A stretch of DNA of 64,000 bases. Source: Bacillus sp. NP157 (GTDB taxonomy: Bacteria > Pseudomonadota > Gammaproteobacteria > Xanthomonadales > Rhodanobacteraceae). The stretch covers positions 248,001 through 312,000 of the forward strand of contig CP076546.1 of assembly GCA_018889975.1 (NCBI GenBank), in the 5' to 3' direction. Position numbers and translations under genes: made by a program. Within the stretch, counting starts at the first letter, position 1. Each line of letters opens with the position of its first letter. The notes beneath the pieces were generated by a model. That model did no database searches, was not told the origin of the DNA, and saw nothing but the letters and a program-made list of their open reading frames with translations. Below, one piece after another: positions 1 to 64,000 of the stretch.

Positions 1-1
1 C

Positions 2-880
2 GGACTGGTGTTCTCGTCCGAGGCCATGAGCCGCACGGTGGAGCTCGCCTGCCAGGTCGCCCGCTCGGACGTGCCGGTGCTGATTACCGGGCCGAACGGC
101 GCCGGCAAGGAGCGCATCGCGGCGATCGTCCATGCCAATTCGCCGGTGCGCCGTGGACCGTTCATCGCCGTGAACTGCGGTGCGTTGCCGGGTGAGCTGA
201 TCGAAGCGGAATTGTTCGGTGCCGACGCTGGCGCCTACACCGGTGCGAACAAGGCCCGTGAAGGCCGCTTCGAACTGGCCGATGGCGGCACGCTATTCCT
301 CGACGAGATCGGCAACCTGCCGCTGCCGGGGCAGATGAAGCTGCTGCGCGTGCTCGAGACCGGGCAGTTCGAACGCCTCGGTTCCGGCCGGACGCGCCAG
401 GCCAAGGTGCGCGTGGTCAGCGCGACCAACGCCGACCTGAAGGCGATGATCGCAGCAGGCACCTTCCGCGAAGACCTTTACTACCGTCTCAACGTCATCG
501 ACGTGAACCTGCCGCCGCTGTCCGAGCGTAGCGACGATATCCTGCCGCTGGCCGAGTTCTTCCTCGACGGCAAGGCGGAGCTCAGCGAAGACGCGCGCGA
601 AGCACTTCTCGCCCATGCGTGGCCCGGCAACGTCCGCGAGTTGAAGAATGCGATGGCCCGTGCCGCGCTGCTCGCGATGGGCAGCCGGATCGAACCGTCG
701 CACCTGAACCTGCCCATGCCCACGCCCGCCAGTAACCGCAACCTGGACGAACCCACGCGTGAATCGGTCGAGGCCGCCCTGGCGACCGCGGGTGGGGTGA
801 TCAGCCGTGCGGCAAGCAGCCTCGGCCTGTCGCGCCAGGCGCTGTACCGGCGGATGGAGCGTTACGGGCTGGCGGTCTGA
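2..880 (+). CDS. Sigma-54-dependent response regulator, NtrC family (5' end outside window)
   Basis: This is an AAA+ enhancer-binding activator that remodels sigma-54 RNA polymerase. The frame is open to the window edge, so the usual N-terminal receiver domain lies upstream and is not seen. Numbered from the GTG at 8, a Walker A motif (GPNGAGKE) lies at residues 28-35, the sigma-54 contact loop GAYTGA at 75-80 (Tyr in place of the usual Phe), and a Walker B region ending in Asp-Glu at 99-100. A Fis-type helix-turn-helix ([15 protein letters not shown]) closes the protein. A histidine kinase starts 11 bp downstream and is the likely partner. The regulator's targets cannot be told from this window. 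Confidence 0.9.
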
Positions 881-891
881 TCCGCGCGACC

Positions 892-2283
892 ATGAAACGC
901 TTCTCGCTCGAGGGACGGATGACCATCGTCGTCGCGGCTGCGGCGATCATGGGCGCGCTGGTCTTCGCCGGCGTGGCGATCTGGCCTTTCCCCCAGGCGA
1001 TGGCATGGTTGCACGCCCTGGCCGAGAAACCCGGCCAGCCCGTGGTGCCGGGTCCGCCGGAGCCCTTCGATACCAGCACGGCGCTGATCATCTGCCTGCT
1101 GGTGCTGGTCCCGCTTTCGGCGTGGATGTCGCACGTGCTGGTCGAGCCGATCCGTCGGCTGATCCGTGCGCTGGAAAGCGCCGTGGCCAGCTATCGCGAC
1201 GGCGACTACAGCATGTCCATCGGCAGCGATCGCTCGGATGAACTGGGCGACCTGATCCGCATGCACAACGACCTAGGCACGATCCTGCGCGAGCAACGCC
1301 AGCATCTCGCCCAGCGCGAGCTGCTGCTCGACACCGTGGTGCAGAACACGCCGGTGGCGCTGGTGCTCACGGATGCCACCGGCAAGGTCACCTACGCGAA
1401 CATCGCGGCCCGCCACCTGTTCAACGAAGGCCGCACGCTTGCCGGGCTGGACTTCGCGCGCGTGCTCGAAGCCATGCCCGAAAACCTGCGGGTCGCGGCG
1501 GAAGCGGGCGAGGACGCGCTGTTCACCGTGGAGATGGAAGGCAGCGAAGAGACCTTCCATCTGTCGCAACGCGGTTTCCGCCTGCAGGGCAGGCCACACA
1601 GGCTGCAGTTGTACCGGCGAATGACGCGCGAACTGTCGCGGCAGGAAGTGCATACGTGGAAGCGCGTGATTCGCGTGATCAGCCACGAGTTGAACAATTC
1701 GCTCGCACCGATTTCTTCGCTGTCGCACTCGGGCGCGGAACTGGCGCGGCGCGGCGACCTCGCGCGATTGCCCGGCGTGTTCGCATCCATCGGCGATCGC
1801 GCGAAGCATCTGCACGGCTTCATTTCGGGTTACGCCAGCTTCGCCAAGCTGCCGACACCGCAGGCCCGCGAGATCGCCTGGGGGCCGTTCCTCGAGGCGC
1901 TCGCGCTGCATGCGCGGTTCCGGCTGGACAGCGCGTTGCCAAAGCAGCCGGGCTGGTTCGATCCCACCCAGGTCGAGCAGGTGCTGATCAACCTGATCAA
2001 GAACGCCCATGAAGCCGGTGGCGACGACGATGAAGTGACCGTCTGCGTCCACGCCGTGGGCCGCGAATGCCTGATCGAGGTGGCCGATCGCGGCCCCGGT
2101 ATGAGCGAAACCGTACTCGCCCAGGCCTTGTTACCGTTTTATTCCACCAAGCGATCGGGAACGGGGCTGGGCCTGGCCCTGGCCCGTGAAATCTCCGAAG
2201 CCCATGGCGGCCGCATTGGGCTGGCCAATCGCGAGGGTGGTGGCCTCAGGGTCACCCTGGTGTTGCCGGCCGGTCCCCACTAG
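892..2283 (+). CDS. Sensor histidine kinase, NtrY-like
   Basis: This is a membrane sensor kinase of 463 aa. Two transmembrane segments (about residues 11-31 and 63-81) bracket a short periplasmic loop. A HAMP linker follows (about 82-134), then a PAS domain (about 146-240), and a phosphoacceptor His265 in the motif ISHELNNSL. The catalytic domain has an N-box with Asn371, a G1 box DRGPG at 399-403 and GTGLGL at 423-428, so it looks fully active. It lies 11 bp after the NtrC-type regulator and should phosphorylate it. The H-box with two Asn after HEL is typical of NtrY-type kinases. The signal sensed is unknown. Confidence 0.9.
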
Positions 2284-2348
2284 CCGCGGATGGAACCGCC
2301 AGCGCTTCGCCTATACTCCGGAGGAATCCAGGAGAGGGAGTGAGGCAC

Positions 2349-3317
2349 ATGGGAAGCATCGTTGCGTTGTTTGTCGTCGTGGTCGCGGTCGTCGTGCTGG
2401 CCAAGCTGATCCGCATCGTGCCGCAGGGCTACGAGTGGACGGTGGAGATGTTCGGCAAGTACACCGGCACGCTCACCCCGGGCCTGCACTTCCTGATCCC
2501 GTTCGTCTACAACATCGGCCGCAAGATCAACATGATGGAGCAGGTGCTCGACGTCCCCTCGCAGGACGTGATCACCAAGGACAACGCCGTGGTCCGGGTG
2601 GACGGCGTGGTGTTCTACCAGGTGCTGGATGCCGCCAAGGCGGCCTACGAAGTGGCCAACCTCGAAGCGGCCGCGCTCGCCCTGATCATGACCAACATCC
2701 GCACGGTGCTGGGTTCGATGGACCTGGACGAGAGCCTCAGCCAGCGCGACGCGATCAACGCCAAGCTGCTCGGCGTGATCGACGACGCGACCCACCCGTG
2801 GGGCGTCAAGGTCACCCGCATCGAGATCAAGGACATTTCACCGCCGCGCGATCTTGTCGATGCCATGGCGCGCCAGATGAAGGCCGAGCGCGAGAAGCGC
2901 GCGAACATCCTCGACGCCGAGGGTTTCCGCCAGGCGGCGATCCTCAAGGCGGACGGCGAGAAGCAGTCCGCGATCCTCGAAGCCGAAGGCAAGAAGGAAG
3001 CTGCGTTCCGTGAAGCGGAGGCCCGCGAGCGCCTCGCCGAGGCCGAAGCGAAGGCCACCACCATGGTCTCGAACGCCATCGCTGGCGGCGACGTCAACGC
3101 GCTGAATTACTTCATCGCCACGAAATACGTCGATTCGCTAAAGGAAATGGCCAAGAGCCCGAACCAGAAGACCCTGTTGCTGCCGATGGAATCGGTGGGC
3201 ATCCTCGGTTCGCTGGCGGGCATCGCCGAGCTGGCGAAGGATTCCCTGACCAGCCAGCGCGCCAACGTGCAGCAGCCGGCGCCGCAACCGCCGCGCACGC
3301 CGCCGCAGGTTCGCTGA
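2349..3317 (+). CDS. qmcA: SPFH/Band 7 (stomatin-like) membrane protein
   Basis: The protein has an N-terminal membrane anchor (about residues 1-20), an SPFH domain beginning [15 protein letters not shown], and a long Ala/Glu/Lys-rich coiled coil. The N-terminus and the motif [16 protein letters not shown] match E. coli QmcA as I recall it. Such proteins form large membrane rings that organise membrane microdomains and quality-control proteases. The ATG at 2349 is chosen because it follows the purine-rich site at 2330-2339 by 9 nt and gives a QmcA-like N-terminus. A GTG at 2340 is a possible alternative. A -10-like TATACT lies at 2312-2317. The NfeD-family partner follows by 5 bp, the usual SPFH-NfeD pairing. 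Confidence 0.92.
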
Positions 3318-3322
3318 TCGCC

Positions 3323-3775
3323 ATGGAAGCCCTGTCCATGCATTACATCTGGTGGATCGTCGCCCTGCTGCTGATCGGCGGCGAGGTGATCATGCCCGGC
3401 TACTTCATGCTGTGGATCGGCATCGCCGCCGCCGGGATGGGCATCGTGATGCTGGTGTTCCCGGACATGGGTGCGCTGGCCCAGGCCGTGCTGTTCGCGG
3501 TGTTCACCTTCGTCTCGTGCTTCGTCTACTGGAAGATGGTGCGGCCGCGCATCGCACGGGTGCCCTCCGGCAACGAGCGCCTCAACCGGCGCGGCGAACA
3601 GTTGATCGGCGAGACGTTCACCGTCTGCGACGCGATCGTCCACGGCCGTGGCAAAGTCCGCGTGGGCGACAGCGTCTGGCTGGTGACCGGCCCGGACCTG
3701 CCGGCCGGGGCGACGGTGCGCGTGCTCGGCGTCGACGGCACCACGTTGCGCGTGGAGGCGGTGGCCGTTGGCTGA
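3323..3775 (+). CDS. ybbJ: NfeD family membrane protein, YbbJ-like
   Basis: This is a short NfeD protein of 150 aa. It has two or three transmembrane segments in the first 75 residues, then a C-terminal OB-fold domain with the motifs NRRGEQLIGE and GRGKVRVGDSVW. These line up with E. coli YbbJ, which is encoded beside qmcA. The NfeD OB fold is thought to bind the SPFH partner or act as an adaptor at the membrane. It lies 5 bp after qmcA, and the next gene overlaps its end by 8 bp, so all three are probably one transcript. Confidence 0.9.
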   Translation: MEALSMHYIWWIVALLLIGGEVIMPGYFMLWIGIAAAGMGIVMLVFPDMGALAQAVLFAVFTFVSCFVYWKMVRPRIARVPSGNERLNRRGEQLIGETFTVCDAIVHGRGKVRVGDSVWLVTGPDLPAGATVRVLGVDGTTLRVEAVAVG

Positions 3776-5051
3776 GGCTGTGCCCCTGAGCGTGCCGGTG
3801 AGTTTCGCCACGACGGCGATCAACACCCGCATCGCCTTTCTCACTGAACTTGCTCGTCGACTGCATCAGTACGGCACCACGGCGCCGCGCCTGGAAACGG
3901 CCATCGCGCGTTCGGCGCAGCGGCTCGGCCTGTCGGCGGAAGTCTGGTCCAGCCCCACGGCGATCATCGTGTCGTTCGCCGACCTGGGGCAGGGCGAGGA
4001 GAGCGTCGCACAGGTGACCCAGGTAATGCGCCTGCCTCCGGGCGACGTGAACCTTGGCCGCCTCTGCGAAGCCGACCGGATCGCCGACGCGGTTATCGAC
4101 GGCAAGCTGGAATTGCGCGAAGGCTTCCACCTGCTGCGCAAGCTGGGCGCGCCGGATACCTTCCGCGCCGAGCTGGGTGTCATCGCCAGCTATGGGTTGT
4201 GCGCGGCCAGCGTCGTGGCCTTGCTATTGCACAGCGCGTGGCCCGACCTGGTCACGGCCGGCATCATCGGCGTCGTCATCGGCTGCATCACCGTGGCATC
4301 GGGTAGCCGGCCGCGCCTCGCCGCCGCGAGCGAGGCGATCAGCGCGCTGGTGGCCACGATCATCGCCACCGTGGTGGCTGCTTACATCGTGCCGCTGGCG
4401 TTGAAGTCGGTGATCCTCGGCAGCCTGATCGTGCTGTTGCCGGGCATGGCGTTGACCACGGCGGTGCGCGAAATCTCCAGCCAGCACCTCGTGGCGGGCG
4501 TCGCCCGCATGGGTGGCGCCGTGGCGACCTTGCTGAAGCTGACCTTCGGCACCGTCGCCGCCACCCAGATCTGCGAAGCACTGGGCATCGTCCCGCACGA
4601 CTACGCGCTGCCACCCCTGCCGGGCTGGGCCGACTGGCCATTCCTGGTGATGGGTGCGTTCTCGTTTGCCATCCTGTTCCGCGCCGCCACGCGCGACTGG
4701 CTGGTGGTGATGGCGTCGGTCATCGTCGGCTACCTGGCGACACGCTGGGGCGGGCAGATCTCGGGCTCGCTACCGGGCGCACCGTTCGGCGTGTTCATCG
4801 GCGGCGTATTGCTCGGGTCGCTGAGCAACGTCTATGCCCGCTATGCGCAACAGCCCGGTGCCGTGGTCCGCGAGCCCGGCATCATCCTGCTCGTGCCGGG
4901 CTCGGTCAGTTTCCGCAGCGTGTCCTACCTGCTCGACCACGATGCGTCGCTGAGCATGGATACCGGCCTGCTCGGCGTCACGTTGCTGGTCTCGCTGGTG
5001 GCCGGCCTGCTGTTTGGCGACCTGATCGTGGCGCCGCGCCGTTCGCTCTGA
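3768..5051 (+). CDS. Threonine/serine exporter family protein (ThrE type)
   Basis: The 427-aa protein has a soluble N-terminal domain (DUF1212 type, about residues 1-140) and about ten hydrophobic segments covering the rest. This is the single-chain layout of ThrE exporters, which expel L-threonine and L-serine. The start is taken as TTG at 3768 because GGAGG lies 9 nt upstream at 3754-3758 and the frame overlaps ybbJ by 8 bp. A GTG at 3780 is possible. It converges on the tautomerase gene with only 6 bp between stop codons. The substrate is assigned from the family only. Confidence 0.85.
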   Translation: MAEAVPLSVPVSFATTAINTRIAFLTELARRLHQYGTTAPRLETAIARSAQRLGLSAEVWSSPTAIIVSFADLGQGEESVAQVTQVMRLPPGDVNLGRLCEADRIADAVIDGKLELREGFHLLRKLGAPDTFRAELGVIASYGLCAASVVALLLHSAWPDLVTAGIIGVVIGCITVASGSRPRLAAASEAISALVATIIATVVAAYIVPLALKSVILGSLIVLLPGMALTTAVREISSQHLVAGVARMGGAVATLLKLTFGTVAATQICEALGIVPHDYALPPLPGWADWPFLVMGAFSFAILFRAATRDWLVVMASVIVGYLATRWGGQISGSLPGAPFGVFIGGVLLGSLSNVYARYAQQPGAVVREPGIILLVPGSVSFRSVSYLLDHDASLSMDTGLLGVTLLVSLVAGLLFGDLIVAPRRSL

Positions 5052-5057
5052 CGACGG

Positions 5058-5438
5058 TCAGGGCGCGTACTGCGCCTCGCCGTTGCCGAACGACCAGTTC
5101 TCCTTCTTCACTTCGACCAGGCTGACCAGGACGTCGCCAGGCTTCACGCCGGGTGATTTGCCGAGATTTTCGGCGATCGCCTTGTAAAGCGCCTTCTTCT
5201 GGTCGAGCGTGCGGGTGTCGTTGAAGGTGATCTGGACGAAGACGACATCGTCGGTGCGATGGATGCCGAGATAATCCGGATCGTAGACGAGGCCTTCGGC
5301 ACCGTGTTCGGCGATCACCTGGAAACGATCGTCGGGCGGAACGCCAATCGAAACGAGTGCGTCGTGGACACCTTTGCCAAGCGCGGTGCGATAAGCGGCG
5401 TCCTTTCCGCGACGGACATCGATGCGAATCAGGGGCAT
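5058..5438 (-). CDS. Tautomerase family protein
   Basis: This is a 126-aa member of the 4-oxalocrotonate tautomerase superfamily. The frame extends further upstream, but the ATG at 5438 is chosen because it places Pro directly after the initiator Met (MPLIRIDVRRGKD). The freed amino-terminal proline is the general base of this family. The length is that of the two-motif, roughly 125-aa subgroup rather than the 62-aa enzymes. The substrate is unknown. It lies downstream of the H-NS-like gene on the same strand but is separated from it by a terminator-like hairpin at 5481-5509. Confidence 0.85.
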   Translation of the reverse strand: MPLIRIDVRRGKDAAYRTALGKGVHDALVSIGVPPDDRFQVIAEHGAEGLVYDPDYLGIHRTDDVVFVQITFNDTRTLDQKKALYKAIAENLGKSPGVKPGDVLVSLVEVKKENWSFGNGEAQYAP

Positions 5439-5480
5439 GGGAGATTCCTTAGGGAGGAGGTCACCCATCATATGCCCAAA

Positions 5481-5509
5481 AATAAACCCCGCCATTGGCG
5501 GGGTTTATT
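5481..5509 (-). terminator. Rho-independent terminator of the H-NS-like gene
   Basis: The arms AATAAACCCCGCC and GGCGGGGTTTATT pair perfectly around a 3-base loop. The hairpin lies 19 bp beyond the stop codon of the minus-strand H-NS-like gene, with T-rich sequence at the arm end. It separates that gene from the tautomerase gene. Confidence 0.8.
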
Positions 5510-5528
5510 AGTGAACTGGCGATAGCGA

Positions 5529-5852
5529 TCAGGCCAGCATGTCTTTTTCGCTGGTACCGGCTTTCAATGCCTCATTGAACCAGCGCGGGCGCTTGCCACG
5601 GCCCGACCAGGTCTGCTCGGCGTCTGCCGGATTGCGGTATTTGGCGGCCACCGTGGTGCCTGCACGCTTCGAGCGCGGGGCGCGCTGGCCGAACACGTCG
5701 TCGAAGGTGAAGCCTTCGGCCTTGATCATCGCGTTGATTTTGTCGCGAAGCGTGGTGACCTTCTCTTTCTGGAGCTCGGTCTGGCGGGTCTGCGCCTTGG
5801 CAATCAGCTCGGTGAGCTGGTTATGGTTGAGGTTTTTGATATCGACGGCCAT
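5529..5852 (-). CDS. H-NS family nucleoid-associated protein
   Basis: The 107-aa protein has an N-terminal coiled-coil oligomerisation region (about residues 8-50) and a C-terminal DNA-binding domain. The latter carries the family signature YRNPADAEQTWSGRGKRPRWF in the last 40 residues, which includes the TWSGRGKRP loop that enters the minor groove. It probably silences AT-rich or acquired DNA. A strong ribosome site (GGGAGGA) lies 6 nt before the ATG. The leader region carries a large inverted repeat and repeated ATTAG motifs (5884-5919), which may serve autoregulation. Confidence 0.92.
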   Translation of the reverse strand: MAVDIKNLNHNQLTELIAKAQTRQTELQKEKVTTLRDKINAMIKAEGFTFDDVFGQRAPRSKRAGTTVAAKYRNPADAEQTWSGRGKRPRWFNEALKAGTSEKDMLA

Positions 5853-5883
5853 GGCGTCCTCCCGAGTGGTGGTATCGACAATC

Positions 5884-5919
5884 CATTAGCCCGGAACTAA
5901 TCCGCTTCCGGCTAATGGT
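5884..5919. promoter_or_regulatory. Inverted repeat upstream of the H-NS-like gene
   Basis: The arms CCATTAGCCCGGAA (5884-5897) and TTCCGGCTAATGG (5907-5919) are complementary except for one extra C and flank 9 bases. The element ends 32 bp upstream of the H-NS-like start. Further ATTAG motifs follow at about 5940 and 5981 in AT-richer DNA. It could be an operator or a leader hairpin; which one is not shown. Confidence 0.5.
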
Positions 5920-6127
5920 GATTTGTCCCGATTGTGGACTAATGCCAGGCGAAAAGGGAGGCATTTGATTATCTGACCCCTAATATCAGGTAATTCCTAC
6001 AAAGAAATAGTCCATCGCCCACCCAAATCTTGATCCAACCCCGGCAATTGGTCGTAACCTCGACCTCCGCGCGGCGCTCGTGCGTGGTCGCGGACACCCC
6101 GCGGCGCTCGGGCGTGGTCGCAGGACC

Positions 6128-6367
6128 AGCCCTCGGCGCCCACCCTCGCTGCTCAGACAGCGTTCTGGCGTGCGACAGGGAAGGGCTGCTCCGCAGCCCG
6201 TTTTCTTTATTGGCCTACGGCCGCGCACCAGGTGCCGGGCGGAGGTTCTTGATTCGGCATCCTGCCTCAACAAGAACGGCCGGCCATCGTGGCCGGCCCC
6301 CTTCGGGCTTTTCCCGCCCAGCCCCCTCGCCGCCACGAACTCGCCTCGAGGGTGGGCGCCGAGGGCT
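6128..6367 (-). repeat. 240-bp element with 21-bp terminal inverted repeats, copy A
   Basis: The ends (6128-6148 and 6347-6367) begin AGCCCTCGGCGCC and end with its complement, forming 21-bp inverted repeats. Inside are smaller hairpins, including the GGGCTGC/GCAGCCC pair near 6184-6200 and the GGCCGGCCA/TGGCCGGCC type near 6278-6298. It is close to the reverse complement of copies B and C. No open frame is shared with protein-like content, so it is treated as a MITE-like or structured-RNA element. Confidence 0.75.
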
Positions 6368-6435
6368 GTTCTTGCAGGCCGCGCGCGACATGCGGGAAAC
6401 CGGCCTGGGGCCTGGCCCGACGCTGCGTGCTGTTG

Positions 6436-6595
6436 GTAGGAGCGCGCCTGCGCGCGATTGGGCGACAGGGCGGGGATGATTGAGCCTGATTGACCGATCC
6501 ATGCGAACGCACTCGACGAACATCAACATGGTGATCGTGGACTAAGGCCATTGCTGTGTTTTGGCAAACCCATTCGCGCGCAGGCGCGCTCCTAC
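6436..6595. repeat. REP doublet (REPIN-like), pair 1
   Basis: Two 21-bp REP sequences face each other: GTAGGAGCGCGCC... at 6436-6456 and its complement at 6575-6595. The 160-bp unit could fold into a long hairpin. REP doublets of this kind are mobilised in trans by RAYT (TnpA-REP) transposases in pseudomonads and xanthomonads; none is encoded here. It sits between copies A and B of the 240-bp element. Confidence 0.8.
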
Positions 6596-6650
6596 AAGAG
6601 CCGCCGTGGCGTCGGGTCGTCCAAACCAGCTTGCGGGAACGTGGAGAAAG

Positions 6651-6889
6651 AGCCCTCGGCGCCTACCCTCGAGGCGAGTTCGTGGCGGCGAGGGGGGCGG
6701 GCGGAAGAAGCCCGAAGGGGGCCGGCCACGATGGCCGGCCGTTTCTGCCGAGACAGGATGTCGAGTCAGAAACCGCCGCCCGGGACCCGGTGCGCGGCCG
6801 CAGGCCCATAGATAAACGGGCTGCGGAGCAGCCCCTCCCTATCGCACGCCAGAACGCTGTCTGAGCAGCGAGGGTAGGCGCCGAGGGCT
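6651..6889 (+). repeat. 239-bp element with 21-bp terminal inverted repeats, copy B
   Basis: The inverted ends are at 6651-6671 and 6869-6889. The interior matches copy C (35422-35660) over almost its full length, with scattered substitutions. It is followed by two tail units of about 30 bp with the core CGACCAAGCCCGAGCGCCG (about 6898-6960), the last of which abuts the proS stop codon. Confidence 0.75.
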
Positions 6890-6963
6890 CTTCCTGCGAC
6901 CAAGCCCGAGCGCCGCGCGGAGGTCGGGTCCTGCGACCAAGCCCGAGCGCCGCGCGGATTTGC

Positions 6964-8664
6964 CTACGGAGCGAGTAGCGCCAGCAGTTCCGCGCGGGTG
7001 ACGTTGCGGGCTTCGGCGTCCGTGCGGGCGCGGTATTCGAACGTGCCGGCTTCGAGGCCGCGGCCGCTCACCACGACGCGGTGCGGGATGCCGATCAGCT
7101 CGATATCCGCAAACATCGAACCGGGACGCAGGCCACGATCGTCCAGCACCGTATCGATGCCCGCCTGCGACAGCTCGGCATACAGCGACTCCGCGGCTTC
7201 CGCCACGGCGACATCGTTCTTCGGATTGATCACGCACACGGCCACGCGCCAGGGTGCCATTGCATCGGTCCAGATCATGCCGTTCTCGTCGTGGCGCTGC
7301 TCGATGGCGGCGGCGACGATGCGGCTGACACCAACGCCGTAGCAACCCATGAACATCGTGCTCATCTTGCCGTTGCTGTCCAGCACGCCGGCGCCCATGG
7401 CCTCGGCGTACTTCTGGCCGAGCTGGAAGATGTGGCCCACTTCGATGCCGCGGGCCAGGCGCAGCGTGCCCTTGCCGTCCGGCGACGCGTCGCCGTCGAC
7501 GACCTTGCGGATGTCTTCGACGCGGGTGACCTGCGCATCGCGGCCCCAGTTGGCGCCGGTGTAATGCGTGCCGTCCTGGTTGCCACCGCAGACGAAGTCG
7601 GCGAGCACGGCGGCGTCGCGATCGACGATGACCGGGATGCTGGCGGGCAGGCCGACCGGGCCGATGAAGCCCGGGCGCGTGCCCGTGGCGGCGAGGATCT
7701 CTTCTTCGCTGGCCAGCACCGGCTCGTCGCCGAGTTCGGCCAGGTGTGAGACCTTCACCTCGTTGACTTCGTGGTCGCCGCGCAGGCACAGGGCAACGAC
7801 GCCCTCGATGCCACGGACGAGGATCGTCTTGACCGTCTGTGCCGCCGGCACGCCGAGGAAAGCGCTGACGTCGTCGATGGTGCGCTGGGTCGGCGTGTCG
7901 ACGCGCTGCAGCGGCGCCGACGGGGCGGGGCGCTCGCTGGCGGGCGCGAGGGCTTCGGCCTTTTCGATGTTGGCGGCGTACTGCGAGCCGTCCGAGAACG
8001 CGATCGCGTCTTCGCCCGAATCGGCCAGCACCTGGAACTCGTGGCTGGCGCTGCCACCGATGGCGCCGGTGTCCGCGTCGACGGCACGGAACTCCAGGCC
8101 CAGCCGGGAGAAGATTCGGCTGTACGCGTCATACATCACCGCGTAGGTCTCGCCGAGCGATTCCGGGGTGAGGTGGAACGAGTAGGCATCCTTCATCAGG
8201 AACTCGCGCGCACGCATCACGCCGAAGCGCGGGCGGATCTCGTCGCGGAACTTGGTCTGGATCTGGAAGAAATTCAGCGGCAACTGCTTGTAACTCTTCA
8301 GCTCGTTGCGCGCGAAGTCGGTGATGACTTCCTCGTGCGTCGGGCCGTAGCAGAATTCCTGCTCCTTGCGATCCTGGATCTTCAGGAGCTGGCCGCCGAA
8401 CTTCTCCCAGCGGCCGGTCTCTTCCCACAGCTCGCGCGGCTGCACCGAAGGCATCAGCACTTCGATGGCACCGGCGCGGACCATTTCCTCGCGCACCACG
8501 GCCTCCACCTTGCGCAGCACGCGCAGGCCCAGCGGGCTCCACGTGTACAGGCCCGAGGCCAGCTTGCGCAGCATGCCGGCGCGCAGCATGAGCTGGTGGC
8601 TGGCGATTTCCGCGTCGGCGGGTACTTCCTTGACGGTGGCGAGATGGAACTGGCTAAGGCGCAT
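6964..8664 (-). CDS. proS: Prolyl-tRNA synthetase
   Basis: This class II aminoacyl-tRNA synthetase charges tRNA-Pro. It is 566 aa, the bacterial-type length that includes the editing (INS) domain in the middle (about residues 225-400). The N-terminus [19 protein letters not shown], the motif 2 region [21 protein letters not shown] and the motif 3 region [13 protein letters not shown] are characteristic. It reads away from a DUF4124 gene and ends 4 bp from the repeat locus. No hairpin terminator was seen other than the repeat DNA itself. Confidence 0.97.
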
Positions 8665-8704
8665 CGGGTCGGGATCGTCGGGTAAAACCGGGATTATAGG
8701 CCGG

Positions 8705-9124
8705 TTACTTGCAGTAGAGCGTCATCTGGGCCTGGTTGGTTTCCATCTGGCGCTTGCGGGCGGTGTCGTCCAACTGGGTCTGGCCACCCTTTCCGTCGTC
8801 CATGGTCACGACCTTTTCCTTGTTCAGGACGTCCATGTTCTTCCGCAGCTGGTCGCACAGCTTCGACCGGTTCGCGGCGTTGTCGGCGACAGCCGTGCCT
8901 GCCGGGGGCGTCGCGGCGGTCGCGGCCTTTGCCGGGCCGGCATCGCTGGAGGAGGGCGACGAGACGCCTCCCTTCATCTGGATCTTCTCCACCTTCTGGC
9001 TGCTGCCGGGCGGCGGCGAGTCCGAATAATGGGTGACGCCCTGGGCGTCCTTCCACTTGTAAGCCTGGGCGAAGGCCAGCGGGCAGGCGGCGACGAGCAG
9101 GATCAGGGCGATGCAACGGCGCAT
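8705..9124 (-). CDS. DUF4124 domain-containing exported protein
   Basis: The ATG at 9124 is chosen because it gives a clean signal peptide ([21 protein letters not shown]). The mature protein starts with the DUF4124 motif [20 protein letters not shown], a short beta-rich periplasmic module common in this group. The C-terminal half is polar and contains paired cysteines (LCDQL and YCK). The length is 139 aa. The function is unknown. The gene ends 40 bp upstream of proS on the same strand and may be cotranscribed with it. Confidence 0.8.
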
Positions 9125-9281
9125 GCGGGCGTTCCCAGGCGATGGTGGAGAGTGGCGCACACATCTATCACCGCCCCCCGGGCTACGCAAGCGACGGCGT
9201 CGCGGTTCCTGCCGGTAATGCGCGGACTGACGGTTCACGGCGGCTGGGATAGACTGAAGGCCCTCTCAAAGACCAAGGCCC

Positions 9282-10067
9282 ATGAGCGAACCGATTCCAG
9301 CCCGCAGGCCACGCCACCGTGGCATCTACCTGCTGCCGAACCTGTTCACGACGGGCGCGATGTTCGCGGGCTTCTACGCGATCGTCTCCGCCATCAACGC
9401 GAACTACGGCACGGCAGCGCTGGCCGTGTTCGTGGCCGCCATCCTCGACGGCATGGATGGGCGCGTGGCTCGCCTTACCAACACCCAGAGCGAGTTCGGC
9501 GTCCAGTTCGACTCCCTCTCGGACCTGGTCAGCTTCGGCCTGGCGCCGTCGCTGGTGCTGTACACGTGGTCGCTGTCCTCGCTGGTCGAGTACGGCCGGG
9601 TGTGGGGCAAGATCGGCTGGGCCGGTGCCTTCATCTATGCCGTGTGCGCCGCGTTGCGGCTGGCCCGCTTCAATACCCAGGTGGGCGTCGCCGACAAGCG
9701 TTACTTCCAGGGGCTGGCCAGCCCGGCGGCGGCCGCGCTGTGCATGTCCTTCGTCTGGACCATGACCAAGTTCGATATCCCGGGTAACCAGGTCGCGTTC
9801 TTCGCGCTGCCGCTGGCGGTCATCGCGGGCCTGCTGATGGTCAGCAACGTGCGTTACTACAGCTTCAAGGCCTGGCCGAAGGGCGACCGCGTGCCCTTCA
9901 TCTGGCTGATCGCCGCCGTGCTGATCGTGGTCCTGCTGTTCATCGACCCGGCCCGCGTGCTGTTCGCCGGCACGGTGATCTACACCATCTCCGGTCCGGT
10001 AATGACGCTGTGGGGCCGCGCCACGCACCGCCGTCGCGTGCGTCGCCACGCCAAGGCCGCGGAATAA
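9282..10067 (+). CDS. pssA: CDP-diacylglycerol--serine O-phosphatidyltransferase
   Basis: This membrane enzyme makes phosphatidylserine, the precursor of phosphatidylethanolamine. The CDP-alcohol phosphatidyltransferase motif DGx2ARx8Gx3Dx3D is present, starting LDGMDGRVARLTN and ending DSLSD at about residues 47-70. About eight hydrophobic segments follow over 261 aa, which is the Bacillus-type (type II) enzyme rather than the soluble E. coli type. It starts a tight plus-strand run with holD (3 bp gap) and rimI. A -10-like TAGACT lies about 30 bp upstream. Confidence 0.95.
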   Translation: MSEPIPARRPRHRGIYLLPNLFTTGAMFAGFYAIVSAINANYGTAALAVFVAAILDGMDGRVARLTNTQSEFGVQFDSLSDLVSFGLAPSLVLYTWSLSSLVEYGRVWGKIGWAGAFIYAVCAALRLARFNTQVGVADKRYFQGLASPAAAALCMSFVWTMTKFDIPGNQVAFFALPLAVIAGLLMVSNVRYYSFKAWPKGDRVPFIWLIAAVLIVVLLFIDPARVLFAGTVIYTISGPVMTLWGRATHRRRVRRHAKAAE

Positions 10068-10070
10068 GCC

Positions 10071-10541
10071 ATGGCCGCCGTTTCGCCCGGTCGACGCGAG
10101 CGCCTGCTGAAGGTCATGGGGGTTACCCCGTGGCGCTTGCGAGGCTCGGGCGTCGTGCGCGCGGACGGCGACGCAGCGGCAGCCAACGATGGCTTGCCGG
10201 GCGAACGCGTCGCCTGCGTCGTCGTGTTGCCCGCCGGTCCGAGCGAGCGTGAGCTGGAACTCGTCGGTCGCGCCCTGCGCGCGTCCGGACCGGTGATGGC
10301 GCGTGCGGCGCGGCTGGAAGCGGGTGAGCGCGGCCTTGGCCACGTGCCCGAGGCGGCGAATTACCTGGTCTTCGGCGAAGCCCAGGCACACGCACTTGGC
10401 CACGAATTGTCGGCGGCGGTGATGAGCGCCGCGCAGATCGTGCTGGTGGACACCCCCGCCGCGATCCTTGCCGACCCGGCCGCCAAGCGCCGCCTGTGGA
10501 ATGGCCTGCGCGCCGTGGGCCGGGCGCTGGGCAGGGGCTGA
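10071..10541 (+). CDS. holD: Probable DNA polymerase III psi subunit (HolD-like)
   Basis: The protein is 156 aa and would usually be annotated as hypothetical. Its N-terminus (LLKVMGVTPWRLRG, about residues 12-25) lines up with E. coli HolD (LQQLGITQWSLRRPG), and its C-terminus (ADPAAKRRLWNGL) lines up with HolD RANPTARAALWQQI. The N-terminal part of HolD binds the chi subunit and the rest the clamp loader. The gene lies directly before rimI, as in E. coli. The middle is Ala-rich and poorly conserved, so the call rests on the two ends and on position. Confidence 0.75.
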   Translation: MAAVSPGRRERLLKVMGVTPWRLRGSGVVRADGDAAAANDGLPGERVACVVVLPAGPSERELELVGRALRASGPVMARAARLEAGERGLGHVPEAANYLVFGEAQAHALGHELSAAVMSAAQIVLVDTPAAILADPAAKRRLWNGLRAVGRALGRG

Positions 10542-10545
10542 CGCC

Positions 10546-11019
10546 ATGGTCGCCGTCGCACGCCCGTCCACCGAGGTCCGTGCCATGCGTCGGGAAGACC
10601 TGGACGCGGTGGTGGCGATCGAGCATGCGTCCTACGAGTTTCCCTGGAGCGCTGGCATCTTCCGCGACTGCCTGCAGGCGGGGCACAACTGCTGGGTGAT
10701 CAGCCATGACGGCGAGATCGCCGGCTACGGCATCCTCTCGGTGGCCGCCGGCGAAGCCCATGTCCTGAACGTTTGCATCGGTAACGCCCACCGCGGCCTG
10801 GGCTACGGCCGGCGGATGATGCGCAGGCTGATCGACCTCGCCCGCTGGTACGGCGCCGAGCGCATCTTCCTTGAAGTGCGCCCGTCCAATCCCGTCGCTC
10901 ACGCCCTATACGGCACGCTCGGCTTCAACGAGATCGGCCGCCGCCCGGCGTACTATCCGGCAAAACACGGCCGCGAGGAGGCGATCGTGATGGCGCTGGA
11001 CATGCACGTCGGCGATTGA
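10546..11019 (+). CDS. rimI: Ribosomal protein S18-alanine N-acetyltransferase
   Basis: This is a GNAT-fold enzyme that acetylates the N-terminus of ribosomal protein S18. The acetyl-CoA site has NVCIGNAHRGLGYGRRMM, and the C-terminal part has LEVRPSNPVAHALYGTLGF and GRRPAYYP, all RimI signatures. The ATG at 10546 is 4 bp after the holD stop and gives 157 aa; an upstream start in the same frame would overlap holD. The stop codon lies in a small hairpin shared with ybbP. Confidence 0.93.
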   Translation: MVAVARPSTEVRAMRREDLDAVVAIEHASYEFPWSAGIFRDCLQAGHNCWVISHDGEIAGYGILSVAAGEAHVLNVCIGNAHRGLGYGRRMMRRLIDLARWYGAERIFLEVRPSNPVAHALYGTLGFNEIGRRPAYYPAKHGREEAIVMALDMHVGD

Positions 11020-11034
11020 GGCCCTCCGGGCCTC
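11018..11034. terminator. Short hairpin spanning the convergent rimI and ybbP stop codons
   Basis: GAGGCCC and GGGCCTC pair around TCC. The stem includes part of the stop codons of both convergent genes. There is no T-run on either side, so its efficiency as a terminator is doubtful. Confidence 0.35.
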
Positions 11035-13513
11035 ACTCCCGCAACAGTGCCATCGGCGACGTCCTCAGCACGCTGCGCGTCCCGAACAGGCCAATCAGCA
11101 TCACCACGAAAGCAGCCAGCGCGGCTGCGCCGAACAGTGGCCACAGCGGCGGCACGAAATCCTCGATGCGGAACACCGCGTGGCCGAGCCACAGGCCGGC
11201 ACCTGCCGCGCCGAGGCCGGCGGTGAGGCCGGCGACCAGGCCGAGCAGGGCGAACTCACAGGCCGCGGCAAGGCGAAGCTGGGCACGGGTGGCACCAAGC
11301 GTGCGCAGCAGGGCGGCTTCCTTGCGCCGCTCCTGCGCGCTTGCGGCGAGCGCGGCGGTTAGCACGAGCGCTCCGGCCAGCAGGCTGAAGCCAAGCACCC
11401 AGCGCACGGCGCCACCGACCCGGTCGACGATCTCGCGGACCCGGTCGAGCAGGGCGTCGACGTCGATCAGGCTGAGGTTGCCGTAGTCGCGCGACAGCTT
11501 CGACAGCTGGTCGCCATGGCCGCGCGGCAGGTAAAAGCTGGTCAGCCACGTATGCGGCAGGTCGCCGGCGTGGGCCGGATCCACCATCAGGAAGAAGTTC
11601 ACCCGGAACGAGGTCCAGTCGACCTTGCGCACGCTGGTGACGCGGGCATCCAGCGCGCCTTCGCCGACTTCGAAACGCAGGGTGTCGCCGAGCTTCAGGT
11701 GGTAGCGGTCGCGCCACGATGTGTCCACGGAGACCTCGGCCTGCGCGGGCGAGGCGCCTGGCCAGGTGCCGGCCACCACCTCGTTCGACGGCGGCAACTC
11801 GGCCGCCCACGACAGGCGTAGCTGGCGATCGGCGTTGTCGCGCTCGTCGTCGCGCAGGAACGGCAGCTTGTCCACCGGCGTGCCGTTCACCGCGGTCAGC
11901 TTGCCCACGGCGAGCGGCATCATGTTGGTCTTGGATGCGCCGATCTGCTGCAGTTGCTGGGCGAAGGCATCGCGCTGGTCGTCCTGCAGGTTGAGGACGA
12001 ACCAGTTCGGGGTGTCGGCGGGAAGTTCGCGGCGCCAGCCTTCCAGCAGTGACGGCGCGATCACCGCCAGCAGCAACAGCGCGCAGAGGCCGAGCGACAA
12101 CGCGGTGGCCTGGACCAGCGAGAGGCCGCGTCGGCGTGCCAGTGCCGCGAGGCCGAGGCGCAGGGCAGGGTGGGCGCCCGGTGCGACGCGGCGCGCGATG
12201 ACCAGCAACAGCGCGGCCAGCAGCGCCGCCACGGCGGCGACGGCGGCAAGGCTCACGGCGAGGATGCCGGCCAGTTTCGCGGAGTCGCTCTGCAACCACA
12301 TCAGGCCGACGGCGGTGGCCAGTGGGACGAGATAAAGCACGTCGAAGCGGCGCAGGCGGCGCTGCATCGATTCGCGGAACACGGCTACCGGCGGCACTTC
12401 TGCCAGCCGGACCAGGGGCGGCAGGGCGAAGCCGGCGAGCACGGCCAGGCCCATCGCCGCCGCCGCGAACGCAGGTGCGAGCGGCAGGCTGGTCGGGATG
12501 TTGTCGAACAGCTGGCGGGCGAAATACCACGCGCCTTCGGTCAGGCCCAGCGCGATCACGACGCCCACCGCAGCGGCGGGCAGCGCGAGCGCGGCCAGGG
12601 TCATCACCAGCAGCGACGCGATCTTCCGCCGCGGCGTACCCAGTGCGCGCAGCAGGGCCACTTCGCCTGCTTTGCGCCGTGCATAGCGGGCCGAGGCCAG
12701 CGCGATCGCGACGCCGGATAGCAGGGCCGAGAGCAGGGCCGTGAGCCGCAGGAAGGCACTCGCACGATCGAACGCGCTGCGCATGCGTTCCTGCATCTTC
12801 TCCGGCGTGATCAGTTCCGCACCGGCCGGCAGGCTGCCTTGTTCGACGCTTGACCGCCACCGGGCAACGGCGGACAGGTCGCCCGAGACCAGCAGCCGGT
12901 GCCGGGCACGGCTACCGACGCCGAGCAGGCCTGCCGTGGTCGCATCGTCGAGGTTCATCAGCGCACGCGGCGCCAGTGCAAACAGCTCGCCACCATCGGG
13001 CTGGCGCACCAGTTCGGCGGAGGCGACCAGGTCCTGGCCACCGATCTGCACGCGCTGGCCCGGCTTGATGCCCAGCCCGACCATCGCGCGATGATCGAGG
13101 TAGACCTCGCCGCGCGGCGGCCCGTGGGCGACGCGGCCATGGCCGTCGGCGCCGCTGACTTCCAGCGTGCCGCGCAGCGGATAGGCGGCGTCACTGGCCA
13201 GTACGTCGAGCAACTGGCTGTGCTCGCCAACGAAGGCCACGCTGCGGAATTGCGCGCCGCGGGTCACCGCCAGCCCGTCCGCGCGTGCGGAGCTGGCCAT
13301 GGCGTCGGGCAGGGGGGCTGGCGCCGAGACGCCGAGGTCGCCGCCGATCAGTTCAGCCGCACTGGCGAGGATGCCGCGCTCGATGCGCGTGGAAAGGGTG
13401 GCGACGACGCCCAGGGCGACCACGGCCAGCACCAGCGACGCGGCCAGCGTGCGCAGTTCGACCAGGTGCCATTCGCGACGCAGCGTGCGCAGTGCAAGCC
13501 GCGTCACGTTCAT
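11033..13513 (-). CDS. ybbP: FtsX-like ABC transporter permease, YbbP type
   Basis: This is a large permease of 826 aa from the ATG at 13513, which overlaps the ATPase stop by 4 bp (ATGA). It has an N-terminal transmembrane helix, two FtsX/MacB-type permease cores (about residues 255-400 and 700-820), a further helix cluster between them, and a long periplasmic segment (about 490-690). This is the YbbP architecture: a LolCDE/MacB-related complex with a single permease polypeptide. The gene order ybbP-ybbA-tesA matches E. coli. The substrate is unknown; lipids or envelope stress products are usual suggestions for the class. Confidence 0.88.
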   Translation of the reverse strand: MNVTRLALRTLRREWHLVELRTLAASLVLAVVALGVVATLSTRIERGILASAAELIGGDLGVSAPAPLPDAMASSARADGLAVTRGAQFRSVAFVGEHSQLLDVLASDAAYPLRGTLEVSGADGHGRVAHGPPRGEVYLDHRAMVGLGIKPGQRVQIGGQDLVASAELVRQPDGGELFALAPRALMNLDDATTAGLLGVGSRARHRLLVSGDLSAVARWRSSVEQGSLPAGAELITPEKMQERMRSAFDRASAFLRLTALLSALLSGVAIALASARYARRKAGEVALLRALGTPRRKIASLLVMTLAALALPAAAVGVVIALGLTEGAWYFARQLFDNIPTSLPLAPAFAAAAMGLAVLAGFALPPLVRLAEVPPVAVFRESMQRRLRRFDVLYLVPLATAVGLMWLQSDSAKLAGILAVSLAAVAAVAALLAALLLVIARRVAPGAHPALRLGLAALARRRGLSLVQATALSLGLCALLLLAVIAPSLLEGWRRELPADTPNWFVLNLQDDQRDAFAQQLQQIGASKTNMMPLAVGKLTAVNGTPVDKLPFLRDDERDNADRQLRLSWAAELPPSNEVVAGTWPGASPAQAEVSVDTSWRDRYHLKLGDTLRFEVGEGALDARVTSVRKVDWTSFRVNFFLMVDPAHAGDLPHTWLTSFYLPRGHGDQLSKLSRDYGNLSLIDVDALLDRVREIVDRVGGAVRWVLGFSLLAGALVLTAALAASAQERRKEAALLRTLGATRAQLRLAAACEFALLGLVAGLTAGLGAAGAGLWLGHAVFRIEDFVPPLWPLFGAAALAAFVVMLIGLFGTRSVLRTSPMALLRE

Positions 13514-14196
13514 GCGGGTACCCCGAGGCGGCCTTCGCGCAGCTCGGCCGAGCGGGCGCAACGAGCGGCCAGTCGCGGGTCGTGGGTGACCAGGATCAGG
13601 GTGGTGCCGTGCTGGCGGTTCATCTCGAAAAGCAGGTCACCCACGTGTTCGCCGGTGTGCTGGTCGAGGTTGCCGGTGGGCTCGTCGGCGAAGAGGATGC
13701 GTGGCCGATGGACGAAGGCCCGCGCCAGGGCGACGCGCTGTTGCTCGCCACCGGACAGCTGTGCCGGGTAATGGCGGCGGCGTGCGGCCAGGCCCACCGC
13801 GTCCAGTGCGGCGTGGGCACGCTCGCGCGCGCCATCGTCACCTTCCAGTTCGAGCGGAAGCATGACGTTTTCCTCGGCGGTCAGCGCCGGCAGCAGGTGG
13901 AACGACTGGAAGACGAAACCGACCAGGCGGCGGCGGATCGCGGCGCGGGCTTCTTCGTCAACCGCCTCGAGCGCCTGGCCGTCGATCTTCACCGACCCAT
14001 CCGTCGGCACGTCGAGGCCGGCCAGCAAGCCCAGCAACGTGGTCTTTCCCGAGCCTGAAGCACCGACGATGGCGAAACTTTCGCCTGCGGCCACCGCGAG
14101 GTTCACGCCGGACAGGATATCCAGTCGTCCCTCCGGTCCGAAAACCGACTTGCTAACATCCACTACTTCAAGAAGAACACGGGAAGAATCGCTCAT
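13510..14196 (-). CDS. ybbA: ABC transporter ATP-binding protein, YbbA/LolD type
   Basis: The open frame runs far upstream, but the extension lies antisense to tesA and has no family content. The ATG at 14196 gives 228 aa beginning MSDSSRVLLEVVDVSKSV. Walker A (GASGSGKT) is at residues 45-52, the signature LSGGEQQRVALARAF follows, and Walker B is ILFADEPTGNLD. This is the LolD/MacB subgroup of ATPases. It overlaps ybbP by 4 bp. Its start codon shares two bases with the divergent tesA start. Confidence 0.93.
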   Translation of the reverse strand: MSDSSRVLLEVVDVSKSVFGPEGRLDILSGVNLAVAAGESFAIVGASGSGKTTLLGLLAGLDVPTDGSVKIDGQALEAVDEEARAAIRRRLVGFVFQSFHLLPALTAEENVMLPLELEGDDGARERAHAALDAVGLAARRRHYPAQLSGGEQQRVALARAFVHRPRILFADEPTGNLDQHTGEHVGDLLFEMNRQHGTTLILVTHDPRLAARCARSAELREGRLGVPA

Positions 14197-14818
14197 GCGT
14201 CGTAGCCTGGTCCTGGTGATGGTCGTGCTGCTCATGGTCTGTGGCGCCGTGGCCCACGCGGCGGGTGCGCCGCGCAAGGTGCTGGTGCTGGGCGACTCGT
14301 TGTCGGCGGCGCACAACATCCCGGTGGATGCCGGCTGGGTGCGTTTGCTGGACGCTCGCACAACCAACATGGCGACGCCGTGGACGCTGGTCAATGCCAG
14401 CATCAGCGGCGAGACCTCGCTGAGCGGGCGCAACCGACTGCCCGCGCTATTAGAGAAGGAAAAACCGGGCGTCGTGGTGATCGAGCTGGGCGCAAACGAT
14501 GGCCTGCAGGGCCTTCCGCTGGACAAACTGGCCGCGAACCTCGAGGCGATGGTGACCGCGGCCCAGGCGGCCGGGGCGAAAGTGCTCCTGCTGGGGATCG
14601 AGCTTCCGGTCAACTACGGGCCGCAGTACCGCGATGGCCTGCGCAAGGTCTATGCGGACCTCGCCGCACGTCATAAGCTCGCGCTGGTCCCGTTCCTGCT
14701 CGACGGCGTAGCGCTCGACCCGACTCTCATGCAAGATGACGGGCTTCATCCCACGGCAAAGGGTGAGCCCCGGGTCGCGGCAAATGTATGGAAAGCGCTT
14801 GCACCCCTGCTCATGTAA
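14195..14818 (+). CDS. tesA: Arylesterase / acyl-CoA thioesterase I / lysophospholipase L1
   Basis: This is a periplasmic SGNH hydrolase of 207 aa with a signal peptide in the first 23 residues. Block I is VLGDSLSAAH with Ser35, block III is GANDG, and block V has Asp and His in DGLHPTAKG. E. coli TesA hydrolyses acyl thioesters, lysophospholipids and arylesters. The start at 14195 lies in a CATG shared with the divergent ybbA start, so the promoter of each gene must lie inside the other gene. The divergent tesA/ybbA order is conserved with E. coli. Confidence 0.94.
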   Translation: MRRSLVLVMVVLLMVCGAVAHAAGAPRKVLVLGDSLSAAHNIPVDAGWVRLLDARTTNMATPWTLVNASISGETSLSGRNRLPALLEKEKPGVVVIELGANDGLQGLPLDKLAANLEAMVTAAQAAGAKVLLLGIELPVNYGPQYRDGLRKVYADLAARHKLALVPFLLDGVALDPTLMQDDGLHPTAKGEPRVAANVWKALAPLLM

Positions 14819-14903
14819 CTGACGAAACGTCGACGTACGCGTGCCCAGAATGAACGCATGTTTTCGGTCTTCACGCTGTTCTCACCGGTCCGGCCGTTAA
14901 CTC

Positions 14904-14917
14904 TTCACATTTGTGAA
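14904..14917. promoter_or_regulatory. Palindrome TTCACA-TT-TGTGAA upstream of the OmpR-type regulator
   Basis: This perfect 14-bp palindrome lies 22 bp before the start codon and just upstream of the ribosome site AAAGGAGAG. It is a plausible operator, possibly autoregulatory. It is not the usual CRP/Clp spacing (TGTGA-N6-TCACA). Confidence 0.4.
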
Positions 14918-14939
14918 TCAGCGAAAGGAGAGTTGAGCG

Positions 14940-15668
14940 ATGAGCAACCGCGACGAACAAGCTGGCCTGATCCTTCTTGTGGAAGACAATCGCCAGATCG
15001 CTGAAATGGTGGGCGAGTTCCTCGAGCGCCGGGGTTACTCCGTCGACTATGCAGCGGATGGCGTCAGTGGCCTGCACCTCGCCGTGTCCAACAGCTACGA
15101 CGTCATCGTCCTCGACCTGATGCTCCCGGGCATGGACGGCCTCGATGTCTGCCGCAAGCTGCGCAAGGATGGCAAGAAGTCCACGCCGGTCCTGATGCTT
15201 ACCGCGCGCGACACGCTTGAAGACAAGCTCGTTGGCCTCGAAGCCGGTGCCGACGATTACCTCGTCAAGCCGTTCGAAGTGCGCGAACTGGAAGCCCGCC
15301 TGCGTGCCCTGATCCGTCGTGATCGCCGCCAGGTGTCGTCGGAAGTGCTGACCGTGGGCGACATGACCCTCGACACGGCCACGCTGCGCCTGACCCGTGG
15401 CGGCCAGGAACTGACCGTCTCGCCGATCGGCCTGAAGCTGCTCGCCATCCTGATGCGTGAATCGCCGCGCGTGGTCAGCCGCCGCGACATCGAGCGCGAA
15501 ATCTGGGGCGACACCCTGCCTGATTCGGACACCCTCCGCTCGCATCTGTACAACCTGCGCCGCGTGATCGACAAGCCGTTCGACCGCCCGCTCCTGCACA
15601 CGATCCACTCCGCCGGTTATCGCCTCGCGGACCTCGACTCCGAGGTTGCCGCCTCGCAGACCGCCTGA
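14940..15668 (+). CDS. OmpR/PhoB-family response regulator
   Basis: The protein is 242 aa. The receiver domain (about residues 9-122) has the acidic pocket EDN at 15-17, phosphoacceptor Asp59 in VLDLMLPGMDG, and Lys109 in VKPFE. A winged-helix DNA-binding domain (about 135-235) ends with SHLYNLRRVIDKPF and TIHSAGYRL. A strong ribosome site (AAAGGAGAG) precedes the ATG, and a palindrome lies just upstream. A histidine kinase follows after 25 bp. Its targets are unknown. Confidence 0.93.
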   Translation: MSNRDEQAGLILLVEDNRQIAEMVGEFLERRGYSVDYAADGVSGLHLAVSNSYDVIVLDLMLPGMDGLDVCRKLRKDGKKSTPVLMLTARDTLEDKLVGLEAGADDYLVKPFEVRELEARLRALIRRDRRQVSSEVLTVGDMTLDTATLRLTRGGQELTVSPIGLKLLAILMRESPRVVSRRDIEREIWGDTLPDSDTLRSHLYNLRRVIDKPFDRPLLHTIHSAGYRLADLDSEVAASQTA

Positions 15669-15693
15669 CGGGAATGCGGGCCGGAACTAACTG

Positions 15694-16686
15694 ATGGCAG
15701 GCGAGACGACGCAGGGGACAAGGCGACGCAGGCGCGGATTCCGCGCTCACGTCGCCATCGTCTTCGGTTTACAGACGCTGGTGGTGCTCATCGCTTCGGT
15801 GATGACGGCCTATAACGTCGCGCCCCTCGGCGCGGCGCTGGCGATCATGCTCTGTTCGGGCGGACTGGCCTGGCTGGCGGTTTCGCGTGCGTGGCTGCCG
15901 ATCGCCGCGCTGGCCAAGCTGCTGAATGGTTGGGACCCGGACCACCCGGACATGGCTGGCCTGGCGGCCGAGGGCGACAAGCGCTCGGACGGCGATGTCG
16001 CGTCGTTGATTCGTGGGTTGCATGGCTTGGCCACGCGTATCGAAGGTTTCGGCGAGCGCGAGCGCAACTTCACCCGCGACGCCAGCCATGAGCTGCGTAG
16101 TCCGTTGACCGTGATCAAGATGTCGTCGGACATGCTTGCCGACGAAATGGACATGTCCGAGTTCGGCCACCGTTCGCTGGAGCGGATCCGTCGTTCGACG
16201 CGCGAGCTCGAGTCGTTGGTCGAGGCCTTCCTGATCCTTTCGCGAGAGTCGGACCAGGGCCTGGCCGAAGAAGACTTCATCGTAAACAAGGTGCTTCGCC
16301 AGGAAGTGGACTACGCGCGCGAGTTGATCGCGGGTCGTCCGGTCGAGTTGATCCTCGACGAGCCGGCATCGTTCGCCCTGCATGCCTCGCCGCGGGTGTT
16401 CGCGGTGTTGTGCGGACAGTTGATCCGCCACGCGTTGCAGCAGACCGACCAGGGCACCATCGTCGTGACGGTGATGCCCGGCAGCGTAAGCGTGATCAAC
16501 CCGGCGGTCGACGTGCCGGAGCCGGGCAGCCGGCGGCATGCGGCGGTCGACCGGCATGGCTTCGACCTGGCGATCGCACGGCGCTTGTCCGACCGCTTCC
16601 AGTGGCCGCTCGAGTTGCGCGCACTCCCCGGCGCATCCCGCGTCGCCAGCGTACGCTTCCCCAACCCCCAACCCATCGAAGCCTGA
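15694..16686 (+). CDS. Sensor histidine kinase with degenerate ATP-binding domain
   Basis: The 330-aa kinase has two transmembrane segments (about residues 19-40 and 45-68) with almost no periplasmic loop. The dimerisation domain carries phosphoacceptor His132 (DASHELRSPLTVIK). The catalytic domain is unusual: at the N-box the Mg-coordinating Asn is replaced by His246 (QLIRHALQQT), a DxGxG box is not recognisable, and the later glycine box survives only as HGFDLAIARRL. It may act mainly as a phosphatase or depend on another kinase. It lies 25 bp after its response regulator. A REP sequence begins 29 bp after its stop. Confidence 0.85.
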   Translation: MAGETTQGTRRRRRGFRAHVAIVFGLQTLVVLIASVMTAYNVAPLGAALAIMLCSGGLAWLAVSRAWLPIAALAKLLNGWDPDHPDMAGLAAEGDKRSDGDVASLIRGLHGLATRIEGFGERERNFTRDASHELRSPLTVIKMSSDMLADEMDMSEFGHRSLERIRRSTRELESLVEAFLILSRESDQGLAEEDFIVNKVLRQEVDYARELIAGRPVELILDEPASFALHASPRVFAVLCGQLIRHALQQTDQGTIVVTVMPGSVSVINPAVDVPEPGSRRHAAVDRHGFDLAIARRLSDRFQWPLELRALPGASRVASVRFPNPQPIEA

Positions 16687-16715
16687 CGCCCGCTCCCGCC
16701 GCTCCCGCCGCTCCT

Positions 16716-16736
16716 GTAGGAGCGCGCCTGCGCGCG
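16716..16736 (+). repeat. Single REP sequence
   Basis: This is a full match to the 21-bp REP core that begins GTAGGAGCGCGC. It lies in the 87-bp gap between the convergent kinase and thioredoxin-like genes. No inverted partner lies within 300 bp. Confidence 0.75.
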
Positions 16737-16773
16737 ACAGCCCCGCTGCGTCCTCGCACCACCGCGCAACCAG

Positions 16774-17274
16774 TTATTTAAACAACGCCTCGATACGCCC
16801 CGCCGTCAACGCCCCACTAACGGCCTTCCGCGACCCATCCGCATAAACCACCAGCGTCCGCGGCGTCTCCCCGCCCCATGTCGGGTCGAGCAGGAAATTG
16901 ATCCGCTCCGGCGTCGCATCCGCATAGGCGCGCGAGGGCACGTCGTCCAGCTTCGCCCGCTTCAGCCGCGCCTCGAGCGCCTGTACCTGCGATGCCGGAT
17001 CGGTGGCGACGAACACAAGCTCGACACCACCATGCGTGCGCTGGTAATCGCGCAGCGCGGCGAGGTTCTGCTCGCAATAAGCGCAATCGAGCGACCACAG
17101 GGCCAGGATCCTCGCCCCCTTCGCCGGCGGCGCGACCAGCGCCTTTGCGTCGGCCGGCGCCAGCGGCACCGGCGCGGCAGCGAATGCGGGCGAGGCAAAC
17201 AGAGGCACGGCTGCCGCCAGGGCCACGCCCACGCAGGCCAGCCTGATCGTCGCCGTGCGCGGCCAGCGGCGCAT
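16774..17274 (-). CDS. Exported thioredoxin-like (TlpA/Sco-type) protein
   Basis: The ATG at 17274 is chosen because it overlaps the upstream gene's stop as TGATG and gives a signal peptide of about 33 residues. The 166-aa protein has a thioredoxin-like fold with redox Cys64 and Cys67 (LDCAYCEQN) and a cis-Pro region (GGETPRTLVVY). The expected role is thiol-disulfide exchange in the periplasm. It is the last gene of the regB-regA-propeller operon, which suggests a redox or metal-related task. The exact substrate is unknown. Confidence 0.8.
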   Translation of the reverse strand: MRRWPRTATIRLACVGVALAAAVPLFASPAFAAAPVPLAPADAKALVAPPAKGARILALWSLDCAYCEQNLAALRDYQRTHGGVELVFVATDPASQVQALEARLKRAKLDDVPSRAYADATPERINFLLDPTWGGETPRTLVVYADGSRKAVSGALTAGRIEALFK

Positions 17275-18452
17275 CACTGCAACGCTTCCGTCGGCACCAG
17301 CCGGAACGTACCGCCAGGATTCCATGCCACGAAGGCGCGGTGATCGAGCAACACGAGCCTGGGCCAGCCCGATGGACCGTCAGTGTGGGCAATGCTGCGC
17401 GGATCCGAGAACGTCAGGCCACCGTCGGTGGACTGGCGAAGCATCAGCTCCAGGCCCTTGTCGGTCATCTGGTGCCAGGCGATCCAGACCTGCTTGCCGT
17501 CGACCGCGAGGTCGGCATGCGAGGCGCCATTACCGGCCACGGTGAACGCATGCTGGGGCGGCTTGCCCGGCGCCAGCTGGCCGTACGTGATCGTCGGCTT
17601 GCCATCGCCGGCGCTGAACCACACCGCATGGCGGACGCCCGTGCCATCGATGGCAAGCGACGGGCCGTGGTGCGGGCAGCCTTCGATGTGCCACTGCGTG
17701 AACGTGGCGCGCTGCACGTCGGGCGTGCCGCCGACGGGCAGGGTGGCGTAGGCGTGGTCGCGGATATTGTCGCCGTAGATCGCGCGGAAGAAGGCGTCGA
17801 TGCTGCCGTCCGGCGCACGGGACAACGCAATGCGGCAGCACTCGCAGCTCTGGTCGGTGATCTTGCGCTCCGCGGCGAAGGTCGCGCCACGATCGGTCGA
17901 CCAGCTGTAGTACGTGGCGGCGCCGAGGTAGGCCTTGTGGGCCTTGGTCGCGGCCTCGAGGTCGCGTTTGTCGATCCACGCAACGAGGATATTGCCCTTG
18001 CCGTCGACCGCCATCGAATCGAAGCGATGGGTGATCTCGGCGCGATCGGCATGCACGGTCTTCGGTGCGTCGAAGTGCGCGCCGTGGTCGAGCGAGCGCG
18101 AGAAGCGCACGAAGCCGGTCCACGGCGCCTTCCGCGGCTGCGACCAAGATACGTACAGCTCGCCCTTCGGGCCCAGCGCGATCTTCGGCCGGTTTTCGCC
18201 TTCCGCGTAGATCGGCTCGCCGGTGGGATTGACGATGGTGGAGAGCGCGAACTCGCGGCCCATGTCGTCGGAACGACGCACGCGCACATGCTCACCGATC
18301 GTGTCGACCACCCAGAGATGACCGCTGGCATCGATGGCGGCGTCGAAGCCGAGCGGTGCTTCGTGGCCCATCGCCATGCCGTGCATGTCGTCGGCGAGGG
18401 CGACGGCCGGCGCCAGGCAGGCCAGCCAGGCGAGTGCGTGCAGGCGCTTCAT
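17274..18452 (-). CDS. Exported sialidase-like beta-propeller protein with Met/His and Cys motifs
   Basis: The 392-aa protein starts at an ATG that shares one base with the regA stop (TGATG). A signal peptide (residues 1-20) is followed by a Met/His cluster, DDMHGMAMGHE, at residues 21-31. Repeated Asp-box-like blades follow (for example SWSTDRGATF and RQSTDGGLTF), as in sialidase/BNR propellers. Cys203, Cys205 and Cys206 form a CECC cluster. True sialidase catalytic residues cannot be confirmed. The Met/His and Cys clusters suggest metal binding, perhaps copper, but that is inference. The frame upstream of the chosen start is antisense-like and was excluded. Confidence 0.75.
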   Translation of the reverse strand: MKRLHALAWLACLAPAVALADDMHGMAMGHEAPLGFDAAIDASGHLWVVDTIGEHVRVRRSDDMGREFALSTIVNPTGEPIYAEGENRPKIALGPKGELYVSWSQPRKAPWTGFVRFSRSLDHGAHFDAPKTVHADRAEITHRFDSMAVDGKGNILVAWIDKRDLEAATKAHKAYLGAATYYSWSTDRGATFAAERKITDQSCECCRIALSRAPDGSIDAFFRAIYGDNIRDHAYATLPVGGTPDVQRATFTQWHIEGCPHHGPSLAIDGTGVRHAVWFSAGDGKPTITYGQLAPGKPPQHAFTVAGNGASHADLAVDGKQVWIAWHQMTDKGLELMLRQSTDGGLTFSDPRSIAHTDGPSGWPRLVLLDHRAFVAWNPGGTFRLVPTEALQ

Positions 18453-19033
18453 CAGGTTTCGTCCGGGCGTTCGCGTACGGGATGCTTGCTGAGCTTGCGC
18501 TGCAGCGTGCGGCGATGCATGCCGAGCCGGCGCGCGGTCTCGGAGATATTGCCTTCGCATTCGGTGAGCACGCGCTGGATGTGTTCCCACTCGAGGCGGC
18601 GCAACGGCAGCGGCGCGTCCGGTGCGTCGAGGAAATCGTCGGCATCGGCGGGGCCGGCGTCGCCATCCAGCAACGCGCGGACCACGGCGTCGGCGTCGAC
18701 CGGCTTGGCGAGGTAGTCGTGCGCACCGCGCTTGATCGCCTCGACCGCCGTGGCGATCGACGCATAGCCGGTCAGCAGCAACACCCGCATGTCGGGCACC
18801 AGCGACTGCAGCTCGGGGATCAGGCGCAGGCCGTTCTCGTCGCCGAGCTTCAGGTCGAGCACGCAATAACGCGGCTGATGGCGGCGGGTGAGGGCGCGCG
18901 CATCGTCGGCGTTGTCGGCAGTGATCACTTCGAACCCGCGCGAACCCAGCGCGCGGCCGAGCACGCGTGCGAACGTCGCGTCGTCATCGACGATCAGCAG
19001 GGGGCGGCCGGTGGGCGGGGCAAGATCGTTCAT
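18452..19033 (-). CDS. regA: Response regulator, RegA/PrrA/ActR family
   Basis: The 193-aa protein has a receiver domain with acidic residues in IVDDD (14-18), phosphoacceptor Asp60 (YCVLDLKLGDENG) and a conserved Lys in AKPVD. A short linker leads to a Fis-type helix-turn-helix (NISETARRLGMHRRTLQRKL). This one-receiver plus Fis layout without an AAA+ domain is that of RegA/PrrA, which control respiratory and redox genes. Its start overlaps the regB stop by 4 bp (ATGA), so it is translationally coupled to its kinase. Confidence 0.9.
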   Translation of the reverse strand: MNDLAPPTGRPLLIVDDDATFARVLGRALGSRGFEVITADNADDARALTRRHQPRYCVLDLKLGDENGLRLIPELQSLVPDMRVLLLTGYASIATAVEAIKRGAHDYLAKPVDADAVVRALLDGDAGPADADDFLDAPDAPLPLRRLEWEHIQRVLTECEGNISETARRLGMHRRTLQRKLSKHPVRERPDET

Positions 19034-20310
19034 GTGTGGTCTCCGATGACCGAGAGGGGCAGGCGCAGGCGCATCTGTGCGCCGTGGCCGGTATTGCTGG
19101 CAGCGAGTTCACCGTCGAGGCGTTCGGCCGTGGCTTCGGCCAGGGCCAGGCCGATGCCCAGGCCCGTCGCCTTCTGCGACAGGCCGAGGGTACCGAGTTC
19201 GTCGGCTTCGTCGAAGCCGGGGCCTTCGTCGGTCACCGTGAGCACGAGCCAGGGGCCTTCGACGCGAATGTCGAAGCCCACGTAGGCGCTGCCGTTCAAC
19301 GAAGACGCTTCGACGGCGTTGTTCAACAGGTTGATCAGGGCATGGCGCAGGCCGGCGGGGGAGCGCAGGGCGAGACGCTCGGCGCCGGGTTCCACGCTCA
19401 ATGCGACGTCGGCCTCGGGACGCAGCAGCTGGAAACGCTCCATGCAGACATGGATGAACTGGGCGACGGTGAGTCGCTCCGGCTCCTGGGAAAGCTGGGC
19501 CTGGCCGAACGCGACCATCTCGCGCAGGATCGTGCGGCAACGCTCCACCTGGCCGTCGAGCAGGTCGAGGTCGTCACCCAGTGCGTTGTCGCCCGCGTGT
19601 TCGCGGCGAATCTCCGGCAGCAGCGTACGCATGGTCGACAGCGGGGTGTTGAGTTCGTGCGCGGCACCGGCGGCCTGTGTCGCGATGGCCAGGATGCCTT
19701 CGTCGCGCAAGGCACGCTCGCGCACGCGCTGCACTTCGCCCTGTTGGGTGCGGATGGCCTTGGCCAGGTTGCTGATGAACACGCCGAGCAGGATCGCCAT
19801 GATGACGAAGTTCACGCCCATGCCGGCGACGTACAGGTCGAAATCCAGGCTGGTGCTTCCCAGCGTCGGAAGCGGCAGGTGGTAAGGCACCAGCAGTACG
19901 TAGGCCACGCCGGTGAGGATGGCGACGAGGGACACGCCGACGATCGACAGCGCGGCCGCGGACAGCGCGATGGGCACCAGCAGCAGGGTGACGAAGGGAT
20001 TGGAGGCGCCACCGGTGAAGTAGAGCAGGTAGCCGAGCACCAGCGTATCGGCCGCGATATGGACGACGGCCTCGCCTTCGCTGATCTTCCAGGGCATGCC
20101 CAGGCGGAACGATGCCGCCGCGGCGAACACCGCCAGCGTGCCGACACCGACCATCAGCGGCAGCAGCGGCACGTCGAGCTTCAGCAGCGTGACGCAGGAC
20201 AGGATGGCGATGCTCTGCCCGGCGATGGCGCACAGGCGCAGCCAGGCCAGGGTGCGTGCCAGGACGAACGGACCGGAGCGTGATGAAGGGGTGTGGAGGT
20301 GGTCGCTCAT
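19030..20310 (-). CDS. regB: Redox-sensing histidine kinase, RegB/PrrB family
   Basis: The 426-aa kinase has six predicted transmembrane segments in the first 185 residues. The motif GGASNPF at 100-106 corresponds to the quinone-sensing loop of RegB. The H-box is AAGAAHELNTPLSTM with His218, and Cys258 in VERCR sits where RegB has its redox-active cysteine. The catalytic domain has LLNNAVEAS, DEGPGF and GLGIGLALAE, so it looks functional. It heads an operon with regA, the propeller gene and the thioredoxin-like gene, all overlapping. Confidence 0.92.
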   Translation of the reverse strand: MSDHLHTPSSRSGPFVLARTLAWLRLCAIAGQSIAILSCVTLLKLDVPLLPLMVGVGTLAVFAAAASFRLGMPWKISEGEAVVHIAADTLVLGYLLYFTGGASNPFVTLLLVPIALSAAALSIVGVSLVAILTGVAYVLLVPYHLPLPTLGSTSLDFDLYVAGMGVNFVIMAILLGVFISNLAKAIRTQQGEVQRVRERALRDEGILAIATQAAGAAHELNTPLSTMRTLLPEIRREHAGDNALGDDLDLLDGQVERCRTILREMVAFGQAQLSQEPERLTVAQFIHVCMERFQLLRPEADVALSVEPGAERLALRSPAGLRHALINLLNNAVEASSLNGSAYVGFDIRVEGPWLVLTVTDEGPGFDEADELGTLGLSQKATGLGIGLALAEATAERLDGELAASNTGHGAQMRLRLPLSVIGDHT

Positions 20311-20324
20311 GGTCTCTTCAAGGC

Positions 20325-20353
20325 AAAGGGCCGCCCTTGCGGGGCGGCCCTTG
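20325..20353 (-). terminator. Hairpin between the POT symporter and regB
   Basis: The arms AAGGGCCGCCC and GGGCGGCCCTT form a strong stem around a short loop. It lies 7 bp after the symporter stop codon on the minus strand and 15 bp before the regB start. The T-run after the stem is weak (TTTGCCTT). Confidence 0.6.
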
Positions 20354-20359
20354 CCGGGG

Positions 20360-21895
20360 TTAGTAGTCTTCGTTGTGCACGGGCGGCACCGGCTGCACGT
20401 CGGCCAACGCGTGGTCGAGCGAAAGCTTGCGCATCAGCGGGAGCATGACGACCGCGATGACCGTGCAACCCACGCCGACGAACCCCAGCTTGTTGAACAG
20501 ACTGGTGTAGACCGGGAGCGACTGCAGCGGATCGGTGATGTTGTCGGGGATGGCGGCGTAGTTGGCGACGACGCTGCCCATGTACTGGGCCACGCCAACG
20601 GCTACGTAGTAGGCGCCCATCATGAAGCCACCCATGCGCGCCGGCACGTAGCGGGCGATCATCGCGAGGCCCAGGCCGCTGACCAGGATTTCGCCCAGCG
20701 AGTAGGCGCCGTAGCCCCAGACCATGTACCAGGAGGAGATCTTGCCGTCGACGGCGGTGTGCGCGCCCAGGCCATACATGAAGAAGCCAGCGGCGACGGC
20801 GACGAAGCCGAGGGCGAACTTCGCGGCAACCGAGAAATCCTTGCCGTGCCTGCCGAGCGCGTTGTACAGCCAGACCAGGATCGGCGAGAGGATCACGATC
20901 CAGATCGCATTGAGCGACTGGAACTGCTCGGGGATCCAGTTGAAGATGTGCAGGCCGAACAGGTCGAAGGAGAGGTCGACGTTGCGCTGCGCGAACAGGT
21001 TCAGCGAGGTCGACATCTGCTGGTAGAAGATGAAGAAGGCGATCGTCTGCACCGTCAGCACCAGCGCGGCGACGAGACCGGCGCGCTCGCCGGGTTCCAC
21101 GGAATAGATGAGGTAGGCGAAGATGCCGAGGACGACGACGCCCGCCAGATACACGCAGTATTCCGCAACCGTCTGGTTCTGGAGGATGACCGCAGACACG
21201 CCGATGATGGCGAGGCCACCGACCAGCACGCCCAGGATGTGCTTCATCGACGGGCGCGTTTCATCCGGAGCCGAGCCGATGTGCGCCAGGGTGTGACGCA
21301 TGAAGAAGTAGTTGACGAGGCCGAGGACAAGGCCGATGGAGCAGACGCCGAACGCGGTATGCCAACCGAGGGCATCGCCGTAATGCTGGCCCACGTAGTC
21401 GCGGATCCACGGCGTGAGCAGCATCGAGATCGTCGAGCCGACGTTCACCGCCATGTAGTAGATGGTGAAGGCGCTATCGATCTTCACTTCGTCACCCTCG
21501 TAGATCTTGCGCACGAGGTTGCCGGCGTTCGGCTTGAACAGGCCGTTGCCGAGGACGATGACGCCCAGGGCGACGTAAAGGAAGACTGCGTTGTTCGTGG
21601 GGACCCAGAGCATCGCGTAACCGATCATCAGCACGACGGCGCCGGTGAGCATGGTGCGGCGGGTGCCCAGGAACTTATCGCCGATCCAGCCGCCGATGGC
21701 GGGGGTGGCGTAGATGAGGGCTGCGGCAGCGCCCCAGACGAGGTTCGAATCGGCTTCGGCGAAGCCGAGCTTCTTCACCATGTAGGTGACCATCAGCACC
21801 TGCATGCCGTAGAAGCCGAAGCGCTCCCACATTTCGATGAGGAAGACGGTGCTGAATGACTTGGTCTGTGAAACGGGCGGGTTCTGGATTGCCAT
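20360..21895 (-). CDS. Proton-dependent oligopeptide symporter (POT/PTR2 family)
   Basis: The 511-aa membrane protein has about 14 hydrophobic segments. The POT motif ExxERFxxYG is present near the N-terminus (EMWERFGFYGMQVL), followed by a typical first-half pattern (GGWIGDKFLGTRRTM). These transporters import di- and tripeptides with protons. A 22-bp hairpin lies 28 bp upstream of the start codon (21923-21944). The nearby TonB receptors and S9 peptidase would fit peptide use, but they are not in the same operon. Confidence 0.92.
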   Translation of the reverse strand: MAIQNPPVSQTKSFSTVFLIEMWERFGFYGMQVLMVTYMVKKLGFAEADSNLVWGAAAALIYATPAIGGWIGDKFLGTRRTMLTGAVVLMIGYAMLWVPTNNAVFLYVALGVIVLGNGLFKPNAGNLVRKIYEGDEVKIDSAFTIYYMAVNVGSTISMLLTPWIRDYVGQHYGDALGWHTAFGVCSIGLVLGLVNYFFMRHTLAHIGSAPDETRPSMKHILGVLVGGLAIIGVSAVILQNQTVAEYCVYLAGVVVLGIFAYLIYSVEPGERAGLVAALVLTVQTIAFFIFYQQMSTSLNLFAQRNVDLSFDLFGLHIFNWIPEQFQSLNAIWIVILSPILVWLYNALGRHGKDFSVAAKFALGFVAVAAGFFMYGLGAHTAVDGKISSWYMVWGYGAYSLGEILVSGLGLAMIARYVPARMGGFMMGAYYVAVGVAQYMGSVVANYAAIPDNITDPLQSLPVYTSLFNKLGFVGVGCTVIAVVMLPLMRKLSLDHALADVQPVPPVHNEDY

Positions 21896-21922
21896 TTAGA
21901 TTCCGGAAACATTGGAAACAGC

Positions 21923-21944
21923 GAACGGCCCAAGAGGGCCGTTC
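21923..21944 (-). promoter_or_regulatory. Leader hairpin before the POT symporter
   Basis: GAACGGCCC and GGGCCGTTC form a perfect 9-bp stem with a 4-base loop. It lies 28 bp upstream of the symporter ATG, probably within the mRNA leader. It could be a regulatory hairpin. A terminator role seems unlikely, since no minus-strand gene lies upstream. Confidence 0.4.
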
Positions 21945-22121
21945 CCGTTGCCATGACCCTGAACGGGGCCACAACCGGTCAAGCGTAATACAAATGGTCC
22001 GCCGGGTTGTGCTGCAGCGCCAGAGGGGCGCGGCGATACGCCACAAGGGAAGGCCGTAAGCTTGTGCGAAGACCGGCTGTGGCATCATAGAGGGCTGGAA
22101 CCCAAGCCCTGACCGTCCATC

Positions 22122-22187
22122 ATGTCGCAGCCCACCTACAACCCGACCCGCCCGGCGCCCTCGCTCGCCGCCCACCTCGGGGGCTGA
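22122..22187 (+). CDS. Possible 21-residue leader peptide before dgkA
   Basis: An ATG opens a 21-codon frame starting MSQPTYNPTRPAP and ending LGG, with its TGA 3 bp before the dgkA ATG. The spacing would allow translational coupling. There is no clear ribosome site and no homology known to me, so it may be chance. Confidence 0.3.
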   Translation: MSQPTYNPTRPAPSLAAHLGG

Positions 22188-22190
22188 TCG

Positions 22191-22562
22191 ATGGCATCCA
22201 ACGTCAACCGCGGCCCGCGGCAGATTTTCGCGGCCTTCCAGTGGTCCATGAAGGGCCTGAAAGCCTGTTTCCAGTACGAAGCCTCGTTCCGCCTCGAGGT
22301 CCTCGTCGCCGTGATCGTCATCCCGCTGGGCCTGTGGCTGGGTAATGGCCCGGTCGAGAAGATTATTCTCATCACCTTCCCGATCCTGGTCCTCTCCGCC
22401 GAGCTGCTGAACTCGGCCGTCGAGGCGGTGGTCGACAAGGTCAGCCCGGAGTTCCACGAGCTGGCCGGAAGGGCCAAGGACATGGGTTCCGCGGCGGTAT
22501 TCCTGCTGTTGGTCATGGTCGGCGTGAGCTGGGCGATGATCCTGCTGCCGCGGTATTTCTGA
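22191..22562 (+). CDS. dgkA: Diacylglycerol kinase
   Basis: This small inner-membrane enzyme of 123 aa recycles diacylglycerol to phosphatidic acid. Three hydrophobic helices follow an amphipathic N-terminus (GLKACFQYEASFRLE). The active-site signature AELLNSAVEAVVD lies at about residues 70-82. The length matches E. coli DgkA (about 122 aa). It runs in the same direction as the lemA operon but is separated from it by about 90 bp. Confidence 0.96.
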   Translation: MASNVNRGPRQIFAAFQWSMKGLKACFQYEASFRLEVLVAVIVIPLGLWLGNGPVEKIILITFPILVLSAELLNSAVEAVVDKVSPEFHELAGRAKDMGSAAVFLLLVMVGVSWAMILLPRYF

Positions 22563-22650
22563 CTCGACCATATGGCTTAGGGGCTGGGCCATCCGCCCGG
22601 GCCGGCTTTGGGTTAACGTGTGCCTCGCACACCCCAAGGACCCTGCCACC

Positions 22651-23274
22651 ATGAAGACTTTCCTCCGCGCCTTTGCCCTCGTCGTGATCGCCGGGTTCCT
22701 CTCCGGTTGCGGCTATAACGCCATGCAGCGTGAGGACGAGGCCGTCAAGGCGGCCTGGTCCCAGGTGCTCAACCAATACCAGCGCCGTGCCGACCTGGTG
22801 CCCAACCTGGTCAACACCGTGAAGGGCTACGCCCAGCACGAAGAGCGCGTGCTCACCGAAGTCACCAATGCCCGCGCCAAGGTCGGCCAGGTGCAGCTGA
22901 GCCCCGACCAGGCCAACGATCCCGAGGCGATGGCGAAGTTCCAGGCCGCGCAGGGCCAGCTTTCCGGCGCGCTTTCGCGCCTGCTCGTGGTCAGCGAGAA
23001 CTACCCGCAGCTGAAGGCCGACGGTTCGTTCCGCGACCTGCAGGCCCAGCTGGAAAGCACCGAGAACCGCATCTCCGTCGCGCGCCGTGACTACGTCGCC
23101 GCCGTGCAGTCGTACAACACGCTGATCCGCTCGTTCCCGAACAACCTCACGGCGAAGGTCATGGGTTACAAGGTCAAGCCGAACTTCAGCGTCGAGAACG
23201 AGAAAGCCATCTCGACCGCGCCGACGGTCGACTTCAATAGCACCCCGGCACCGGCGGCTTCGGCGGCCCACTGA
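22651..23274 (+). CDS. lemA: LemA family lipoprotein
   Basis: The ATG at 22651 gives a lipoprotein signal with lipobox LSGC (Cys23). The rest of the 207-aa protein is the LemA helical domain, including QYQRRADLVPNLVNTV and the end motif VGYKVKPNF-like sequence. LemA proteins form a cytoplasm- or periplasm-facing helical bundle of unknown function. The stop overlaps the next ATG (TGATG), so it is coupled to two TPM-domain genes, the common LemA-TPM grouping. Confidence 0.92.
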   Translation: MKTFLRAFALVVIAGFLSGCGYNAMQREDEAVKAAWSQVLNQYQRRADLVPNLVNTVKGYAQHEERVLTEVTNARAKVGQVQLSPDQANDPEAMAKFQAAQGQLSGALSRLLVVSENYPQLKADGSFRDLQAQLESTENRISVARRDYVAAVQSYNTLIRSFPNNLTAKVMGYKVKPNFSVENEKAISTAPTVDFNSTPAPAASAAH

Positions 23275-24191
23275 TGCCTCGCCTGGTGGCACGCTGGCTG
23301 TCCACGCTGGCCGTGCTCGCGCTGGCCCCGCTGGCGTCGCCGATGGCGGCGCTGGCGGCCGACGCGGCCGTGCCGAAGCTCGCCCGGCACGCCACCGACC
23401 TGACCGGTACGCTCAGCGCCGACCAGCTGAACCAGCTCGACACGCAGCTGACCGCCCTCGAAAAGGCCAAGGGCGCGCAGGTCGTCGTGCTGATGGTGCC
23501 GACCACCGAGCCGGATGACCTGGAAACCTATTCGCTCAACGTCGGCCGCCAGAACAAGGTCGGCCGCGAGGGCACCAACGACGGCGTGCTGCTCCTGCTG
23601 GCCAAGGACGACCGGCGTGTCCGCATCGAGGTCGGTTACGGCCTGGAAGGCGCGATACCCGACGTCATCGCCTCGCGGATCATTCGCGAATACATGGCAC
23701 CCAAGCTGCGTACCAACGATTACTACGGCGGCATCACCGAAGCGCTCAACGCGATCACCCAACTGGTCAACGGCGAGCAGTTGCCGCCGCCGGTGCAGCC
23801 GGACGACAGCCATGAGCGCCGCCGCAGCGGGGGAGGGCATTTCCTCATCCCGTTGCTGTTCGGCGTGCTGTTCCTGCGCAGCGTGCTTGGCCGCGCACCG
23901 CTCGGCGTTCGTGCACCCATCGGCGGCATCGTCGCCGGCGGCCTCGGTTGGCTGCTGCTCAATTCGCTGTTCTTCGGTGCGCTTGGCCTGGTCGGCGGCG
24001 CGCTGCTGATGGCCATCCCGATGGGTGCCGGCCGCTCCATCGGCGGCGGTGGCTGGGGTGGTTGGGGCGGCTTCGGCGGTGGCGGAGGTTTTGGCGGCGG
24101 CGGCTTTGGTGGTGGTGGAGGCGGCGGTGGCGGTGGTTTCAGCGGCGGCGGCGGCAGCTTCGGCGGCGGCGGTTCGTCGGGGAGCTGGTGA
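23274..24191 (+). CDS. TPM domain membrane protein, YgcG type
   Basis: The 305-aa protein has a signal peptide (about residues 1-27), a TPM domain (about 35-160, with VEVGYGLEGAIPD-like motif), hydrophobic segments (about 185-250), and a C-terminal tail of about 50 residues that is almost pure Gly with scattered Phe and Ser. This is the YgcG plan. It overlaps lemA and the next gene by one base each (TGATG). TPM domains have been reported as phosphatases or as photosystem II repair factors; the bacterial role is not settled. Confidence 0.9.
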   Translation: MPRLVARWLSTLAVLALAPLASPMAALAADAAVPKLARHATDLTGTLSADQLNQLDTQLTALEKAKGAQVVVLMVPTTEPDDLETYSLNVGRQNKVGREGTNDGVLLLLAKDDRRVRIEVGYGLEGAIPDVIASRIIREYMAPKLRTNDYYGGITEALNAITQLVNGEQLPPPVQPDDSHERRRSGGGHFLIPLLFGVLFLRSVLGRAPLGVRAPIGGIVAGGLGWLLLNSLFFGALGLVGGALLMAIPMGAGRSIGGGGWGGWGGFGGGGGFGGGGFGGGGGGGGGGFSGGGGSFGGGGSSGSW

Positions 24192-24691
24192 TGGATATGC
24201 AACGGATCTTCACCAACCTCTTCGGCGCCTGGTTCCAGATCGGCAAGCAGTTTCCCCCCGATGCGCTCGAGGCCATCGCACAGCGCGTCGGCGTGGGCGA
24301 GAAGACCCATCGCGGTGAGCTACGCGTCGCCATCGAGTCGCGCCTGCCGGTCGGCGAAGTCATGGCCGGCCTCACCGCGCGCGAGCGGGCGACATCGCTG
24401 TTCGCCCACCTGCGGGTGTGGGACACCGAAGAAAACTGCGGTGTATTGCTGTACGTGTTGCTCGCCGAACACCGCATCGAAATCGTCGCGGATCGCGGCA
24501 TCGCGGCGAAGGTCAATGCGGCAGAGTGGGCGGCGATTACCGCGCACATGCGCGATGAATTTGCCAAGGGTCATTTCCGCGAGGCGGCGCTGACGGGCGT
24601 CGACGAAGCTGGCGCGTTGCTGGCCCGACATTTTCCTGCCGATGGTAAGCCGCGCGCGAACGAATTGCCGGACCAGCCGTTGCTGCTCTGA
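24191..24691 (+). CDS. Second TPM domain protein, soluble
   Basis: The ATG at 24191 overlaps the previous stop (TGATG) and gives 166 aa; the same frame runs further upstream but that part overlaps the Gly-rich coding region. There is no signal peptide or membrane segment. The core has RVWDTEENCGVLLYVLLAEH and VADRGIAAKV, typical of TPM domains. It completes a lemA-TPM-TPM operon. A soluble companion of the membrane-bound TPM protein is likely, with function unknown. Confidence 0.85.
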   Translation: MDMQRIFTNLFGAWFQIGKQFPPDALEAIAQRVGVGEKTHRGELRVAIESRLPVGEVMAGLTARERATSLFAHLRVWDTEENCGVLLYVLLAEHRIEIVADRGIAAKVNAAEWAAITAHMRDEFAKGHFREAALTGVDEAGALLARHFPADGKPRANELPDQPLLL

Positions 24692-24749
24692 CGTTCCGAC
24701 TTTTCGCACTGCGCCGCTAGGCTCGTGTCGTCTTCGCGGTGTTGGCTTT

Positions 24750-24770
24750 CGCGCGCAGGCGCGCTCCTAC
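24750..24770 (-). repeat. Single REP sequence
   Basis: A 21-bp REP core in reverse orientation lies 59 bp after the second TPM gene and before the terminator. No inverted partner lies nearby. Confidence 0.75.
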
Positions 24771-24830
24771 AGAAGCGTTGCATGCGGCCTGGGTTTTTTC
24801 CGCACGTCGCGCGTGGCGGGGGCGGCAAAG

Positions 24831-24858
24831 AAAAAGGCCGCCTTGCGGCGGCCTTTTT
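24831..24858. terminator. Bidirectional rho-independent terminator
   Basis: AAAAAGGCCGCC and GGCGGCCTTTTT pair around a 4-base loop, with A- and T-runs on both sides. It lies between the convergent TPM operon and the TonB-dependent receptor and can serve both. Confidence 0.85.
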
Positions 24859-24878
24859 CGACTCACGGGTACGACGAC

Positions 24879-27800
24879 TTACAGGCTGAAGTCGTACTGC
24901 ACCATCAGGCGCATGTAGCGCGGCGTCTGGTAGTACGTCGGCACACGGTAGGTCGTGCCGTAGTAGTTCGAGTCCGAACCATTCTCGCCGATCTCGTTGA
25001 TCGCGGTCTTGGTGTCGTTGTTGAACAGGTTGATCACGTCCAGCTGCAGCGTCAGGCCCTTGGCGTATGCCGGGGTATAGACGACGTTCGGGCTGATCGA
25101 CCAGTTCCACGGCAGGCGCTTCGCGGTGCCACGGCTCGAGATCTTGCCGTCGCAGTAGAAGAACTCCGAGTTGTAGCTCGGGATGCCGCCGACGGTTTCG
25201 TCGCCGCCGCCGAAGCAGCTGGTCGGACGACCAGACTCGAGCAGGCCGTTGACGCCAACCTGCCATTCCGGGGTGATCCGGTAGCCACCGTAGATCTTGA
25301 AGCTGTGGCGACGATCGTTCGGCAGGTAGCCGGTCGCGCCGACCATTAGTTCCGGGTAATCGAACGCGCTGGTCGTGCCGGTGTCGTCCTGGCCGTTATC
25401 CGACTTCACGAGGCCTTCCGTGTTGCCACGGTTCTTCGACCAGGTGTACGACGCGTTGACGTACCAGTTGTCCGTCGCCTTCTCGGCCGACAGGGTGACG
25501 GCTTCGTACGTGCGCTTCGCCTTCTCGCCGAACGCGGTGCCCGGCAGGGTGACGTTGCGCAGCTGGCCGCTGCCGTCGAGGTCGACGTCGACCGAGACCT
25601 TGCTGCCCGGGTTGTAGATGAAGCAGCCCGGCATCGTGGACGGCGGGGTGAACTGGTCGCCGTTGGCGTCCATGTCCAGGCCGATCGACTTGCCGTAAGC
25701 GTAGAACGGGCGCCAGTCGCAGGTATCGTCGATTGCGTTGTTGAGCTTGCGGTAGGTCGCCTTGGCGCCGACCACCCAGTCGTTCAGGAAATCGTTGTCG
25801 CTGGTGATGCGGTGCTGGATACCGAGGATGAACTCATCCTGCGAGTACGGCTTGAGATCCTTCGTAGCGACCGAGCGCGGGTCCGGGGTGGAACCGTTCT
25901 CGCCGTTCACGATCGACTGGCCGGTCAGCGGGGCGCCGAGGGTCGGCACGCCGGTCACCGGGTCGATGCTGGAGTAGCCGAAGTTCTGGATCGTGTAGTA
26001 CGACGCGGTGGCGGCGCGCAGGGCGACGTTCGCGGCGATCGGCAGCGAGTAGCGGCCAGCGGTACCGAAGACCTTGGTCGTCGAATCGCCGAACACGTCC
26101 CACGAGAAGCCCAGGCGCGGCTGCCAGATGTTGCCCTGGCGGACGAAGTTCTGGCCGGCGCCGTTCTGGTTGTTGAACGAGTCGTTGCGCACGCCGATGT
26201 AGGCGAGGACCTTATCGGTCACCTGCCAGTTGTCCTGCAGGTACCACGACTTCTGGTCGATCGCGACCGAACCACCGGTGCGGTAGTTGTAGAGCGAGAC
26301 GTAGTCCTGGCCCTGGGCGTTCGTGCGGTAGTAGTACAGCGCGCCGCCGGCGTAGCTCTGGCCCGAATCCGACTTCCACTTCTCGCGCGAGAAACCGCCC
26401 GACAGGTCGTGGTCGCCGATCTTCCAGTCCAGGTCGACGCGGTAAGCGGTGCGCTGGTCTTCGCCGTTGAAGCGGTCGATGGTGCTCGACAGGTAGCACG
26501 AGTTGACCGGATCGGTCAGGCCGCTCTGGGTGCTCGAGCGACGATCGATCACGTACGGGCAACCCTGGTTCGGGCTGTTGATGTTGCCGTCGTACTTGGT
26601 TTCGGTACCGTCGGCCGAGGTGTAGTCCGAGGAGTTCTTGGACTTCATCTTGCCCCACTGCGCCGTCAGGGTCAGGTCGTCGGTGAGGTAGCTGGTGTAC
26701 TTGAACACGTTGACCGCGCCGCCGGTCTTGACCTGGCGGTTACCCAGGTAATCGGTCGTCGACGGGGTGCCGTCGGCGTTGATTTCCGAGTTGTAGTAGC
26801 GGTTGGTCGTGTGCTTGGTGTTGTTCATCCCCGTCCATTCGAGGATGTTCGAATCGTTGATGTTCCAGTCCATCTTGATGAGATAGAACGGGTCATCGTA
26901 GCGATTGCGCTCTGCCGGGGCCGACGAGGTCGCGCCAGGATAGGCGGTCGCGGTTTCCTTGTGCGACTGGAAGATGCCGTAGAAGAACAGCTTGTCCTTG
27001 ACCAGCGCGCCACCCAGCCATGCCGAGTAGACGTTGTCGTTGTCGTTGTTCTTCTGGTACGTGCGGTAGAGGTTGCCGTCCTTCGTGTACGTGGTCGGCT
27101 GCTGCTCGCGGCCCCATGCCGGGGTGTAGACCCACGACGCGCCGCCCTTCCACTCGTTGGTGCCACGCTTGGTGATCACCGAGGTCACGCCGCCGGTCGA
27201 GAAACCGTACTGCGCGCCGTAGCCACCGGTCTGCACGTCGAGCTGCTGGATGGCCTGGAACGGCACTTCCGAGAACGACAGGTTGTTGTACAGGTTGGTG
27301 ACGTTGAAGCCGTTGACGTAGTAGCTGTTCTCGGCGACCGAGGCGCCACCGAACGACGGCAGGTTGCCGAAGGCGGAGTCGCCCTTGACGGTGCCCGGGG
27401 TCAGCGCGGCGACGTCGACGACGTTGCGCGGGACCGGCAGTTTGTCGAGCTTGTCAGCGGTGAAGCTGGTGCGCGATTCGACCGAGGCGACGTCGATGGC
27501 CGACAGAGCGTTGGCCGAGACGGTCACGGTGTCGAGCGCCTGCGCGTCGGCGTTGCCGCCCGCGGCAGCCGCGAAATTGATCTGTGCGGACTGGCCGGCC
27601 ACGACGTTGACGTCGCGGGTCGACACGGTCTGGCCGTTCTCGATCACGTTGATGCGGTAGCTGCCGATCGGCAGCGACGAGGCACGATAGTGGCCTGTCT
27701 GGTCGGCGGAAACGGTGCGCGCAGCGCCCGAGCCGAGGTTCTGGATCTGCAGGGTCTGCGACGCCGAGGCGGTGCCGTAGATGTCGCCGACGGTGCTCTG

Positions 27801-27899
27801 GGCATACGCGGTGCCGGCGAGCAGGCAGGCGCCGAGCGCCGATACGAGCGCAGTGCGCTTCAACACGCGAGAGCGCGCGAACAGGGTGGTGCTTGTCAT
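24879..27899 (-). CDS. Oar-like TonB-dependent outer membrane receptor
   Basis: The ATG at 27899 gives a signal peptide ending TAYAQ and a protein of 1006 aa. A carboxypeptidase-regulatory-like domain (about residues 35-115) precedes the plug (about 125-240), then a long beta-barrel ending MRLMVQYDFSL. This is the Oar/OmpA-related receptor layout abundant in Xanthomonadales. The ligand is unknown. A terminator follows at 24831-24858. About 270 bp of non-coding DNA lies upstream, shared with the end of the next receptor. Confidence 0.88.
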   Translation of the reverse strand: MTSTTLFARSRVLKRTALVSALGACLLAGTAYAQSTVGDIYGTASASQTLQIQNLGSGAARTVSADQTGHYRASSLPIGSYRINVIENGQTVSTRDVNVVAGQSAQINFAAAAGGNADAQALDTVTVSANALSAIDVASVESRTSFTADKLDKLPVPRNVVDVAALTPGTVKGDSAFGNLPSFGGASVAENSYYVNGFNVTNLYNNLSFSEVPFQAIQQLDVQTGGYGAQYGFSTGGVTSVITKRGTNEWKGGASWVYTPAWGREQQPTTYTKDGNLYRTYQKNNDNDNVYSAWLGGALVKDKLFFYGIFQSHKETATAYPGATSSAPAERNRYDDPFYLIKMDWNINDSNILEWTGMNNTKHTTNRYYNSEINADGTPSTTDYLGNRQVKTGGAVNVFKYTSYLTDDLTLTAQWGKMKSKNSSDYTSADGTETKYDGNINSPNQGCPYVIDRRSSTQSGLTDPVNSCYLSSTIDRFNGEDQRTAYRVDLDWKIGDHDLSGGFSREKWKSDSGQSYAGGALYYYRTNAQGQDYVSLYNYRTGGSVAIDQKSWYLQDNWQVTDKVLAYIGVRNDSFNNQNGAGQNFVRQGNIWQPRLGFSWDVFGDSTTKVFGTAGRYSLPIAANVALRAATASYYTIQNFGYSSIDPVTGVPTLGAPLTGQSIVNGENGSTPDPRSVATKDLKPYSQDEFILGIQHRITSDNDFLNDWVVGAKATYRKLNNAIDDTCDWRPFYAYGKSIGLDMDANGDQFTPPSTMPGCFIYNPGSKVSVDVDLDGSGQLRNVTLPGTAFGEKAKRTYEAVTLSAEKATDNWYVNASYTWSKNRGNTEGLVKSDNGQDDTGTTSAFDYPELMVGATGYLPNDRRHSFKIYGGYRITPEWQVGVNGLLESGRPTSCFGGGDETVGGIPSYNSEFFYCDGKISSRGTAKRLPWNWSISPNVVYTPAYAKGLTLQLDVINLFNNDTKTAINEIGENGSDSNYYGTTYRVPTYYQTPRYMRLMVQYDFSL

Positions 27900-28168
27900 G
27901 AGGTCAAAAACTCCCTGGCCCTGCGTAAAACGCAAGGCTGAACAGCTTGTAGTAGCGCCGCGATACGGCACTCGTTTGTGGGTGTGTGAGGTTTTCGGCG
28001 TGGGGACACCGACGTCGCGCCCACCTCGGGGCGAATGGCGACGTAACAGGAACATAACGCCGTCGTCATATGACTGCAAGCGTTTACGGCATTTCACGCA
28101 CACTCGTGCGGATATCGCTTGATATCACTGGATATCGCGCAATTGTGCGAATGCGAGTGGTTCTCAGC

Positions 28169-31081
28169 TTAGAAGCGCTGTTGATAGCCGATGTAGAAAT
28201 AGCGGTCGATATCGAATGCGGGGTTATACGGCGGGCTGCCGCCACCCGCGCTGGACACGTTGTAGTAGAACGGGCCCTTCTTCGCGAACACGTTATTGAC
28301 GCCTACCCGGACGCTGCCATTCCATGGCGTCATCCAGCGGAACTGGAAGTCGTGGAAGGCGACCGAGCCCTTGCGGCTCACGCCGGTGACGCCGCTGATG
28401 ACGTTGAGCTCGTCCGGGCGATTGCATTCTTCCGTGGCCGACCAGCACGAATCCTTCAGGCCTGAGTAATAACGCACGGTCCAGGTCGCACCGAAACGTT
28501 CGTAGCCCCAGTCCAGCGTGAGGTTGGAGCGCACGCGATACAGGCCCTGCACGCCATTCATGTAGCCCGCGAGCTGGCGCGGTTCCGCGCTGGCGCTGCT
28601 GCGCTGCGTGTAGTCCTGCAGGTAGGTGCTATCGGACGCCAGCGCGAACTCGCCGTAGCGCGTTTGCGGGAACCGGTAATGCATGCCCAGGTCGTAGCCT
28701 TCGGTGCGCAACGAGCCAAGGTTCACGAGGCTTTCGTCGAGCGAAGTAATGCGTCCGTCGGTGCTGCGCGTGAAACGCCCGCAATACGTGGGGTCGTTGC
28801 GCACATAGCAGAAATTGAGGATATCGCCGGCGAGGATCGGAGTAATGACGTCGCGAATATCGACTTTGTAATAGTCGAGCGTCATGTCCAGTCCGTCCAG
28901 ATACACCGGGCTATAGACCAGGCCAGCCGTGCGGGTGATCGACGATTCCGGCTTCAGGCGTGGATTCGCGCCGGTGGTGAATGCGGTCGGATTCTGTCCG
29001 CCGGTGTTCGACGACACCTGTGCGCCCGACTGATCTACCTGGCGGTAATTGGCAGGCACGCCCGCGGCGGCGCAACGCGAGCGCACGGCGGCATCCGTTG
29101 CCGAGGCGCCGAATGCGCTGTCGCACGGGTCGAGGAAGCTTTCGAACGTTTCCGACGCGCCGGCATACAGATCCGACACGGTCGGCGCGCGGAAGCCCTG
29201 GGCATAGGTGCCGCGGACCAGCAGGTCATCGAACGGCTTCCAGCGGAAGCTGTATTTATTGTTGGTGCGGCCGCCGAACGCGGTGTAGTGCGAATAACGC
29301 GAGGAAGCGTTCACCGCCAGTTCGCGCGCCAGCGGCAGGTCGGCCAGCAATGGCACGTCGAATTCGAGGTAAGCCTCGTTGACGACATAGCCGCCATTGG
29401 TGGGGTCGCTGGCCAGTTGCGTGGTCAGGCCCGCGGAATCGGCCGGATCGGGCTCATAGCGGCCGTTCTCGCGGCGGTGCTCAAGCCCGCCCGCCACGCG
29501 CAGCGTGCCCGCGGGCAGGTCGACGATGCCACCGGTAAGGTTGGCGATGATGTCGTTGGTACGCGTGGTTTCGTGCGAGGTCGTCGTCGACGACACGTAA
29601 CGCCACACCGCATCCGGCGTGCCGCCCGGGCCGGCGAGGATGTTCCACGGCACGCAGCCGGCGGCGCGATCAGCGGCATCGGCGCAGGCGACCTGGCCGT
29701 CGATGGTCGCGGTCGGGCCGAGCGCCTTGCGCGCGTTGACCAGGTTGATGTTGCCGCTGGTGGTGCGGCTCGCGCGGTCTTCCGAGTACGCGTAGGTCAC
29801 GTCCCAGTTCCAGGCGTGGCCGCCCCAGTCGAACGTGCCCTCGGCGCCGGCGTCGGCGTGGAATACCTTCGATTTCGCCCAGTCCATGCGCGGCATTTCC
29901 ACCGTGCGCCGGAAGAACGAGGTGTCGTAGCCGGGGAAGGGGTTGTACGCATTGGCGGGGTCGATGAACAGGCCATCGGCACGCCCCGTGGCGCTCTGCA
30001 GCGGGTAGCCCGACGCCTGGCTGCGCGTGTCGCGCACGCTGTAGGTCGCCATGCCACGCAGGGTGATGTCGTCGGTCAGGTTGTAGCGACCCGTCGCGAA
30101 CAGGTTGCGCAGCTTGCTACCCGAGCGGAAGGTCATGTCGCGTGACGTGTTGTATTTGTCCGCGATGCTGTTGACGTCGTATGGGTGGTAGTCGGAGAGG
30201 TTCGCCGCGTCGGTCGCGCCGTGGTTGATCACGTAGCGGTTGGGCACCCAGCTGCCATCCGATGCATAGTTGCCGGCACCGGTGGTCCCGGCCGCACGCG
30301 GGTCGACGACGCCACCGTACGGGCCCATGTTGAATCCGTCGTCGGGATGGCGGGGGCCGTACGCGGTGCCGGTCAGCGAACGCTTCGCGTCGTCGATCGC
30401 ATCGAGGTCTTCATAGCTAGCGCCGAGGATGACCGACGAGCGCTCAGTACTCTTGCCCCAGGTGAACGTGCCGTTCTTCTGCGCGCCGTCGCCCTTGCCA
30501 TTGACGCCGTAGAGCACGTCGGCCGAGGCGCCTTCGAAGCGATCGGTGGTGATGATGTTGACCACGCCGCCGATGGCGTCGGAGCCGTAGATGGACGATG
30601 CGCCATCCTTGAGCACTTCGATCCGCTCGACGATCGCCACGGGGATGGTGGACAGGTCGGTGAGGCCGCCCAGGCTGGTCGTCCAGCGGCGGCCGTTGAC
30701 CAGCACCAGTGTGCGCACGGCACCGAGGTTGCGCAGGTTGGCGTAGCGGCCACCAGCGTCGTTGCTGGAAGAGAGCGTGTCCTGCGGGGTGACCTCGGGC
30801 GTGGCCGCGGAGGGCATGCGCGCCACGATGTCGCCGAGGCTGGTCAGGCCGGTGGCGCGGATCGCCTGGCGATCCATGGTGTAGACGGGCTGGGCCGTCT
30901 CCACGTCGATGCCGCGGATACGTGAGCCGGTGACGGTGACATTGACCGGGGCAAGGGTCTCCGGGGTTTCACCGGCATCCTGGGCGCGTGACGCGCCGGA
31001 TCCAAGGCAGGCGACCAGTGCCACGGCAAGCACCGCCCGCCGCGCCGCGACGTGGCGCTTTTGCCCGCAACTGACAACCAT
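28169..31081 (-). CDS. TonB-dependent outer membrane receptor
   Basis: The 970-aa protein has a signal peptide in the first 33 residues, a TonB-box-like start (APVNVTVTGSRIRG), a plug with NLRNLGAVRTLVLVNGRR and a barrel ending YFYIGYQQRF with a terminal Phe. This is the xanthomonad receptor class often linked to carbohydrate, peptide or siderophore uptake. The S9 peptidase gene lies 121 bp upstream on the same strand. The ligand cannot be told. Confidence 0.9.
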   Translation of the reverse strand: MVVSCGQKRHVAARRAVLAVALVACLGSGASRAQDAGETPETLAPVNVTVTGSRIRGIDVETAQPVYTMDRQAIRATGLTSLGDIVARMPSAATPEVTPQDTLSSSNDAGGRYANLRNLGAVRTLVLVNGRRWTTSLGGLTDLSTIPVAIVERIEVLKDGASSIYGSDAIGGVVNIITTDRFEGASADVLYGVNGKGDGAQKNGTFTWGKSTERSSVILGASYEDLDAIDDAKRSLTGTAYGPRHPDDGFNMGPYGGVVDPRAAGTTGAGNYASDGSWVPNRYVINHGATDAANLSDYHPYDVNSIADKYNTSRDMTFRSGSKLRNLFATGRYNLTDDITLRGMATYSVRDTRSQASGYPLQSATGRADGLFIDPANAYNPFPGYDTSFFRRTVEMPRMDWAKSKVFHADAGAEGTFDWGGHAWNWDVTYAYSEDRASRTTSGNINLVNARKALGPTATIDGQVACADAADRAAGCVPWNILAGPGGTPDAVWRYVSSTTTSHETTRTNDIIANLTGGIVDLPAGTLRVAGGLEHRRENGRYEPDPADSAGLTTQLASDPTNGGYVVNEAYLEFDVPLLADLPLARELAVNASSRYSHYTAFGGRTNNKYSFRWKPFDDLLVRGTYAQGFRAPTVSDLYAGASETFESFLDPCDSAFGASATDAAVRSRCAAAGVPANYRQVDQSGAQVSSNTGGQNPTAFTTGANPRLKPESSITRTAGLVYSPVYLDGLDMTLDYYKVDIRDVITPILAGDILNFCYVRNDPTYCGRFTRSTDGRITSLDESLVNLGSLRTEGYDLGMHYRFPQTRYGEFALASDSTYLQDYTQRSSASAEPRQLAGYMNGVQGLYRVRSNLTLDWGYERFGATWTVRYYSGLKDSCWSATEECNRPDELNVISGVTGVSRKGSVAFHDFQFRWMTPWNGSVRVGVNNVFAKKGPFYYNVSSAGGGSPPYNPAFDIDRYFYIGYQQRF

Positions 31082-31145
31082 ACCCCGACAACCTCCCGAT
31101 CCCCGCCAGGTACCACCCGGACCCAGCGATCACGCGACCATAACG

Positions 31146-31190
31146 CTTGCGAGCGCAAGGGGCAACCGCCGGAAGGTATGGGGTTGCCCC
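31146..31190 (-). other. Two hairpins after the S9 peptidase gene
   Basis: GGGGCAACC (31159-31167) pairs with GGTTGCCCC (31182-31190), and CTTGCG/CGCAAG form a second palindrome at 31146-31159. They lie between the peptidase stop and the receptor start on the minus strand. No T-run follows, so they may attenuate or stabilise rather than terminate. Confidence 0.35.
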
Positions 31191-31202
31191 TGCGGGGAGG
31201 GC

Positions 31203-33185
31203 TCAGAGCGAGGCGGTCTTTTTCGCCGCGCCATCGCCGATATTGCGGTCCAGGAACGCGGCGAGCTTGTCGTAGAGCTCCTCGACGTTCTCCGGCTTGA
31301 CGAAGCCGTGCTTCTCGCCGGACTTGGTCAGGGTCTCGTACGGCTTGTGCGCCGCGTCCAGGGCAGCTTTCATGGCCTTGAACTGGGCGAACGGCGCGCG
31401 CTCGTCGTCTTCGCCGTGGACCAGCATGATCGGCAGGTCGAGCTTGTCGGCCATCCGGTCGGGCGAGTTGGCCACCAGCATCGCCGGGTCGGTACCCAGG
31501 GTCAGCTTCAGGTCGCTCAGGGCGCTCTTGCTCTGCTGGATGTCGCCCTTCTCGTACATCATCGGCAGGTCGTAAACGCCGGCGTAGCCCACCGCGCACT
31601 TGAACATGCCTGGCGCGCGGATCGGCGCCATCATCGCCGAGTAACCGCCGAAGCTGGCACCGAACACGCACACCCGCGAGGCGTCGGCGAAGTTCTGCGC
31701 GATGGCCCACTTCACGCTGTCGATCAGGTCGTCCTGGATGCGTGTGCCCCACTTCTGGTACCCGGACTGGACGAAGCCCACGCCGCGGCCGGCGGAACCG
31801 CGGAAGTTGACCTGCAGCACGAGGTAGCCACGGTTGGCGAGGAACTGGGCATCGGCTTCGTAGCCCCACTTGTCGCTGATGTCGAACGGGCCGCCGTGCG
31901 GCATCAACACCATCGGCAGGTTCGCCTCGCCCTTGCCCTTGGGGAAGGTGAGGATGGCTTCCAGTTCCTGTCCGTCGCTGGCCTTGAAATGCATCGAGCG
32001 CTGCTCGGACATCTTCGCCGGATCGATCCATGCCGCCGCCGTGATCAACGGGGACACCTTGAAGGTCTTCGTATTGATCAGCATCACGCGGCCGGGGTCG
32101 CGGTCGCTGTAGATGGAGAACATCAGTTCGGAACCATCCTCGCTGAACGAGTTGAAGTTGACGGCGTAGCCCGGGAATTTCTGCGAAATCGCCATGTGCA
32201 GGCGGGCAGTCGGATCGGTCTGGTCCACGTAGGTGACGGTGGGCAGCCCGGTCTTGGCGCGCGTGGCGAACGGGCGGTGCGGCGCCGGCGTCCAAAGATA
32301 GTTGGACGACACTTCGCTGAACTCATCACGGCGAATCACGCGCGGGTTGCCGCCGTCTTCATCCTGCTCCACCAGGGCGCCGCCCTGGCCGTGCGGGCTG
32401 TAGGTGGCGTACATGCGGGTGCTGCCCGACACCTGGGCGAACGGGGAAAACCGCTGGTGCTCGTCGTCAAGATTGACCTTGGCCCAGCCGCCGCTGGCGT
32501 CGCGATGGAACACCACCCACTTGTGGTCCGGATTGACGCCGAAGGTGAAGCGGGTGTTGCCCTGCGGATCGACCATGAAGTCCATGTCGCCGATGCCGAC
32601 GTCGGCCATCTGGCGGCGCACGCTGGTCTTGGCGTCCACGTCGTAGAGCGTGCTGCGGTCCTGGTCCGACCAGGACACGGCACGCATGTAGAAATGGCCG
32701 TTGGCCGCGGGCGGGGCACCGTTGATGAAGCCCCAGCCCTTGTCGGTCGCGCGGGTGGCCGCGCGCTTGCCCACGTTTTCAAAGCCGTACAGGTAATCGG
32801 GGTTCTTGCCATCGATGTCGATGGCCATCAGCTCGCCGGTGTAAGTCGTGTTGCCGATCGAGCCGTCGACCTTGCCGCGGGCGACGACCAGTCGGGTGTT
32901 GCTCGCCCACATCACGTCCGCCGGTAGCTCGTAGGGAGGCATGCGGATCAGCGAGATCGGCTTGCTCATGTCGGCGATGCTGTAGATCGCCAGGCCGTGC
33001 GTCTTGCCGTCGGCATCGTGGAAGGCCATCGACACGTGCAGGCCGTCGGGCGACAGCTCGGGGTCGGTCAGCGGTTCGTGCCGGGCGAAATCGGCGGCCG
33101 GCACGAGGTCGGCGGCCACGGCGCCGGTGGCGCACGCGGAAAAGCACAACGCGGCCAGCAGCGGCCGGGCAAGGCGGAAGGTCAT
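31203..33185 (-). CDS. S9 family serine peptidase (prolyl oligopeptidase/DPP type)
   Basis: The ATG at 33185 gives a signal peptide (about residues 1-24) and 660 aa in total. The N-terminal two thirds is a beta-propeller-like region, and the C-terminal third is an alpha/beta hydrolase. The catalytic Ser lies in GASFGGYS, Asp in VHGEDDERAPF and His in SGEKHGFV. It should be a periplasmic exopeptidase or oligopeptidase. It lies upstream of a TonB receptor on the same strand, which fits breakdown of imported peptides. Confidence 0.9.
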   Translation of the reverse strand: MTFRLARPLLAALCFSACATGAVAADLVPAADFARHEPLTDPELSPDGLHVSMAFHDADGKTHGLAIYSIADMSKPISLIRMPPYELPADVMWASNTRLVVARGKVDGSIGNTTYTGELMAIDIDGKNPDYLYGFENVGKRAATRATDKGWGFINGAPPAANGHFYMRAVSWSDQDRSTLYDVDAKTSVRRQMADVGIGDMDFMVDPQGNTRFTFGVNPDHKWVVFHRDASGGWAKVNLDDEHQRFSPFAQVSGSTRMYATYSPHGQGGALVEQDEDGGNPRVIRRDEFSEVSSNYLWTPAPHRPFATRAKTGLPTVTYVDQTDPTARLHMAISQKFPGYAVNFNSFSEDGSELMFSIYSDRDPGRVMLINTKTFKVSPLITAAAWIDPAKMSEQRSMHFKASDGQELEAILTFPKGKGEANLPMVLMPHGGPFDISDKWGYEADAQFLANRGYLVLQVNFRGSAGRGVGFVQSGYQKWGTRIQDDLIDSVKWAIAQNFADASRVCVFGASFGGYSAMMAPIRAPGMFKCAVGYAGVYDLPMMYEKGDIQQSKSALSDLKLTLGTDPAMLVANSPDRMADKLDLPIMLVHGEDDERAPFAQFKAMKAALDAAHKPYETLTKSGEKHGFVKPENVEELYDKLAAFLDRNIGDGAAKKTASL

Positions 33186-33337
33186 CTTCGTTTTTCCCCT
33201 GGTAAAGCGTCCATACCCGCCGTCCCTCTGGATGGCGTTCCGGCTGGCTCTATAGCCCATTCCGGGCCTTCCACACAAGGCAGCATGCGCCATGCCGTGG
33301 CGGTACACTGGGGGATCACCCTTTTTCGTGCCCGTCC

Positions 33338-34177
33338 ATGGCCAATCCGTTCGTCGTCGAGTTCAACTCCGTTGCTGTCCAGCTGGGCCCGCTCAAGGTC
33401 CACTGGTATGGCCTGATGTACCTCGGCGGCTTCCTCGGCGGCTGGGCACTCGGCGAATACCGCCGCCGCCAGGGACGCCTCCCGGTCAGCGCGGACCGCT
33501 TCGGCGACCTGATGTTCTACTGCATGATGGGCGTGGTGCTCGGTGGCCGCGTGGGCTACATGCTGTTCTACACGGCGATCGACTGGATCTGGACCGACCC
33601 GCTGGCGCTGTTCCGGGTCTGGGACGGCGGCATGTCGTTCCATGGCGGCCTGCTCGGCGTGCTCGCCGCGGGCCTGTGGTGGTCGCGGCGCAACGGCGTA
33701 AAATTTTTCGACACCGTCGATTTCGTCGCGCCGCTGGTCCCGGTCGGCCTCGGCCTGGGCCGCCTGGGCAACTTCATCAACGGCGAGCTGTGGGGCAAGC
33801 CCACCGACCTGCCGATCGGCATGATCTTCCCGCACGCCCCGGACGCGCTGCCGCGCCACCCGAACCCGCTGTACGAATTCGCGCTGGAAGGCGTCGTGAT
33901 GTTCACCGTGTTGTGGATCTTCTCGCTGAAGCCGCGCCCGCGCTATGCGGTGTCGGGCCTGTTCGGCCTGATGTACGGCGTGTTCCGCTTCATCATCGAG
34001 TTCGTCCGCGTGCCGGATCCCCAGCTCGGCTACCTCGCGTTCGGCTGGCTGACCATGGGCCAGATCCTGTCGCTGCCGCTGATCGCGGTGGGCATCCTGT
34101 TGTTGCTGATGTCGCGCCGCGCACCGTATGCGCCGGTCGCCACGCCGGCCGCCGAACCCGTCGCCTCGACCCGATAA
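33338..34177 (+). CDS. lgt: Prolipoprotein diacylglyceryl transferase
   Basis: This integral membrane enzyme of 279 aa transfers diacylglycerol from phosphatidylglycerol to the lipobox Cys of prolipoproteins. The signature [17 protein letters not shown] is present near residue 145, and the early motif VHWYGLMY and [12 protein letters not shown] are conserved. About seven hydrophobic segments are visible. It is followed by thyA after 10 bp, the same lgt-thyA pairing as in E. coli. Confidence 0.96.
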
Positions 34178-34187
34178 CGGCACCGCC

Positions 34188-34982
34188 ATGCAGCCCTACC
34201 TCGAACTGCTCCGACATGTCCTCGACCATGGTGCCGACAAGTCGGACCGTACCGGCACGGGCACGCGCAGCGTGTTCGGCTGGCAGATGCGCTACGACCT
34301 GGCGAAGGGCTTCCCGCTCGTCACCACCAAGAAGCTGCACCTGCGTTCGATCATCCACGAGCTGATCTGGTTCCTGCAGGGCGATACCAATACGGCGTAC
34401 CTGAAGGAAAACGGCGTCAGCATCTGGGACGAATGGGCCGACGAAAACGGCGACCTTGGCCCGGTGTACGGTCGGCAGTGGCGTGCGTGGCCGACGGCGG
34501 ACGGCAAGGTGGTCGACCAGATTGCCTGGGTGGTGGATGAGATCCGCCGCAACCCGGATTCTCGCCGGTTGATCGTGTCGGCGTGGAACGTCGGCGAGCT
34601 GCCGAAGATGGCGCTGATGCCGTGCCATGCGCTGTTCCAGTTCTACGTGGCGAACGGCAAGCTGTCGTGCCAGCTGTACCAGCGCTCGGGCGACATCTTC
34701 CTGGGCATCCCGTTCAACATCGCGAGCTATGCGTTGCTGACGCACATGATCGCGCAGGTGACCGGGCTGGAGGTGGGTGATTTCGTCCACACCATCGGCG
34801 ATGCGCACCTGTATTCGAACCACGTGGAGCAGGCGACCCTGCAGCTGACGCGCGAGCCGCGGCCCCTGCCGAAGCTGGTGCTCAATCCGGAAGTGACGTC
34901 GGTCTTCGACTTCCGCTTCGACGATGTGTCGATCGTCGACTACAACCCGCATCCGGCGATCAAGGCACCGGTCGCTGTCTAG
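34188..34982 (+). CDS. thyA: Thymidylate synthase
   Basis: The enzyme makes dTMP from dUMP with methylene-tetrahydrofolate. It is 264 aa from the ATG at 34188, the same length as E. coli ThyA. The catalytic Cys146 lies in [12 protein letters not shown], and the motifs [25 protein letters not shown] and HLYSNH are all present. Dihydrofolate reductase, which recycles its by-product, is encoded at 39222-39710. It lies just before the second repeat locus. Confidence 0.97.
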
Positions 34983-35040
34983 CGCGCGGCGCTCGGGCTT
35001 GGTCGCAGGACCCGCGGCGCTCGGGCGTGGTCGCAGGACC

Positions 35041-35179
35041 AGCCCTCGGCGCCCACCCTCGCTGCTCAGACAGGTCCTCCGCGCTCGATAAGGTTGGCCG
35101 CAGCCGCGGCCCGTGTATTTGATTAGCCTTCGGCTGCTTGCTTGTGCGGAACTCGCCTCGAGGGTGGGCGCCGAGGGCT
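35041..35179 (-). repeat. 139-bp element with 21-bp terminal inverted repeats, copy D (different interior)
   Basis: The ends at 35041-35061 and 35159-35179 match those of copies A-C. The middle (about 35072-35150) is shorter and unrelated, containing its own hairpin (AGCCTTCGGCT near 35125). The conserved ends with a swapped interior suggest that the ends are the recognised part. Confidence 0.7.
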
Positions 35180-35208
35180 GTTCTTGCACGCCTCCGCAAG
35201 CCTTGTCC

Positions 35209-35366
35209 GTAGGAGCGCGCCTGCGCGCGAAAATCCAACCGGGCGAGGACGATGGAACCGATGCAAAGACTCGTGGAACGCCTTCGAATCACTTTGAAAT
35301 GATGATCCTGGGCGCTGGGACCTGCTGCGTTTAGGCCATCCCATTCGCGTGCAGGCGCGCTCCTAC
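35209..35366. repeat. REP doublet (REPIN-like), pair 2
   Basis: Inverted REPs lie at 35209-35229 and 35346-35366; the second has one substitution in the inner arm. The total is 158 bp, close to pair 1 (160 bp). It lies between copies D and C of the element. Confidence 0.8.
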
Positions 35367-35421
35367 AAGAGCTGTCGTAGCGTCAGGCCGTCCAATCCAC
35401 CTTGCGGGAACGTGGAAGAAG

Positions 35422-35660
35422 AGCCCTCGGCGCCTACCCTCGAGGCGAGTTCGTGGCGGCGAGGGGGCTGGGCGGAAGAAGCCCGAAGGGGGCCGGCCAC
35501 GATGGCCGGTTGTTCTTGTTGAGGCAGGATGCCGAATCAAGAACCTCCGCCCGGCACCCGGTGCGCGGCCGTAGGCCCATAGATAAACGGGCTGCGGAGC
35601 AGCCCCTCCTTTTCGCACGCCAGAACGCTGTTTGAGCAGCGAGGGTAGGCGCCGAGGGCT
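35422..35660 (+). repeat. 239-bp element with 21-bp terminal inverted repeats, copy C
   Basis: The inverted ends are at 35422-35442 and 35640-35660. The interior is nearly identical to copy B, and the similarity extends leftward through the flank (TTGCGGGAACGTGGA) to the REP. The downstream part repeats the right end with a GAGCGCTGC segment about three times. Confidence 0.75.
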
Positions 35661-35808
35661 CTTCGTGCGACGACGCCCGAGCGCTGCGGGGTAGGCGCCG
35701 AGGGCTCTTCCTGCGACGACGCCCGAGCGCTGCGGGGTAGGCACCGAGGGCTGTCCTGCGACCACGTACGAGCGCTGCGGGGAGATGGGGAAAGAGGAAT
35801 GCCCCAAT

Positions 35809-35829
35809 CGCGCGCAGGCGCGCTCCTAC
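35809..35829 (-). repeat. Single REP sequence supplying the OYE stop codon
   Basis: The 21-bp REP core in reverse orientation overlaps the 3' end of the OYE gene. Its conserved GTAG provides the TAG stop (35826-35828). It marks the right edge of repeat locus 2. Confidence 0.8.
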
Positions 35830-36932
35830 GCGGGTTTCGTGGGGGTGTAGCGTTCTAGCCAGTGGGCGTAGGACGGGGGCAGGGTCCATGACGGGCGCGG
35901 CACGTCCAGCGCCATCGCCGCCTTGTACGGCCAGTGCGGATCCGACAGGTGGGCGCGGCCGACCATCACCAGGTCCATCTGGCCATCCGCGATCACGCGA
36001 TTGGCCGCACGCGGATCGTCGATGCCCCACGACGATGCCACCGGCAGGCCGGCTTCGCGGCGCACGCGTTCGGCGATCGGACCAAGGAACGCCGAACCCC
36101 AGGGGATCTGCGTTTCGGCGATGGTGAAACCAACACTGACGTTGAGCATGTCCAGGCCGTCGGCGTGCATCTTGCGGACAAGGTCGATGGCTTCGACCAG
36201 TGTTTCTTCGTCGCGGCCGTCGTACTCGATGACGCCGAAGCGCGCCGTCAGCGGCAGGTGCTCCGGCCATACTTCACGCACGGCGGCCAGCGTTTCCAGC
36301 AGGAAGCGTCCGCGGTTTTCCGCGTTGCCGCCGTAAATGTCGTCGCGCTGGTTGCTGTGTGCGGAGAAGAACGTCTGCGCCAGGTAGCCGTGGGCGAAAT
36401 GCAGTTCCAGCCATTCGAAGCCGGCGTCGCGGGCGCGCCGCGCGGAGGCGACGAAATCCGCCTTGACCCGGGCGATGTCGTCCTGGGTCATGGCGCGCGG
36501 CACGCGCGGCAGGCCGCGACCGTAGGCGATCGCCGACGGTGCAAGGGTTTCCCACGCGCGCGGGTCGGTCGTATCGATATGGTCGTCGCCTTCCCACGGG
36601 CGCTCGGCGTTGGCCTTGCGGCCGGCGTGGGCGATCTGGATACCGGGCACGGCGCCGGCGGACCGGATCGACGCCGCGATCCGAGCGAGGCCTTCGGCCT
36701 GGGCGTCGTTCCACAGGCCCAGGCACGCCGGGGTGATCCTGCCCTCGGGCGATACCGCCGTGGCCTCGACGATGACCAGCCCGGCGCCGCCACGGGCGAG
36801 GGCGGGGTAGTGGATCTGGTGCCACTCGTTCGTCAGGCCATCCACGGCGCGGTACTGGCACATCGGCGGAATGGCGATGCGATTGCGAAGGGTGATGTCC
36901 TTCAGCGAGAAAGGGGAAAAGAGGGCAGACAT
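35826..36932 (-). CDS. Old yellow enzyme-type NADH:flavin oxidoreductase (YqjM/XenA class)
   Basis: The 368-aa FMN enzyme reduces activated C=C bonds with NAD(P)H. YqjM-class features are visible: the redox Cys in PPMCQY near residue 25, HAGRKAN, the substrate-binding His pair in LELHFAHGYL, and SAHSNQRDDIYGG. The physiological substrate is unknown; electrophile or quinone detoxification is usual. A LysR regulator is divergent across 97 bp and probably controls it. The stop codon lies inside a REP sequence. Confidence 0.93.
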   Translation of the reverse strand: MSALFSPFSLKDITLRNRIAIPPMCQYRAVDGLTNEWHQIHYPALARGGAGLVIVEATAVSPEGRITPACLGLWNDAQAEGLARIAASIRSAGAVPGIQIAHAGRKANAERPWEGDDHIDTTDPRAWETLAPSAIAYGRGLPRVPRAMTQDDIARVKADFVASARRARDAGFEWLELHFAHGYLAQTFFSAHSNQRDDIYGGNAENRGRFLLETLAAVREVWPEHLPLTARFGVIEYDGRDEETLVEAIDLVRKMHADGLDMLNVSVGFTIAETQIPWGSAFLGPIAERVRREAGLPVASSWGIDDPRAANRVIADGQMDLVMVGRAHLSDPHWPYKAAMALDVPRPSWTLPPSYAHWLERYTPTKPA

Positions 36933-37004
36933 GGGACGTGTCTTCGGTTATCGGGGAAGGGCGTCACGATAGGGAGAACGAGATATAATAAGAAGCGCAT
37001 ATGA

Positions 37005-37021
37005 CTAATGGTTTCCATAAG
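37005..37021. promoter_or_regulatory. Imperfect palindrome between the OYE and LysR genes
   Basis: CTAATGG-TTT-CCATAAG is a palindrome with one mismatch. It lies 8 bp before the LysR start codon and within the AT-rich divergent promoter region (36970-37025). It fits a LysR-type autoregulatory site. Confidence 0.45.
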
Positions 37022-37029
37022 ACTTCGTT

Positions 37030-37905
37030 ATGATCAATCCGGCATGGCTCCGTTCGTTCCGTGCGCTCGCCGCCGAGGGCACGTTCACCCGTGCGGCCGA
37101 GTCGCTGGGGCTGACCCAGGCGGCGGTGAGCCAGCACATCCGTCAGCTCGAAGAACGCTATGGCGCGCTGCTGATCCGCCGCCCGCGCCGCGTCGAACTC
37201 ACCCCTGCCGGCGAAGCGCTGCTGGCCTACTGCGACGAGGTCGCCCGTGCCGACCGATGCCTCACGTCGCGCCTGGCTGACGCCGATGCCATGCAGGGCG
37301 CCGTGTCCATCGTGACGCCGGGTAGCGTCGGCCTGTCGATCTACCCGAAGTTGCTGGAGATCCAGCGCCGGACGCCGGGCGTCGTCATCCGCCATCGTTT
37401 CGCGCCCGACGAGGAAGTGCTCGAAGCGGTGCTCGACAACCGATACGAGATCGGTGTGGTGTCTCGCCGGCCCGATGACGAGCGGATCGCCGTACGGGCG
37501 TTCTGCGAGGAAGCCCTCGAGCTGGTCGTTCCCGCAGGTGCCAGCGTCCATGGATGGGACGACCTGGTCCGGCTGGGCTTCATCGACCACCCCGACGGCC
37601 AGGCCATGGCCACGCGCCTGATGGCGCGCTGGTATCCCGGCAAGCGCAGCATGGCCGACGTACCGGTCACCGGCTTTACCAACCAGATCGGGCTGATCCT
37701 CGAGCCCGTCTCGCGGGGCCTTGGCTTCAGCGTCATGCCGCGGCATGCACGCCAGGCCTTCCTCCGTCCCGAAAGCATTCGCGTGCTGCAGGAATGCACG
37801 CCGGTGGTCGACGCCCTGTGGCTGATCCACCGTGCGGAATGGCCGCTTTCCCGACGGGCGCAGTACGTCATCGACGAACTCGACCGAGACCTGGCCAGGC
37901 ACTGA
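37030..37905 (+). CDS. LysR-family transcriptional regulator
   Basis: The 291-aa protein has an N-terminal winged helix-turn-helix (GTFTRAAESLGLTQAAVSQH, about residues 17-36) and a periplasmic-binding-like effector domain (about 90-290). It is divergent from the OYE reductase gene, the usual position for a LysR activator responding to the reductase substrate. The effector is unknown. A palindrome lies just before its start. Confidence 0.93.
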   Translation: MINPAWLRSFRALAAEGTFTRAAESLGLTQAAVSQHIRQLEERYGALLIRRPRRVELTPAGEALLAYCDEVARADRCLTSRLADADAMQGAVSIVTPGSVGLSIYPKLLEIQRRTPGVVIRHRFAPDEEVLEAVLDNRYEIGVVSRRPDDERIAVRAFCEEALELVVPAGASVHGWDDLVRLGFIDHPDGQAMATRLMARWYPGKRSMADVPVTGFTNQIGLILEPVSRGLGFSVMPRHARQAFLRPESIRVLQECTPVVDALWLIHRAEWPLSRRAQYVIDELDRDLARH

Positions 37906-37966
37906 TCGACGACGCTGCACGCTGCGCCGAGGCACGGCACGGCGGGCACGGGATGTGGGCCGGCGC

Positions 37967-38998
37967 CTACAGCGTGCCGAAGGCTTCGCGCAGTCGATTG
38001 CCGACGAACGCCTGCGCCTTGCGGGCCTTTTCGAGCACCGCGGCCGCGCCGAAGAATTCGTGCGTCACACCCGTGTAGACCTCGCGCTGCACCGGCACGC
38101 CGGCATCCTGCAGGGCTTCTTCGAGCATGCCGCCGTCGCTGCGCAGCGGATCCAGCGTTGCATTGACGATGGTTACCGGGGGCAGGTCGTTGAGGTTCGC
38201 GTGGATGAGATCGATCCGCGGATCCTTGAGGTCGTCGGGATTGTTGGTGAGGTGGCCGACGAACCATTCGATCATGGCCCGGTTGAGCGGCTTGGCGATC
38301 GCATTCTCGATGTACGACTCGGTATGCAGGTTGCCGGTCTGCGCCACCGGGTAGACGGCGACGATGTGGCGGGGCGCGGCAAGCCCGGCGTCGCGCGCGG
38401 CGATGGCCGTCGCCACGGCCATGCAGCCACCGGCACTTTCGCCGACGATGGCCAGGCGGCCCGGATCGCCGCCCAGCGATGCAGCGTTGGCGGCGATCCA
38501 GCTCCAGGCATCGATGCAGTCGTTCCATGCCGCCGGGAACTTGTGTTCCGGGGCCTGGCGGTAGTCGATCGACACCACGATGGCGCCGGACTGGCCGGCG
38601 ACGCCGCGGGCACCGCCGTCGTACACCTCCGCGCTCGCGATCACCCAGCCGCCACCGTGGATGTAAAGCACCACCGGGGCGTTGGCCGCGCCCTCGGGCG
38701 TGTAGACCAGCGCGGGCAAGCCACCGGCGCGCGTGGGCACGGTGATGCTGGTGCGGGCGACGCCGGGCACCAGCACCTGCGGGTCCATCGGCTTGCCCTG
38801 CTTGCCGAGCAGGCGCTCGACCGCATCGGCGATGGTGGGCTGCTGGCGCGCTTCGGCGGGCGACAGCTTCTCGATCGCCTTGGGCTCGAGCTCATTGAGG
38901 GCCGTCGCCAGTTCGTGCATGTCGTGATCCGCCCGGATCGCGCCGATGGCATCGGCAAGGGCGTTGACGATGGGGTTGGGCTTGCCTTGGCCAGTCAT
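37967..38998 (-). CDS. Alpha/beta hydrolase, hormone-sensitive lipase (family IV) esterase
   Basis: The 343-aa enzyme has the oxyanion motif HGGGW, the nucleophile in GESAGG, Asp in NATLDPLRSDG and His in VTHEFFGA, the full set for family IV esterases. There is no signal peptide, so it is cytoplasmic. An N-terminal cap region of about 75 residues precedes the catalytic fold. It converges on the LysR gene with a 61-bp gap. The substrate is probably a short- or medium-chain ester. Confidence 0.92.
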   Translation of the reverse strand: MTGQGKPNPIVNALADAIGAIRADHDMHELATALNELEPKAIEKLSPAEARQQPTIADAVERLLGKQGKPMDPQVLVPGVARTSITVPTRAGGLPALVYTPEGAANAPVVLYIHGGGWVIASAEVYDGGARGVAGQSGAIVVSIDYRQAPEHKFPAAWNDCIDAWSWIAANAASLGGDPGRLAIVGESAGGCMAVATAIAARDAGLAAPRHIVAVYPVAQTGNLHTESYIENAIAKPLNRAMIEWFVGHLTNNPDDLKDPRIDLIHANLNDLPPVTIVNATLDPLRSDGGMLEEALQDAGVPVQREVYTGVTHEFFGAAAVLEKARKAQAFVGNRLREAFGTL

Positions 38999-39221
38999 GG
39001 AATCTCCGAGGTGGTTGCGCAGGCACAGCGCCTGGAAGCATCCATGGTGGCCGGCGGGTCAATCAAAACGGTGTGCAGCGCAGGGCAGGGACCCGTCACA
39101 TACGTCACGGCCTGCATCTTCAAACGACTGTTTCGTTCCCCCATCACATTCCTAGGACTACTATCTGCATCACACGGGCCATCGCGCCCGGCTCCCCAAT
39201 GAATTGCTGAAAGGATGTTCC

Positions 39222-39710
39222 ATGGCCGTCCACCTGGTTGCCGCGCTCGACGAAAACTTTGCCATCGGCAAGCAGGGCGGGTTGCCCTGGCACCTCCCCG
39301 ACGATCTTCGCTACTTCAAGACGCTGACCACCGATCGCGCCGTGCTGATGGGCCGCAAGACGGCCGAATCGATCGGTCGCGCGCTGCCGGACCGGGTCAA
39401 TTACGTGCTCTCGCGCAAGGGCGAAGCACCGTACCCGGGCCAGGTCACCGTGCGTTCCATCCCCGAAGCGCAGGCCAGCTGCGGCCACACGGGCCTGATG
39501 GTGATCGGCGGCGGTGAAGTCTTCCGCGAGGCGCTGCCCTACGCGCGCACGCTTTACCTGACCTGGGTCTACGCCTCGGTCGACGGTGCGGACGTGTTCT
39601 TCCCGGGCATCGACTTCAAGGAATGGAGCGAAGTGTCGCGCGTCCACCACAAGGCGGATGCGCAGCACGCGCATTCGTTCGACATGGTCGAATACGTCCG
39701 GAACGTCTGA
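39222..39710 (+). CDS. folA: Dihydrofolate reductase
   Basis: The 162-aa enzyme reduces dihydrofolate to tetrahydrofolate with NADPH. The ATG at 39222 is preferred over a TTG at 39204 because AAAGGA lies 6 nt before it. Key motifs are AIGKQGGLPWHLPDDLRYFK with the catalytic Asp, MGRKTAESIGR, and the NADPH-binding IGGGEVF. Its stop overlaps the next ATG (TGATG). The link with thyA, 4 kb away, is functional rather than operonic. Confidence 0.96.
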   Translation: MAVHLVAALDENFAIGKQGGLPWHLPDDLRYFKTLTTDRAVLMGRKTAESIGRALPDRVNYVLSRKGEAPYPGQVTVRSIPEAQASCGHTGLMVIGGGEVFREALPYARTLYLTWVYASVDGADVFFPGIDFKEWSEVSRVHHKADAQHAHSFDMVEYVRNV

Positions 39711-40633
39711 TGCACGTGGTGGCCGGCGTGCTGGTGGACGGCGCCGGGCGGATCCTCATCGCACAGCGCCCGCCGGGCAAGCACCTGGCGGGCATGTGGG
39801 AGTTTCCCGGCGGCAAGCTGGAGCCGGGTGAGCAGGCCATGGCCGCGCTGGAGCGCGAACTCGACGAAGAGTTGGGCATCGCGGTGGATCCGCTGTCGTT
39901 CGAGTCCCTGGTCAGGATTCCGTGGAACTACGGCGAGCGCAGCATGCTGCTCGAGGCCGTGACCGTGCGCGCCTGGAGCGGCGAGCCGCGGGCGCTGGAT
40001 GCTTCGGCGATCGAGTGGCGGCTTCCGCGCGACATCGATCCGGCCATCCTGGCGCCGGCGGACCGGCCGATCCTTGCGGCGGCGTGGCTGCCCGAGCACG
40101 TGGCGATCACCCCGGCGGATGCGAGCGTGGCCGTGGCGTCGACGTGGCTGCGCGCAGCCCTTGCCCGCGGCGAGCGGCTACTGCAATGGCGTATGCCGGC
40201 TATGACGGTTGCTGCATCGCGCGAGGCGGTGGCGGCCCTGCTGCCCGAAGTCCATCGCTTCGGTGCCCACCTGTTGCTGTGCGACGACGTGGAAGGTGCA
40301 CGGGCGCTGGGCGTCGGCGTGCAGCTATCGGCGTTGCGGCTTGAAGGGCTCTCTGAACGTCCCTTGCCGCTCGGCACCCTGGTCGGGGCGTCGTGCCACG
40401 ACGCCGAAGGCCTGGCGCTGGCCGGTCGGTTGGGTTGCGACTTCGCGACGCTCTCACCCGTCGAGCCGGATGCCGGCAGTCCCGACACCCCGCCGTTGGG
40501 CTGGCCGCGTTTCGCCAAGTGGGTCGAGAACGCGTCGCTGCCGGTTTATGCGCTCGGGGGTGTCGGGCCAGACGACGTCGCGATGGCGCGGATGCATGCC
40601 GCCCAAGGCATCGCCAGTTCGCTATTTCTGTAG
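39710..40633 (+). CDS. Nudix hydrolase fused to a thiamine-phosphate-synthase-like domain (MutT type)
   Basis: The ATG at 39710 overlaps the folA stop. The Nudix domain (about residues 1-130) has the full box GX5EX7REUXEEXGU in GGKLEPGEQ...RELDEELGI and is the MutT class that removes 8-oxo-dGTP. The C-terminal half (about 140-307) resembles ThiE, with GASCHDAEGLALA, PLGWPRFAKWV and LPVYALGGVGPDDVAMAR, but lacks an obvious full catalytic set. This fusion is common in gammaproteobacteria. The TAG stop (40631-40633) belongs to a REP sequence. Confidence 0.9.
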   Translation: MHVVAGVLVDGAGRILIAQRPPGKHLAGMWEFPGGKLEPGEQAMAALERELDEELGIAVDPLSFESLVRIPWNYGERSMLLEAVTVRAWSGEPRALDASAIEWRLPRDIDPAILAPADRPILAAAWLPEHVAITPADASVAVASTWLRAALARGERLLQWRMPAMTVAASREAVAALLPEVHRFGAHLLLCDDVEGARALGVGVQLSALRLEGLSERPLPLGTLVGASCHDAEGLALAGRLGCDFATLSPVEPDAGSPDTPPLGWPRFAKWVENASLPVYALGGVGPDDVAMARMHAAQGIASSLFL

Positions 40634-40820
40634 GAGCGCGCCTGCGCGCGATGGGCCTGATCCGTGCAGGAAACCCCGCGCGCGCGATGGGCCTGATCCG
40701 TGCAGGAAACCACCCGCGCGCGATGGGCCTGATCCCTGCAGGAAACCACCTGCTCGCGGTGGATGTGGCGTGGGTAGTGGCATCTTTCGCCACGCCCATC
40801 GCGCGCAGGCGCGCTCCTAC
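40630..40820. repeat. REP doublet (REPIN-like), pair 3, with internal tandem repeat
   Basis: Inverted REPs lie at 40630-40650 and 40800-40820. The left REP supplies the stop codon of the Nudix gene. The 191-bp unit is longer than the others because of a 36-bp tandem repeat in its left half. Confidence 0.8.
40645..40750 (+). repeat. 36-bp tandem repeat, three copies
   Basis: Units with the core ATGGGCCTGATCC start at 40651, 40687 and 40723, a period of exactly 36 bp. The first unit includes the inner arm of the left REP, so the array grew from the REP edge. The third unit has a few substitutions. Confidence 0.85.
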
Positions 40821-40824
40821 ACGG

Positions 40825-41580
40825 TCATTTGGCTTTGAGGCGGGCGACCAGGGCGTTGAGCACGGCCTGGGTTTCCTTGGCGAAGAAGTCGTCGATGAAC
40901 CCGGCATCGAGCAGGCCGTTGGTATCGCCCCAGACCTCGAGCAAATCGGCGCGGGCGATGGCGCGCGTGCGCAGCATCGCGTGCGGCGGCGATTTGAGCA
41001 GCTCGCCCAGCCAGAGCACCGCGCGGGTCACCACCTGTTCCACCGTCGCCAGCTCGTCGACCAGGCCTAGCGCGTGCGCGGCTTCGGCGTCGACCATGGC
41101 GCCGGCAACCAGCAGGCGCTCGGCGCGGTAGCCGCCGACGAGGCGGCGCATCGCGAACTGGATCGGCTCGGGCACGGACAGGCCCACCTGCACTTCGTTC
41201 AGGCCGATCTTGTACATGCCGTGGGCCATGACCCGGTAATCCGCGAACAGGGACAGCACCGCGCCACCGGCAGGGCTGTGCCCGGTGATCGCCGCGACCA
41301 CCGGAACCGGTGAGGCGGCGATGGCGCCGCACAACGCGAAGAAGTCGTTCCAGAACGTCTCCACGCCGGCACGGTCCAGCTTGAGCAGCGCAGGCACGTC
41401 GACGCCCGCGGAGAACATGCCCTGGGCGCCAGATAGCACGATGCCGCGTGCGCCGTTGACCGGCGCGTCCTGGATAGCCTCGCGCAAGGCGTTTACCAGT
41501 GCTGTATCCAGCGCATTGACCGGCGGGCGCGCCATGCGGATTTCGTGGATGTCGCCGTCGTGGGGAAGGATGTCCAGCAT
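40825..41580 (-). CDS. Enoyl-CoA isomerase-like crotonase family protein
   Basis: The ATG at 41580 gives 251 aa; the longer frame upstream lies antisense to nothing known but lacks family content. It is a crotonase fold. The motif GHSPAGGAVLSLFADYRVMA followed by YKIGLNEVQVGL matches the delta3,delta2-enoyl-CoA isomerase (ECI1) pattern. The Glu of LNE is kept, while the second Glu of true hydratases (GGGCEL) is replaced by Val. It should therefore shift double bonds during unsaturated fatty acid oxidation rather than hydrate them. Confidence 0.8.
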   Translation of the reverse strand: MLDILPHDGDIHEIRMARPPVNALDTALVNALREAIQDAPVNGARGIVLSGAQGMFSAGVDVPALLKLDRAGVETFWNDFFALCGAIAASPVPVVAAITGHSPAGGAVLSLFADYRVMAHGMYKIGLNEVQVGLSVPEPIQFAMRRLVGGYRAERLLVAGAMVDAEAAHALGLVDELATVEQVVTRAVLWLGELLKSPPHAMLRTRAIARADLLEVWGDTNGLLDAGFIDDFFAKETQAVLNALVARLKAK

Positions 41581-41600
41581 GTACGTGCCTCGGGTTGGGG

Positions 41601-43058
41601 TTAGCGCGGCGACAGGTCGGCGTCGGTCCAGCTGTAGCGTACGGCGAAGTCGAGGCTGGCGCTGCCATGCGCCGGCACGTCCACCTTGAACTCCAGCATA
41701 TCGGGGGTGTTCTTCGAGGGCTTCACCGACGACGACACGAGGCTCCACGCACGCCAGCGGTAGGGATGTTCGCGCACCGTGACCACGCGCGCCGCATCGC
41801 CCGCATTGGTCAGGGTGATGCGGGTGCCTTCGTCGATCTGGTGGGCAGCGGCCGTGTAGGTGGTCTGTTCGCGCTTCGCGCGCAGGTCGAAGGCGTTGCC
41901 CAGGGAGATCGTGGCGTCCTCACCCTTCGGTGTGTCGTTGAAGCGGCCTTCGCCCAGCAGCTCCGCGTCGCCGTCGCGGTCATTGGTCATGACCCGGACG
42001 TAGCCGGCGGGCAGGCTGTCGAATGCCTTGAACTTCAGGCTGGTGGTGACTGGCACGCCGTCCGGCGGCGGCAAGGCCATCTCGCGCTGGCTGATCGGCA
42101 CGTTGGCGAAGAAGCGCTGGCCGCTTTCGTACAGCGTCTCGCGTTCGCAAGCGAGTTCCCTGCGGTCGTAGAGGGGGGCGAGGGTGACACTGCCGTCGGG
42201 CAGGTCCACGGCGTGGGGCAGGGTGTACGTGCGCAGGTCGCCGAGGGTCGCCTGTGTCGGGTTGGCGTCGGCGCTGAAGCCCTGCGCGACCGGCGCACGG
42301 GCCATCATCATCACTGGCCTCGGTGCTGCCGACTTCGAACGCTGCGCGTCGCCCGCGACAAGCTTCAGCGAGACATCCTTCCAGTCGCGCCCGCTGCGAT
42401 TGGCGATGCTGGCGCTGGCGTCGAACGCCATGCTGCAGGCACTGCCATTGGCGAGCGTCGCCACGTAGGCGGCGCGCCAGCCAAGGCCGGTGGTGGGGTA
42501 GTCGAGCTGGGCGGTGGTGTTGCCGGCGGCGGCGCCGTCGACGCGTACCTGCAGGGTGGAACCGCGGGCGATGCTGTCCTGGCCGGTAACGCGCAGGGCC
42601 GCGTAGTCGCGGACCAGGGCGAGGTCGCCATTCGCGGTGCGGATCACCATCGGGGTACCGCCCTGGACGAGCGTGCCGGAGGCGAGCTCCTGGCCGCCGG
42701 TGCCGACCACCTGCACCTTCTGGCCGACCAGCCCGGACACCGCGCCGTCGAAACCCTGGCCGAGCAGCAGCCGCTGCGAGACCACGCGGGTGCCCTTGCC
42801 GGGGAAGCGCAATGTCAGCGCTTCGCTGTCGAGTGCCGAGGGCAGGCCGCCGATGGAGAGGTCCTGCGTGCCGCCCTTGAGGTCGAAGGCGCGACGCTCG
42901 TGGACCACGGCGTAGCCATCGTTCGACACGGCGTCGCCGGTCGCCTGGAACAGCTGGTCACCGTCGGCACGGTAGAGGGTGAGGGCGGTGCGGTCGTTCG
43001 CGGCGAAGGCGGGCAGGGTCATGGCGCAGGCAAGGGCCAGAACGAGGGGGCGGCGCAT
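41601..43058 (-). CDS. Exported DUF4139 domain protein
   Basis: The 485-aa protein starts with a signal peptide (MRRPLVLALACAMTLPAFA). The N-terminal part is beta-rich, and the C-terminal part (about residues 190-480) is the DUF4139 domain, with YPTTGLGWRAAYVATL and NGSACSMAFDASASIANRSG-like sequence. It lies 20 bp upstream of the enoyl-CoA isomerase on the same strand. The function is unknown; the family is periplasmic or surface-exposed. Confidence 0.85.
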   Translation of the reverse strand: MRRPLVLALACAMTLPAFAANDRTALTLYRADGDQLFQATGDAVSNDGYAVVHERRAFDLKGGTQDLSIGGLPSALDSEALTLRFPGKGTRVVSQRLLLGQGFDGAVSGLVGQKVQVVGTGGQELASGTLVQGGTPMVIRTANGDLALVRDYAALRVTGQDSIARGSTLQVRVDGAAAGNTTAQLDYPTTGLGWRAAYVATLANGSACSMAFDASASIANRSGRDWKDVSLKLVAGDAQRSKSAAPRPVMMMARAPVAQGFSADANPTQATLGDLRTYTLPHAVDLPDGSVTLAPLYDRRELACERETLYESGQRFFANVPISQREMALPPPDGVPVTTSLKFKAFDSLPAGYVRVMTNDRDGDAELLGEGRFNDTPKGEDATISLGNAFDLRAKREQTTYTAAAHQIDEGTRITLTNAGDAARVVTVREHPYRWRAWSLVSSSVKPSKNTPDMLEFKVDVPAHGSASLDFAVRYSWTDADLSPR

Positions 43059-43119
43059 GGGTCTCTCTCCGTGTAGATCGCGACGGCGATCATACCCGCA
43101 GGCTCCATGAACCTTTTCT

Positions 43120-43257
43120 GTAGGAGCGCGCCTGCGCGCGAAGAGGTGGTGCGAATGGGTTTCCAGTCGTGGCGGTCTGAGCCTGGTCGCCGTGGTCGGT
43201 GCTCACCGCGACGATGGACGACGATGGACACCCATTCGCGCGCAGGCGCGCTCCTAC
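43120..43257. repeat. REP doublet (REPIN-like), pair 4
   Basis: Inverted REPs lie at 43120-43140 and 43237-43257, a 138-bp unit. The right REP supplies the TAG stop of the thioesterase gene (43254-43256, minus strand). The unit fills most of the gap between the DUF4139 and thioesterase genes. Confidence 0.8.
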
Positions 43258-43676
43258 ACGGCGTCGCGAATGACCTGGGGCAGCGGCACCGGGCGGCCGG
43301 TTTTGGTGTTGATCCAGACCATGGTGACGCTGCCGTCCGCGTGGATGCGGGTGGCGTCGGTGCTGTCGACGATGCGGTGGCCGACCGTCATCGAGCTGCT
43401 GCCCATCCGGTTGACGTATAGCTCGATCTGGATGTCGGCCGGCCATTCGATCGGCAAGCGATAGTTGATCTCGCTATGCGCCATCACCGGCGCGGCTTCT
43501 TCGCTGTACCAGCGGTCCGGCAGGGTCTGCAGCCACTTCAGGCGGGCTTCCTGGAGGTACACCAGGTAGTTCGCGTTATTGACGTGGTTGTAGGCGTCCA
43601 GGTCCTGCCAGCGCACGTCCATCGGCGTGATGAACAGCGGCAGCGGGGCGGACGTCGGGGAAGCGTCGGTGCTCAT
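43254..43676 (-). CDS. Acyl-CoA thioesterase, YbgC/4HBT family
   Basis: The ATG at 43676 overlaps the uvrA stop by 4 bp (ATGA) and gives 140 aa. The hotdog-fold motif [20 protein letters not shown] has the catalytic Asp of the 4-hydroxybenzoyl-CoA thioesterase group. There is no signal peptide. Its last codons and stop lie in a REP sequence (ending VIRDAV-stop). The substrate is a short or aromatic acyl-CoA by family, not determined here. Confidence 0.88.
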
Positions 43677-46636
43677 GCGGTCTTTTTCTTCTTTGCGGCC
43701 GGTGCCGCCTTGGTCGTGGTCTTGCCGGCGGCCTTCGTCGCCGTCGTCTTCTTTGCAGCAGCCGTGGCCGCCGGCTTCGTCTTCGCCGCGGCCTTCGGTG
43801 CCGGGGCAGTGCCCGGCTTCAGGTGCGGCAGCAGGAAGCGCCCGGTATGCGAGGATTTGGTCGCCGCCACCGTTTCCGGCGTGCCGCTGACCAGGATCTG
43901 TCCGCCGCCGGAACCGCCTTCGGGGCCGAGGTCGACCAGCCAGTCCGCCGTCTTGATGACGTCGAGGTTGTGCTCGATCACCACCACGGTGTTGCCGTGC
44001 TCGACCAGCCGGTGCAGTACGTCGAGCAACTGCTCGATATCGTGGAAGTGCAGGCCGGTGGTCGGTTCGTCCAGGATGTACAGCGTGCTGCCCGTGTCGC
44101 GCTTGGACAGTTCCTTCGACAGCTTCACGCGCTGCGCTTCGCCGCCGGACAACGTGGTCGCGCTCTGGCCAAGCTTGATGTAGTCCAGGCCGACCGCCCG
44201 CAGCGTTTCCAGCTTGCGCGCGATGACCGGCACGTTCTCGAACAGCTTGAACGCATCTTCCACCGTCATGTCGAGCACGTCCGCGATGGTGTGGCCCTTG
44301 TACAGGACCTCCAGCGTTTCGCGGTTGTAGCGCTTGCCATGGCAGACGTCGCAAGGCACGTACACATCGGGGAGGAAGTGCATCTCCACCTTGATCATGC
44401 CGTCGCCTTCGCAGGCCTCGCAGCGGCCACCGCGCACGTTGAAGCTGAAGCGTCCCGCCTGGTAGCCGCGCTGGCGCGCTTCGGGCACCTGCGAGTAGAG
44501 CTCGCGCAGCGGGGTGAACAGGCCGGTGTACGTCGCCGGGTTCGAGCGTGGGGTGCGGCCGATCGGCGACTGGTCGATGTCGACGACCTTGTCGAACAGG
44601 TTCAGGCCTTCGATGGACTCGTACGGCGCTGGCTGTTCGCCTGCCCCGTTCAGTTCCATCGCTGCGATGCGGTAGAAGGTGTCGTTGATCAGCGTGGACT
44701 TACCCGAGCCGGACACGCCGGTGACGCAGGTAAACGTGCCCACGGGCACGCGCAGGTCGACGTCCTTCAGGTTGTTGCCGGTGGCGCCCTTCAGCTCGAC
44801 CCACTGGCCGTCCTTCGCCTCGCGGCGCTTCGCCGGCACCTTGATGCCGCGTTCGCCGCTGAGGTACTTGGCTGTGATCGAGCGCGGCGACTTCATCAGC
44901 TGTTCGAAGGTGCCTTCGCCGACGATGGCGCCGCCATGCACGCCCGCACCGGGGCCGATGTCCAGGATGTGGTCGGCGGCACGGATCGCGTCTTCGTCAT
45001 GCTCGACCACGATCACCGTGTTACCGAGGTCGCGCAGGCGCGTAAGCGTGCCGAGCAGGCGCTCGTTATCGCGCTGGTGCAGGCCGATCGACGGCTCGTC
45101 GAGCACGTACATCACGCCGACGAGGCCGGCACCGATCTGGCTGGCCAGGCGGATGCGCTGCGCTTCGCCACCGGACAGGGAATCGGCCTGGCGATCCAGG
45201 GTGAGGTAGTTGAGCCCGACGTCGTTGAGGAAAGTCAGGCGCTCGCGGATCTCCTTGACGATCTTCACCGCGATCTCGCCGCGCCAGCCGGCGAGCTTCA
45301 GCGTGGCGAAGAAATCCAGCGCGTTGTCTATCGCCAGCGAGGTTATCTGGGGGATCGCCATGTCGGCGACGAACACGTTGCGCGCGGACGGATTGAGGCG
45401 CTGGCCGCCGCAATCCGGGCACGGATGGTCCGCGATGTAGCGCTGCAACTCTTCGCGCACCGCCACCGATTCGGTTTCGCGGTAGCGGCGTTCGAGGTTG
45501 TTGAGGATGCCTTCGAACTTGTGCTCGCGGGTGACCTTGCCGCCGCGGTCGGTGATGTAGCGGAACGGGATGAGTTCCTTGCCCGAGCCGTACAGCACGG
45601 CGTTCTGCTGAGTCTTGGTCAGCTGGCGCCAGGGCGTCTCCGCGTCGAAGCCGTAATGCTTCGCCAGGGAGATGATCATCTGGAAGTAGTACGCGTTGCG
45701 ACGGTCCCAGCCGCGGATCGCACCGCCCGCGAGGCTGAGCTCGGGGTGGCCGACGACGCGCGCGGGGTCGAACACCTGGGTCACGCCCAGGCCGTCGCAG
45801 GTCGGGCAGGCGCCGACCGGCGAGTTGAACGAGAACAGGCGCGGCTCGAGTTCCGGCAGCGAGTAGTCGCACATCGGGCAGGAGAAACGCGACGAGAACA
45901 CTTGCTCGGTCGCCTTCGCGTCGTCCATGTTGACCAGGATGGCGATGCCGTCGCCCAGGCGCAGGGCTGTTTCAAACGACTCGGCCAGGCGCTGCTTGAT
46001 GTCGTCGCGCGGGCGGAAGCGGTCGATCACCGCTTCGATGGTGTGCTTCTGGCGCAGGGTAAGCGGCGGGACGGCGTCCAGGTCGTAGACCTCGCCGTCG
46101 ACGCGCGCACGGACGAAGCCCTGCGCACGCAACTGCTCGAACACCTGGACATGTTCGCCCTTGCGCTCGCGGATGACTGGCGCCAGCAGCATCCAGCGCT
46201 TTTCGGCATCCTGCGCCATGGCCGAATCGACCATCTGGCTGACGGTCTGTGCCTCCAGCGGGATGCCGTGGTTCGGGCAACGGGGCGTGCCGACGCGCGC
46301 GTAGAGCAGGCGCAGGTAGTCGTACACCTCGGTGATCGTACCGACGGTGGAGCGGGGGTTGTGCGACGTCGACTTCTGCTCGATCGAGATGGCCGGCGAG
46401 AGGCCTTCGATCGTGTCCACGTCCGGCTTTTCCATCATCGAGAGGAACTGCCGCGCGTAGGCGGACAGGGACTCCACGTAACGGCGCTGGCCTTCGGCGT
46501 AGATCGTGTCGAAGGCGAGCGAAGATTTGCCGGACCCGGACAGCCCCGTAATGACAATGAGCTTGTCACGGGGCAGGTCGAGGTCGATGTTCTTGAGATT
46601 GTGCGTGCGGGCGCCGCGGATGCGAATGCTGTCCAT
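43673..46636 (-). CDS. uvrA: Excinuclease ABC subunit A
   Basis: This is the DNA damage sensor of nucleotide excision repair, 987 aa. It has two ABC ATPase cassettes: Walker [15 protein letters not shown] near the start and [14 protein letters not shown] in the second half. Signatures [12 protein letters not shown] and [12 protein letters not shown] and zinc-binding CxxC pairs (CPMC, CPDC, CEAC, CDVC) are present. After the conserved end (about residue 940) there is a tail of about 45 residues made of Lys, Ala, Thr and Pro, absent from E. coli UvrA (940 aa). Confidence 0.96.
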
Positions 46637-46775
46637 GTGCCGACGTAGATGGGGGAAAGCGACGACTATACCAAGGGGTAGTGACGGTCAGGTCAGCCCC
46701 ATGTCTCCACGACCTCGGCTACCATGCCTCGTCCCCCGGGGAGGGGCATCCACCATCATGAAGAGGAATCGAACC

Positions 46776-47294
46776 ATGCGGAAATGGACAGGGATCGCAG
46801 CCGGCGTGCTGCTGGCGATGGGCGCGGCAGGCCAGGCCATGGCAGCGCCGCCCAGCGAGGCGCAGGTGCGCCAGCTGATGGACGCCGTGGGAATGGGCCG
46901 CATGCTCAGCCAGATGAACAGCCAGATGGCCGGCGTGATGGCGAACGCGCTGCCGTGCGTGCCGGCCAGCTACTGGCAGGGTTTCGTGGATGCGAATGCC
47001 ACCAACCAGCTGATCGGCCGCATGGTGCCGGTCTACCAGAAGCACTTCACGGCCGAAGACATCGACGGCCTGCTCAAGTTCTACAAGTCGCCGCTGGGCC
47101 AGAAGGTCATCACCCAGATGCCGGCCACCATGGCCGAGGGCATGCAGGTCGGTAAGCAGTGGGGCCAGGAACGCGGCCAGCAGATGATTTCCCAGCTGCA
47201 GGGCCAGGGCACGCTGAACGCCCAGGGCCAGTGCCCGGCGACCGGCCAGGCCGGCAAGCCCGCCGCCACCCCGGCCCCCGCCAAGAAAAAGTAG
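46776..47294 (+). CDS. DUF2059 domain exported protein
   Basis: The ATG at 46776 has GAGG 9 nt upstream and gives a signal peptide (to about residue 24, ending AMAAP). An ATG at 46758 is an alternative. The DUF2059 helical domain (about 75-150) has [21 protein letters not shown]. The C-terminal end is Pro/Ala/Lys-rich ([11 protein letters not shown]) and stops at a TAG inside a REP sequence. The length is 172 aa. The function is unknown. Confidence 0.82.
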
Positions 47295-47466
47295 GAGCGC
47301 GCCTGCGCGCGATCGACCGTGCCATGGACGGCGCGGTCGGCGAGGGTGACTGACCCATTGGCTCAATAAGATCTTGTTCGTATCACAATAAAATGTTGTT
47401 TTTATTGACTTTTGTATTCTGGACAACGTTGCGGACCCATTCGGTCGCGCGCAGGCGCGCTCCTAC
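47291..47466. repeat. REP doublet (REPIN-like), pair 5, with AT-rich centre
   Basis: Inverted REPs lie at 47291-47311 and 47446-47466, a 176-bp unit. The left REP supplies the DUF2059 stop codon (47292-47294). The centre (about 47360-47420) is strikingly AT-rich compared with the rest of the window and contains the inverted repeat AATAAAA/TTTTTATT, which could serve as a terminator. Confidence 0.8.
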
Positions 47467-47476
47467 AACCGCCTGA

Positions 47477-47506
47477 TTGACCTTGGCTTTTCGGCTCCGC
47501 TATAAT
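47477..47506 (+). promoter_or_regulatory. Sigma-70 promoter of rplU-rpmA
   Basis: -35 TTGACC (47477-47482) and a perfect -10 TATAAT (47501-47506) are spaced by 18 bp. The predicted transcript start lies about 57 bp before the rplU ATG. A REP ends 10 bp upstream of the -35. Confidence 0.8.
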
Positions 47507-47569
47507 TCGCGGTTCGTAACACCCGCAACACCCTAAAAAGAACTACATAATCAGTAACAGGAATCCATC

Positions 47570-47884
47570 ATGAGCTACGCAGTCATCAAGACCGGTGGCA
47601 AGCAGTACCGCGTTATGCAGGGCGAAGTCCTGCGCGTTGAGTTGCTGCCCGCCGAAGTCGATGCCACCTTCACGTTCGAGGAAGTCCTCCTCATCGGTGA
47701 AGGCGAGTCGATCACCGTTGGCGCCCCGCTGGTCGCCGGTGCCACCGTCAGCGCGAAGATCCGCGCCCACGGCCGCGCCGATAAGATCCGCATCGTCAAG
47801 TTCCGTCGTCGCAAGCACTACAAGCGTACGCAGGGACATCGTCAGCATTACACCGAAATCGAGATCACGGGCATCAACGCCTGA
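47570..47884 (+). CDS. rplU: 50S ribosomal protein L21
   Basis: The 104-aa protein starts [15 protein letters not shown], the L21 signature, and contains [16 protein letters not shown] near the C-terminus, which binds 23S rRNA. It is the first gene of the rplU-rpmA pair, 21 bp before rpmA, driven by the strong promoter at 47477. Confidence 0.97.
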
Positions 47885-47905
47885 GTCGCCGGAGGATATT
47901 GAGTC

Positions 47906-48163
47906 ATGGCACATAAAAAAGGCGTAGGTTCCAGCCGTAACGGTCGCGATTCGAACCCGAAGTATCTCGGTGTGAAGATCTATGGCGGCCAGGCTGTCGA
48001 AGCCGGCAACATCATCGTTCGTCAGCGTGGCACCAAGTTCCACGCTGGCGTGGGCGTCGGCCTCGGCCGCGACCACACCCTGTTCGCGCTGGTCGATGGC
48101 ACGGTTGCCTTCAAGACCCGCGGCGACAAGGGTCGCAAGTTCGTCGACGTCGTCCAGGCGTAA
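47906..48163 (+). CDS. rpmA: 50S ribosomal protein L27
   Basis: The 85-aa protein starts [17 protein letters not shown], the L27 signature whose N-terminal tail reaches the peptidyl transferase centre. A ribosome site (GGAGG) precedes the ATG. A terminator follows at 48184-48212, which separates it from obgE, though read-through is likely as in other gammaproteobacteria. Confidence 0.97.
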
Positions 48164-48183
48164 GCCGTACCGACGCGACAGCG

Positions 48184-48212
48184 AAGGCCCCGCCCAACGG
48201 CGGGGCTTTTCG
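48184..48212 (+). terminator. Terminator after rpmA
   Basis: AAGGCCCCGCC and GGCGGGGCTTTT form a stem around AAC, followed by a T-rich stretch (TTTTCGTTTG). It lies 20 bp after the rpmA stop. Confidence 0.8.
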
Positions 48213-48219
48213 TTTGTAA

Positions 48220-49317
<1,098 letters not shown>

Positions 49318-49341
49318 CGCGCTCCTGCTCAATCAGGTAGC

Positions 49342-49368
49342 AGAAAGCCGGCTTGCGCCGGCTTTCTT
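49342..49368. terminator. Terminator after obgE
   Basis: AGAAAGCCGGC and GCCGGCTTTCT pair around TTGC-type loop bases. It lies 25 bp after the obgE stop and can also serve the convergent PIN-domain gene. Confidence 0.8.
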
Positions 49369-49401
49369 ATAACTGCCGGTGTGACTTCCCCGGCACCATG
49401 G

Positions 49402-49821
49402 CTAGTCCGGCAGCATCTCGATGTTCCGTCTCGCGCACACATCGTGGAAGTCGCCGTGATTGAAGCCTACGAAGCCATCGATGCGCACCTCGGGGTCTTC
49501 CATGATCGACCGGAGGATGTGGTCTACCAGGCTGAAGGTATGCCCTCGGTTTCCGAGCGTGAAGTCGAGTGAGCTGTCGCGGTAAGGCAGGTCGTTGATG
49601 AGCTCGTTCCCGTCGCGCTTCAAGATCTTTCTGAGGCGTTCTCCGTCCGACGCATTGCGGGCAAGGCGCGTATCCACGAACTCAAAAAGAGTGGGCCAGG
49701 GAATGAGTAGATGATGGGTCGCCAGGTCTTCTTCCAGAATCAGGGCCGTGGTGTGGTGCCGATCTCCCTTGGTCAGGAGTGCGATCCAGAATCCGGTATC
49801 TACCAGGACTTTCTTGGTCAT
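49402..49821 (-). CDS. PIN domain protein, likely toxin RNase (VapC-like)
   Basis: The 139-aa protein is a PIN-domain fold. The four acidic metal-binding positions are visible as Asp8 (VLVDTGFW), Glu47 (PTLFEFVD), Asp100 (FSLVDHIL) and Asp124 (NHGDFHDVC). Such proteins are Mg-dependent RNases, often toxins. The start overlaps the stop of the upstream small gene by one base (TGATG), the coupling usual for antitoxin-toxin pairs. The pair lies between the housekeeping genes obgE and rpsT, which suggests an insertion. Confidence 0.85.
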   Translation of the reverse strand: MTKKVLVDTGFWIALLTKGDRHHTTALILEEDLATHHLLIPWPTLFEFVDTRLARNASDGERLRKILKRDGNELINDLPYRDSSLDFTLGNRGHTFSLVDHILRSIMEDPEVRIDGFVGFNHGDFHDVCARRNIEMLPD

Positions 49822-50144
49822 CAGGCGTCGTCCTGATCAGGCGTGGCGTCTCCATGTCCCTGCCAGGGCGATCCGCGCCGCTTGCCAGATATGAAGCGAC
49901 CCCTGTTCTGACCGTCATCTCCCGTCCAGATGACGTAGATGCGGTCAGATTTCGAGACCGACACGTGCTCATCGATCTGCGTCTTCACGAAATCGGGCGG
50001 GTCGTCGGTTGAGGGAATGTCGAGCTTCAATACTGCGAGATTGTCGCCGCACTCTACCGCGCCGATATTGTCGAACCAGCGATATAGGCCCGGGTAATCG
50101 GCTTTAACCCCGAAGGCGTAGGAAATCCATATGGTCTTCTTCAT
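49821..50144 (-). CDS. Small protein paired with the PIN domain gene (possible new-type antitoxin)
   Basis: The 107-aa protein is coupled to the PIN-domain gene by TGATG. It lacks the AbrB, RHH, Phd or HTH motifs expected of VapB antitoxins. The N-terminus (MKKTIWISYAFGVKADYPGL) alternates a beta strand and a helix, followed by AVLKLDIPS and RIYVIWTGDD strands, suggesting a ferredoxin-like fold of the Cas2/VapD kind. The C-terminal 25 residues are polar and acidic (ending TPDQDDA). It may be an antitoxin or an independent protein. The fold call is by eye only. Confidence 0.6.
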   Translation of the reverse strand: MKKTIWISYAFGVKADYPGLYRWFDNIGAVECGDNLAVLKLDIPSTDDPPDFVKTQIDEHVSVSKSDRIYVIWTGDDGQNRGRFISGKRRGSPWQGHGDATPDQDDA

Positions 50145-50344
50145 GTCAGTCCTTTGGTTGAGCGGAGCCTGCTGTGGCTTAGCTCAAGCCTACGGTCTTC
50201 TCGTTCCAACGCCAGTCTCGTGTGCCTTGGTACGCTGTAGTCGTTCGCTGTATTGCTGTAGGGTGGTGGTTCGCAAGGGCGGCGCAAAAGGCGGAGTGTT
50301 TGGCGCGCTTGCCGTGGCTCTCGGCGTCGGCGCGCACTAGACAA
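50145..50344. other. Unassigned 200-bp stretch upstream of the PIN-domain pair
   Basis: This region between the small PIN partner and the rpsT terminator has no convincing gene. Overlapping frames on both strands are low-quality. Base composition and codon patterns differ from the neighbours (more T, fewer GC-ending codons), which fits acquired DNA. It probably holds the promoter of the pair. Confidence 0.4.
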
Positions 50345-50373
50345 CAAAAAAGCCGGCTTGCGCCGGCTTTTTC
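50345..50373 (-). terminator. Terminator after rpsT
   Basis: AAAAAAGCCGGC and GCCGGCTTTTT pair around a 4-base loop with A/T runs on both sides. It lies 25 bp after the rpsT stop on the minus strand. Confidence 0.85.
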
Positions 50374-50397
50374 GCGAACAGCGATGTCGCGCAGGCG

Positions 50398-50661
50398 TTA
50401 AGCCAGTTCGCGGATCTTCGCGTTCAGGCGGCTCTTGTGGCGAGCGGCCTTGTTCTTGTGGATCAGGCCGCGGGCGGCGTAGCGGTCCATGACCGGCACG
50501 GCGACGGCGTAAGCCGAGGCAGCAGCTGCCTTATCCTTGGCGTCGATCGCCTTGACGACCTTCTTCAGTGCGGAACGCACCATGGAACGCGCGCTGACGT
50601 TGCGCAGCCGGCGCTGCTCCGACTGACGCGCACGCTTCTTCGCGGACTTGATGTTGGCCAA
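50398..50661 (-). CDS. rpsT: 30S ribosomal protein S20
   Basis: The protein begins with a TTG start at 50661 and reads (M)[17 protein letters not shown], 87 aa, the same length as E. coli S20, which also uses a UUG start. The longer in-frame start upstream adds residues with no family match. A GGAG ribosome site lies upstream. It is divergent from murJ, the conserved rpsT/murJ arrangement. The weak start may permit autoregulation, as described in E. coli. Confidence 0.95.
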
Positions 50662-50862
50662 GGTAAAGCTCCAGAGTTCGGTGGGTTTTAAAAAAGACGC
50701 CCATTGTGATGCCAAACTGGGGCAGCGTCAATAGGTTAGCCCCGCGCGGGGCGCCCGGGCGGGAGAGGCCGGCTCGGGATGCCCGGGACGTGCCAGAACG
50801 CGGACTGTCCGCCGACCGCCCGGCTTTGTCAAACTAGCGGTTTACCGGTAAGCCAGGCACGG

Positions 50863-52470
50863 ATGAAAACCCCCAGCCTTCTCCGCGGCGTGCTGTCCTT
50901 CAGCGGCATGACCATGGTCTCGCGCGTGCTCGGCCTGGTCCGCGACATGGCGATCAACGCATCGTTCGGCGCCAACGCCGCCACCGACGCCTTCTGGGTG
51001 GCGTTCCGCATCCCCAACTTCATGCGCCGCCTGTTCGCCGAGGGCTCGTTTTCCACGGCCTTCGTCCCCGTGTTTACCGAGGTCAAGGAGACCCGTCCGC
51101 ACGCCGAGCTGAAGTCCTTGATGGCGCGCACGTCGGGCACGCTCGGTGGCGTGTTGCTGATCGTCGCGGCGATGGGCGTGATCTTCGCCCCGCAGGTCAC
51201 CGCGCTGTTTTCGCCCGGCGCGGTGGAGACGCCGGAAAAATTCGAGCTCACGGTGAGCCTGCTGCGGCTGACGTTCCCGTTCCTGCTGTTCGTTTCGCTG
51301 ACGGCGCTGTGCGGTGGGGCCCTGAACAGCTTCCACCGCTTCGGCCTGCCTGCGCTGACGCCGGTGATCCTCAACCTGTGCATGATCGCCGGCGCGCTGT
51401 GGCTGGCGCCGAAGTTGCACACGCCGATCATGGCGATGGGCTGGGCGATCCTGGTGGCCGGCATCCTGCAGCTGGCGTTCCAGTTGCCGGCCCTGCGCCA
51501 GCTCGACCTGCTGGCGATCCCGCGCTGGGGCTGGCAGTCGCCGGACGTGCGCCGGATCATGCGACTGATGGTGCCGACCCTGTTCGGCTCGTCGGTGGCG
51601 CAGATCAACCTGCTGCTGGATACGGTGATCGCCTCGCTGCTGGTTGCCGGTTCGCAGAGCTGGCTGTCCCAGGCCGACCGCTTCCTCGAGCTGCCGCTGG
51701 GCGTCTTCGGCGTCGCGTTGGGCACGGTGATCCTGCCGTCGCTCTCGCGCCACCACGTGGGCAGCGATCGCGAGGGATTCTCGCGCGCGCTGGACTGGGG
51801 CCTGCGCACGACGTTGCTGATCGCCGTGCCGGCCATGTTCGCGCTGATGATCCTGTCGTTCCCGCTCGTGGCCACGATCTTCCAGCACGGCGCGTTCACT
51901 GCCTTCGACACGAAAATGGCCTCCCTGTCGATCTCCGCCCTGAGCTTCGGCCTGCCTGCGTTTGCCCTGGTCAAGGTCGTGCTGCCGGCCTTCTATGCGC
52001 GCAAGGACACGACGACGCCGGTCCGCGCCGGCGTGGCGTCGCTGGTCTCCAACATGCTGCTGAACGGGCTGTTCCTGGCCCTGCTGTTCGCCCTGTGGGC
52101 GTCGCCGGCACAGAAGGCCGGTTCGTGGATGCAGGCGCTGGCCAGCATTCCCGGCCTGCACATGGCCCTGGGCCTGGCCAGCGCCGTGGCCAGCTACATC
52201 AACCTGGGCCTGCTCTGGCGCTGGCTGGGCAAGGCCGGGGTGTACGAGCGCCAGCCGGGCTGGTCGCGCCACCTGCTGCGCCTGGCGGTGGCCTGCGCCA
52301 CGATGTCCGCCGTGCTGCTCGCGGGCCTGCACGCGTGGCCCGAATGGAGCGACGTGGAAAAGTGGACCCGGGTAGGGCGCCTGGCAGTGCTGGTCGGGGC
52401 GGGCGGGGCGTCCTACCTGGCAGCCCTGTTCGCCATGGGTTTCCGCCTCTCGGAGCTGCGCGGCCGCTGA
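50863..52470 (+). CDS. murJ: Lipid II flippase MurJ
   Basis: The ATG at 50863 gives 535 aa beginning MKTPSLLRGVLSFSGMTM. About 14 transmembrane segments are visible. The MurJ signature RVLGLVRDMAINASFGANAA and the motif RIPNFMRRLFAEGSFSTAF, with conserved Arg residues in the central cavity, are present. It flips lipid-linked peptidoglycan precursors across the inner membrane. It is followed by ribF after about 90 bp, which contain a separate promoter. Confidence 0.96.
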   Translation: MKTPSLLRGVLSFSGMTMVSRVLGLVRDMAINASFGANAATDAFWVAFRIPNFMRRLFAEGSFSTAFVPVFTEVKETRPHAELKSLMARTSGTLGGVLLIVAAMGVIFAPQVTALFSPGAVETPEKFELTVSLLRLTFPFLLFVSLTALCGGALNSFHRFGLPALTPVILNLCMIAGALWLAPKLHTPIMAMGWAILVAGILQLAFQLPALRQLDLLAIPRWGWQSPDVRRIMRLMVPTLFGSSVAQINLLLDTVIASLLVAGSQSWLSQADRFLELPLGVFGVALGTVILPSLSRHHVGSDREGFSRALDWGLRTTLLIAVPAMFALMILSFPLVATIFQHGAFTAFDTKMASLSISALSFGLPAFALVKVVLPAFYARKDTTTPVRAGVASLVSNMLLNGLFLALLFALWASPAQKAGSWMQALASIPGLHMALGLASAVASYINLGLLWRWLGKAGVYERQPGWSRHLLRLAVACATMSAVLLAGLHAWPEWSDVEKWTRVGRLAVLVGAGGASYLAALFAMGFRLSELRGR

Positions 52471-52486
52471 TCCGGCGGGCCTCGCA

Positions 52487-52514
52487 TTGTGCGGCGCAAT
52501 GGGGCCGCTATACT
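52487..52514 (+). promoter_or_regulatory. Promoter-like sequence before ribF
   Basis: TTGTGC (52487-52492) and TATACT (52509-52514) are 16 bp apart. The predicted start, about 52521, coincides with an ATG opening a 13-codon frame ([13 protein letters not shown]) whose TGA overlaps the ribF ATG. Confidence 0.5.
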
Positions 52515-52558
52515 GGCCCGATGGCTTTTATTCCGCACCGACTCCAGGGTGGCCGCGC

Positions 52559-53515
52559 ATGACGCTGCGACTGCATCGCGACGTGGCAGGCGCCTGCCTG
52601 ACACCGCAGGGTAGCGTCGTCGCGATTGGCGCGTTCGATGGCCTGCACCTCGGCCACCAGGCGATCCTCTCCGAGGTGCGCCAGCGCGCCGAAGCGCGCG
52701 GCCTCGCCCCGGCGGTCATCACCTTCGACCCGCTGCCGCGTGCCTTCTTCTCGAAGGAGCCCGTGCCGCGCCTGTCCGGCGTGCGCGAGAAGGCCGAGGG
52801 CATGACCGCTGCCGGCATCGTCGAGCTGCTTTCCCTGCGCTTCGACGAAGCGCTGACGACGATGTCCGCCGAGGATTTCGTCCGCCAGGTGATCGTCGGC
52901 CGGCTCGCGGCGCGCGAAGTCTGGGTGGGTGAGGATTTCCGCTTCGGCCATCGCCGTGGCGGCGACTTTGCCCTGCTGCAGTCGATGGGCGCCGAGCTGG
53001 GCTTCACCGCCCACGCGGTGGCGCCGGTGCTGGTCGACGGCGAGCGCGTCTCCTCGTCGAAGGTGCGCACGCTGCTCGCGGAAGGCCGCTTCGCCGATGC
53101 ATCGACCCTGCTCGGCCGTCCCTTCGTCATCGACGGCCACGTAGAGCACGGCAAGCAGCTCGGCCGCGAGCTCGGCTACCCCACCGCCAACGTGCACCTG
53201 CGCGACCGGGTCAGCCCGATCCAGGGCATCTTCGCGGTGCGCATCGGCATCGGCGACGGCCCGTGCAGCTGGCCCGGCGTGGCCAGCCTGGGCTTCCGGC
53301 CCACGGTGAACGAAGTGACCGAGCCGCTGCTCGAAGCCCATCTGTTCGATTTCTCCGGCGATCTCTACGGCCAGCGCATCGGCGTGGAGTTTGTCCGCAA
53401 GTTGCGCGATGAAGAAAAATTCGACGGCCTGGACGCCCTGTGCGCGCAGATGCGCCAGGACGACCGCGCCGCCCGGCAGGCGCTGGGGATGAACCCCATC
53501 CTTGCCGATGCCTGA
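52559..53515 (+). CDS. ribF: Bifunctional riboflavin kinase / FAD synthetase
   Basis: The enzyme converts riboflavin to FMN and then FAD. The N-terminal FAD-synthetase domain has [11 protein letters not shown] near residue 22, a nucleotidyl-transferase HxGH motif, and [14 protein letters not shown]. The C-terminal riboflavin kinase domain has GYPTANVHL and [13 protein letters not shown]. The ATG at 52559 gives 318 aa and overlaps the tiny leader frame; the GTG at 52487 lacks family support. It is the first gene of ribF-ileS-lspA. Confidence 0.95.
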
Positions 53516-53534
53516 CACACCACGGTTGCCCGCA

Positions 53535-56393
53535 ATGACCCAGGACTACAAGAACACCATCAACCTGCCGCAGACGGAATTCCCGATGCGCGGCGACCTG
53601 CCCAAGCGCGAGCCGACCTGGCTGGCGAACTGGGAGCGCGTGGGCCGCTATGCGCAGATCCAGGAAAAGACCGCCCACCGCGACAAGGTGTTCGTGCTGC
53701 ACGACGGCCCGCCCTACGCGAACGGCGCGATCCACCTGGGCCACGCGGTCAACAAGGTGCTCAAGGACGTCATCGTCAAGTCGAAGCTGATCGCCGGCTA
53801 CCGCGCACCGTACGTGCCGGGCTGGGATTGCCATGGCCTGCCGATCGAGATCGCGATCGAGAAGAAGTTCGGCAAGGCCGGCGACAAGCTCGACGCCGCC
53901 GCGTTCCGGCAGAAGTGCCGTGAATACGCGCTGGCGCAGATCGACCTGCAGCGGACCGACTTCAAGCGCCTGGGCGTGCTCGGTGACTGGGAGCGCCCGT
54001 ACCGCACGCTCGACTTCACCTACGAAGCCGACATGATCCGCGCGCTGGCGCGCATCGTCGACAACGGCCACGTGGTGCGCGGCGCCAAGCCCGTGTACTG
54101 GTGCTTCGACTGTGGTTCCGCACTGGCCGAGGCCGAGATCGAATACGCCGACAAGACCTCGCCGGCGGTGGACGTGGCGTACGACGCCGTCTATCCGAAG
54201 GAGATGGGCGCCGAGTTCGGCGTCGACGTCGGTGACGCGATCGTCGCCGTGCCGATCTGGACCACCACGCCGTGGACGCTGCCGTCCAGCCAGGCCGTGT
54301 CGCTCGGTGGCGAAATCGAATACTCGCTGGTCGAAGGCCCGGCGCGCGACGGCAAGCGCGTGTTGCTGGTGATCGCGTCGGCGCTGGCCGGCAAGGCGCT
54401 GGCGCGCTATGGCGTGGAAAACGCCGTCGTGCTCGGCCACAAGCAGGGCGCCGCGCTGGAAAACCAGCAGCTGAAGCACCCGTTCTACGACAAGCGCGTG
54501 CCGATCATCCTCGGCGACCACGTGTCGGACGAAGACGGCACCGGTGCCGTGCACACCGCTCCGGACCACGGCGCGGAGGACTTTGCCGTGGGCCAGCAGT
54601 ACGGCATCGGTACGCTCAACTACGTGGACGGCCGCGGCGTCTATCGCAGCGACCTGCCGCTCGCGGGCGACGTCACCTTTGCCGGCATGCACATCTGGAA
54701 GGGCAACGACGCCGTCGTCGACCTGCTGCGCACCCGTGGCGTGTTGCTCGCCTTCGCGAAGCTCACGCACAGCTACCCGCATTGCTGGCGCCACAAGACG
54801 CCGGTGATCTACCGTGCCACCCCGCAGTGGTTCATCGGCATGGAAACGGCCGGGCTGCGCGACACCGCGCTGAGCTCGATCAAGTCCGTGCGCTGGGTGC
54901 CGGCGTGGGGCGAAGAGCGCATCCGCGGCATGGTCGAAGGCCGCCCGGACTGGTGCATCTCGCGCCAGCGCACCTGGGGCGTGCCGATCACCCTGTTCGT
55001 CGACAGGAACACGCACGAGCCGCATCCGGATACCGTCCCGCTGATGGAGAAGGTGGCGCAGAAGGTCGCGCACGAAGGCATCGACAGCTGGTTCAACCTC
55101 GATCCGCGCGAGCTGATCGGTGACGACGCCGACCGCTATGAGAAGGTCACCGACGTCCTCGACGTCTGGTTCGACTCGGGCGTGAGCCACTTCGCCGTGG
55201 TCGGCCAGCGGCCGGAACTGCAGGCGGGCGAAGCCAGCGAATACAAGGTGATGTACCTGGAAGGCTCCGACCAGCATCGCGGCTGGTTCCAGTCGTCGCT
55301 GCTGACCTCGGCCGCGATCAACGGCCGCGCGCCCTACGACCACGTGCTGACCCACGGCTTCACCGTGGACGCGCAGGGCCGCAAGATGTCCAAGTCGCTG
55401 GGCAACGGCATCGAGCCGCAGGACATCATGAAGACCCTGGGTGCGGACATCCTGCGCCTGTGGATCTGCTCGACCGACTACCGCAACGAGATGTCGCTGT
55501 CGGACGAAATCCTCAAGCGCGTCGCGGATACCTATCGGCGCATCCGCAACACGGCACGCTTCCTGCTCGGCAACCTCGATGGCTTCGATCCGGACAAGCA
55601 CCTGCTTGCCACCGATGCCTGCCTGCCGCTGGACCAGTGGGCCGTGCAGCAGGCCGCGGATACGCAGGCCGCCATCGTCGCCGCCTACGAGCGCTACGAC
55701 TTCCCGGAGATCGTCCAGCGCGTGCAGAACTTCTGCACCACCGAGCTGGGCGCGCTGTACCTGGACGTCACCAAGGACCGGCTCTACACGATGCCGACCG
55801 ACAGCCATGGCCGCCGCAGCGCGCAGAGCGCGATGTACCGCATCGCCGAAGCGATGGTGCGCTGGATCGCCCCGATGCTGAGCTTCACCGCCGAGGAAAT
55901 CTGGCAGCACCTGCCGGGTTCGCGCAGCGAGTCGGTGCTGTTCGAGACCTTCTACGAAGGCCTCGACGCGCGCCAGGATGCGGATGCCCGTGCGTGGTGG
56001 GGCAAGCTGCTCGCCATCCGCGAGACCGCCTCGCGCGTGCTCGAAGGCATGCGCAAGGCCAGCCTCATCGGTGCGTCGCTGGATGCGACCCTCACCATCC
56101 ATGCCGACCTGCCCACGCAGTCGGCCCTGGCCGAGGCCGCGGGCGAGCTGCGCTTCTTCTTCATCACCTCGGACGTGGCGCTGGCCCCGCTCGAAGGCCG
56201 GCCGGCGACGGCGGAGCGGGTGGAGCTGGAGGGTGCCGAGGTCTACGTCTCGGCGGCCGTCACCGACTGGGCCAAGTGCATCCGTTGCTGGCAGCACCAG
56301 CCCGACGTGGGTGCGGATCCTGCACATCCGGAGATCTGTGGCCGCTGCGTCGGCAACGTCACCGGCGCCGGCGAAGACCGCCGCTGGTTCTGA
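53535..56393 (+). CDS. ileS: Isoleucyl-tRNA synthetase
   Basis: This class I synthetase is 952 aa from the ATG at 53535; ATG 53508 is an alternative that overlaps ribF. The HIGH motif is seen as [17 protein letters not shown] near residue 58 and the KMSKS motif as [10 protein letters not shown]. The editing domain lies between them, and a C-terminal zinc-binding cluster (CIRCW and CGRC) is present, as in the bacterial type. It follows ribF after 19 bp and precedes lspA. Confidence 0.97.
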
Positions 56394-56434
56394 CCAGTGG
56401 CGCCCATGCTTTACCTCTACCGTAGGCTCGTTGC

Positions 56435-56935
56435 ATGACTCTTCGCCCCCGCCCCAGCGCGCTGTCGTGGCTCTGGCTGACCGCCGGCATGATCGCGCTG
56501 GACCAGCTCACCAAGTGGTGGGCCCTGGTCGCCCTGCAGCCGGCCGAAACGCCGCATCCGGTGATCCCGGGCATCCTGAACTGGACGCTGACCTTCAACA
56601 CCGGCGCGGCGTTCAGCTTCCTGGCGGACGGCGCCGGCTGGCAGCGCTGGTTCTTCGCGGTTCTGGCGATCGGGATCAGCGCCATCCTGGCTGTCTGGCT
56701 GTCGCGGACGCCGCGTGGTGACTGGCGCACGGCCGCTCCGCTGGCCCTGATCATCGCCGGTGCGCTGGGTAACCTCATCGACCGGCTGCACGCGGCGAAG
56801 GTCACGGATTTCATCCAGGTGTTCCTGGGCAGCTATCCGTTCCCGGTGTTCAACGTGGCCGATTGCGCGATCAGCGTGGGCGCGGCGGGGTTGATCGTGT
56901 TCAGCCTGTTCCAGGCTAGCCCGAAGAAGGCCTGA
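56435..56935 (+). CDS. lspA: Lipoprotein signal peptidase
   Basis: The 166-aa membrane protease has four hydrophobic segments. The catalytic Asp pair lies in NLIDRL and FNVADCAI, and the motif FNTGAAFSFL is conserved. It cleaves the signal peptide from lipoproteins modified by Lgt (encoded at 33338). It lies in the conserved ileS-lspA-ispH order; the fkpB gene found between lspA and ispH in E. coli is absent. Confidence 0.96.
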   Translation: MTLRPRPSALSWLWLTAGMIALDQLTKWWALVALQPAETPHPVIPGILNWTLTFNTGAAFSFLADGAGWQRWFFAVLAIGISAILAVWLSRTPRGDWRTAAPLALIIAGALGNLIDRLHAAKVTDFIQVFLGSYPFPVFNVADCAISVGAAGLIVFSLFQASPKKA

Positions 56936-57010
56936 GGCCCCCCGGACCCCACCCATGCGATAATCCCGCCCATCCCCACCAGCGGCGCGATCGCCGCCCC
57001 GAGGCCTCCT

Positions 57011-57952
57011 TTGGACATCCTGCTCGCCAACCCCCGCGGCTTCTGCGCCGGCGTCGATCGCGCCATCGCCATCGTCGAGCGTGCGCTCGAGTCGTACGGC
57101 GCGCCGATCTACGTTCGCCACGAAGTGGTTCACAACCGCTACGTTGTCGAACGCCTGCGCGCCGATGGCGCCGTGTTCGTCGAAGAACTGGACGAAGTGC
57201 CGGACAACTCCACCGTGATCTTCAGCGCGCATGGCGTGCCGAAGGCCGTGCGCGAGGAAGCCGACCGCCGCGGCTTGCGCGTGTTCGACGCCACCTGCCC
57301 ATTGGTGACCAAGGTGCACATGGAGGTGGCTCGCCTGGGCCGCGCTGGCCACGACGTGGTGCTGATCGGCCACGCCGGCCACCCCGAGGTGGAAGGCACC
57401 ATGGGCCAGTGGAACCCGGCGAACAGTGGCAGCATCTACCTGGTCGAGTCCGTCGAGGACGTCGAGGCCCTGCAGCCGGGCCAGCCCGAGCAGCTCGCCT
57501 TCGTCACCCAGACCACGCTGTCGGTGGACGACACAATTGCCATCATCGGGGCGCTGCGCACGAAGTTCGCGTCCATCCACGGCCCGCGCAAGGACGACAT
57601 CTGCTATGCGACGCAGAATCGCCAGGATGCGGTGCGCCGTCTCGCCGATGCCGTGGACCTTGTGCTGGTGGTCGGTTCGGTCAACAGCTCCAACTCCAAT
57701 CGCCTGAAGGAACTGGCCGAAAAGCAGGGCGTCACGTCGTACCTGATCGACGGCGCAGAGCACATCGACCAGGCATGGATCGAGGGCAAGACCCGCATCG
57801 GCGTCACCGCTGGCGCCTCCGCGCCGGAAAAGCTGGTGAAGGAAGTCATCGCACGCTTGCAGTCGTGGGGCGCGGGCAGCGTCCGCGAGCTCGATGGCGA
57901 AGCCGAAAGCATCACCTTCGCGTTGCCCAGGGAGCTGCGACTTGCCTCTTGA
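57011..57952 (+). CDS. ispH: 4-hydroxy-3-methylbut-2-enyl diphosphate reductase
   Basis: This Fe-S enzyme performs the last step of the MEP isoprenoid pathway. The start is a TTG at 57011, giving (M)[18 protein letters not shown], which matches the E. coli N-terminus. The three cluster cysteines are Cys12, the one in [11 protein letters not shown], and the one in [10 protein letters not shown]. The length is 313 aa. A GAGG lies 6 nt upstream of the TTG. An extended -10-like TGCGATAAT lies near 56956. Confidence 0.95.
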
Positions 57953-57955
57953 GGC

Positions 57956-57984
57956 TTGCGCGGGGATCGTCACTCCCCTAGAAT
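57956..57984 (+). promoter_or_regulatory. Promoter of tRNA-Thr
   Basis: TTGCGC and TAGAAT are spaced by 17 bp, with a start predicted about 4-6 nt before the mature tRNA. The bases after the -10 (TCTGCGTCTC) are GC-rich, as in stringently controlled stable-RNA promoters. Confidence 0.65.
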
Positions 57985-57994
57985 TCTGCGTCTC

Positions 57995-58070
57995 GCCGGG
58001 ATAGCTCAGTTGGTAGAGCGCGTCATTCGTAATGATGAGGTCGTAGGTTCGATTCCTATTTCCGGCACCA
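57995..58070 (+). tRNA. tRNA-Thr (anticodon CGT)
   Basis: The 76-base gene folds as a standard cloverleaf: acceptor GCCGGGA/TTCCGGC with one G-T pair, D-arm GCTC...GAGC, anticodon stem CGTCA/TGATG with loop TTCGTAA, T-arm GTAGG-TTCGATT-CCTAT, and an encoded CCA end. The anticodon CGT reads ACG (Thr). The promoter lies immediately upstream and a terminator at 58111-58138. Confidence 0.95.
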
Positions 58071-58110
58071 CATGCTTCCCCGATTGCCGTCGCGCGCTCG
58101 CGGAAGAAAC

Positions 58111-58138
58111 GAAAAACCCGCCCTGGCGGGTTTTTTTA
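58111..58138 (+). terminator. Terminator after tRNA-Thr
   Basis: AAAAACCCGCC and GGCGGGTTTTTTT form a tight stem around a short loop with a T-run. It lies 41 bp after the tRNA. Confidence 0.85.
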
Positions 58139-58199
58139 TGCCCGCTGCCCGTGCGACCCGAGGCAGGTTATCGTTGCGCGAACCTACCAGGGAGGCCGC

Positions 58200-58760
58200 A
58201 TGAACGCGACCCAGGACACGCATATCGACACGGCGCGCCTGCGCCTGGACGCGTTGGCCGCAGCCGATGCGGCCACGCTGTTCGCTTACCGCGGCGACGA
58301 CGCCGTGGCGCGCTACCAGGGCTGGCGGCCGGCCGCCCTTGAAGATGCCGAGGCCTTCATCGCCAGCCAGTTGGCCGTCCCGTTTGCGACGCCGGGTGCG
58401 TGGTGCCAACTCGCCGTACGCGACCGCGCCTCGGGAGAGCTGCTGGGTGACCTCGGCATCCACTTCCCGGATTCGCCCGAGGGCGCCATCGAGTTCGGCG
58501 TGTCGTTGCGTCCGGACCGGCAGGGCAGGGGATACGCCCACGAAGCCATGCGTGCCGCCCTCGACCTCGCCTTCGGCGAGTGGGGATACCGTCGCTCGAT
58601 CGGGTCGGTCGACCCGCGCAATGTCGCCAGCATCGCCCTGCTGCGCTCGCTGGGCTTTCGCCAGGAGGCGCACCACGTGGAGAGCTACTTCTTCCGAGGC
58701 GAGTGGGTCGACGACGTGATCTTTGCCCTGCTGGCGCGCGAATGGCGCCAGCGCGGCTGA
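58200..58760 (+). CDS. GNAT family N-acetyltransferase (RimJ/RimL-like)
   Basis: The 186-aa protein has a GNAT fold with the acetyl-CoA site LRPDRQGRGYAHEAM and the later motif SVDPRNVASIALLRSLGFR. It starts with the IDTARLRLDAL pattern of the RimJ/RimL-like acetyltransferase group. GAGG lies 7 nt before the ATG. The substrate is unknown; ribosomal proteins, antibiotics and small amines are all possible in this group. Confidence 0.85.
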   Translation: MNATQDTHIDTARLRLDALAAADAATLFAYRGDDAVARYQGWRPAALEDAEAFIASQLAVPFATPGAWCQLAVRDRASGELLGDLGIHFPDSPEGAIEFGVSLRPDRQGRGYAHEAMRAALDLAFGEWGYRRSIGSVDPRNVASIALLRSLGFRQEAHHVESYFFRGEWVDDVIFALLAREWRQRG

Positions 58761-58934
58761 ACGGAGCGGGAAAGTTGGCCGAAAACGCTTAGGTGTGCCG
58801 TCGCCGGGAACACGGCACCTTCATGGCCGGCGTTCCATATCTCACGGGGCGGCTTGAGTGGGCAGACCGAGTGCGCAGGACCGGCGACACCTCCAGCGCG
58901 GTTGACGGCTGGGCAAACCTCAAGCGGACGCCCC

Positions 58935-59144
58935 ATGACTCACCACCCCGAGCATCACTACCGCGGCTACGACATCCTTTGCAGTACGTCGGGCTATACC
59001 GTCATGCAGCGCCACGTCGAGGTGCTCAACGTCGGCGCCATGGACGCCGGCTCAGGCCTCGCGGACTGTGCGGAGGTGGACCACATGCTCGAGCACGCGC
59101 GCAAGGCGATCGACCGCCTGATCGAGGACGAAGGCCGGGGCTGA
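58935..59144 (+). CDS. Small hypothetical protein
   Basis: A 69-aa protein beginning MTHHPEHHYRGYDILCSTSG and ending with a charged helix (HARKAIDRLIEDEGRG). It has no signal peptide. The composition, with a His-rich start and a helical end, looks like a real small protein; I do not recognise a family. The ATG at 58935 is preferred over a GTG farther upstream because the added residues are low-quality. It converges on the next gene with a 2-bp gap. Confidence 0.6.
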   Translation: MTHHPEHHYRGYDILCSTSGYTVMQRHVEVLNVGAMDAGSGLADCAEVDHMLEHARKAIDRLIEDEGRG

Positions 59145-59146
59145 GC

Positions 59147-59410
59147 TCAGGCCGCGCTGGCGAGCCTGGCCAGCGCCGCCGCCGTCGGCGGTGACAGGTG
59201 GGCGAGTGCCGCGGCCGGCAGGAAGCGCCAGTCGGCGAGGCGGCGGGGCAGGCGCAGCGTGGGGCTGGCTTCGCGAAGGTCGCGCACGGCGTCTTCTGCC
59301 GAATCGAAGCGGCCGATCTCGACATTATCGCGCAGCGCGCGCCAGCGATGGCCGTGGCGGACGATGCGGAACAGGGCTTCGGATGAGGTGTGGACGTATT
59401 GCGCGAGCAC
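59147..59410 (-). CDS. Small hypothetical protein
   Basis: An 87-aa protein if it starts at the GTG at 59410, which has AAGGAG 9 nt upstream. The sequence LFRIVRHGHRWRALRDNVEIGRFDSAEDAVRDLRE resembles small DUF2188-like beta-rich proteins, but I cannot assign a family. A longer frame runs upstream without a good start. The C-terminal 25 residues are Ala/Leu-rich. Confidence 0.5.
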   Translation of the reverse strand: MLAQYVHTSSEALFRIVRHGHRWRALRDNVEIGRFDSAEDAVRDLREASPTLRLPRRLADWRFLPAAALAHLSPPTAAALARLASAA

Positions 59411-59601
59411 GGTGTACGACTCCTTCGTGACCTCGCCATTGTCTCGTGCGCCTCGTGACCGTCTTGTTATCCCGGGACTACGGCAGGGTGTCGCCGCCGC
59501 CGCTTGTCGGTGAAACCCTGCCGCCCGTCGTCCGCCCCCTTGGCCTCGCCGCAGGCTCCGGTTAGCGTGCAATCGGCTGAATATCGGTCCAGGGGGACAT
59601 C

Positions 59602-60060
59602 GTGGCTGCTTTCCTTTCGCGCCTTCCGGCGCGCGCCCAGCGTGGCTTCACGCTTATCGAGATGATGATCGTCGTGGCGATCATCGCGATCCTCGCCGCG
59701 ATCGCCATGCCGATCTATCGCGACTACATCATCCGTACCCGCCTGAGCGAGGTGCAGGGGCTGATGTCCGGCGCGCGGACCTCGCTGGAGCAGTACTACC
59801 AGGACAACCGCAACTACGGACCGACCACGGGCACCGCCTGCGGCGGCACGTTGCCGGCGTCGAACTACTTCACCTTCACCTGCACCACCTCCAACTCCGG
59901 CCAGGCCTTCGTGCTGCAGGCGCAGGCGAAGGCGGCACCGGTGATGGGCTTCACCTACACGGTGGACCAGACCAACCTGCGCCAGACCACGGCGGCGCCG
60001 GCCCGGTGGAGCCAGAGCACAACGTGCTGGACCACCCGCAAGGACGGCAGCTGCTCATGA
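59602..60060 (+). CDS. pilE: Type IV pilin-like protein (PilE family)
   Basis: The start is GTG 59602, preceded by AGGGGGA. The prepilin peptidase site is G15|F16 with Glu at mature position 5 (GFTLIEMMIVVAIIAILAAI), then a long hydrophobic helix. The 152-aa length, a central QYYQDNRNYG segment and a C-terminal Cys pair (TTCW, DGSC) match PilE or minor-pilin globular domains. It leads the minor-pilin operon and overlaps fimT by 4 bp (ATGA), so it is probably a tip or accessory pilin or the PilE of this operon. Confidence 0.87.
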   Translation: MAAFLSRLPARAQRGFTLIEMMIVVAIIAILAAIAMPIYRDYIIRTRLSEVQGLMSGARTSLEQYYQDNRNYGPTTGTACGGTLPASNYFTFTCTTSNSGQAFVLQAQAKAAPVMGFTYTVDQTNLRQTTAAPARWSQSTTCWTTRKDGSCS

Positions 60061-60653
60061 TGCGCCGCGACGCCAGGGGCTTCTCGTTGATCGAGCTGAT
60101 GGTGACCATCACCATCCTGTTCATCCTTGTCACGTTCGGCATCCCCAGCTTCCGCGATTTCCTCAACAACTCGCGCATCCGCTCGGCGGCCGAGTCGATC
60201 CAGAACGGCCTGCGCGAAGCGCGCAATGAAGCCGCGCAGCGCGGCACCAACGTGCGCTTCGAGCTGACCTCGGGTACGGGTGCCAGCTGGCAGGTGTGCC
60301 AGCTGAAGACCACCGAGACCACCTGCGCGACGCCGACGAACATCTTCGACAAGCGCGACGCCACCGAGACGAACATCACGGTCTCGGCGTCGACCGCGTC
60401 GGCCAAGCAGGCCAGCGGCCAGCTGGGTACGGCGCTGACCGGTGGCGTGCCCGCCGGGGTCACCTATACGGCGCTTGGCCGCCCCTCGAGTTTCAACGCC
60501 AATTCGATCGCCCGTGTCGACGTGTACGGCACGACCACGGCTGGCCGCCGGCAGGTCGTGCTGGTTTCGGCAGGCGGGATGACGCGCATGTGCGATCCCG
60601 TCTCCAACACCATCCTGGCAAGCACGGACGCCCAGTCCTGCGGTTCCAACTGA
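60057..60653 (+). CDS. fimT: Minor pseudopilin FimT/FimU (GspH family)
   Basis: The ATG at 60057 overlaps the pilE stop (ATGA) and gives 198 aa; ATG 60060 is possible. The prepilin site is G8|F9 with Glu at mature position 5 (GFSLIELMVTITILFILV). The globular part fits the GspH/FimT group, with LREARNEAAQRGTNV following the helix. It primes pilus assembly with the other minor pilins. It is followed by pilV after 10 bp. Confidence 0.88.
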   Translation: MMRRDARGFSLIELMVTITILFILVTFGIPSFRDFLNNSRIRSAAESIQNGLREARNEAAQRGTNVRFELTSGTGASWQVCQLKTTETTCATPTNIFDKRDATETNITVSASTASAKQASGQLGTALTGGVPAGVTYTALGRPSSFNANSIARVDVYGTTTAGRRQVVLVSAGGMTRMCDPVSNTILASTDAQSCGSN

Positions 60654-60663
60654 GGCTCACGCC

Positions 60664-61104
60664 ATGGCCAACCTTTTCAAACCCATGAAAGCTGCGCGCG
60701 GCATCGTGCTGCTCGACGCGCTGATCGCCATCCTCGTGTTCACCTTCGGCATCCTGGCAATCGTTGCTCTGCAGGCCAGCGCGACCAAGCTCAGCGGCGA
60801 CTCTAAGTACCGCGTCGACGCCGCCCTGCTGGCCAACCGGTTCATCTCGGGTATGTGGACGGCCGATTCGTCGCTGTTGGCCACCGACTACGTCACCGGT
60901 GGCACCGCTTACAACAAGTGGTTCGCCGACACCGTGGACTGCACCACCGCCAAGGTGACGAGCAACTGCCTGCCGGGCATCACCACGGCGCTGAAGCCGA
61001 CGGTCACCATCGATGCGAACAACCTCGTCACCATCACCCTGAAGTGGCAGGCCCCGCAGGACACCGGTCCGCATCAGTACATCTCCATTTCGCAGATCCA
61101 GTGA
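60664..61104 (+). CDS. pilV: Type IV pilus minor pilin PilV
   Basis: The 146-aa protein has a prepilin site G13|I14 (ARGIVLLDALIAILVF), with Asp rather than Glu at mature position 5, a conservative but unusual change. The rest is short with two cysteines (DCTT, NCLP). Position between fimT and pilW identifies it as PilV. The next start overlaps or closely follows its stop. Confidence 0.85.
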   Translation: MANLFKPMKAARGIVLLDALIAILVFTFGILAIVALQASATKLSGDSKYRVDAALLANRFISGMWTADSSLLATDYVTGGTAYNKWFADTVDCTTAKVTSNCLPGITTALKPTVTIDANNLVTITLKWQAPQDTGPHQYISISQIQ

Positions 61105-61112
61105 GCGCCCGC

Positions 61113-62297
61113 ATGACTCGCACCCCGATCGCATCCTCCAAGCGCGGCGCCGCAGGCTTCTCACTCATCGAGCTGATGGTGGGTACCGTGATCGCCATCA
61201 TCTGCACGGTCGGCGTCCTGACCGCGTTCGCGGCGTTCGAGGGCCAGAAGCGCACGACCACCAATGGCAGCGATGCCCAGCAGAACGGTAGCTATGCGGC
61301 GTTTACCCTCGAGCGTGAGTTGCGCACCGCCGGCTCGGACATCGTCCAGGGCAAGAATTACGGCGTCTGGGGCTGCACCCTGCAGACCTGGTCCGGTGGT
61401 ACCCAGCGCCTGCCGCTGACGACCGCGCTTGCCGCGCCGTTTGCCAACTGGCCGTTGAAGACGCGTGCCGTGCCCGTGCTCATCGCCGCCGGCACGGGCG
61501 ACGTCGCCGATGCGATCGGCATCGTCCGCGGCAACGCCATCGCGCGCACGTTCCGCACCAACCTCGTCTCCGCGACCAGCAACAAGGCCACGGTGGACAA
61601 CGGCATGGCGATCTTCCCCAACGAGTACCTGCTGCTGTCCGACAAGTCGGGCACCTGCACGATGGCGAAGATCTCCTCCATCGACGTCGCCGGCACGACG
61701 ATGACTTTCGATACCAACAACAGCGACTCCACCAGCTTCGCCGGCCACTACACGGGTGCGGGCTACGTGTTCGACATGGGCATCACGCCCGCGGTGACCC
61801 TGTACAGCGTCAACCAGACCAACTTCAGCCTGGTCTCCTACGACCTGCTTCAAGTCGGCAATACGGCGAGCACCAACCAGCCCGCGATCAGCCTTGCCGA
61901 CAACGTCGTGCAGATGAAGGCGCTCTATGGCATCAGTGCCACGGTCAATGACCTGCCGATCGCCTCGTGGGTCAAGCCGACGGGGAACACGTGGGCCATC
62001 GGCAAGCTGATGCCCGATACCGACACGGCAGCCGCGTTGAACGCGCGCGGCCAGATCCGCGCCATCCGCATCGCGGTAGTGGTGCGTAGCCGGCAGCAGG
62101 AACGCGCGCCGGCCGGTTCCGGCACGGTCGCGGGCAGGGCGTCGTACATCGGCTATAGCGGCCCGACCTCGCTAACGCTGTTCGGCGACCTGGACGCGAC
62201 GCTGCAGTACACCGTCACCACGGATGCGTCCTATCGCTACAAGGTCTACGACTTCGTGGTGCCGGTCCGCAACAGCCTGATCACCAAATTCTTCTGA
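61113..62297 (+). CDS. pilW: Type IV pilus minor pilin PilW
   Basis: The 394-aa protein has a prepilin site G15|F16 with Glu at mature position 5 (GFSLIELMVGTVIAIICT) and a large beta-rich globular domain, the largest minor pilin, as expected of PilW. The ATG at 61113 is chosen; GTG 61101, overlapping the pilV stop as GTGA, is an alternative. PilW with PilX, PilV and PilY1 forms the tip complex. Confidence 0.85.
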   Translation: MTRTPIASSKRGAAGFSLIELMVGTVIAIICTVGVLTAFAAFEGQKRTTTNGSDAQQNGSYAAFTLERELRTAGSDIVQGKNYGVWGCTLQTWSGGTQRLPLTTALAAPFANWPLKTRAVPVLIAAGTGDVADAIGIVRGNAIARTFRTNLVSATSNKATVDNGMAIFPNEYLLLSDKSGTCTMAKISSIDVAGTTMTFDTNNSDSTSFAGHYTGAGYVFDMGITPAVTLYSVNQTNFSLVSYDLLQVGNTASTNQPAISLADNVVQMKALYGISATVNDLPIASWVKPTGNTWAIGKLMPDTDTAAALNARGQIRAIRIAVVVRSRQQERAPAGSGTVAGRASYIGYSGPTSLTLFGDLDATLQYTVTTDASYRYKVYDFVVPVRNSLITKFF

Positions 62298-62305
62298 GGC
62301 CGGGC

Positions 62306-62917
62306 ATGAATCGCATGTCTTATCGTTATCCACTGCCCGCCGCATCCCGCCAGCGTGGCGTCATCGCGACCCTGATCGCCGTGATCGTGCTGGTCGCCAC
62401 CTTGCTCGCGGCAATGGCGCTGATGCGTTCGGTCGACACGGCCACGGCCATCGCCAGCAGCGTCACGTTCCGCCAGGCCGCGTTCCAGGAAGCCGAGCGT
62501 GCGTACACCGACATCCGTACGAACCTCGACAGCACGTTCGCACCGCCGATCAGCGACACGGATGCGCCGTCCAAGGGTTACTACGCGTCGTTGCAGCCGC
62601 ATACCTCGGTCCGTCCGGAAATCCCGGATGTACTCGTGAACCTGACGGCCGGCAAGATCGTCACCATGGCGCCGCTCAGCACGGGCGGCAACACCGTGTC
62701 CTACGTCGTCGAGCGGCTCTGCCCGGCGGCGGGCGCGGCGTCGCTGAACACCTGCATCGTGCCGGGCACGGCGATCGGTGGCGGCACCAGCTCCAACCTC
62801 ACGACCGATCCGGGCATCCCGTTCAACACCACCGGCTCGGCCGCGGCGTTCCGCCTGACCGTCCGCGTGGACGGTCCGCGCAACGCCATCGCCTACGTCC
62901 AGACCATCATCCGTTGA
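62306..62917 (+). CDS. pilX: Type IV pilus minor pilin PilX
   Basis: The 203-aa protein has a prepilin-like N-terminus with G18|V19 (QRGVIATLIAVIVLVATL) and no Glu at mature position 5, as expected of the tip-most GspK/PilX-type pilins. The globular part contains a Cys pair (LCPAAG, NTCIVPG). It is 8 bp after pilW and 31 bp before pilY1. Confidence 0.85.
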   Translation: MNRMSYRYPLPAASRQRGVIATLIAVIVLVATLLAAMALMRSVDTATAIASSVTFRQAAFQEAERAYTDIRTNLDSTFAPPISDTDAPSKGYYASLQPHTSVRPEIPDVLVNLTAGKIVTMAPLSTGGNTVSYVVERLCPAAGAASLNTCIVPGTAIGGGTSSNLTTDPGIPFNTTGSAAAFRLTVRVDGPRNAIAYVQTIIR

Positions 62918-62948
62918 CCCCTGACGCCACGACGCCACGGAACTTGCC

Positions 62949-64000
62949 ATGACCTCTCTTCGCCAGGCGCTCAACAAATCGTTCGCGGCGGCCGTGCTCG
63001 CCACGGCGCTGATCGTTCCCATGCCTTCGGTGGCGGACACCACGCTGTCCGACCTGCCGCTGTACAGCGCATCGAACGTACCCGCCAACCTCATGCTCGC
63101 GCTGTCGGTGGAGTTCCCCACCGGCACGGTGGCGGCCTATACGGACTCGGCAGGCTTCTCGATCACCAACACGTACCTGGGCTACTTCGATCCGCTCAAG
63201 TGCTACACCTACTCGGCCACCAACGGCTATTTCTCGCCGTCGACGCAGAAGCTGGCCGACACCACCGTTGCGTGCAGTTCGAACGGCTGGAGCGGCAACA
63301 TGCTGAACTGGGCGACGATGACCGCCCTGGACGAGTTCCGCAAAACGCTGACCGGCGGCACGCGTGACGCGGGTGAAACCGCGGCGCTGACCGTGCTGGT
63401 GCGCTCCAACCTCAACAGCCAGAGTAACAGCGGCAACTTCCCCGACAAGAACATCACGTTCGGGCCTCCGTTGTTCCCGGCATCGGCCCTGGTCGGCGAC
63501 AGCACCTTCAGCGGTTCTAGCCGCCTGTGGTTCCGCTCGTACCAGAAGGGCTACACATTCCAGGTTTCCGATAACAGCAGCTTCAGCACGAGTGGCACCG
63601 GTAAGGTCGTCACTTACAACGTCAAGGTGCAGGCCTGCTCGACGGCATCGACCACCGCGCTCGAAGACAACTGCACCAAGTACGGTTCCAACTACAAGCC
63701 GGAAGGCCTGATCCAGCAGAACTACAAGCGCATCCGCGTGGGCGCCGTGGCCTACGGCGCGGTCACCGGCGGCGCGAACCCGAACGGTGTCGTCCGCGCG
63801 CTGCTGCGCGATAACGGACCGACGACGTACAACGGCAACGCGACGCGCCAGACCAACACCTACGCGGAGTGGAGTGCAACCGACGGCACGCTGGTCGGCA
63901 ACCCGGCGGCGGGCGACGCGGCGCTTTACGGCGCGCGGACGCCCAGCGGTGCCGCGTTCACCCAGAGCGGCACGATCAACTACCTCAACTCGTTCGGTGC
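62949..64000 (+). CDS. pilY1: Pilus tip-associated protein PilY1 (3' end outside window)
   Basis: The frame stays open from the ATG at 62949 to the window end (about 350 codons). A signal peptide (about residues 1-29, ending PSVAD) is followed by motifs seen in xanthomonad PilY1: SASNVPANLMLALSVEFPTG, TYLGYFDPLKCYTY and SGNMLNWATMTALDEFRKTL. No VWA/MIDAS motif (DxSxS) is visible in this part. It is secreted to the pilus tip and supports adhesion and pilus extension. The C-terminal beta-propeller is not in the window. Confidence 0.88.
   Translation, partial: MTSLRQALNKSFAAAVLATALIVPMPSVADTTLSDLPLYSASNVPANLMLALSVEFPTGTVAAYTDSAGFSITNTYLGYFDPLKCYTYSATNGYFSPSTQKLADTTVACSSNGWSGNMLNWATMTALDEFRKTLTGGTRDAGETAALTVLVRSNLNSQSNSGNFPDKNITFGPPLFPASALVGDSTFSGSSRLWFRSYQKGYTFQVSDNSSFSTSGTGKVVTYNVKVQACSTASTTALEDNCTKYGSNYKPEGLIQQNYKRIRVGAVAYGAVTGGANPNGVVRALLRDNGPTTYNGNATRQTNTYAEWSATDGTLVGNPAAGDAALYGARTPSGAAFTQSGTINYLNSFG

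What the first reader, a model, noticed from the sequence alone, without database searches (positions are those of the whole stretch)
16774..20310. RegB/RegA operon carrying a Met/His- and Cys-rich propeller and a thioredoxin-like protein
Four genes overlap by 1-4 bases (ATGA, TGATG, TGATG), so they are translated as a unit. The kinase has the quinone-loop motif and a redox-type Cys. The third gene is an exported beta-propeller with DDMHGMAMGHE after the signal peptide and a CECC cluster. The fourth is an exported CxxC thioredoxin-like protein. A redox sensor joined to a putative metal-binding propeller and a thiol reductase suggests a maturation or sensing module, possibly for copper in respiratory oxidases. 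I do not know this combination as a described system.
Basis: partly seen in the sequence, partly recalled or inferred. Interest (0 to 1): 0.72.

Follow-up and report, generated by a model that had tools for sequence, protein, structure and literature searches.

The report
Copper-linked propeller behind a redox sensor
Two exported proteins encoded directly behind a bacterial redox sensor, one of them of a family that databases call a sialidase, are probably helpers for taking up copper for respiration.

Summary
The four genes are there and overlap as stated. The window is Luteibacter. The first two genes are a RegB/RegA-type pair; the last two are an exported sialidase-fold propeller and a thioredoxin-like protein with CxxC. 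Comparison shows a context that the window lacks. In 68 of 69 non-Luteibacter loci a TonB-dependent receptor gene lies upstream of the propeller; in 75 of 84 loci the thioredoxin-like gene follows it. Of 54 loci outside the family, 20 also carry a CruR-type DUF2946 copper sensor or a PCuAC copper chaperone. Remote relatives lie near copper genes in all 11 plasmid regions that I fetched, but not in four remote relatives within the family. Four cysteines are invariant in 21 of 21 representatives. Within Rhodanobacteraceae 39 of 44 propellers follow RegA, and 2 more lie next to a paralogous pair. Luteibacter lacks the receptor at this spot but keeps a CruR-headed relative elsewhere. Best reading: a copper-acquisition helper pair for cuproenzyme (oxidase) maturation under redox control. 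Copper binding and mechanism are inferred; no structure could be predicted.

The parts
19030..20310 (-). RegB-type sensor histidine kinase, 426 aa
   Evidence: HisKA and HATPase_c; best NCBIfam hit NF033792 (207.5 bits, below the cut-off of 350)
19993..20013 (-). GGASNPF, quinone-type motif (residues 100-106; role recalled)
   Evidence: GGxxNPF is in 19 of the 20 RegB-like rows listed (L054 and L116 are one genome; missing in L076). Of 21 further Luteibacter rows 11 show it; 10 of these loci are cut off inside the gene
19540..19542 (-). Cys257 in VERCRTIL, position of the redox Cys of RegB (role recalled)
   Evidence: a like motif in 17 of the 20 rows listed, not in L132, L133 and L076
18452..19033 (-). 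RegA-type response regulator, 193 aa, receiver plus Fis-type HTH
   Evidence: best NCBIfam hit NF033791 (198.5 bits, below the cut-off of 250)
17274..18452 (-). Exported CxCC propeller, 392 aa (sialidase fold, not a sialidase)
18360..18392 (-). Met/His-rich tail DDMHGMAMGHE after the signal peptide (residues 21-31)
17835..17846 (-). CECC, residues 203-206, part of the invariant four-Cys set
17676..17678 (-). Cys259 in GCPHHGP, fourth invariant Cys
16774..17274 (-). Exported thioredoxin-like (TlpA-like) protein, 166 aa
17074..17085 (-). CAYC active-site-type motif (residues 64-67)
   Evidence: both Cys conserved in 76 of 76
20326..20352 (.). GC-rich inverted repeat between the upstream peptide-transporter gene and the kinase gene; possible terminator
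   Evidence: read from the sequence; not called by the pattern scan

Best explanation
The propeller and the thioredoxin-like protein are the periplasmic helper pair of a TonB-dependent copper-acquisition module. The receptor brings copper, probably chelated, into the periplasm. The propeller takes it up on its invariant Cys cluster (CxCC and C259) with His and Arg residues around it. The thioredoxin-like protein keeps these thiols reduced so that Cu(I) can be passed on to PCuAC and Sco chaperones for heme-copper oxidases. In Rhodanobacteraceae the module was placed under, or next to, RegB/RegA, which reads the redox state of the respiratory chain, so that failing oxidases would call for more copper. 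In Luteibacter the receptor gene is missing from this spot, leaving a RegB-RegA-propeller-thioredoxin operon. A related receptor behind a CruR-type gene elsewhere in the genome may serve it. Shown: gene order, conservation and associations. Inferred: copper binding, electron flow, delivery to oxidases, control by RegA.
For: Receptor upstream in 68 of 69 non-Luteibacter loci. Thioredoxin-like gene directly downstream in 75 of 84 loci, with CxxC in 76 of 76 sequences counting the window's. DUF2946 or PCuAC in 20 of 54 loci outside the family; Pfam confirms representatives. The 16 DUF2946 proteins aligned all carry CxxC and RAPP, the two CruR motifs (PMC9426467, passages). A neighbour census has ExbB, ExbD, TonB, DUF2946 and PCuAC on top. 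Of 7 chromosomal places from a phylum-wide sample, 6 have a PCuAC or DUF2946 gene. Copper genes in 11 of 11 fetched plasmid regions with remote relatives. Four Cys invariant in 85 of 85 and 21 of 21. RegBA linkage in 39 of 44, plus two paralogous pairs in other arrangements and a divergent pair in L076. The Luteibacter genome has a related receptor (about 41% identical) just behind a DUF2946 gene, two PCuAC and two Sco genes.
Against: No metal-binding, expression or mutant data exist here. No structure model could be made, so it is not known whether the four Cys meet in one site. The receptors fall into two subfamilies; of three receptors compared with solved structures, the best matches are a heme receptor (PhuR), PQQ receptors (YncD/PqqU) and a colicin I receptor, and the copper importer CrtA (9RVQ) is matched only weakly and by one of them. 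34 of 54 loci outside the family show neither DUF2946 nor PCuAC (some contigs are short). Two of 12 Luteibacter genomes lack the pair but keep the receptor relative. Four remote relatives within the family (L128-L131) share CxCC but no copper family turned up in the 10 neighbour ORFs scanned; L128 has a thioredoxin, a MIP channel and a low-molecular-weight phosphatase/arsenate-reductase-type gene nearby. The wider family also lies in copper-resistance operons, so its role may be metal handling in general.
Confidence: 0.6

Rival explanations
1. The propeller is an enzyme or binding protein for the organic part of an imported copper chelate. Its invariant Arg residues hold carboxylates, and the four Cys form structural disulfides that the thioredoxin-like protein shuffles.
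For: Invariant R163, R223, R231 and W159, W254, W278 beside the Cys. CrtA of Bordetella pertussis imports chelated copper, notably with carboxylate ligands (PMC12914433, abstract). The fold is that of sugar-cleaving enzymes.
Against: CxCC is an unusual disulfide pattern but a common soft-metal one (recalled). Relatives in copper-resistance operons would have no chelate to open.
Confidence: 0.22
2. The module handles another cargo such as heme, iron or PQQ, or another metal; copper neighbours are incidental.
For: Best solved relatives of two receptors are PhuR and YncD/PqqU. Four remote relatives lack copper neighbours among the ORFs scanned.
Against: Copper-specific neighbours in betaproteobacteria, in 6 of 7 places of the phylum sample and in 11 of 11 fetched plasmid regions.
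Confidence: 0.08
3. The link with RegBA is positional only. The pair is merely co-transcribed in Luteibacter where the receptor gene is missing, and RegA does not control it.
For: RegA-like genes occur in 132 of 147 genomes, the strong propeller in 44. Outside the family the pair of regulators is near in only 1 of 54 loci.
Against: Linkage recurs with different RegBA-like pairs and in different orders (L132, L133, L076). Regulator and propeller genes stay within 5 bases of each other or overlap in the 11 Luteibacter loci L031-L041.
Confidence: 0.3
4. An exported sialidase that acts on sugars.
For: Database names 'sialidase family protein' or 'exo-alpha-sialidase' for most remote relatives; BNR_2 domain and Asp-boxes.
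Against: No FRIP-like motif in 84 of 84 proteins; no sugar family among the 25 families shown of the neighbour census.
Confidence: 0.02

Closest known systems
cruR-crtA(bfrG)-crpH copper-import operon of Bordetella pertussis (PMC9426467, PMC12914433, PMC13038864)
   Same: CruR-type DUF2946 head gene in part of the loci, a TonB-dependent receptor, links to PCuAC and ExbBD-TonB, role in copper for heme-copper oxidases. CruR-headed operons with AhpC_TSA genes are already reported (PMC9426467, passage); the thioredoxin-like genes may be among these
   Different: Propeller plus thioredoxin-like protein stand behind the receptor, where CrtA loci mostly have a PepSY_TM protein (CrpH); the receptors compared are only weakly like CrtA; no CruR at the window locus
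pcuABCDE copper-starvation operon of Bradyrhizobium japonicum (recalled; mentioned in PMC12617631, passage; the original paper is not held)
   Same: Locus L153 has DUF2946, receptor, propeller, PCuAC, DUF1775 and CopCD in a row, close to the recalled make-up of pcuABCDE
   Different: I could not check whether pcuABCDE itself contains the propeller; no RegBA there as far as I know
RegB/RegA (PrrBA, ActSR) redox two-component systems
   Same: Best family hits, GGxxNPF motif, H-box, Cys, receiver plus Fis-type HTH
   Different: Scores below the curated cut-offs; carries the two exported genes in the same gene row
TlpA/DsbE-type periplasmic thioredoxins
   Same: Signal peptide, CxxC, thioredoxin-like context; TlpA reduces the copper-binding Cys of oxidase subunit II (PMC7558416, passage)
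   Different: Below the Pfam cut-off (AhpC-TSA 18.6 against 26 bits); partner of a propeller
Bacterial sialidases (GH33)
   Same: BNR/Asp-box propeller fold
   Different: No FRIP-like motif; invariant CxCC and CPxxG instead

Membership tests
RegB/RegA redox two-component family | Score above the NCBIfam equivalog cut-offs | tested here: not met
   207.5 against 350 and 198.5 against 250 bits; still the best hits by far
RegB/RegA redox two-component family | Quinone motif GGxxNPF, H-box, redox Cys in the kinase; HTH near the end of the regulator | tested here: met
   (roles of the motifs recalled)
RegB/RegA redox two-component family | Redox-dependent phosphorylation and control of oxidases | not testable with these tools
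   needs experiments
GH33 sialidase | Asp-boxes and BNR repeats | tested here: met
   3 or 4 boxes in 83 of 84 proteins; BNR_2 in 69 of 72
GH33 sialidase | FRIP-like arginine motif | tested here: not met
   0 of 84
CrtA copper-import operon | CrtA-type receptor | tested here: not met
   three receptors compared: CrtA structure 9RVQ is hit only by L090 (52.2 bits) and is not its best match
CrtA copper-import operon | PepSY_TM gene behind the receptor (over 75% of loci in PMC12914433) | tested here: inconclusive
   not among the 25 families shown of 51; single cases not excluded
CruR-headed copper operon | DUF2946 protein with CxxC and RAPP at the head | tested here: not met
   For the window locus: the three DUF2946 genes found in the genome lie elsewhere. 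A DUF2946 gene is present in 19 of 54 related loci, with both motifs in 16 of 16 aligned
TonB-dependent receptor-propeller-thioredoxin module | Receptor gene next to the propeller | tested here: not met
   Absent at the Luteibacter loci; present upstream in 68 of 69 other loci
TlpA/DsbE thioredoxins | CxxC and export signal | tested here: met
Periplasmic copper proteins | Binds copper | not testable with these tools
   only conservation and gene context are available

The most novel reading that the evidence does not exclude
A large family of exported proteins now called sialidases is a new class of periplasmic copper protein with an invariant four-cysteine site, used both in copper uptake and in copper resistance. 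In Rhodanobacteraceae RegB/RegA uses the redox state of the quinone pool as a gauge of copper supply to the oxidases and drives this protein with its own thiol reductant.
Probability: 0.37. Interest if true: 0.77.

Novelty: new variant of a known kind. Interest (0 to 1): 0.6.

Why it matters
How Gram-negative bacteria acquire copper for oxidases is poorly known. The comparison points to a widespread helper pair that is hidden under the name sialidase, gives a four-Cys signature by which to find it, and ties it to a redox regulator in one family. It makes a testable link between respiratory redox state and copper supply.

Tried and rejected
Supply of nitrous oxide reductase: NosZ is in 13 of 147 genomes and in 6 of the 44 with the propeller; no significant association (Fisher p 0.21), and none of the 12 Luteibacter genomes has it. 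Sialidase: rejected. Idea that Luteibacter lacks PepSY_TM proteins so that the pair replaces them: not supported, the genome has five PepSY_TM matches. Idea that the 42% receptor of Luteibacter is unrelated to copper: dropped once a DUF2946 gene was found just in front of it. Idea that the gene overlap itself is conserved: wrong. Structure prediction and fold search: not possible. Promoter and terminator scan: no informative site. Papers: searches listed no paper that I could recognise as describing the propeller with copper. I saw the outline with abstract, section 4 and passages of PMC12914433, and passages only of PMC9426467, PMC13038864, PMC12617631 and PMC7558416; the other papers only as listings.
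Full report
What is there. Four minus-strand genes overlap by 4, 1 and 1 bases: a 426-aa kinase, a 193-aa regulator, a 392-aa exported propeller and a 166-aa exported thioredoxin-like protein. The nearest named relatives are Luteibacter. The kinase and regulator have RegB and RegA as best NCBIfam hits, below the curated cut-offs, with the expected motifs. The propeller has one match in the 4.9-Mb genome.

The family. In 147 Rhodanobacteraceae genomes the propeller is found in 49: 44 at 46% identity or more, and 5 only at 26-35%. The thioredoxin-like gene is found in 44, the same genomes, always directly behind the propeller, at most 155 bases away or overlapping. A RegA-like gene at E 1e-50 is in 132 of 147, so the regulators are core and the pair is accessory. 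In 39 of the 44 the RegA gene lies upstream on the same strand within 3.3 kb: directly in 10 Luteibacter and in G117, with a receptor of 69% identity or more to that of L042 between them in 25, and with a 2.5-3.0-kb gap holding weak receptor matches in G137, G083 and G042. Of the remaining five, G098 and G130 have a paralogous RegBA-like pair (39% and 51-53% identical) in the same gene row, in two different orders. For G035 and G050 none was found in the fetched stretch; for G136 only the distance to its RegA gene, 0.8 Mb, is known. Two of 12 Luteibacter genomes (G123, G143) lack the pair; there RegA is followed directly by a convergent kinase gene, 84% identical to the one that borders the pair in the window.

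The missing receptor. In 68 of 69 non-Luteibacter loci from the genome collection (L042-L110) a TonB-dependent receptor gene lies within 3 kb upstream of the propeller, in most directly; L054 is the exception (Pfam for representatives). L054 falls with receptor-bearing Rhodanobacter loci in the propeller tree (support 98/88), so the simplest reading is at least two losses, one in Luteibacter and one here. The models were built from clusters of the same loci. The 80 loci are the best of 146 found with six peptide patterns, not a random sample. Luteibacter keeps a receptor about 41% identical to that of L042, as close as the receptor of Dechloromonas L069 is; all 12 genomes sampled have one. In the window's genome it starts about 125 bases behind a DUF2946 match.

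Copper. Of 54 loci outside the family, 19 have a DUF2946 gene and 14 a PCuAC gene, 20 either; 23 have ExbB, ExbD or TonB genes (60 bits or more with models built). Sixteen DUF2946 proteins were aligned and all have the CxxC and RAPP motifs that make CruR a copper-responsive upstream regulator in Bordetella pertussis (PMC9426467, passages). A census of 120 same-strand neighbour ORFs under 620 aa, drawn from 44 of these 54 loci, gives ExbB 10, ExbD 9, TonB 9, DUF2946 5 and PCuAC 4 as the top families. I then built a profile of the wider family and searched a phylum-wide sample: 8 of 249 genomes had a match at E 1e-15, a lower bound since at most 7 candidates per genome were scored. All 7 places outside Rhodanobacteraceae were fetched. 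Among 45 neighbour ORFs were 6 receptors, 4 PCuAC and 4 DUF2946. By place: PCuAC in L147, L148, L149 and L153; DUF2946 in L149, L150, L152 and L153; L151 has a receptor but neither. L153 has DUF2946, receptor, propeller, PCuAC, DUF1775 and CopCD in a row.

Remote relatives. On plasmids, 63 records hold relatives of about 25% identity, mostly named sialidase. I fetched 11 regions, chosen by rank and taxonomic spread and not at random. All 11 carry a multicopper oxidase, copper oxidase, CopC or other copper gene within about 4.5 kb, in Alpha- and Gammaproteobacteria and in the Bacteroidota genus Runella. Five of them share one gene row (L136, L138, L140, L143, L146) and two another (L139, L144), so there are about six independent cases, and there is no control for the general density of copper genes on these plasmids. 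Against: four remote relatives on Rhodanobacteraceae chromosomes (L128-L131) also have CxCC, but no copper family turned up among 10 neighbour ORFs scanned; L128 has a thioredoxin and genes that recall arsenic resistance nearby.

Residues. C203, C205, C206 and C259 are invariant in 85 of 85 close relatives, one genome counted twice, and in 21 of 21 representatives of the wider family, with R163, R223, R231, W159, W254 and W278. H142, H233 and H275 are 99-100% in the close set; H142 is 18 of 21 in the wide one. The Met/His-rich tail is real as a trend but not conserved in position. No protein of 84 has a FRIP-like motif. The thioredoxin-like protein has CxxC in 76 of 76. It is absent directly downstream in 9 of 84 loci: four have a thioredoxin-like gene in front of the receptor instead, two contigs end within about 400 bases, and in three none was found.

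How it most likely works. Copper enters through a TonB-dependent receptor; the propeller binds it on the Cys cluster; the thioredoxin-like protein reduces the thiols; copper goes on to PCuAC and Sco, of which the genome has two each. In CrtA operons a PepSY_TM protein, which its discoverers speculate to be a copper reductase, stands behind the receptor (PMC12914433, section 4; PMC13038864, passages); here the pair stands there. RegB/RegA control would match copper import to the state of the respiratory chain. The steps after gene order and conservation are inference.

Known and new. TonB-dependent copper import for oxidases, CruR and PCuAC are known, and AhpC_TSA genes in CruR-headed operons are reported (PMC9426467, passage). 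I found no paper on the propeller in this role; the library lacks most subscription papers, and the Bradyrhizobium pcuABCDE paper, which may include this gene, could not be read. I rate it as a new variant of a known kind.

Noticed in passing
L111:1710-10348 (G000:C1:3682709-3691347): The CruR-headed receptor of Luteibacter lies beside outer-membrane efflux and MFS genes and is convergent with a RamC/LanC-type lanthipeptide synthetase gene; a lanthipeptide-type metallophore is a possibility.
   Followed up: no
window 15694-16686 (+): The convergent kinase gene next to the pair has a HisKA domain but no ATPase domain that Pfam recognises; the same holds for its relatives in L112 and L113.
   Followed up: no
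L132 and L133: A second, paralogous RegBA-like pair lies in the receptor-propeller-thioredoxin gene row, in two different orders.
   Followed up: partly
L125:2196-5708 and L126:2427-3947: Two further DUF2946-headed loci of Luteibacter: one before another receptor gene and a DJ-1/PfpI-type gene, one before Sco and PCuAC genes.
   Followed up: partly
L136-L146: Plasmid proteins mostly named sialidase share the CxCC signature and lie near copper genes, so the database name is probably wrong for the whole family.
   Followed up: partly
L128:4492-9752: A remote CxCC propeller in the same family of bacteria lies near a TlpA-like thioredoxin, a MIP channel, a low-molecular-weight phosphatase/arsenate-reductase-type gene and an HTH_20 regulator; it may point to another metal or metalloid.
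   Followed up: partly
L062: A metagenome bin labelled Bordetella parapertussis carries the module with a receptor of the second subfamily; the label was not checked.
   Followed up: no
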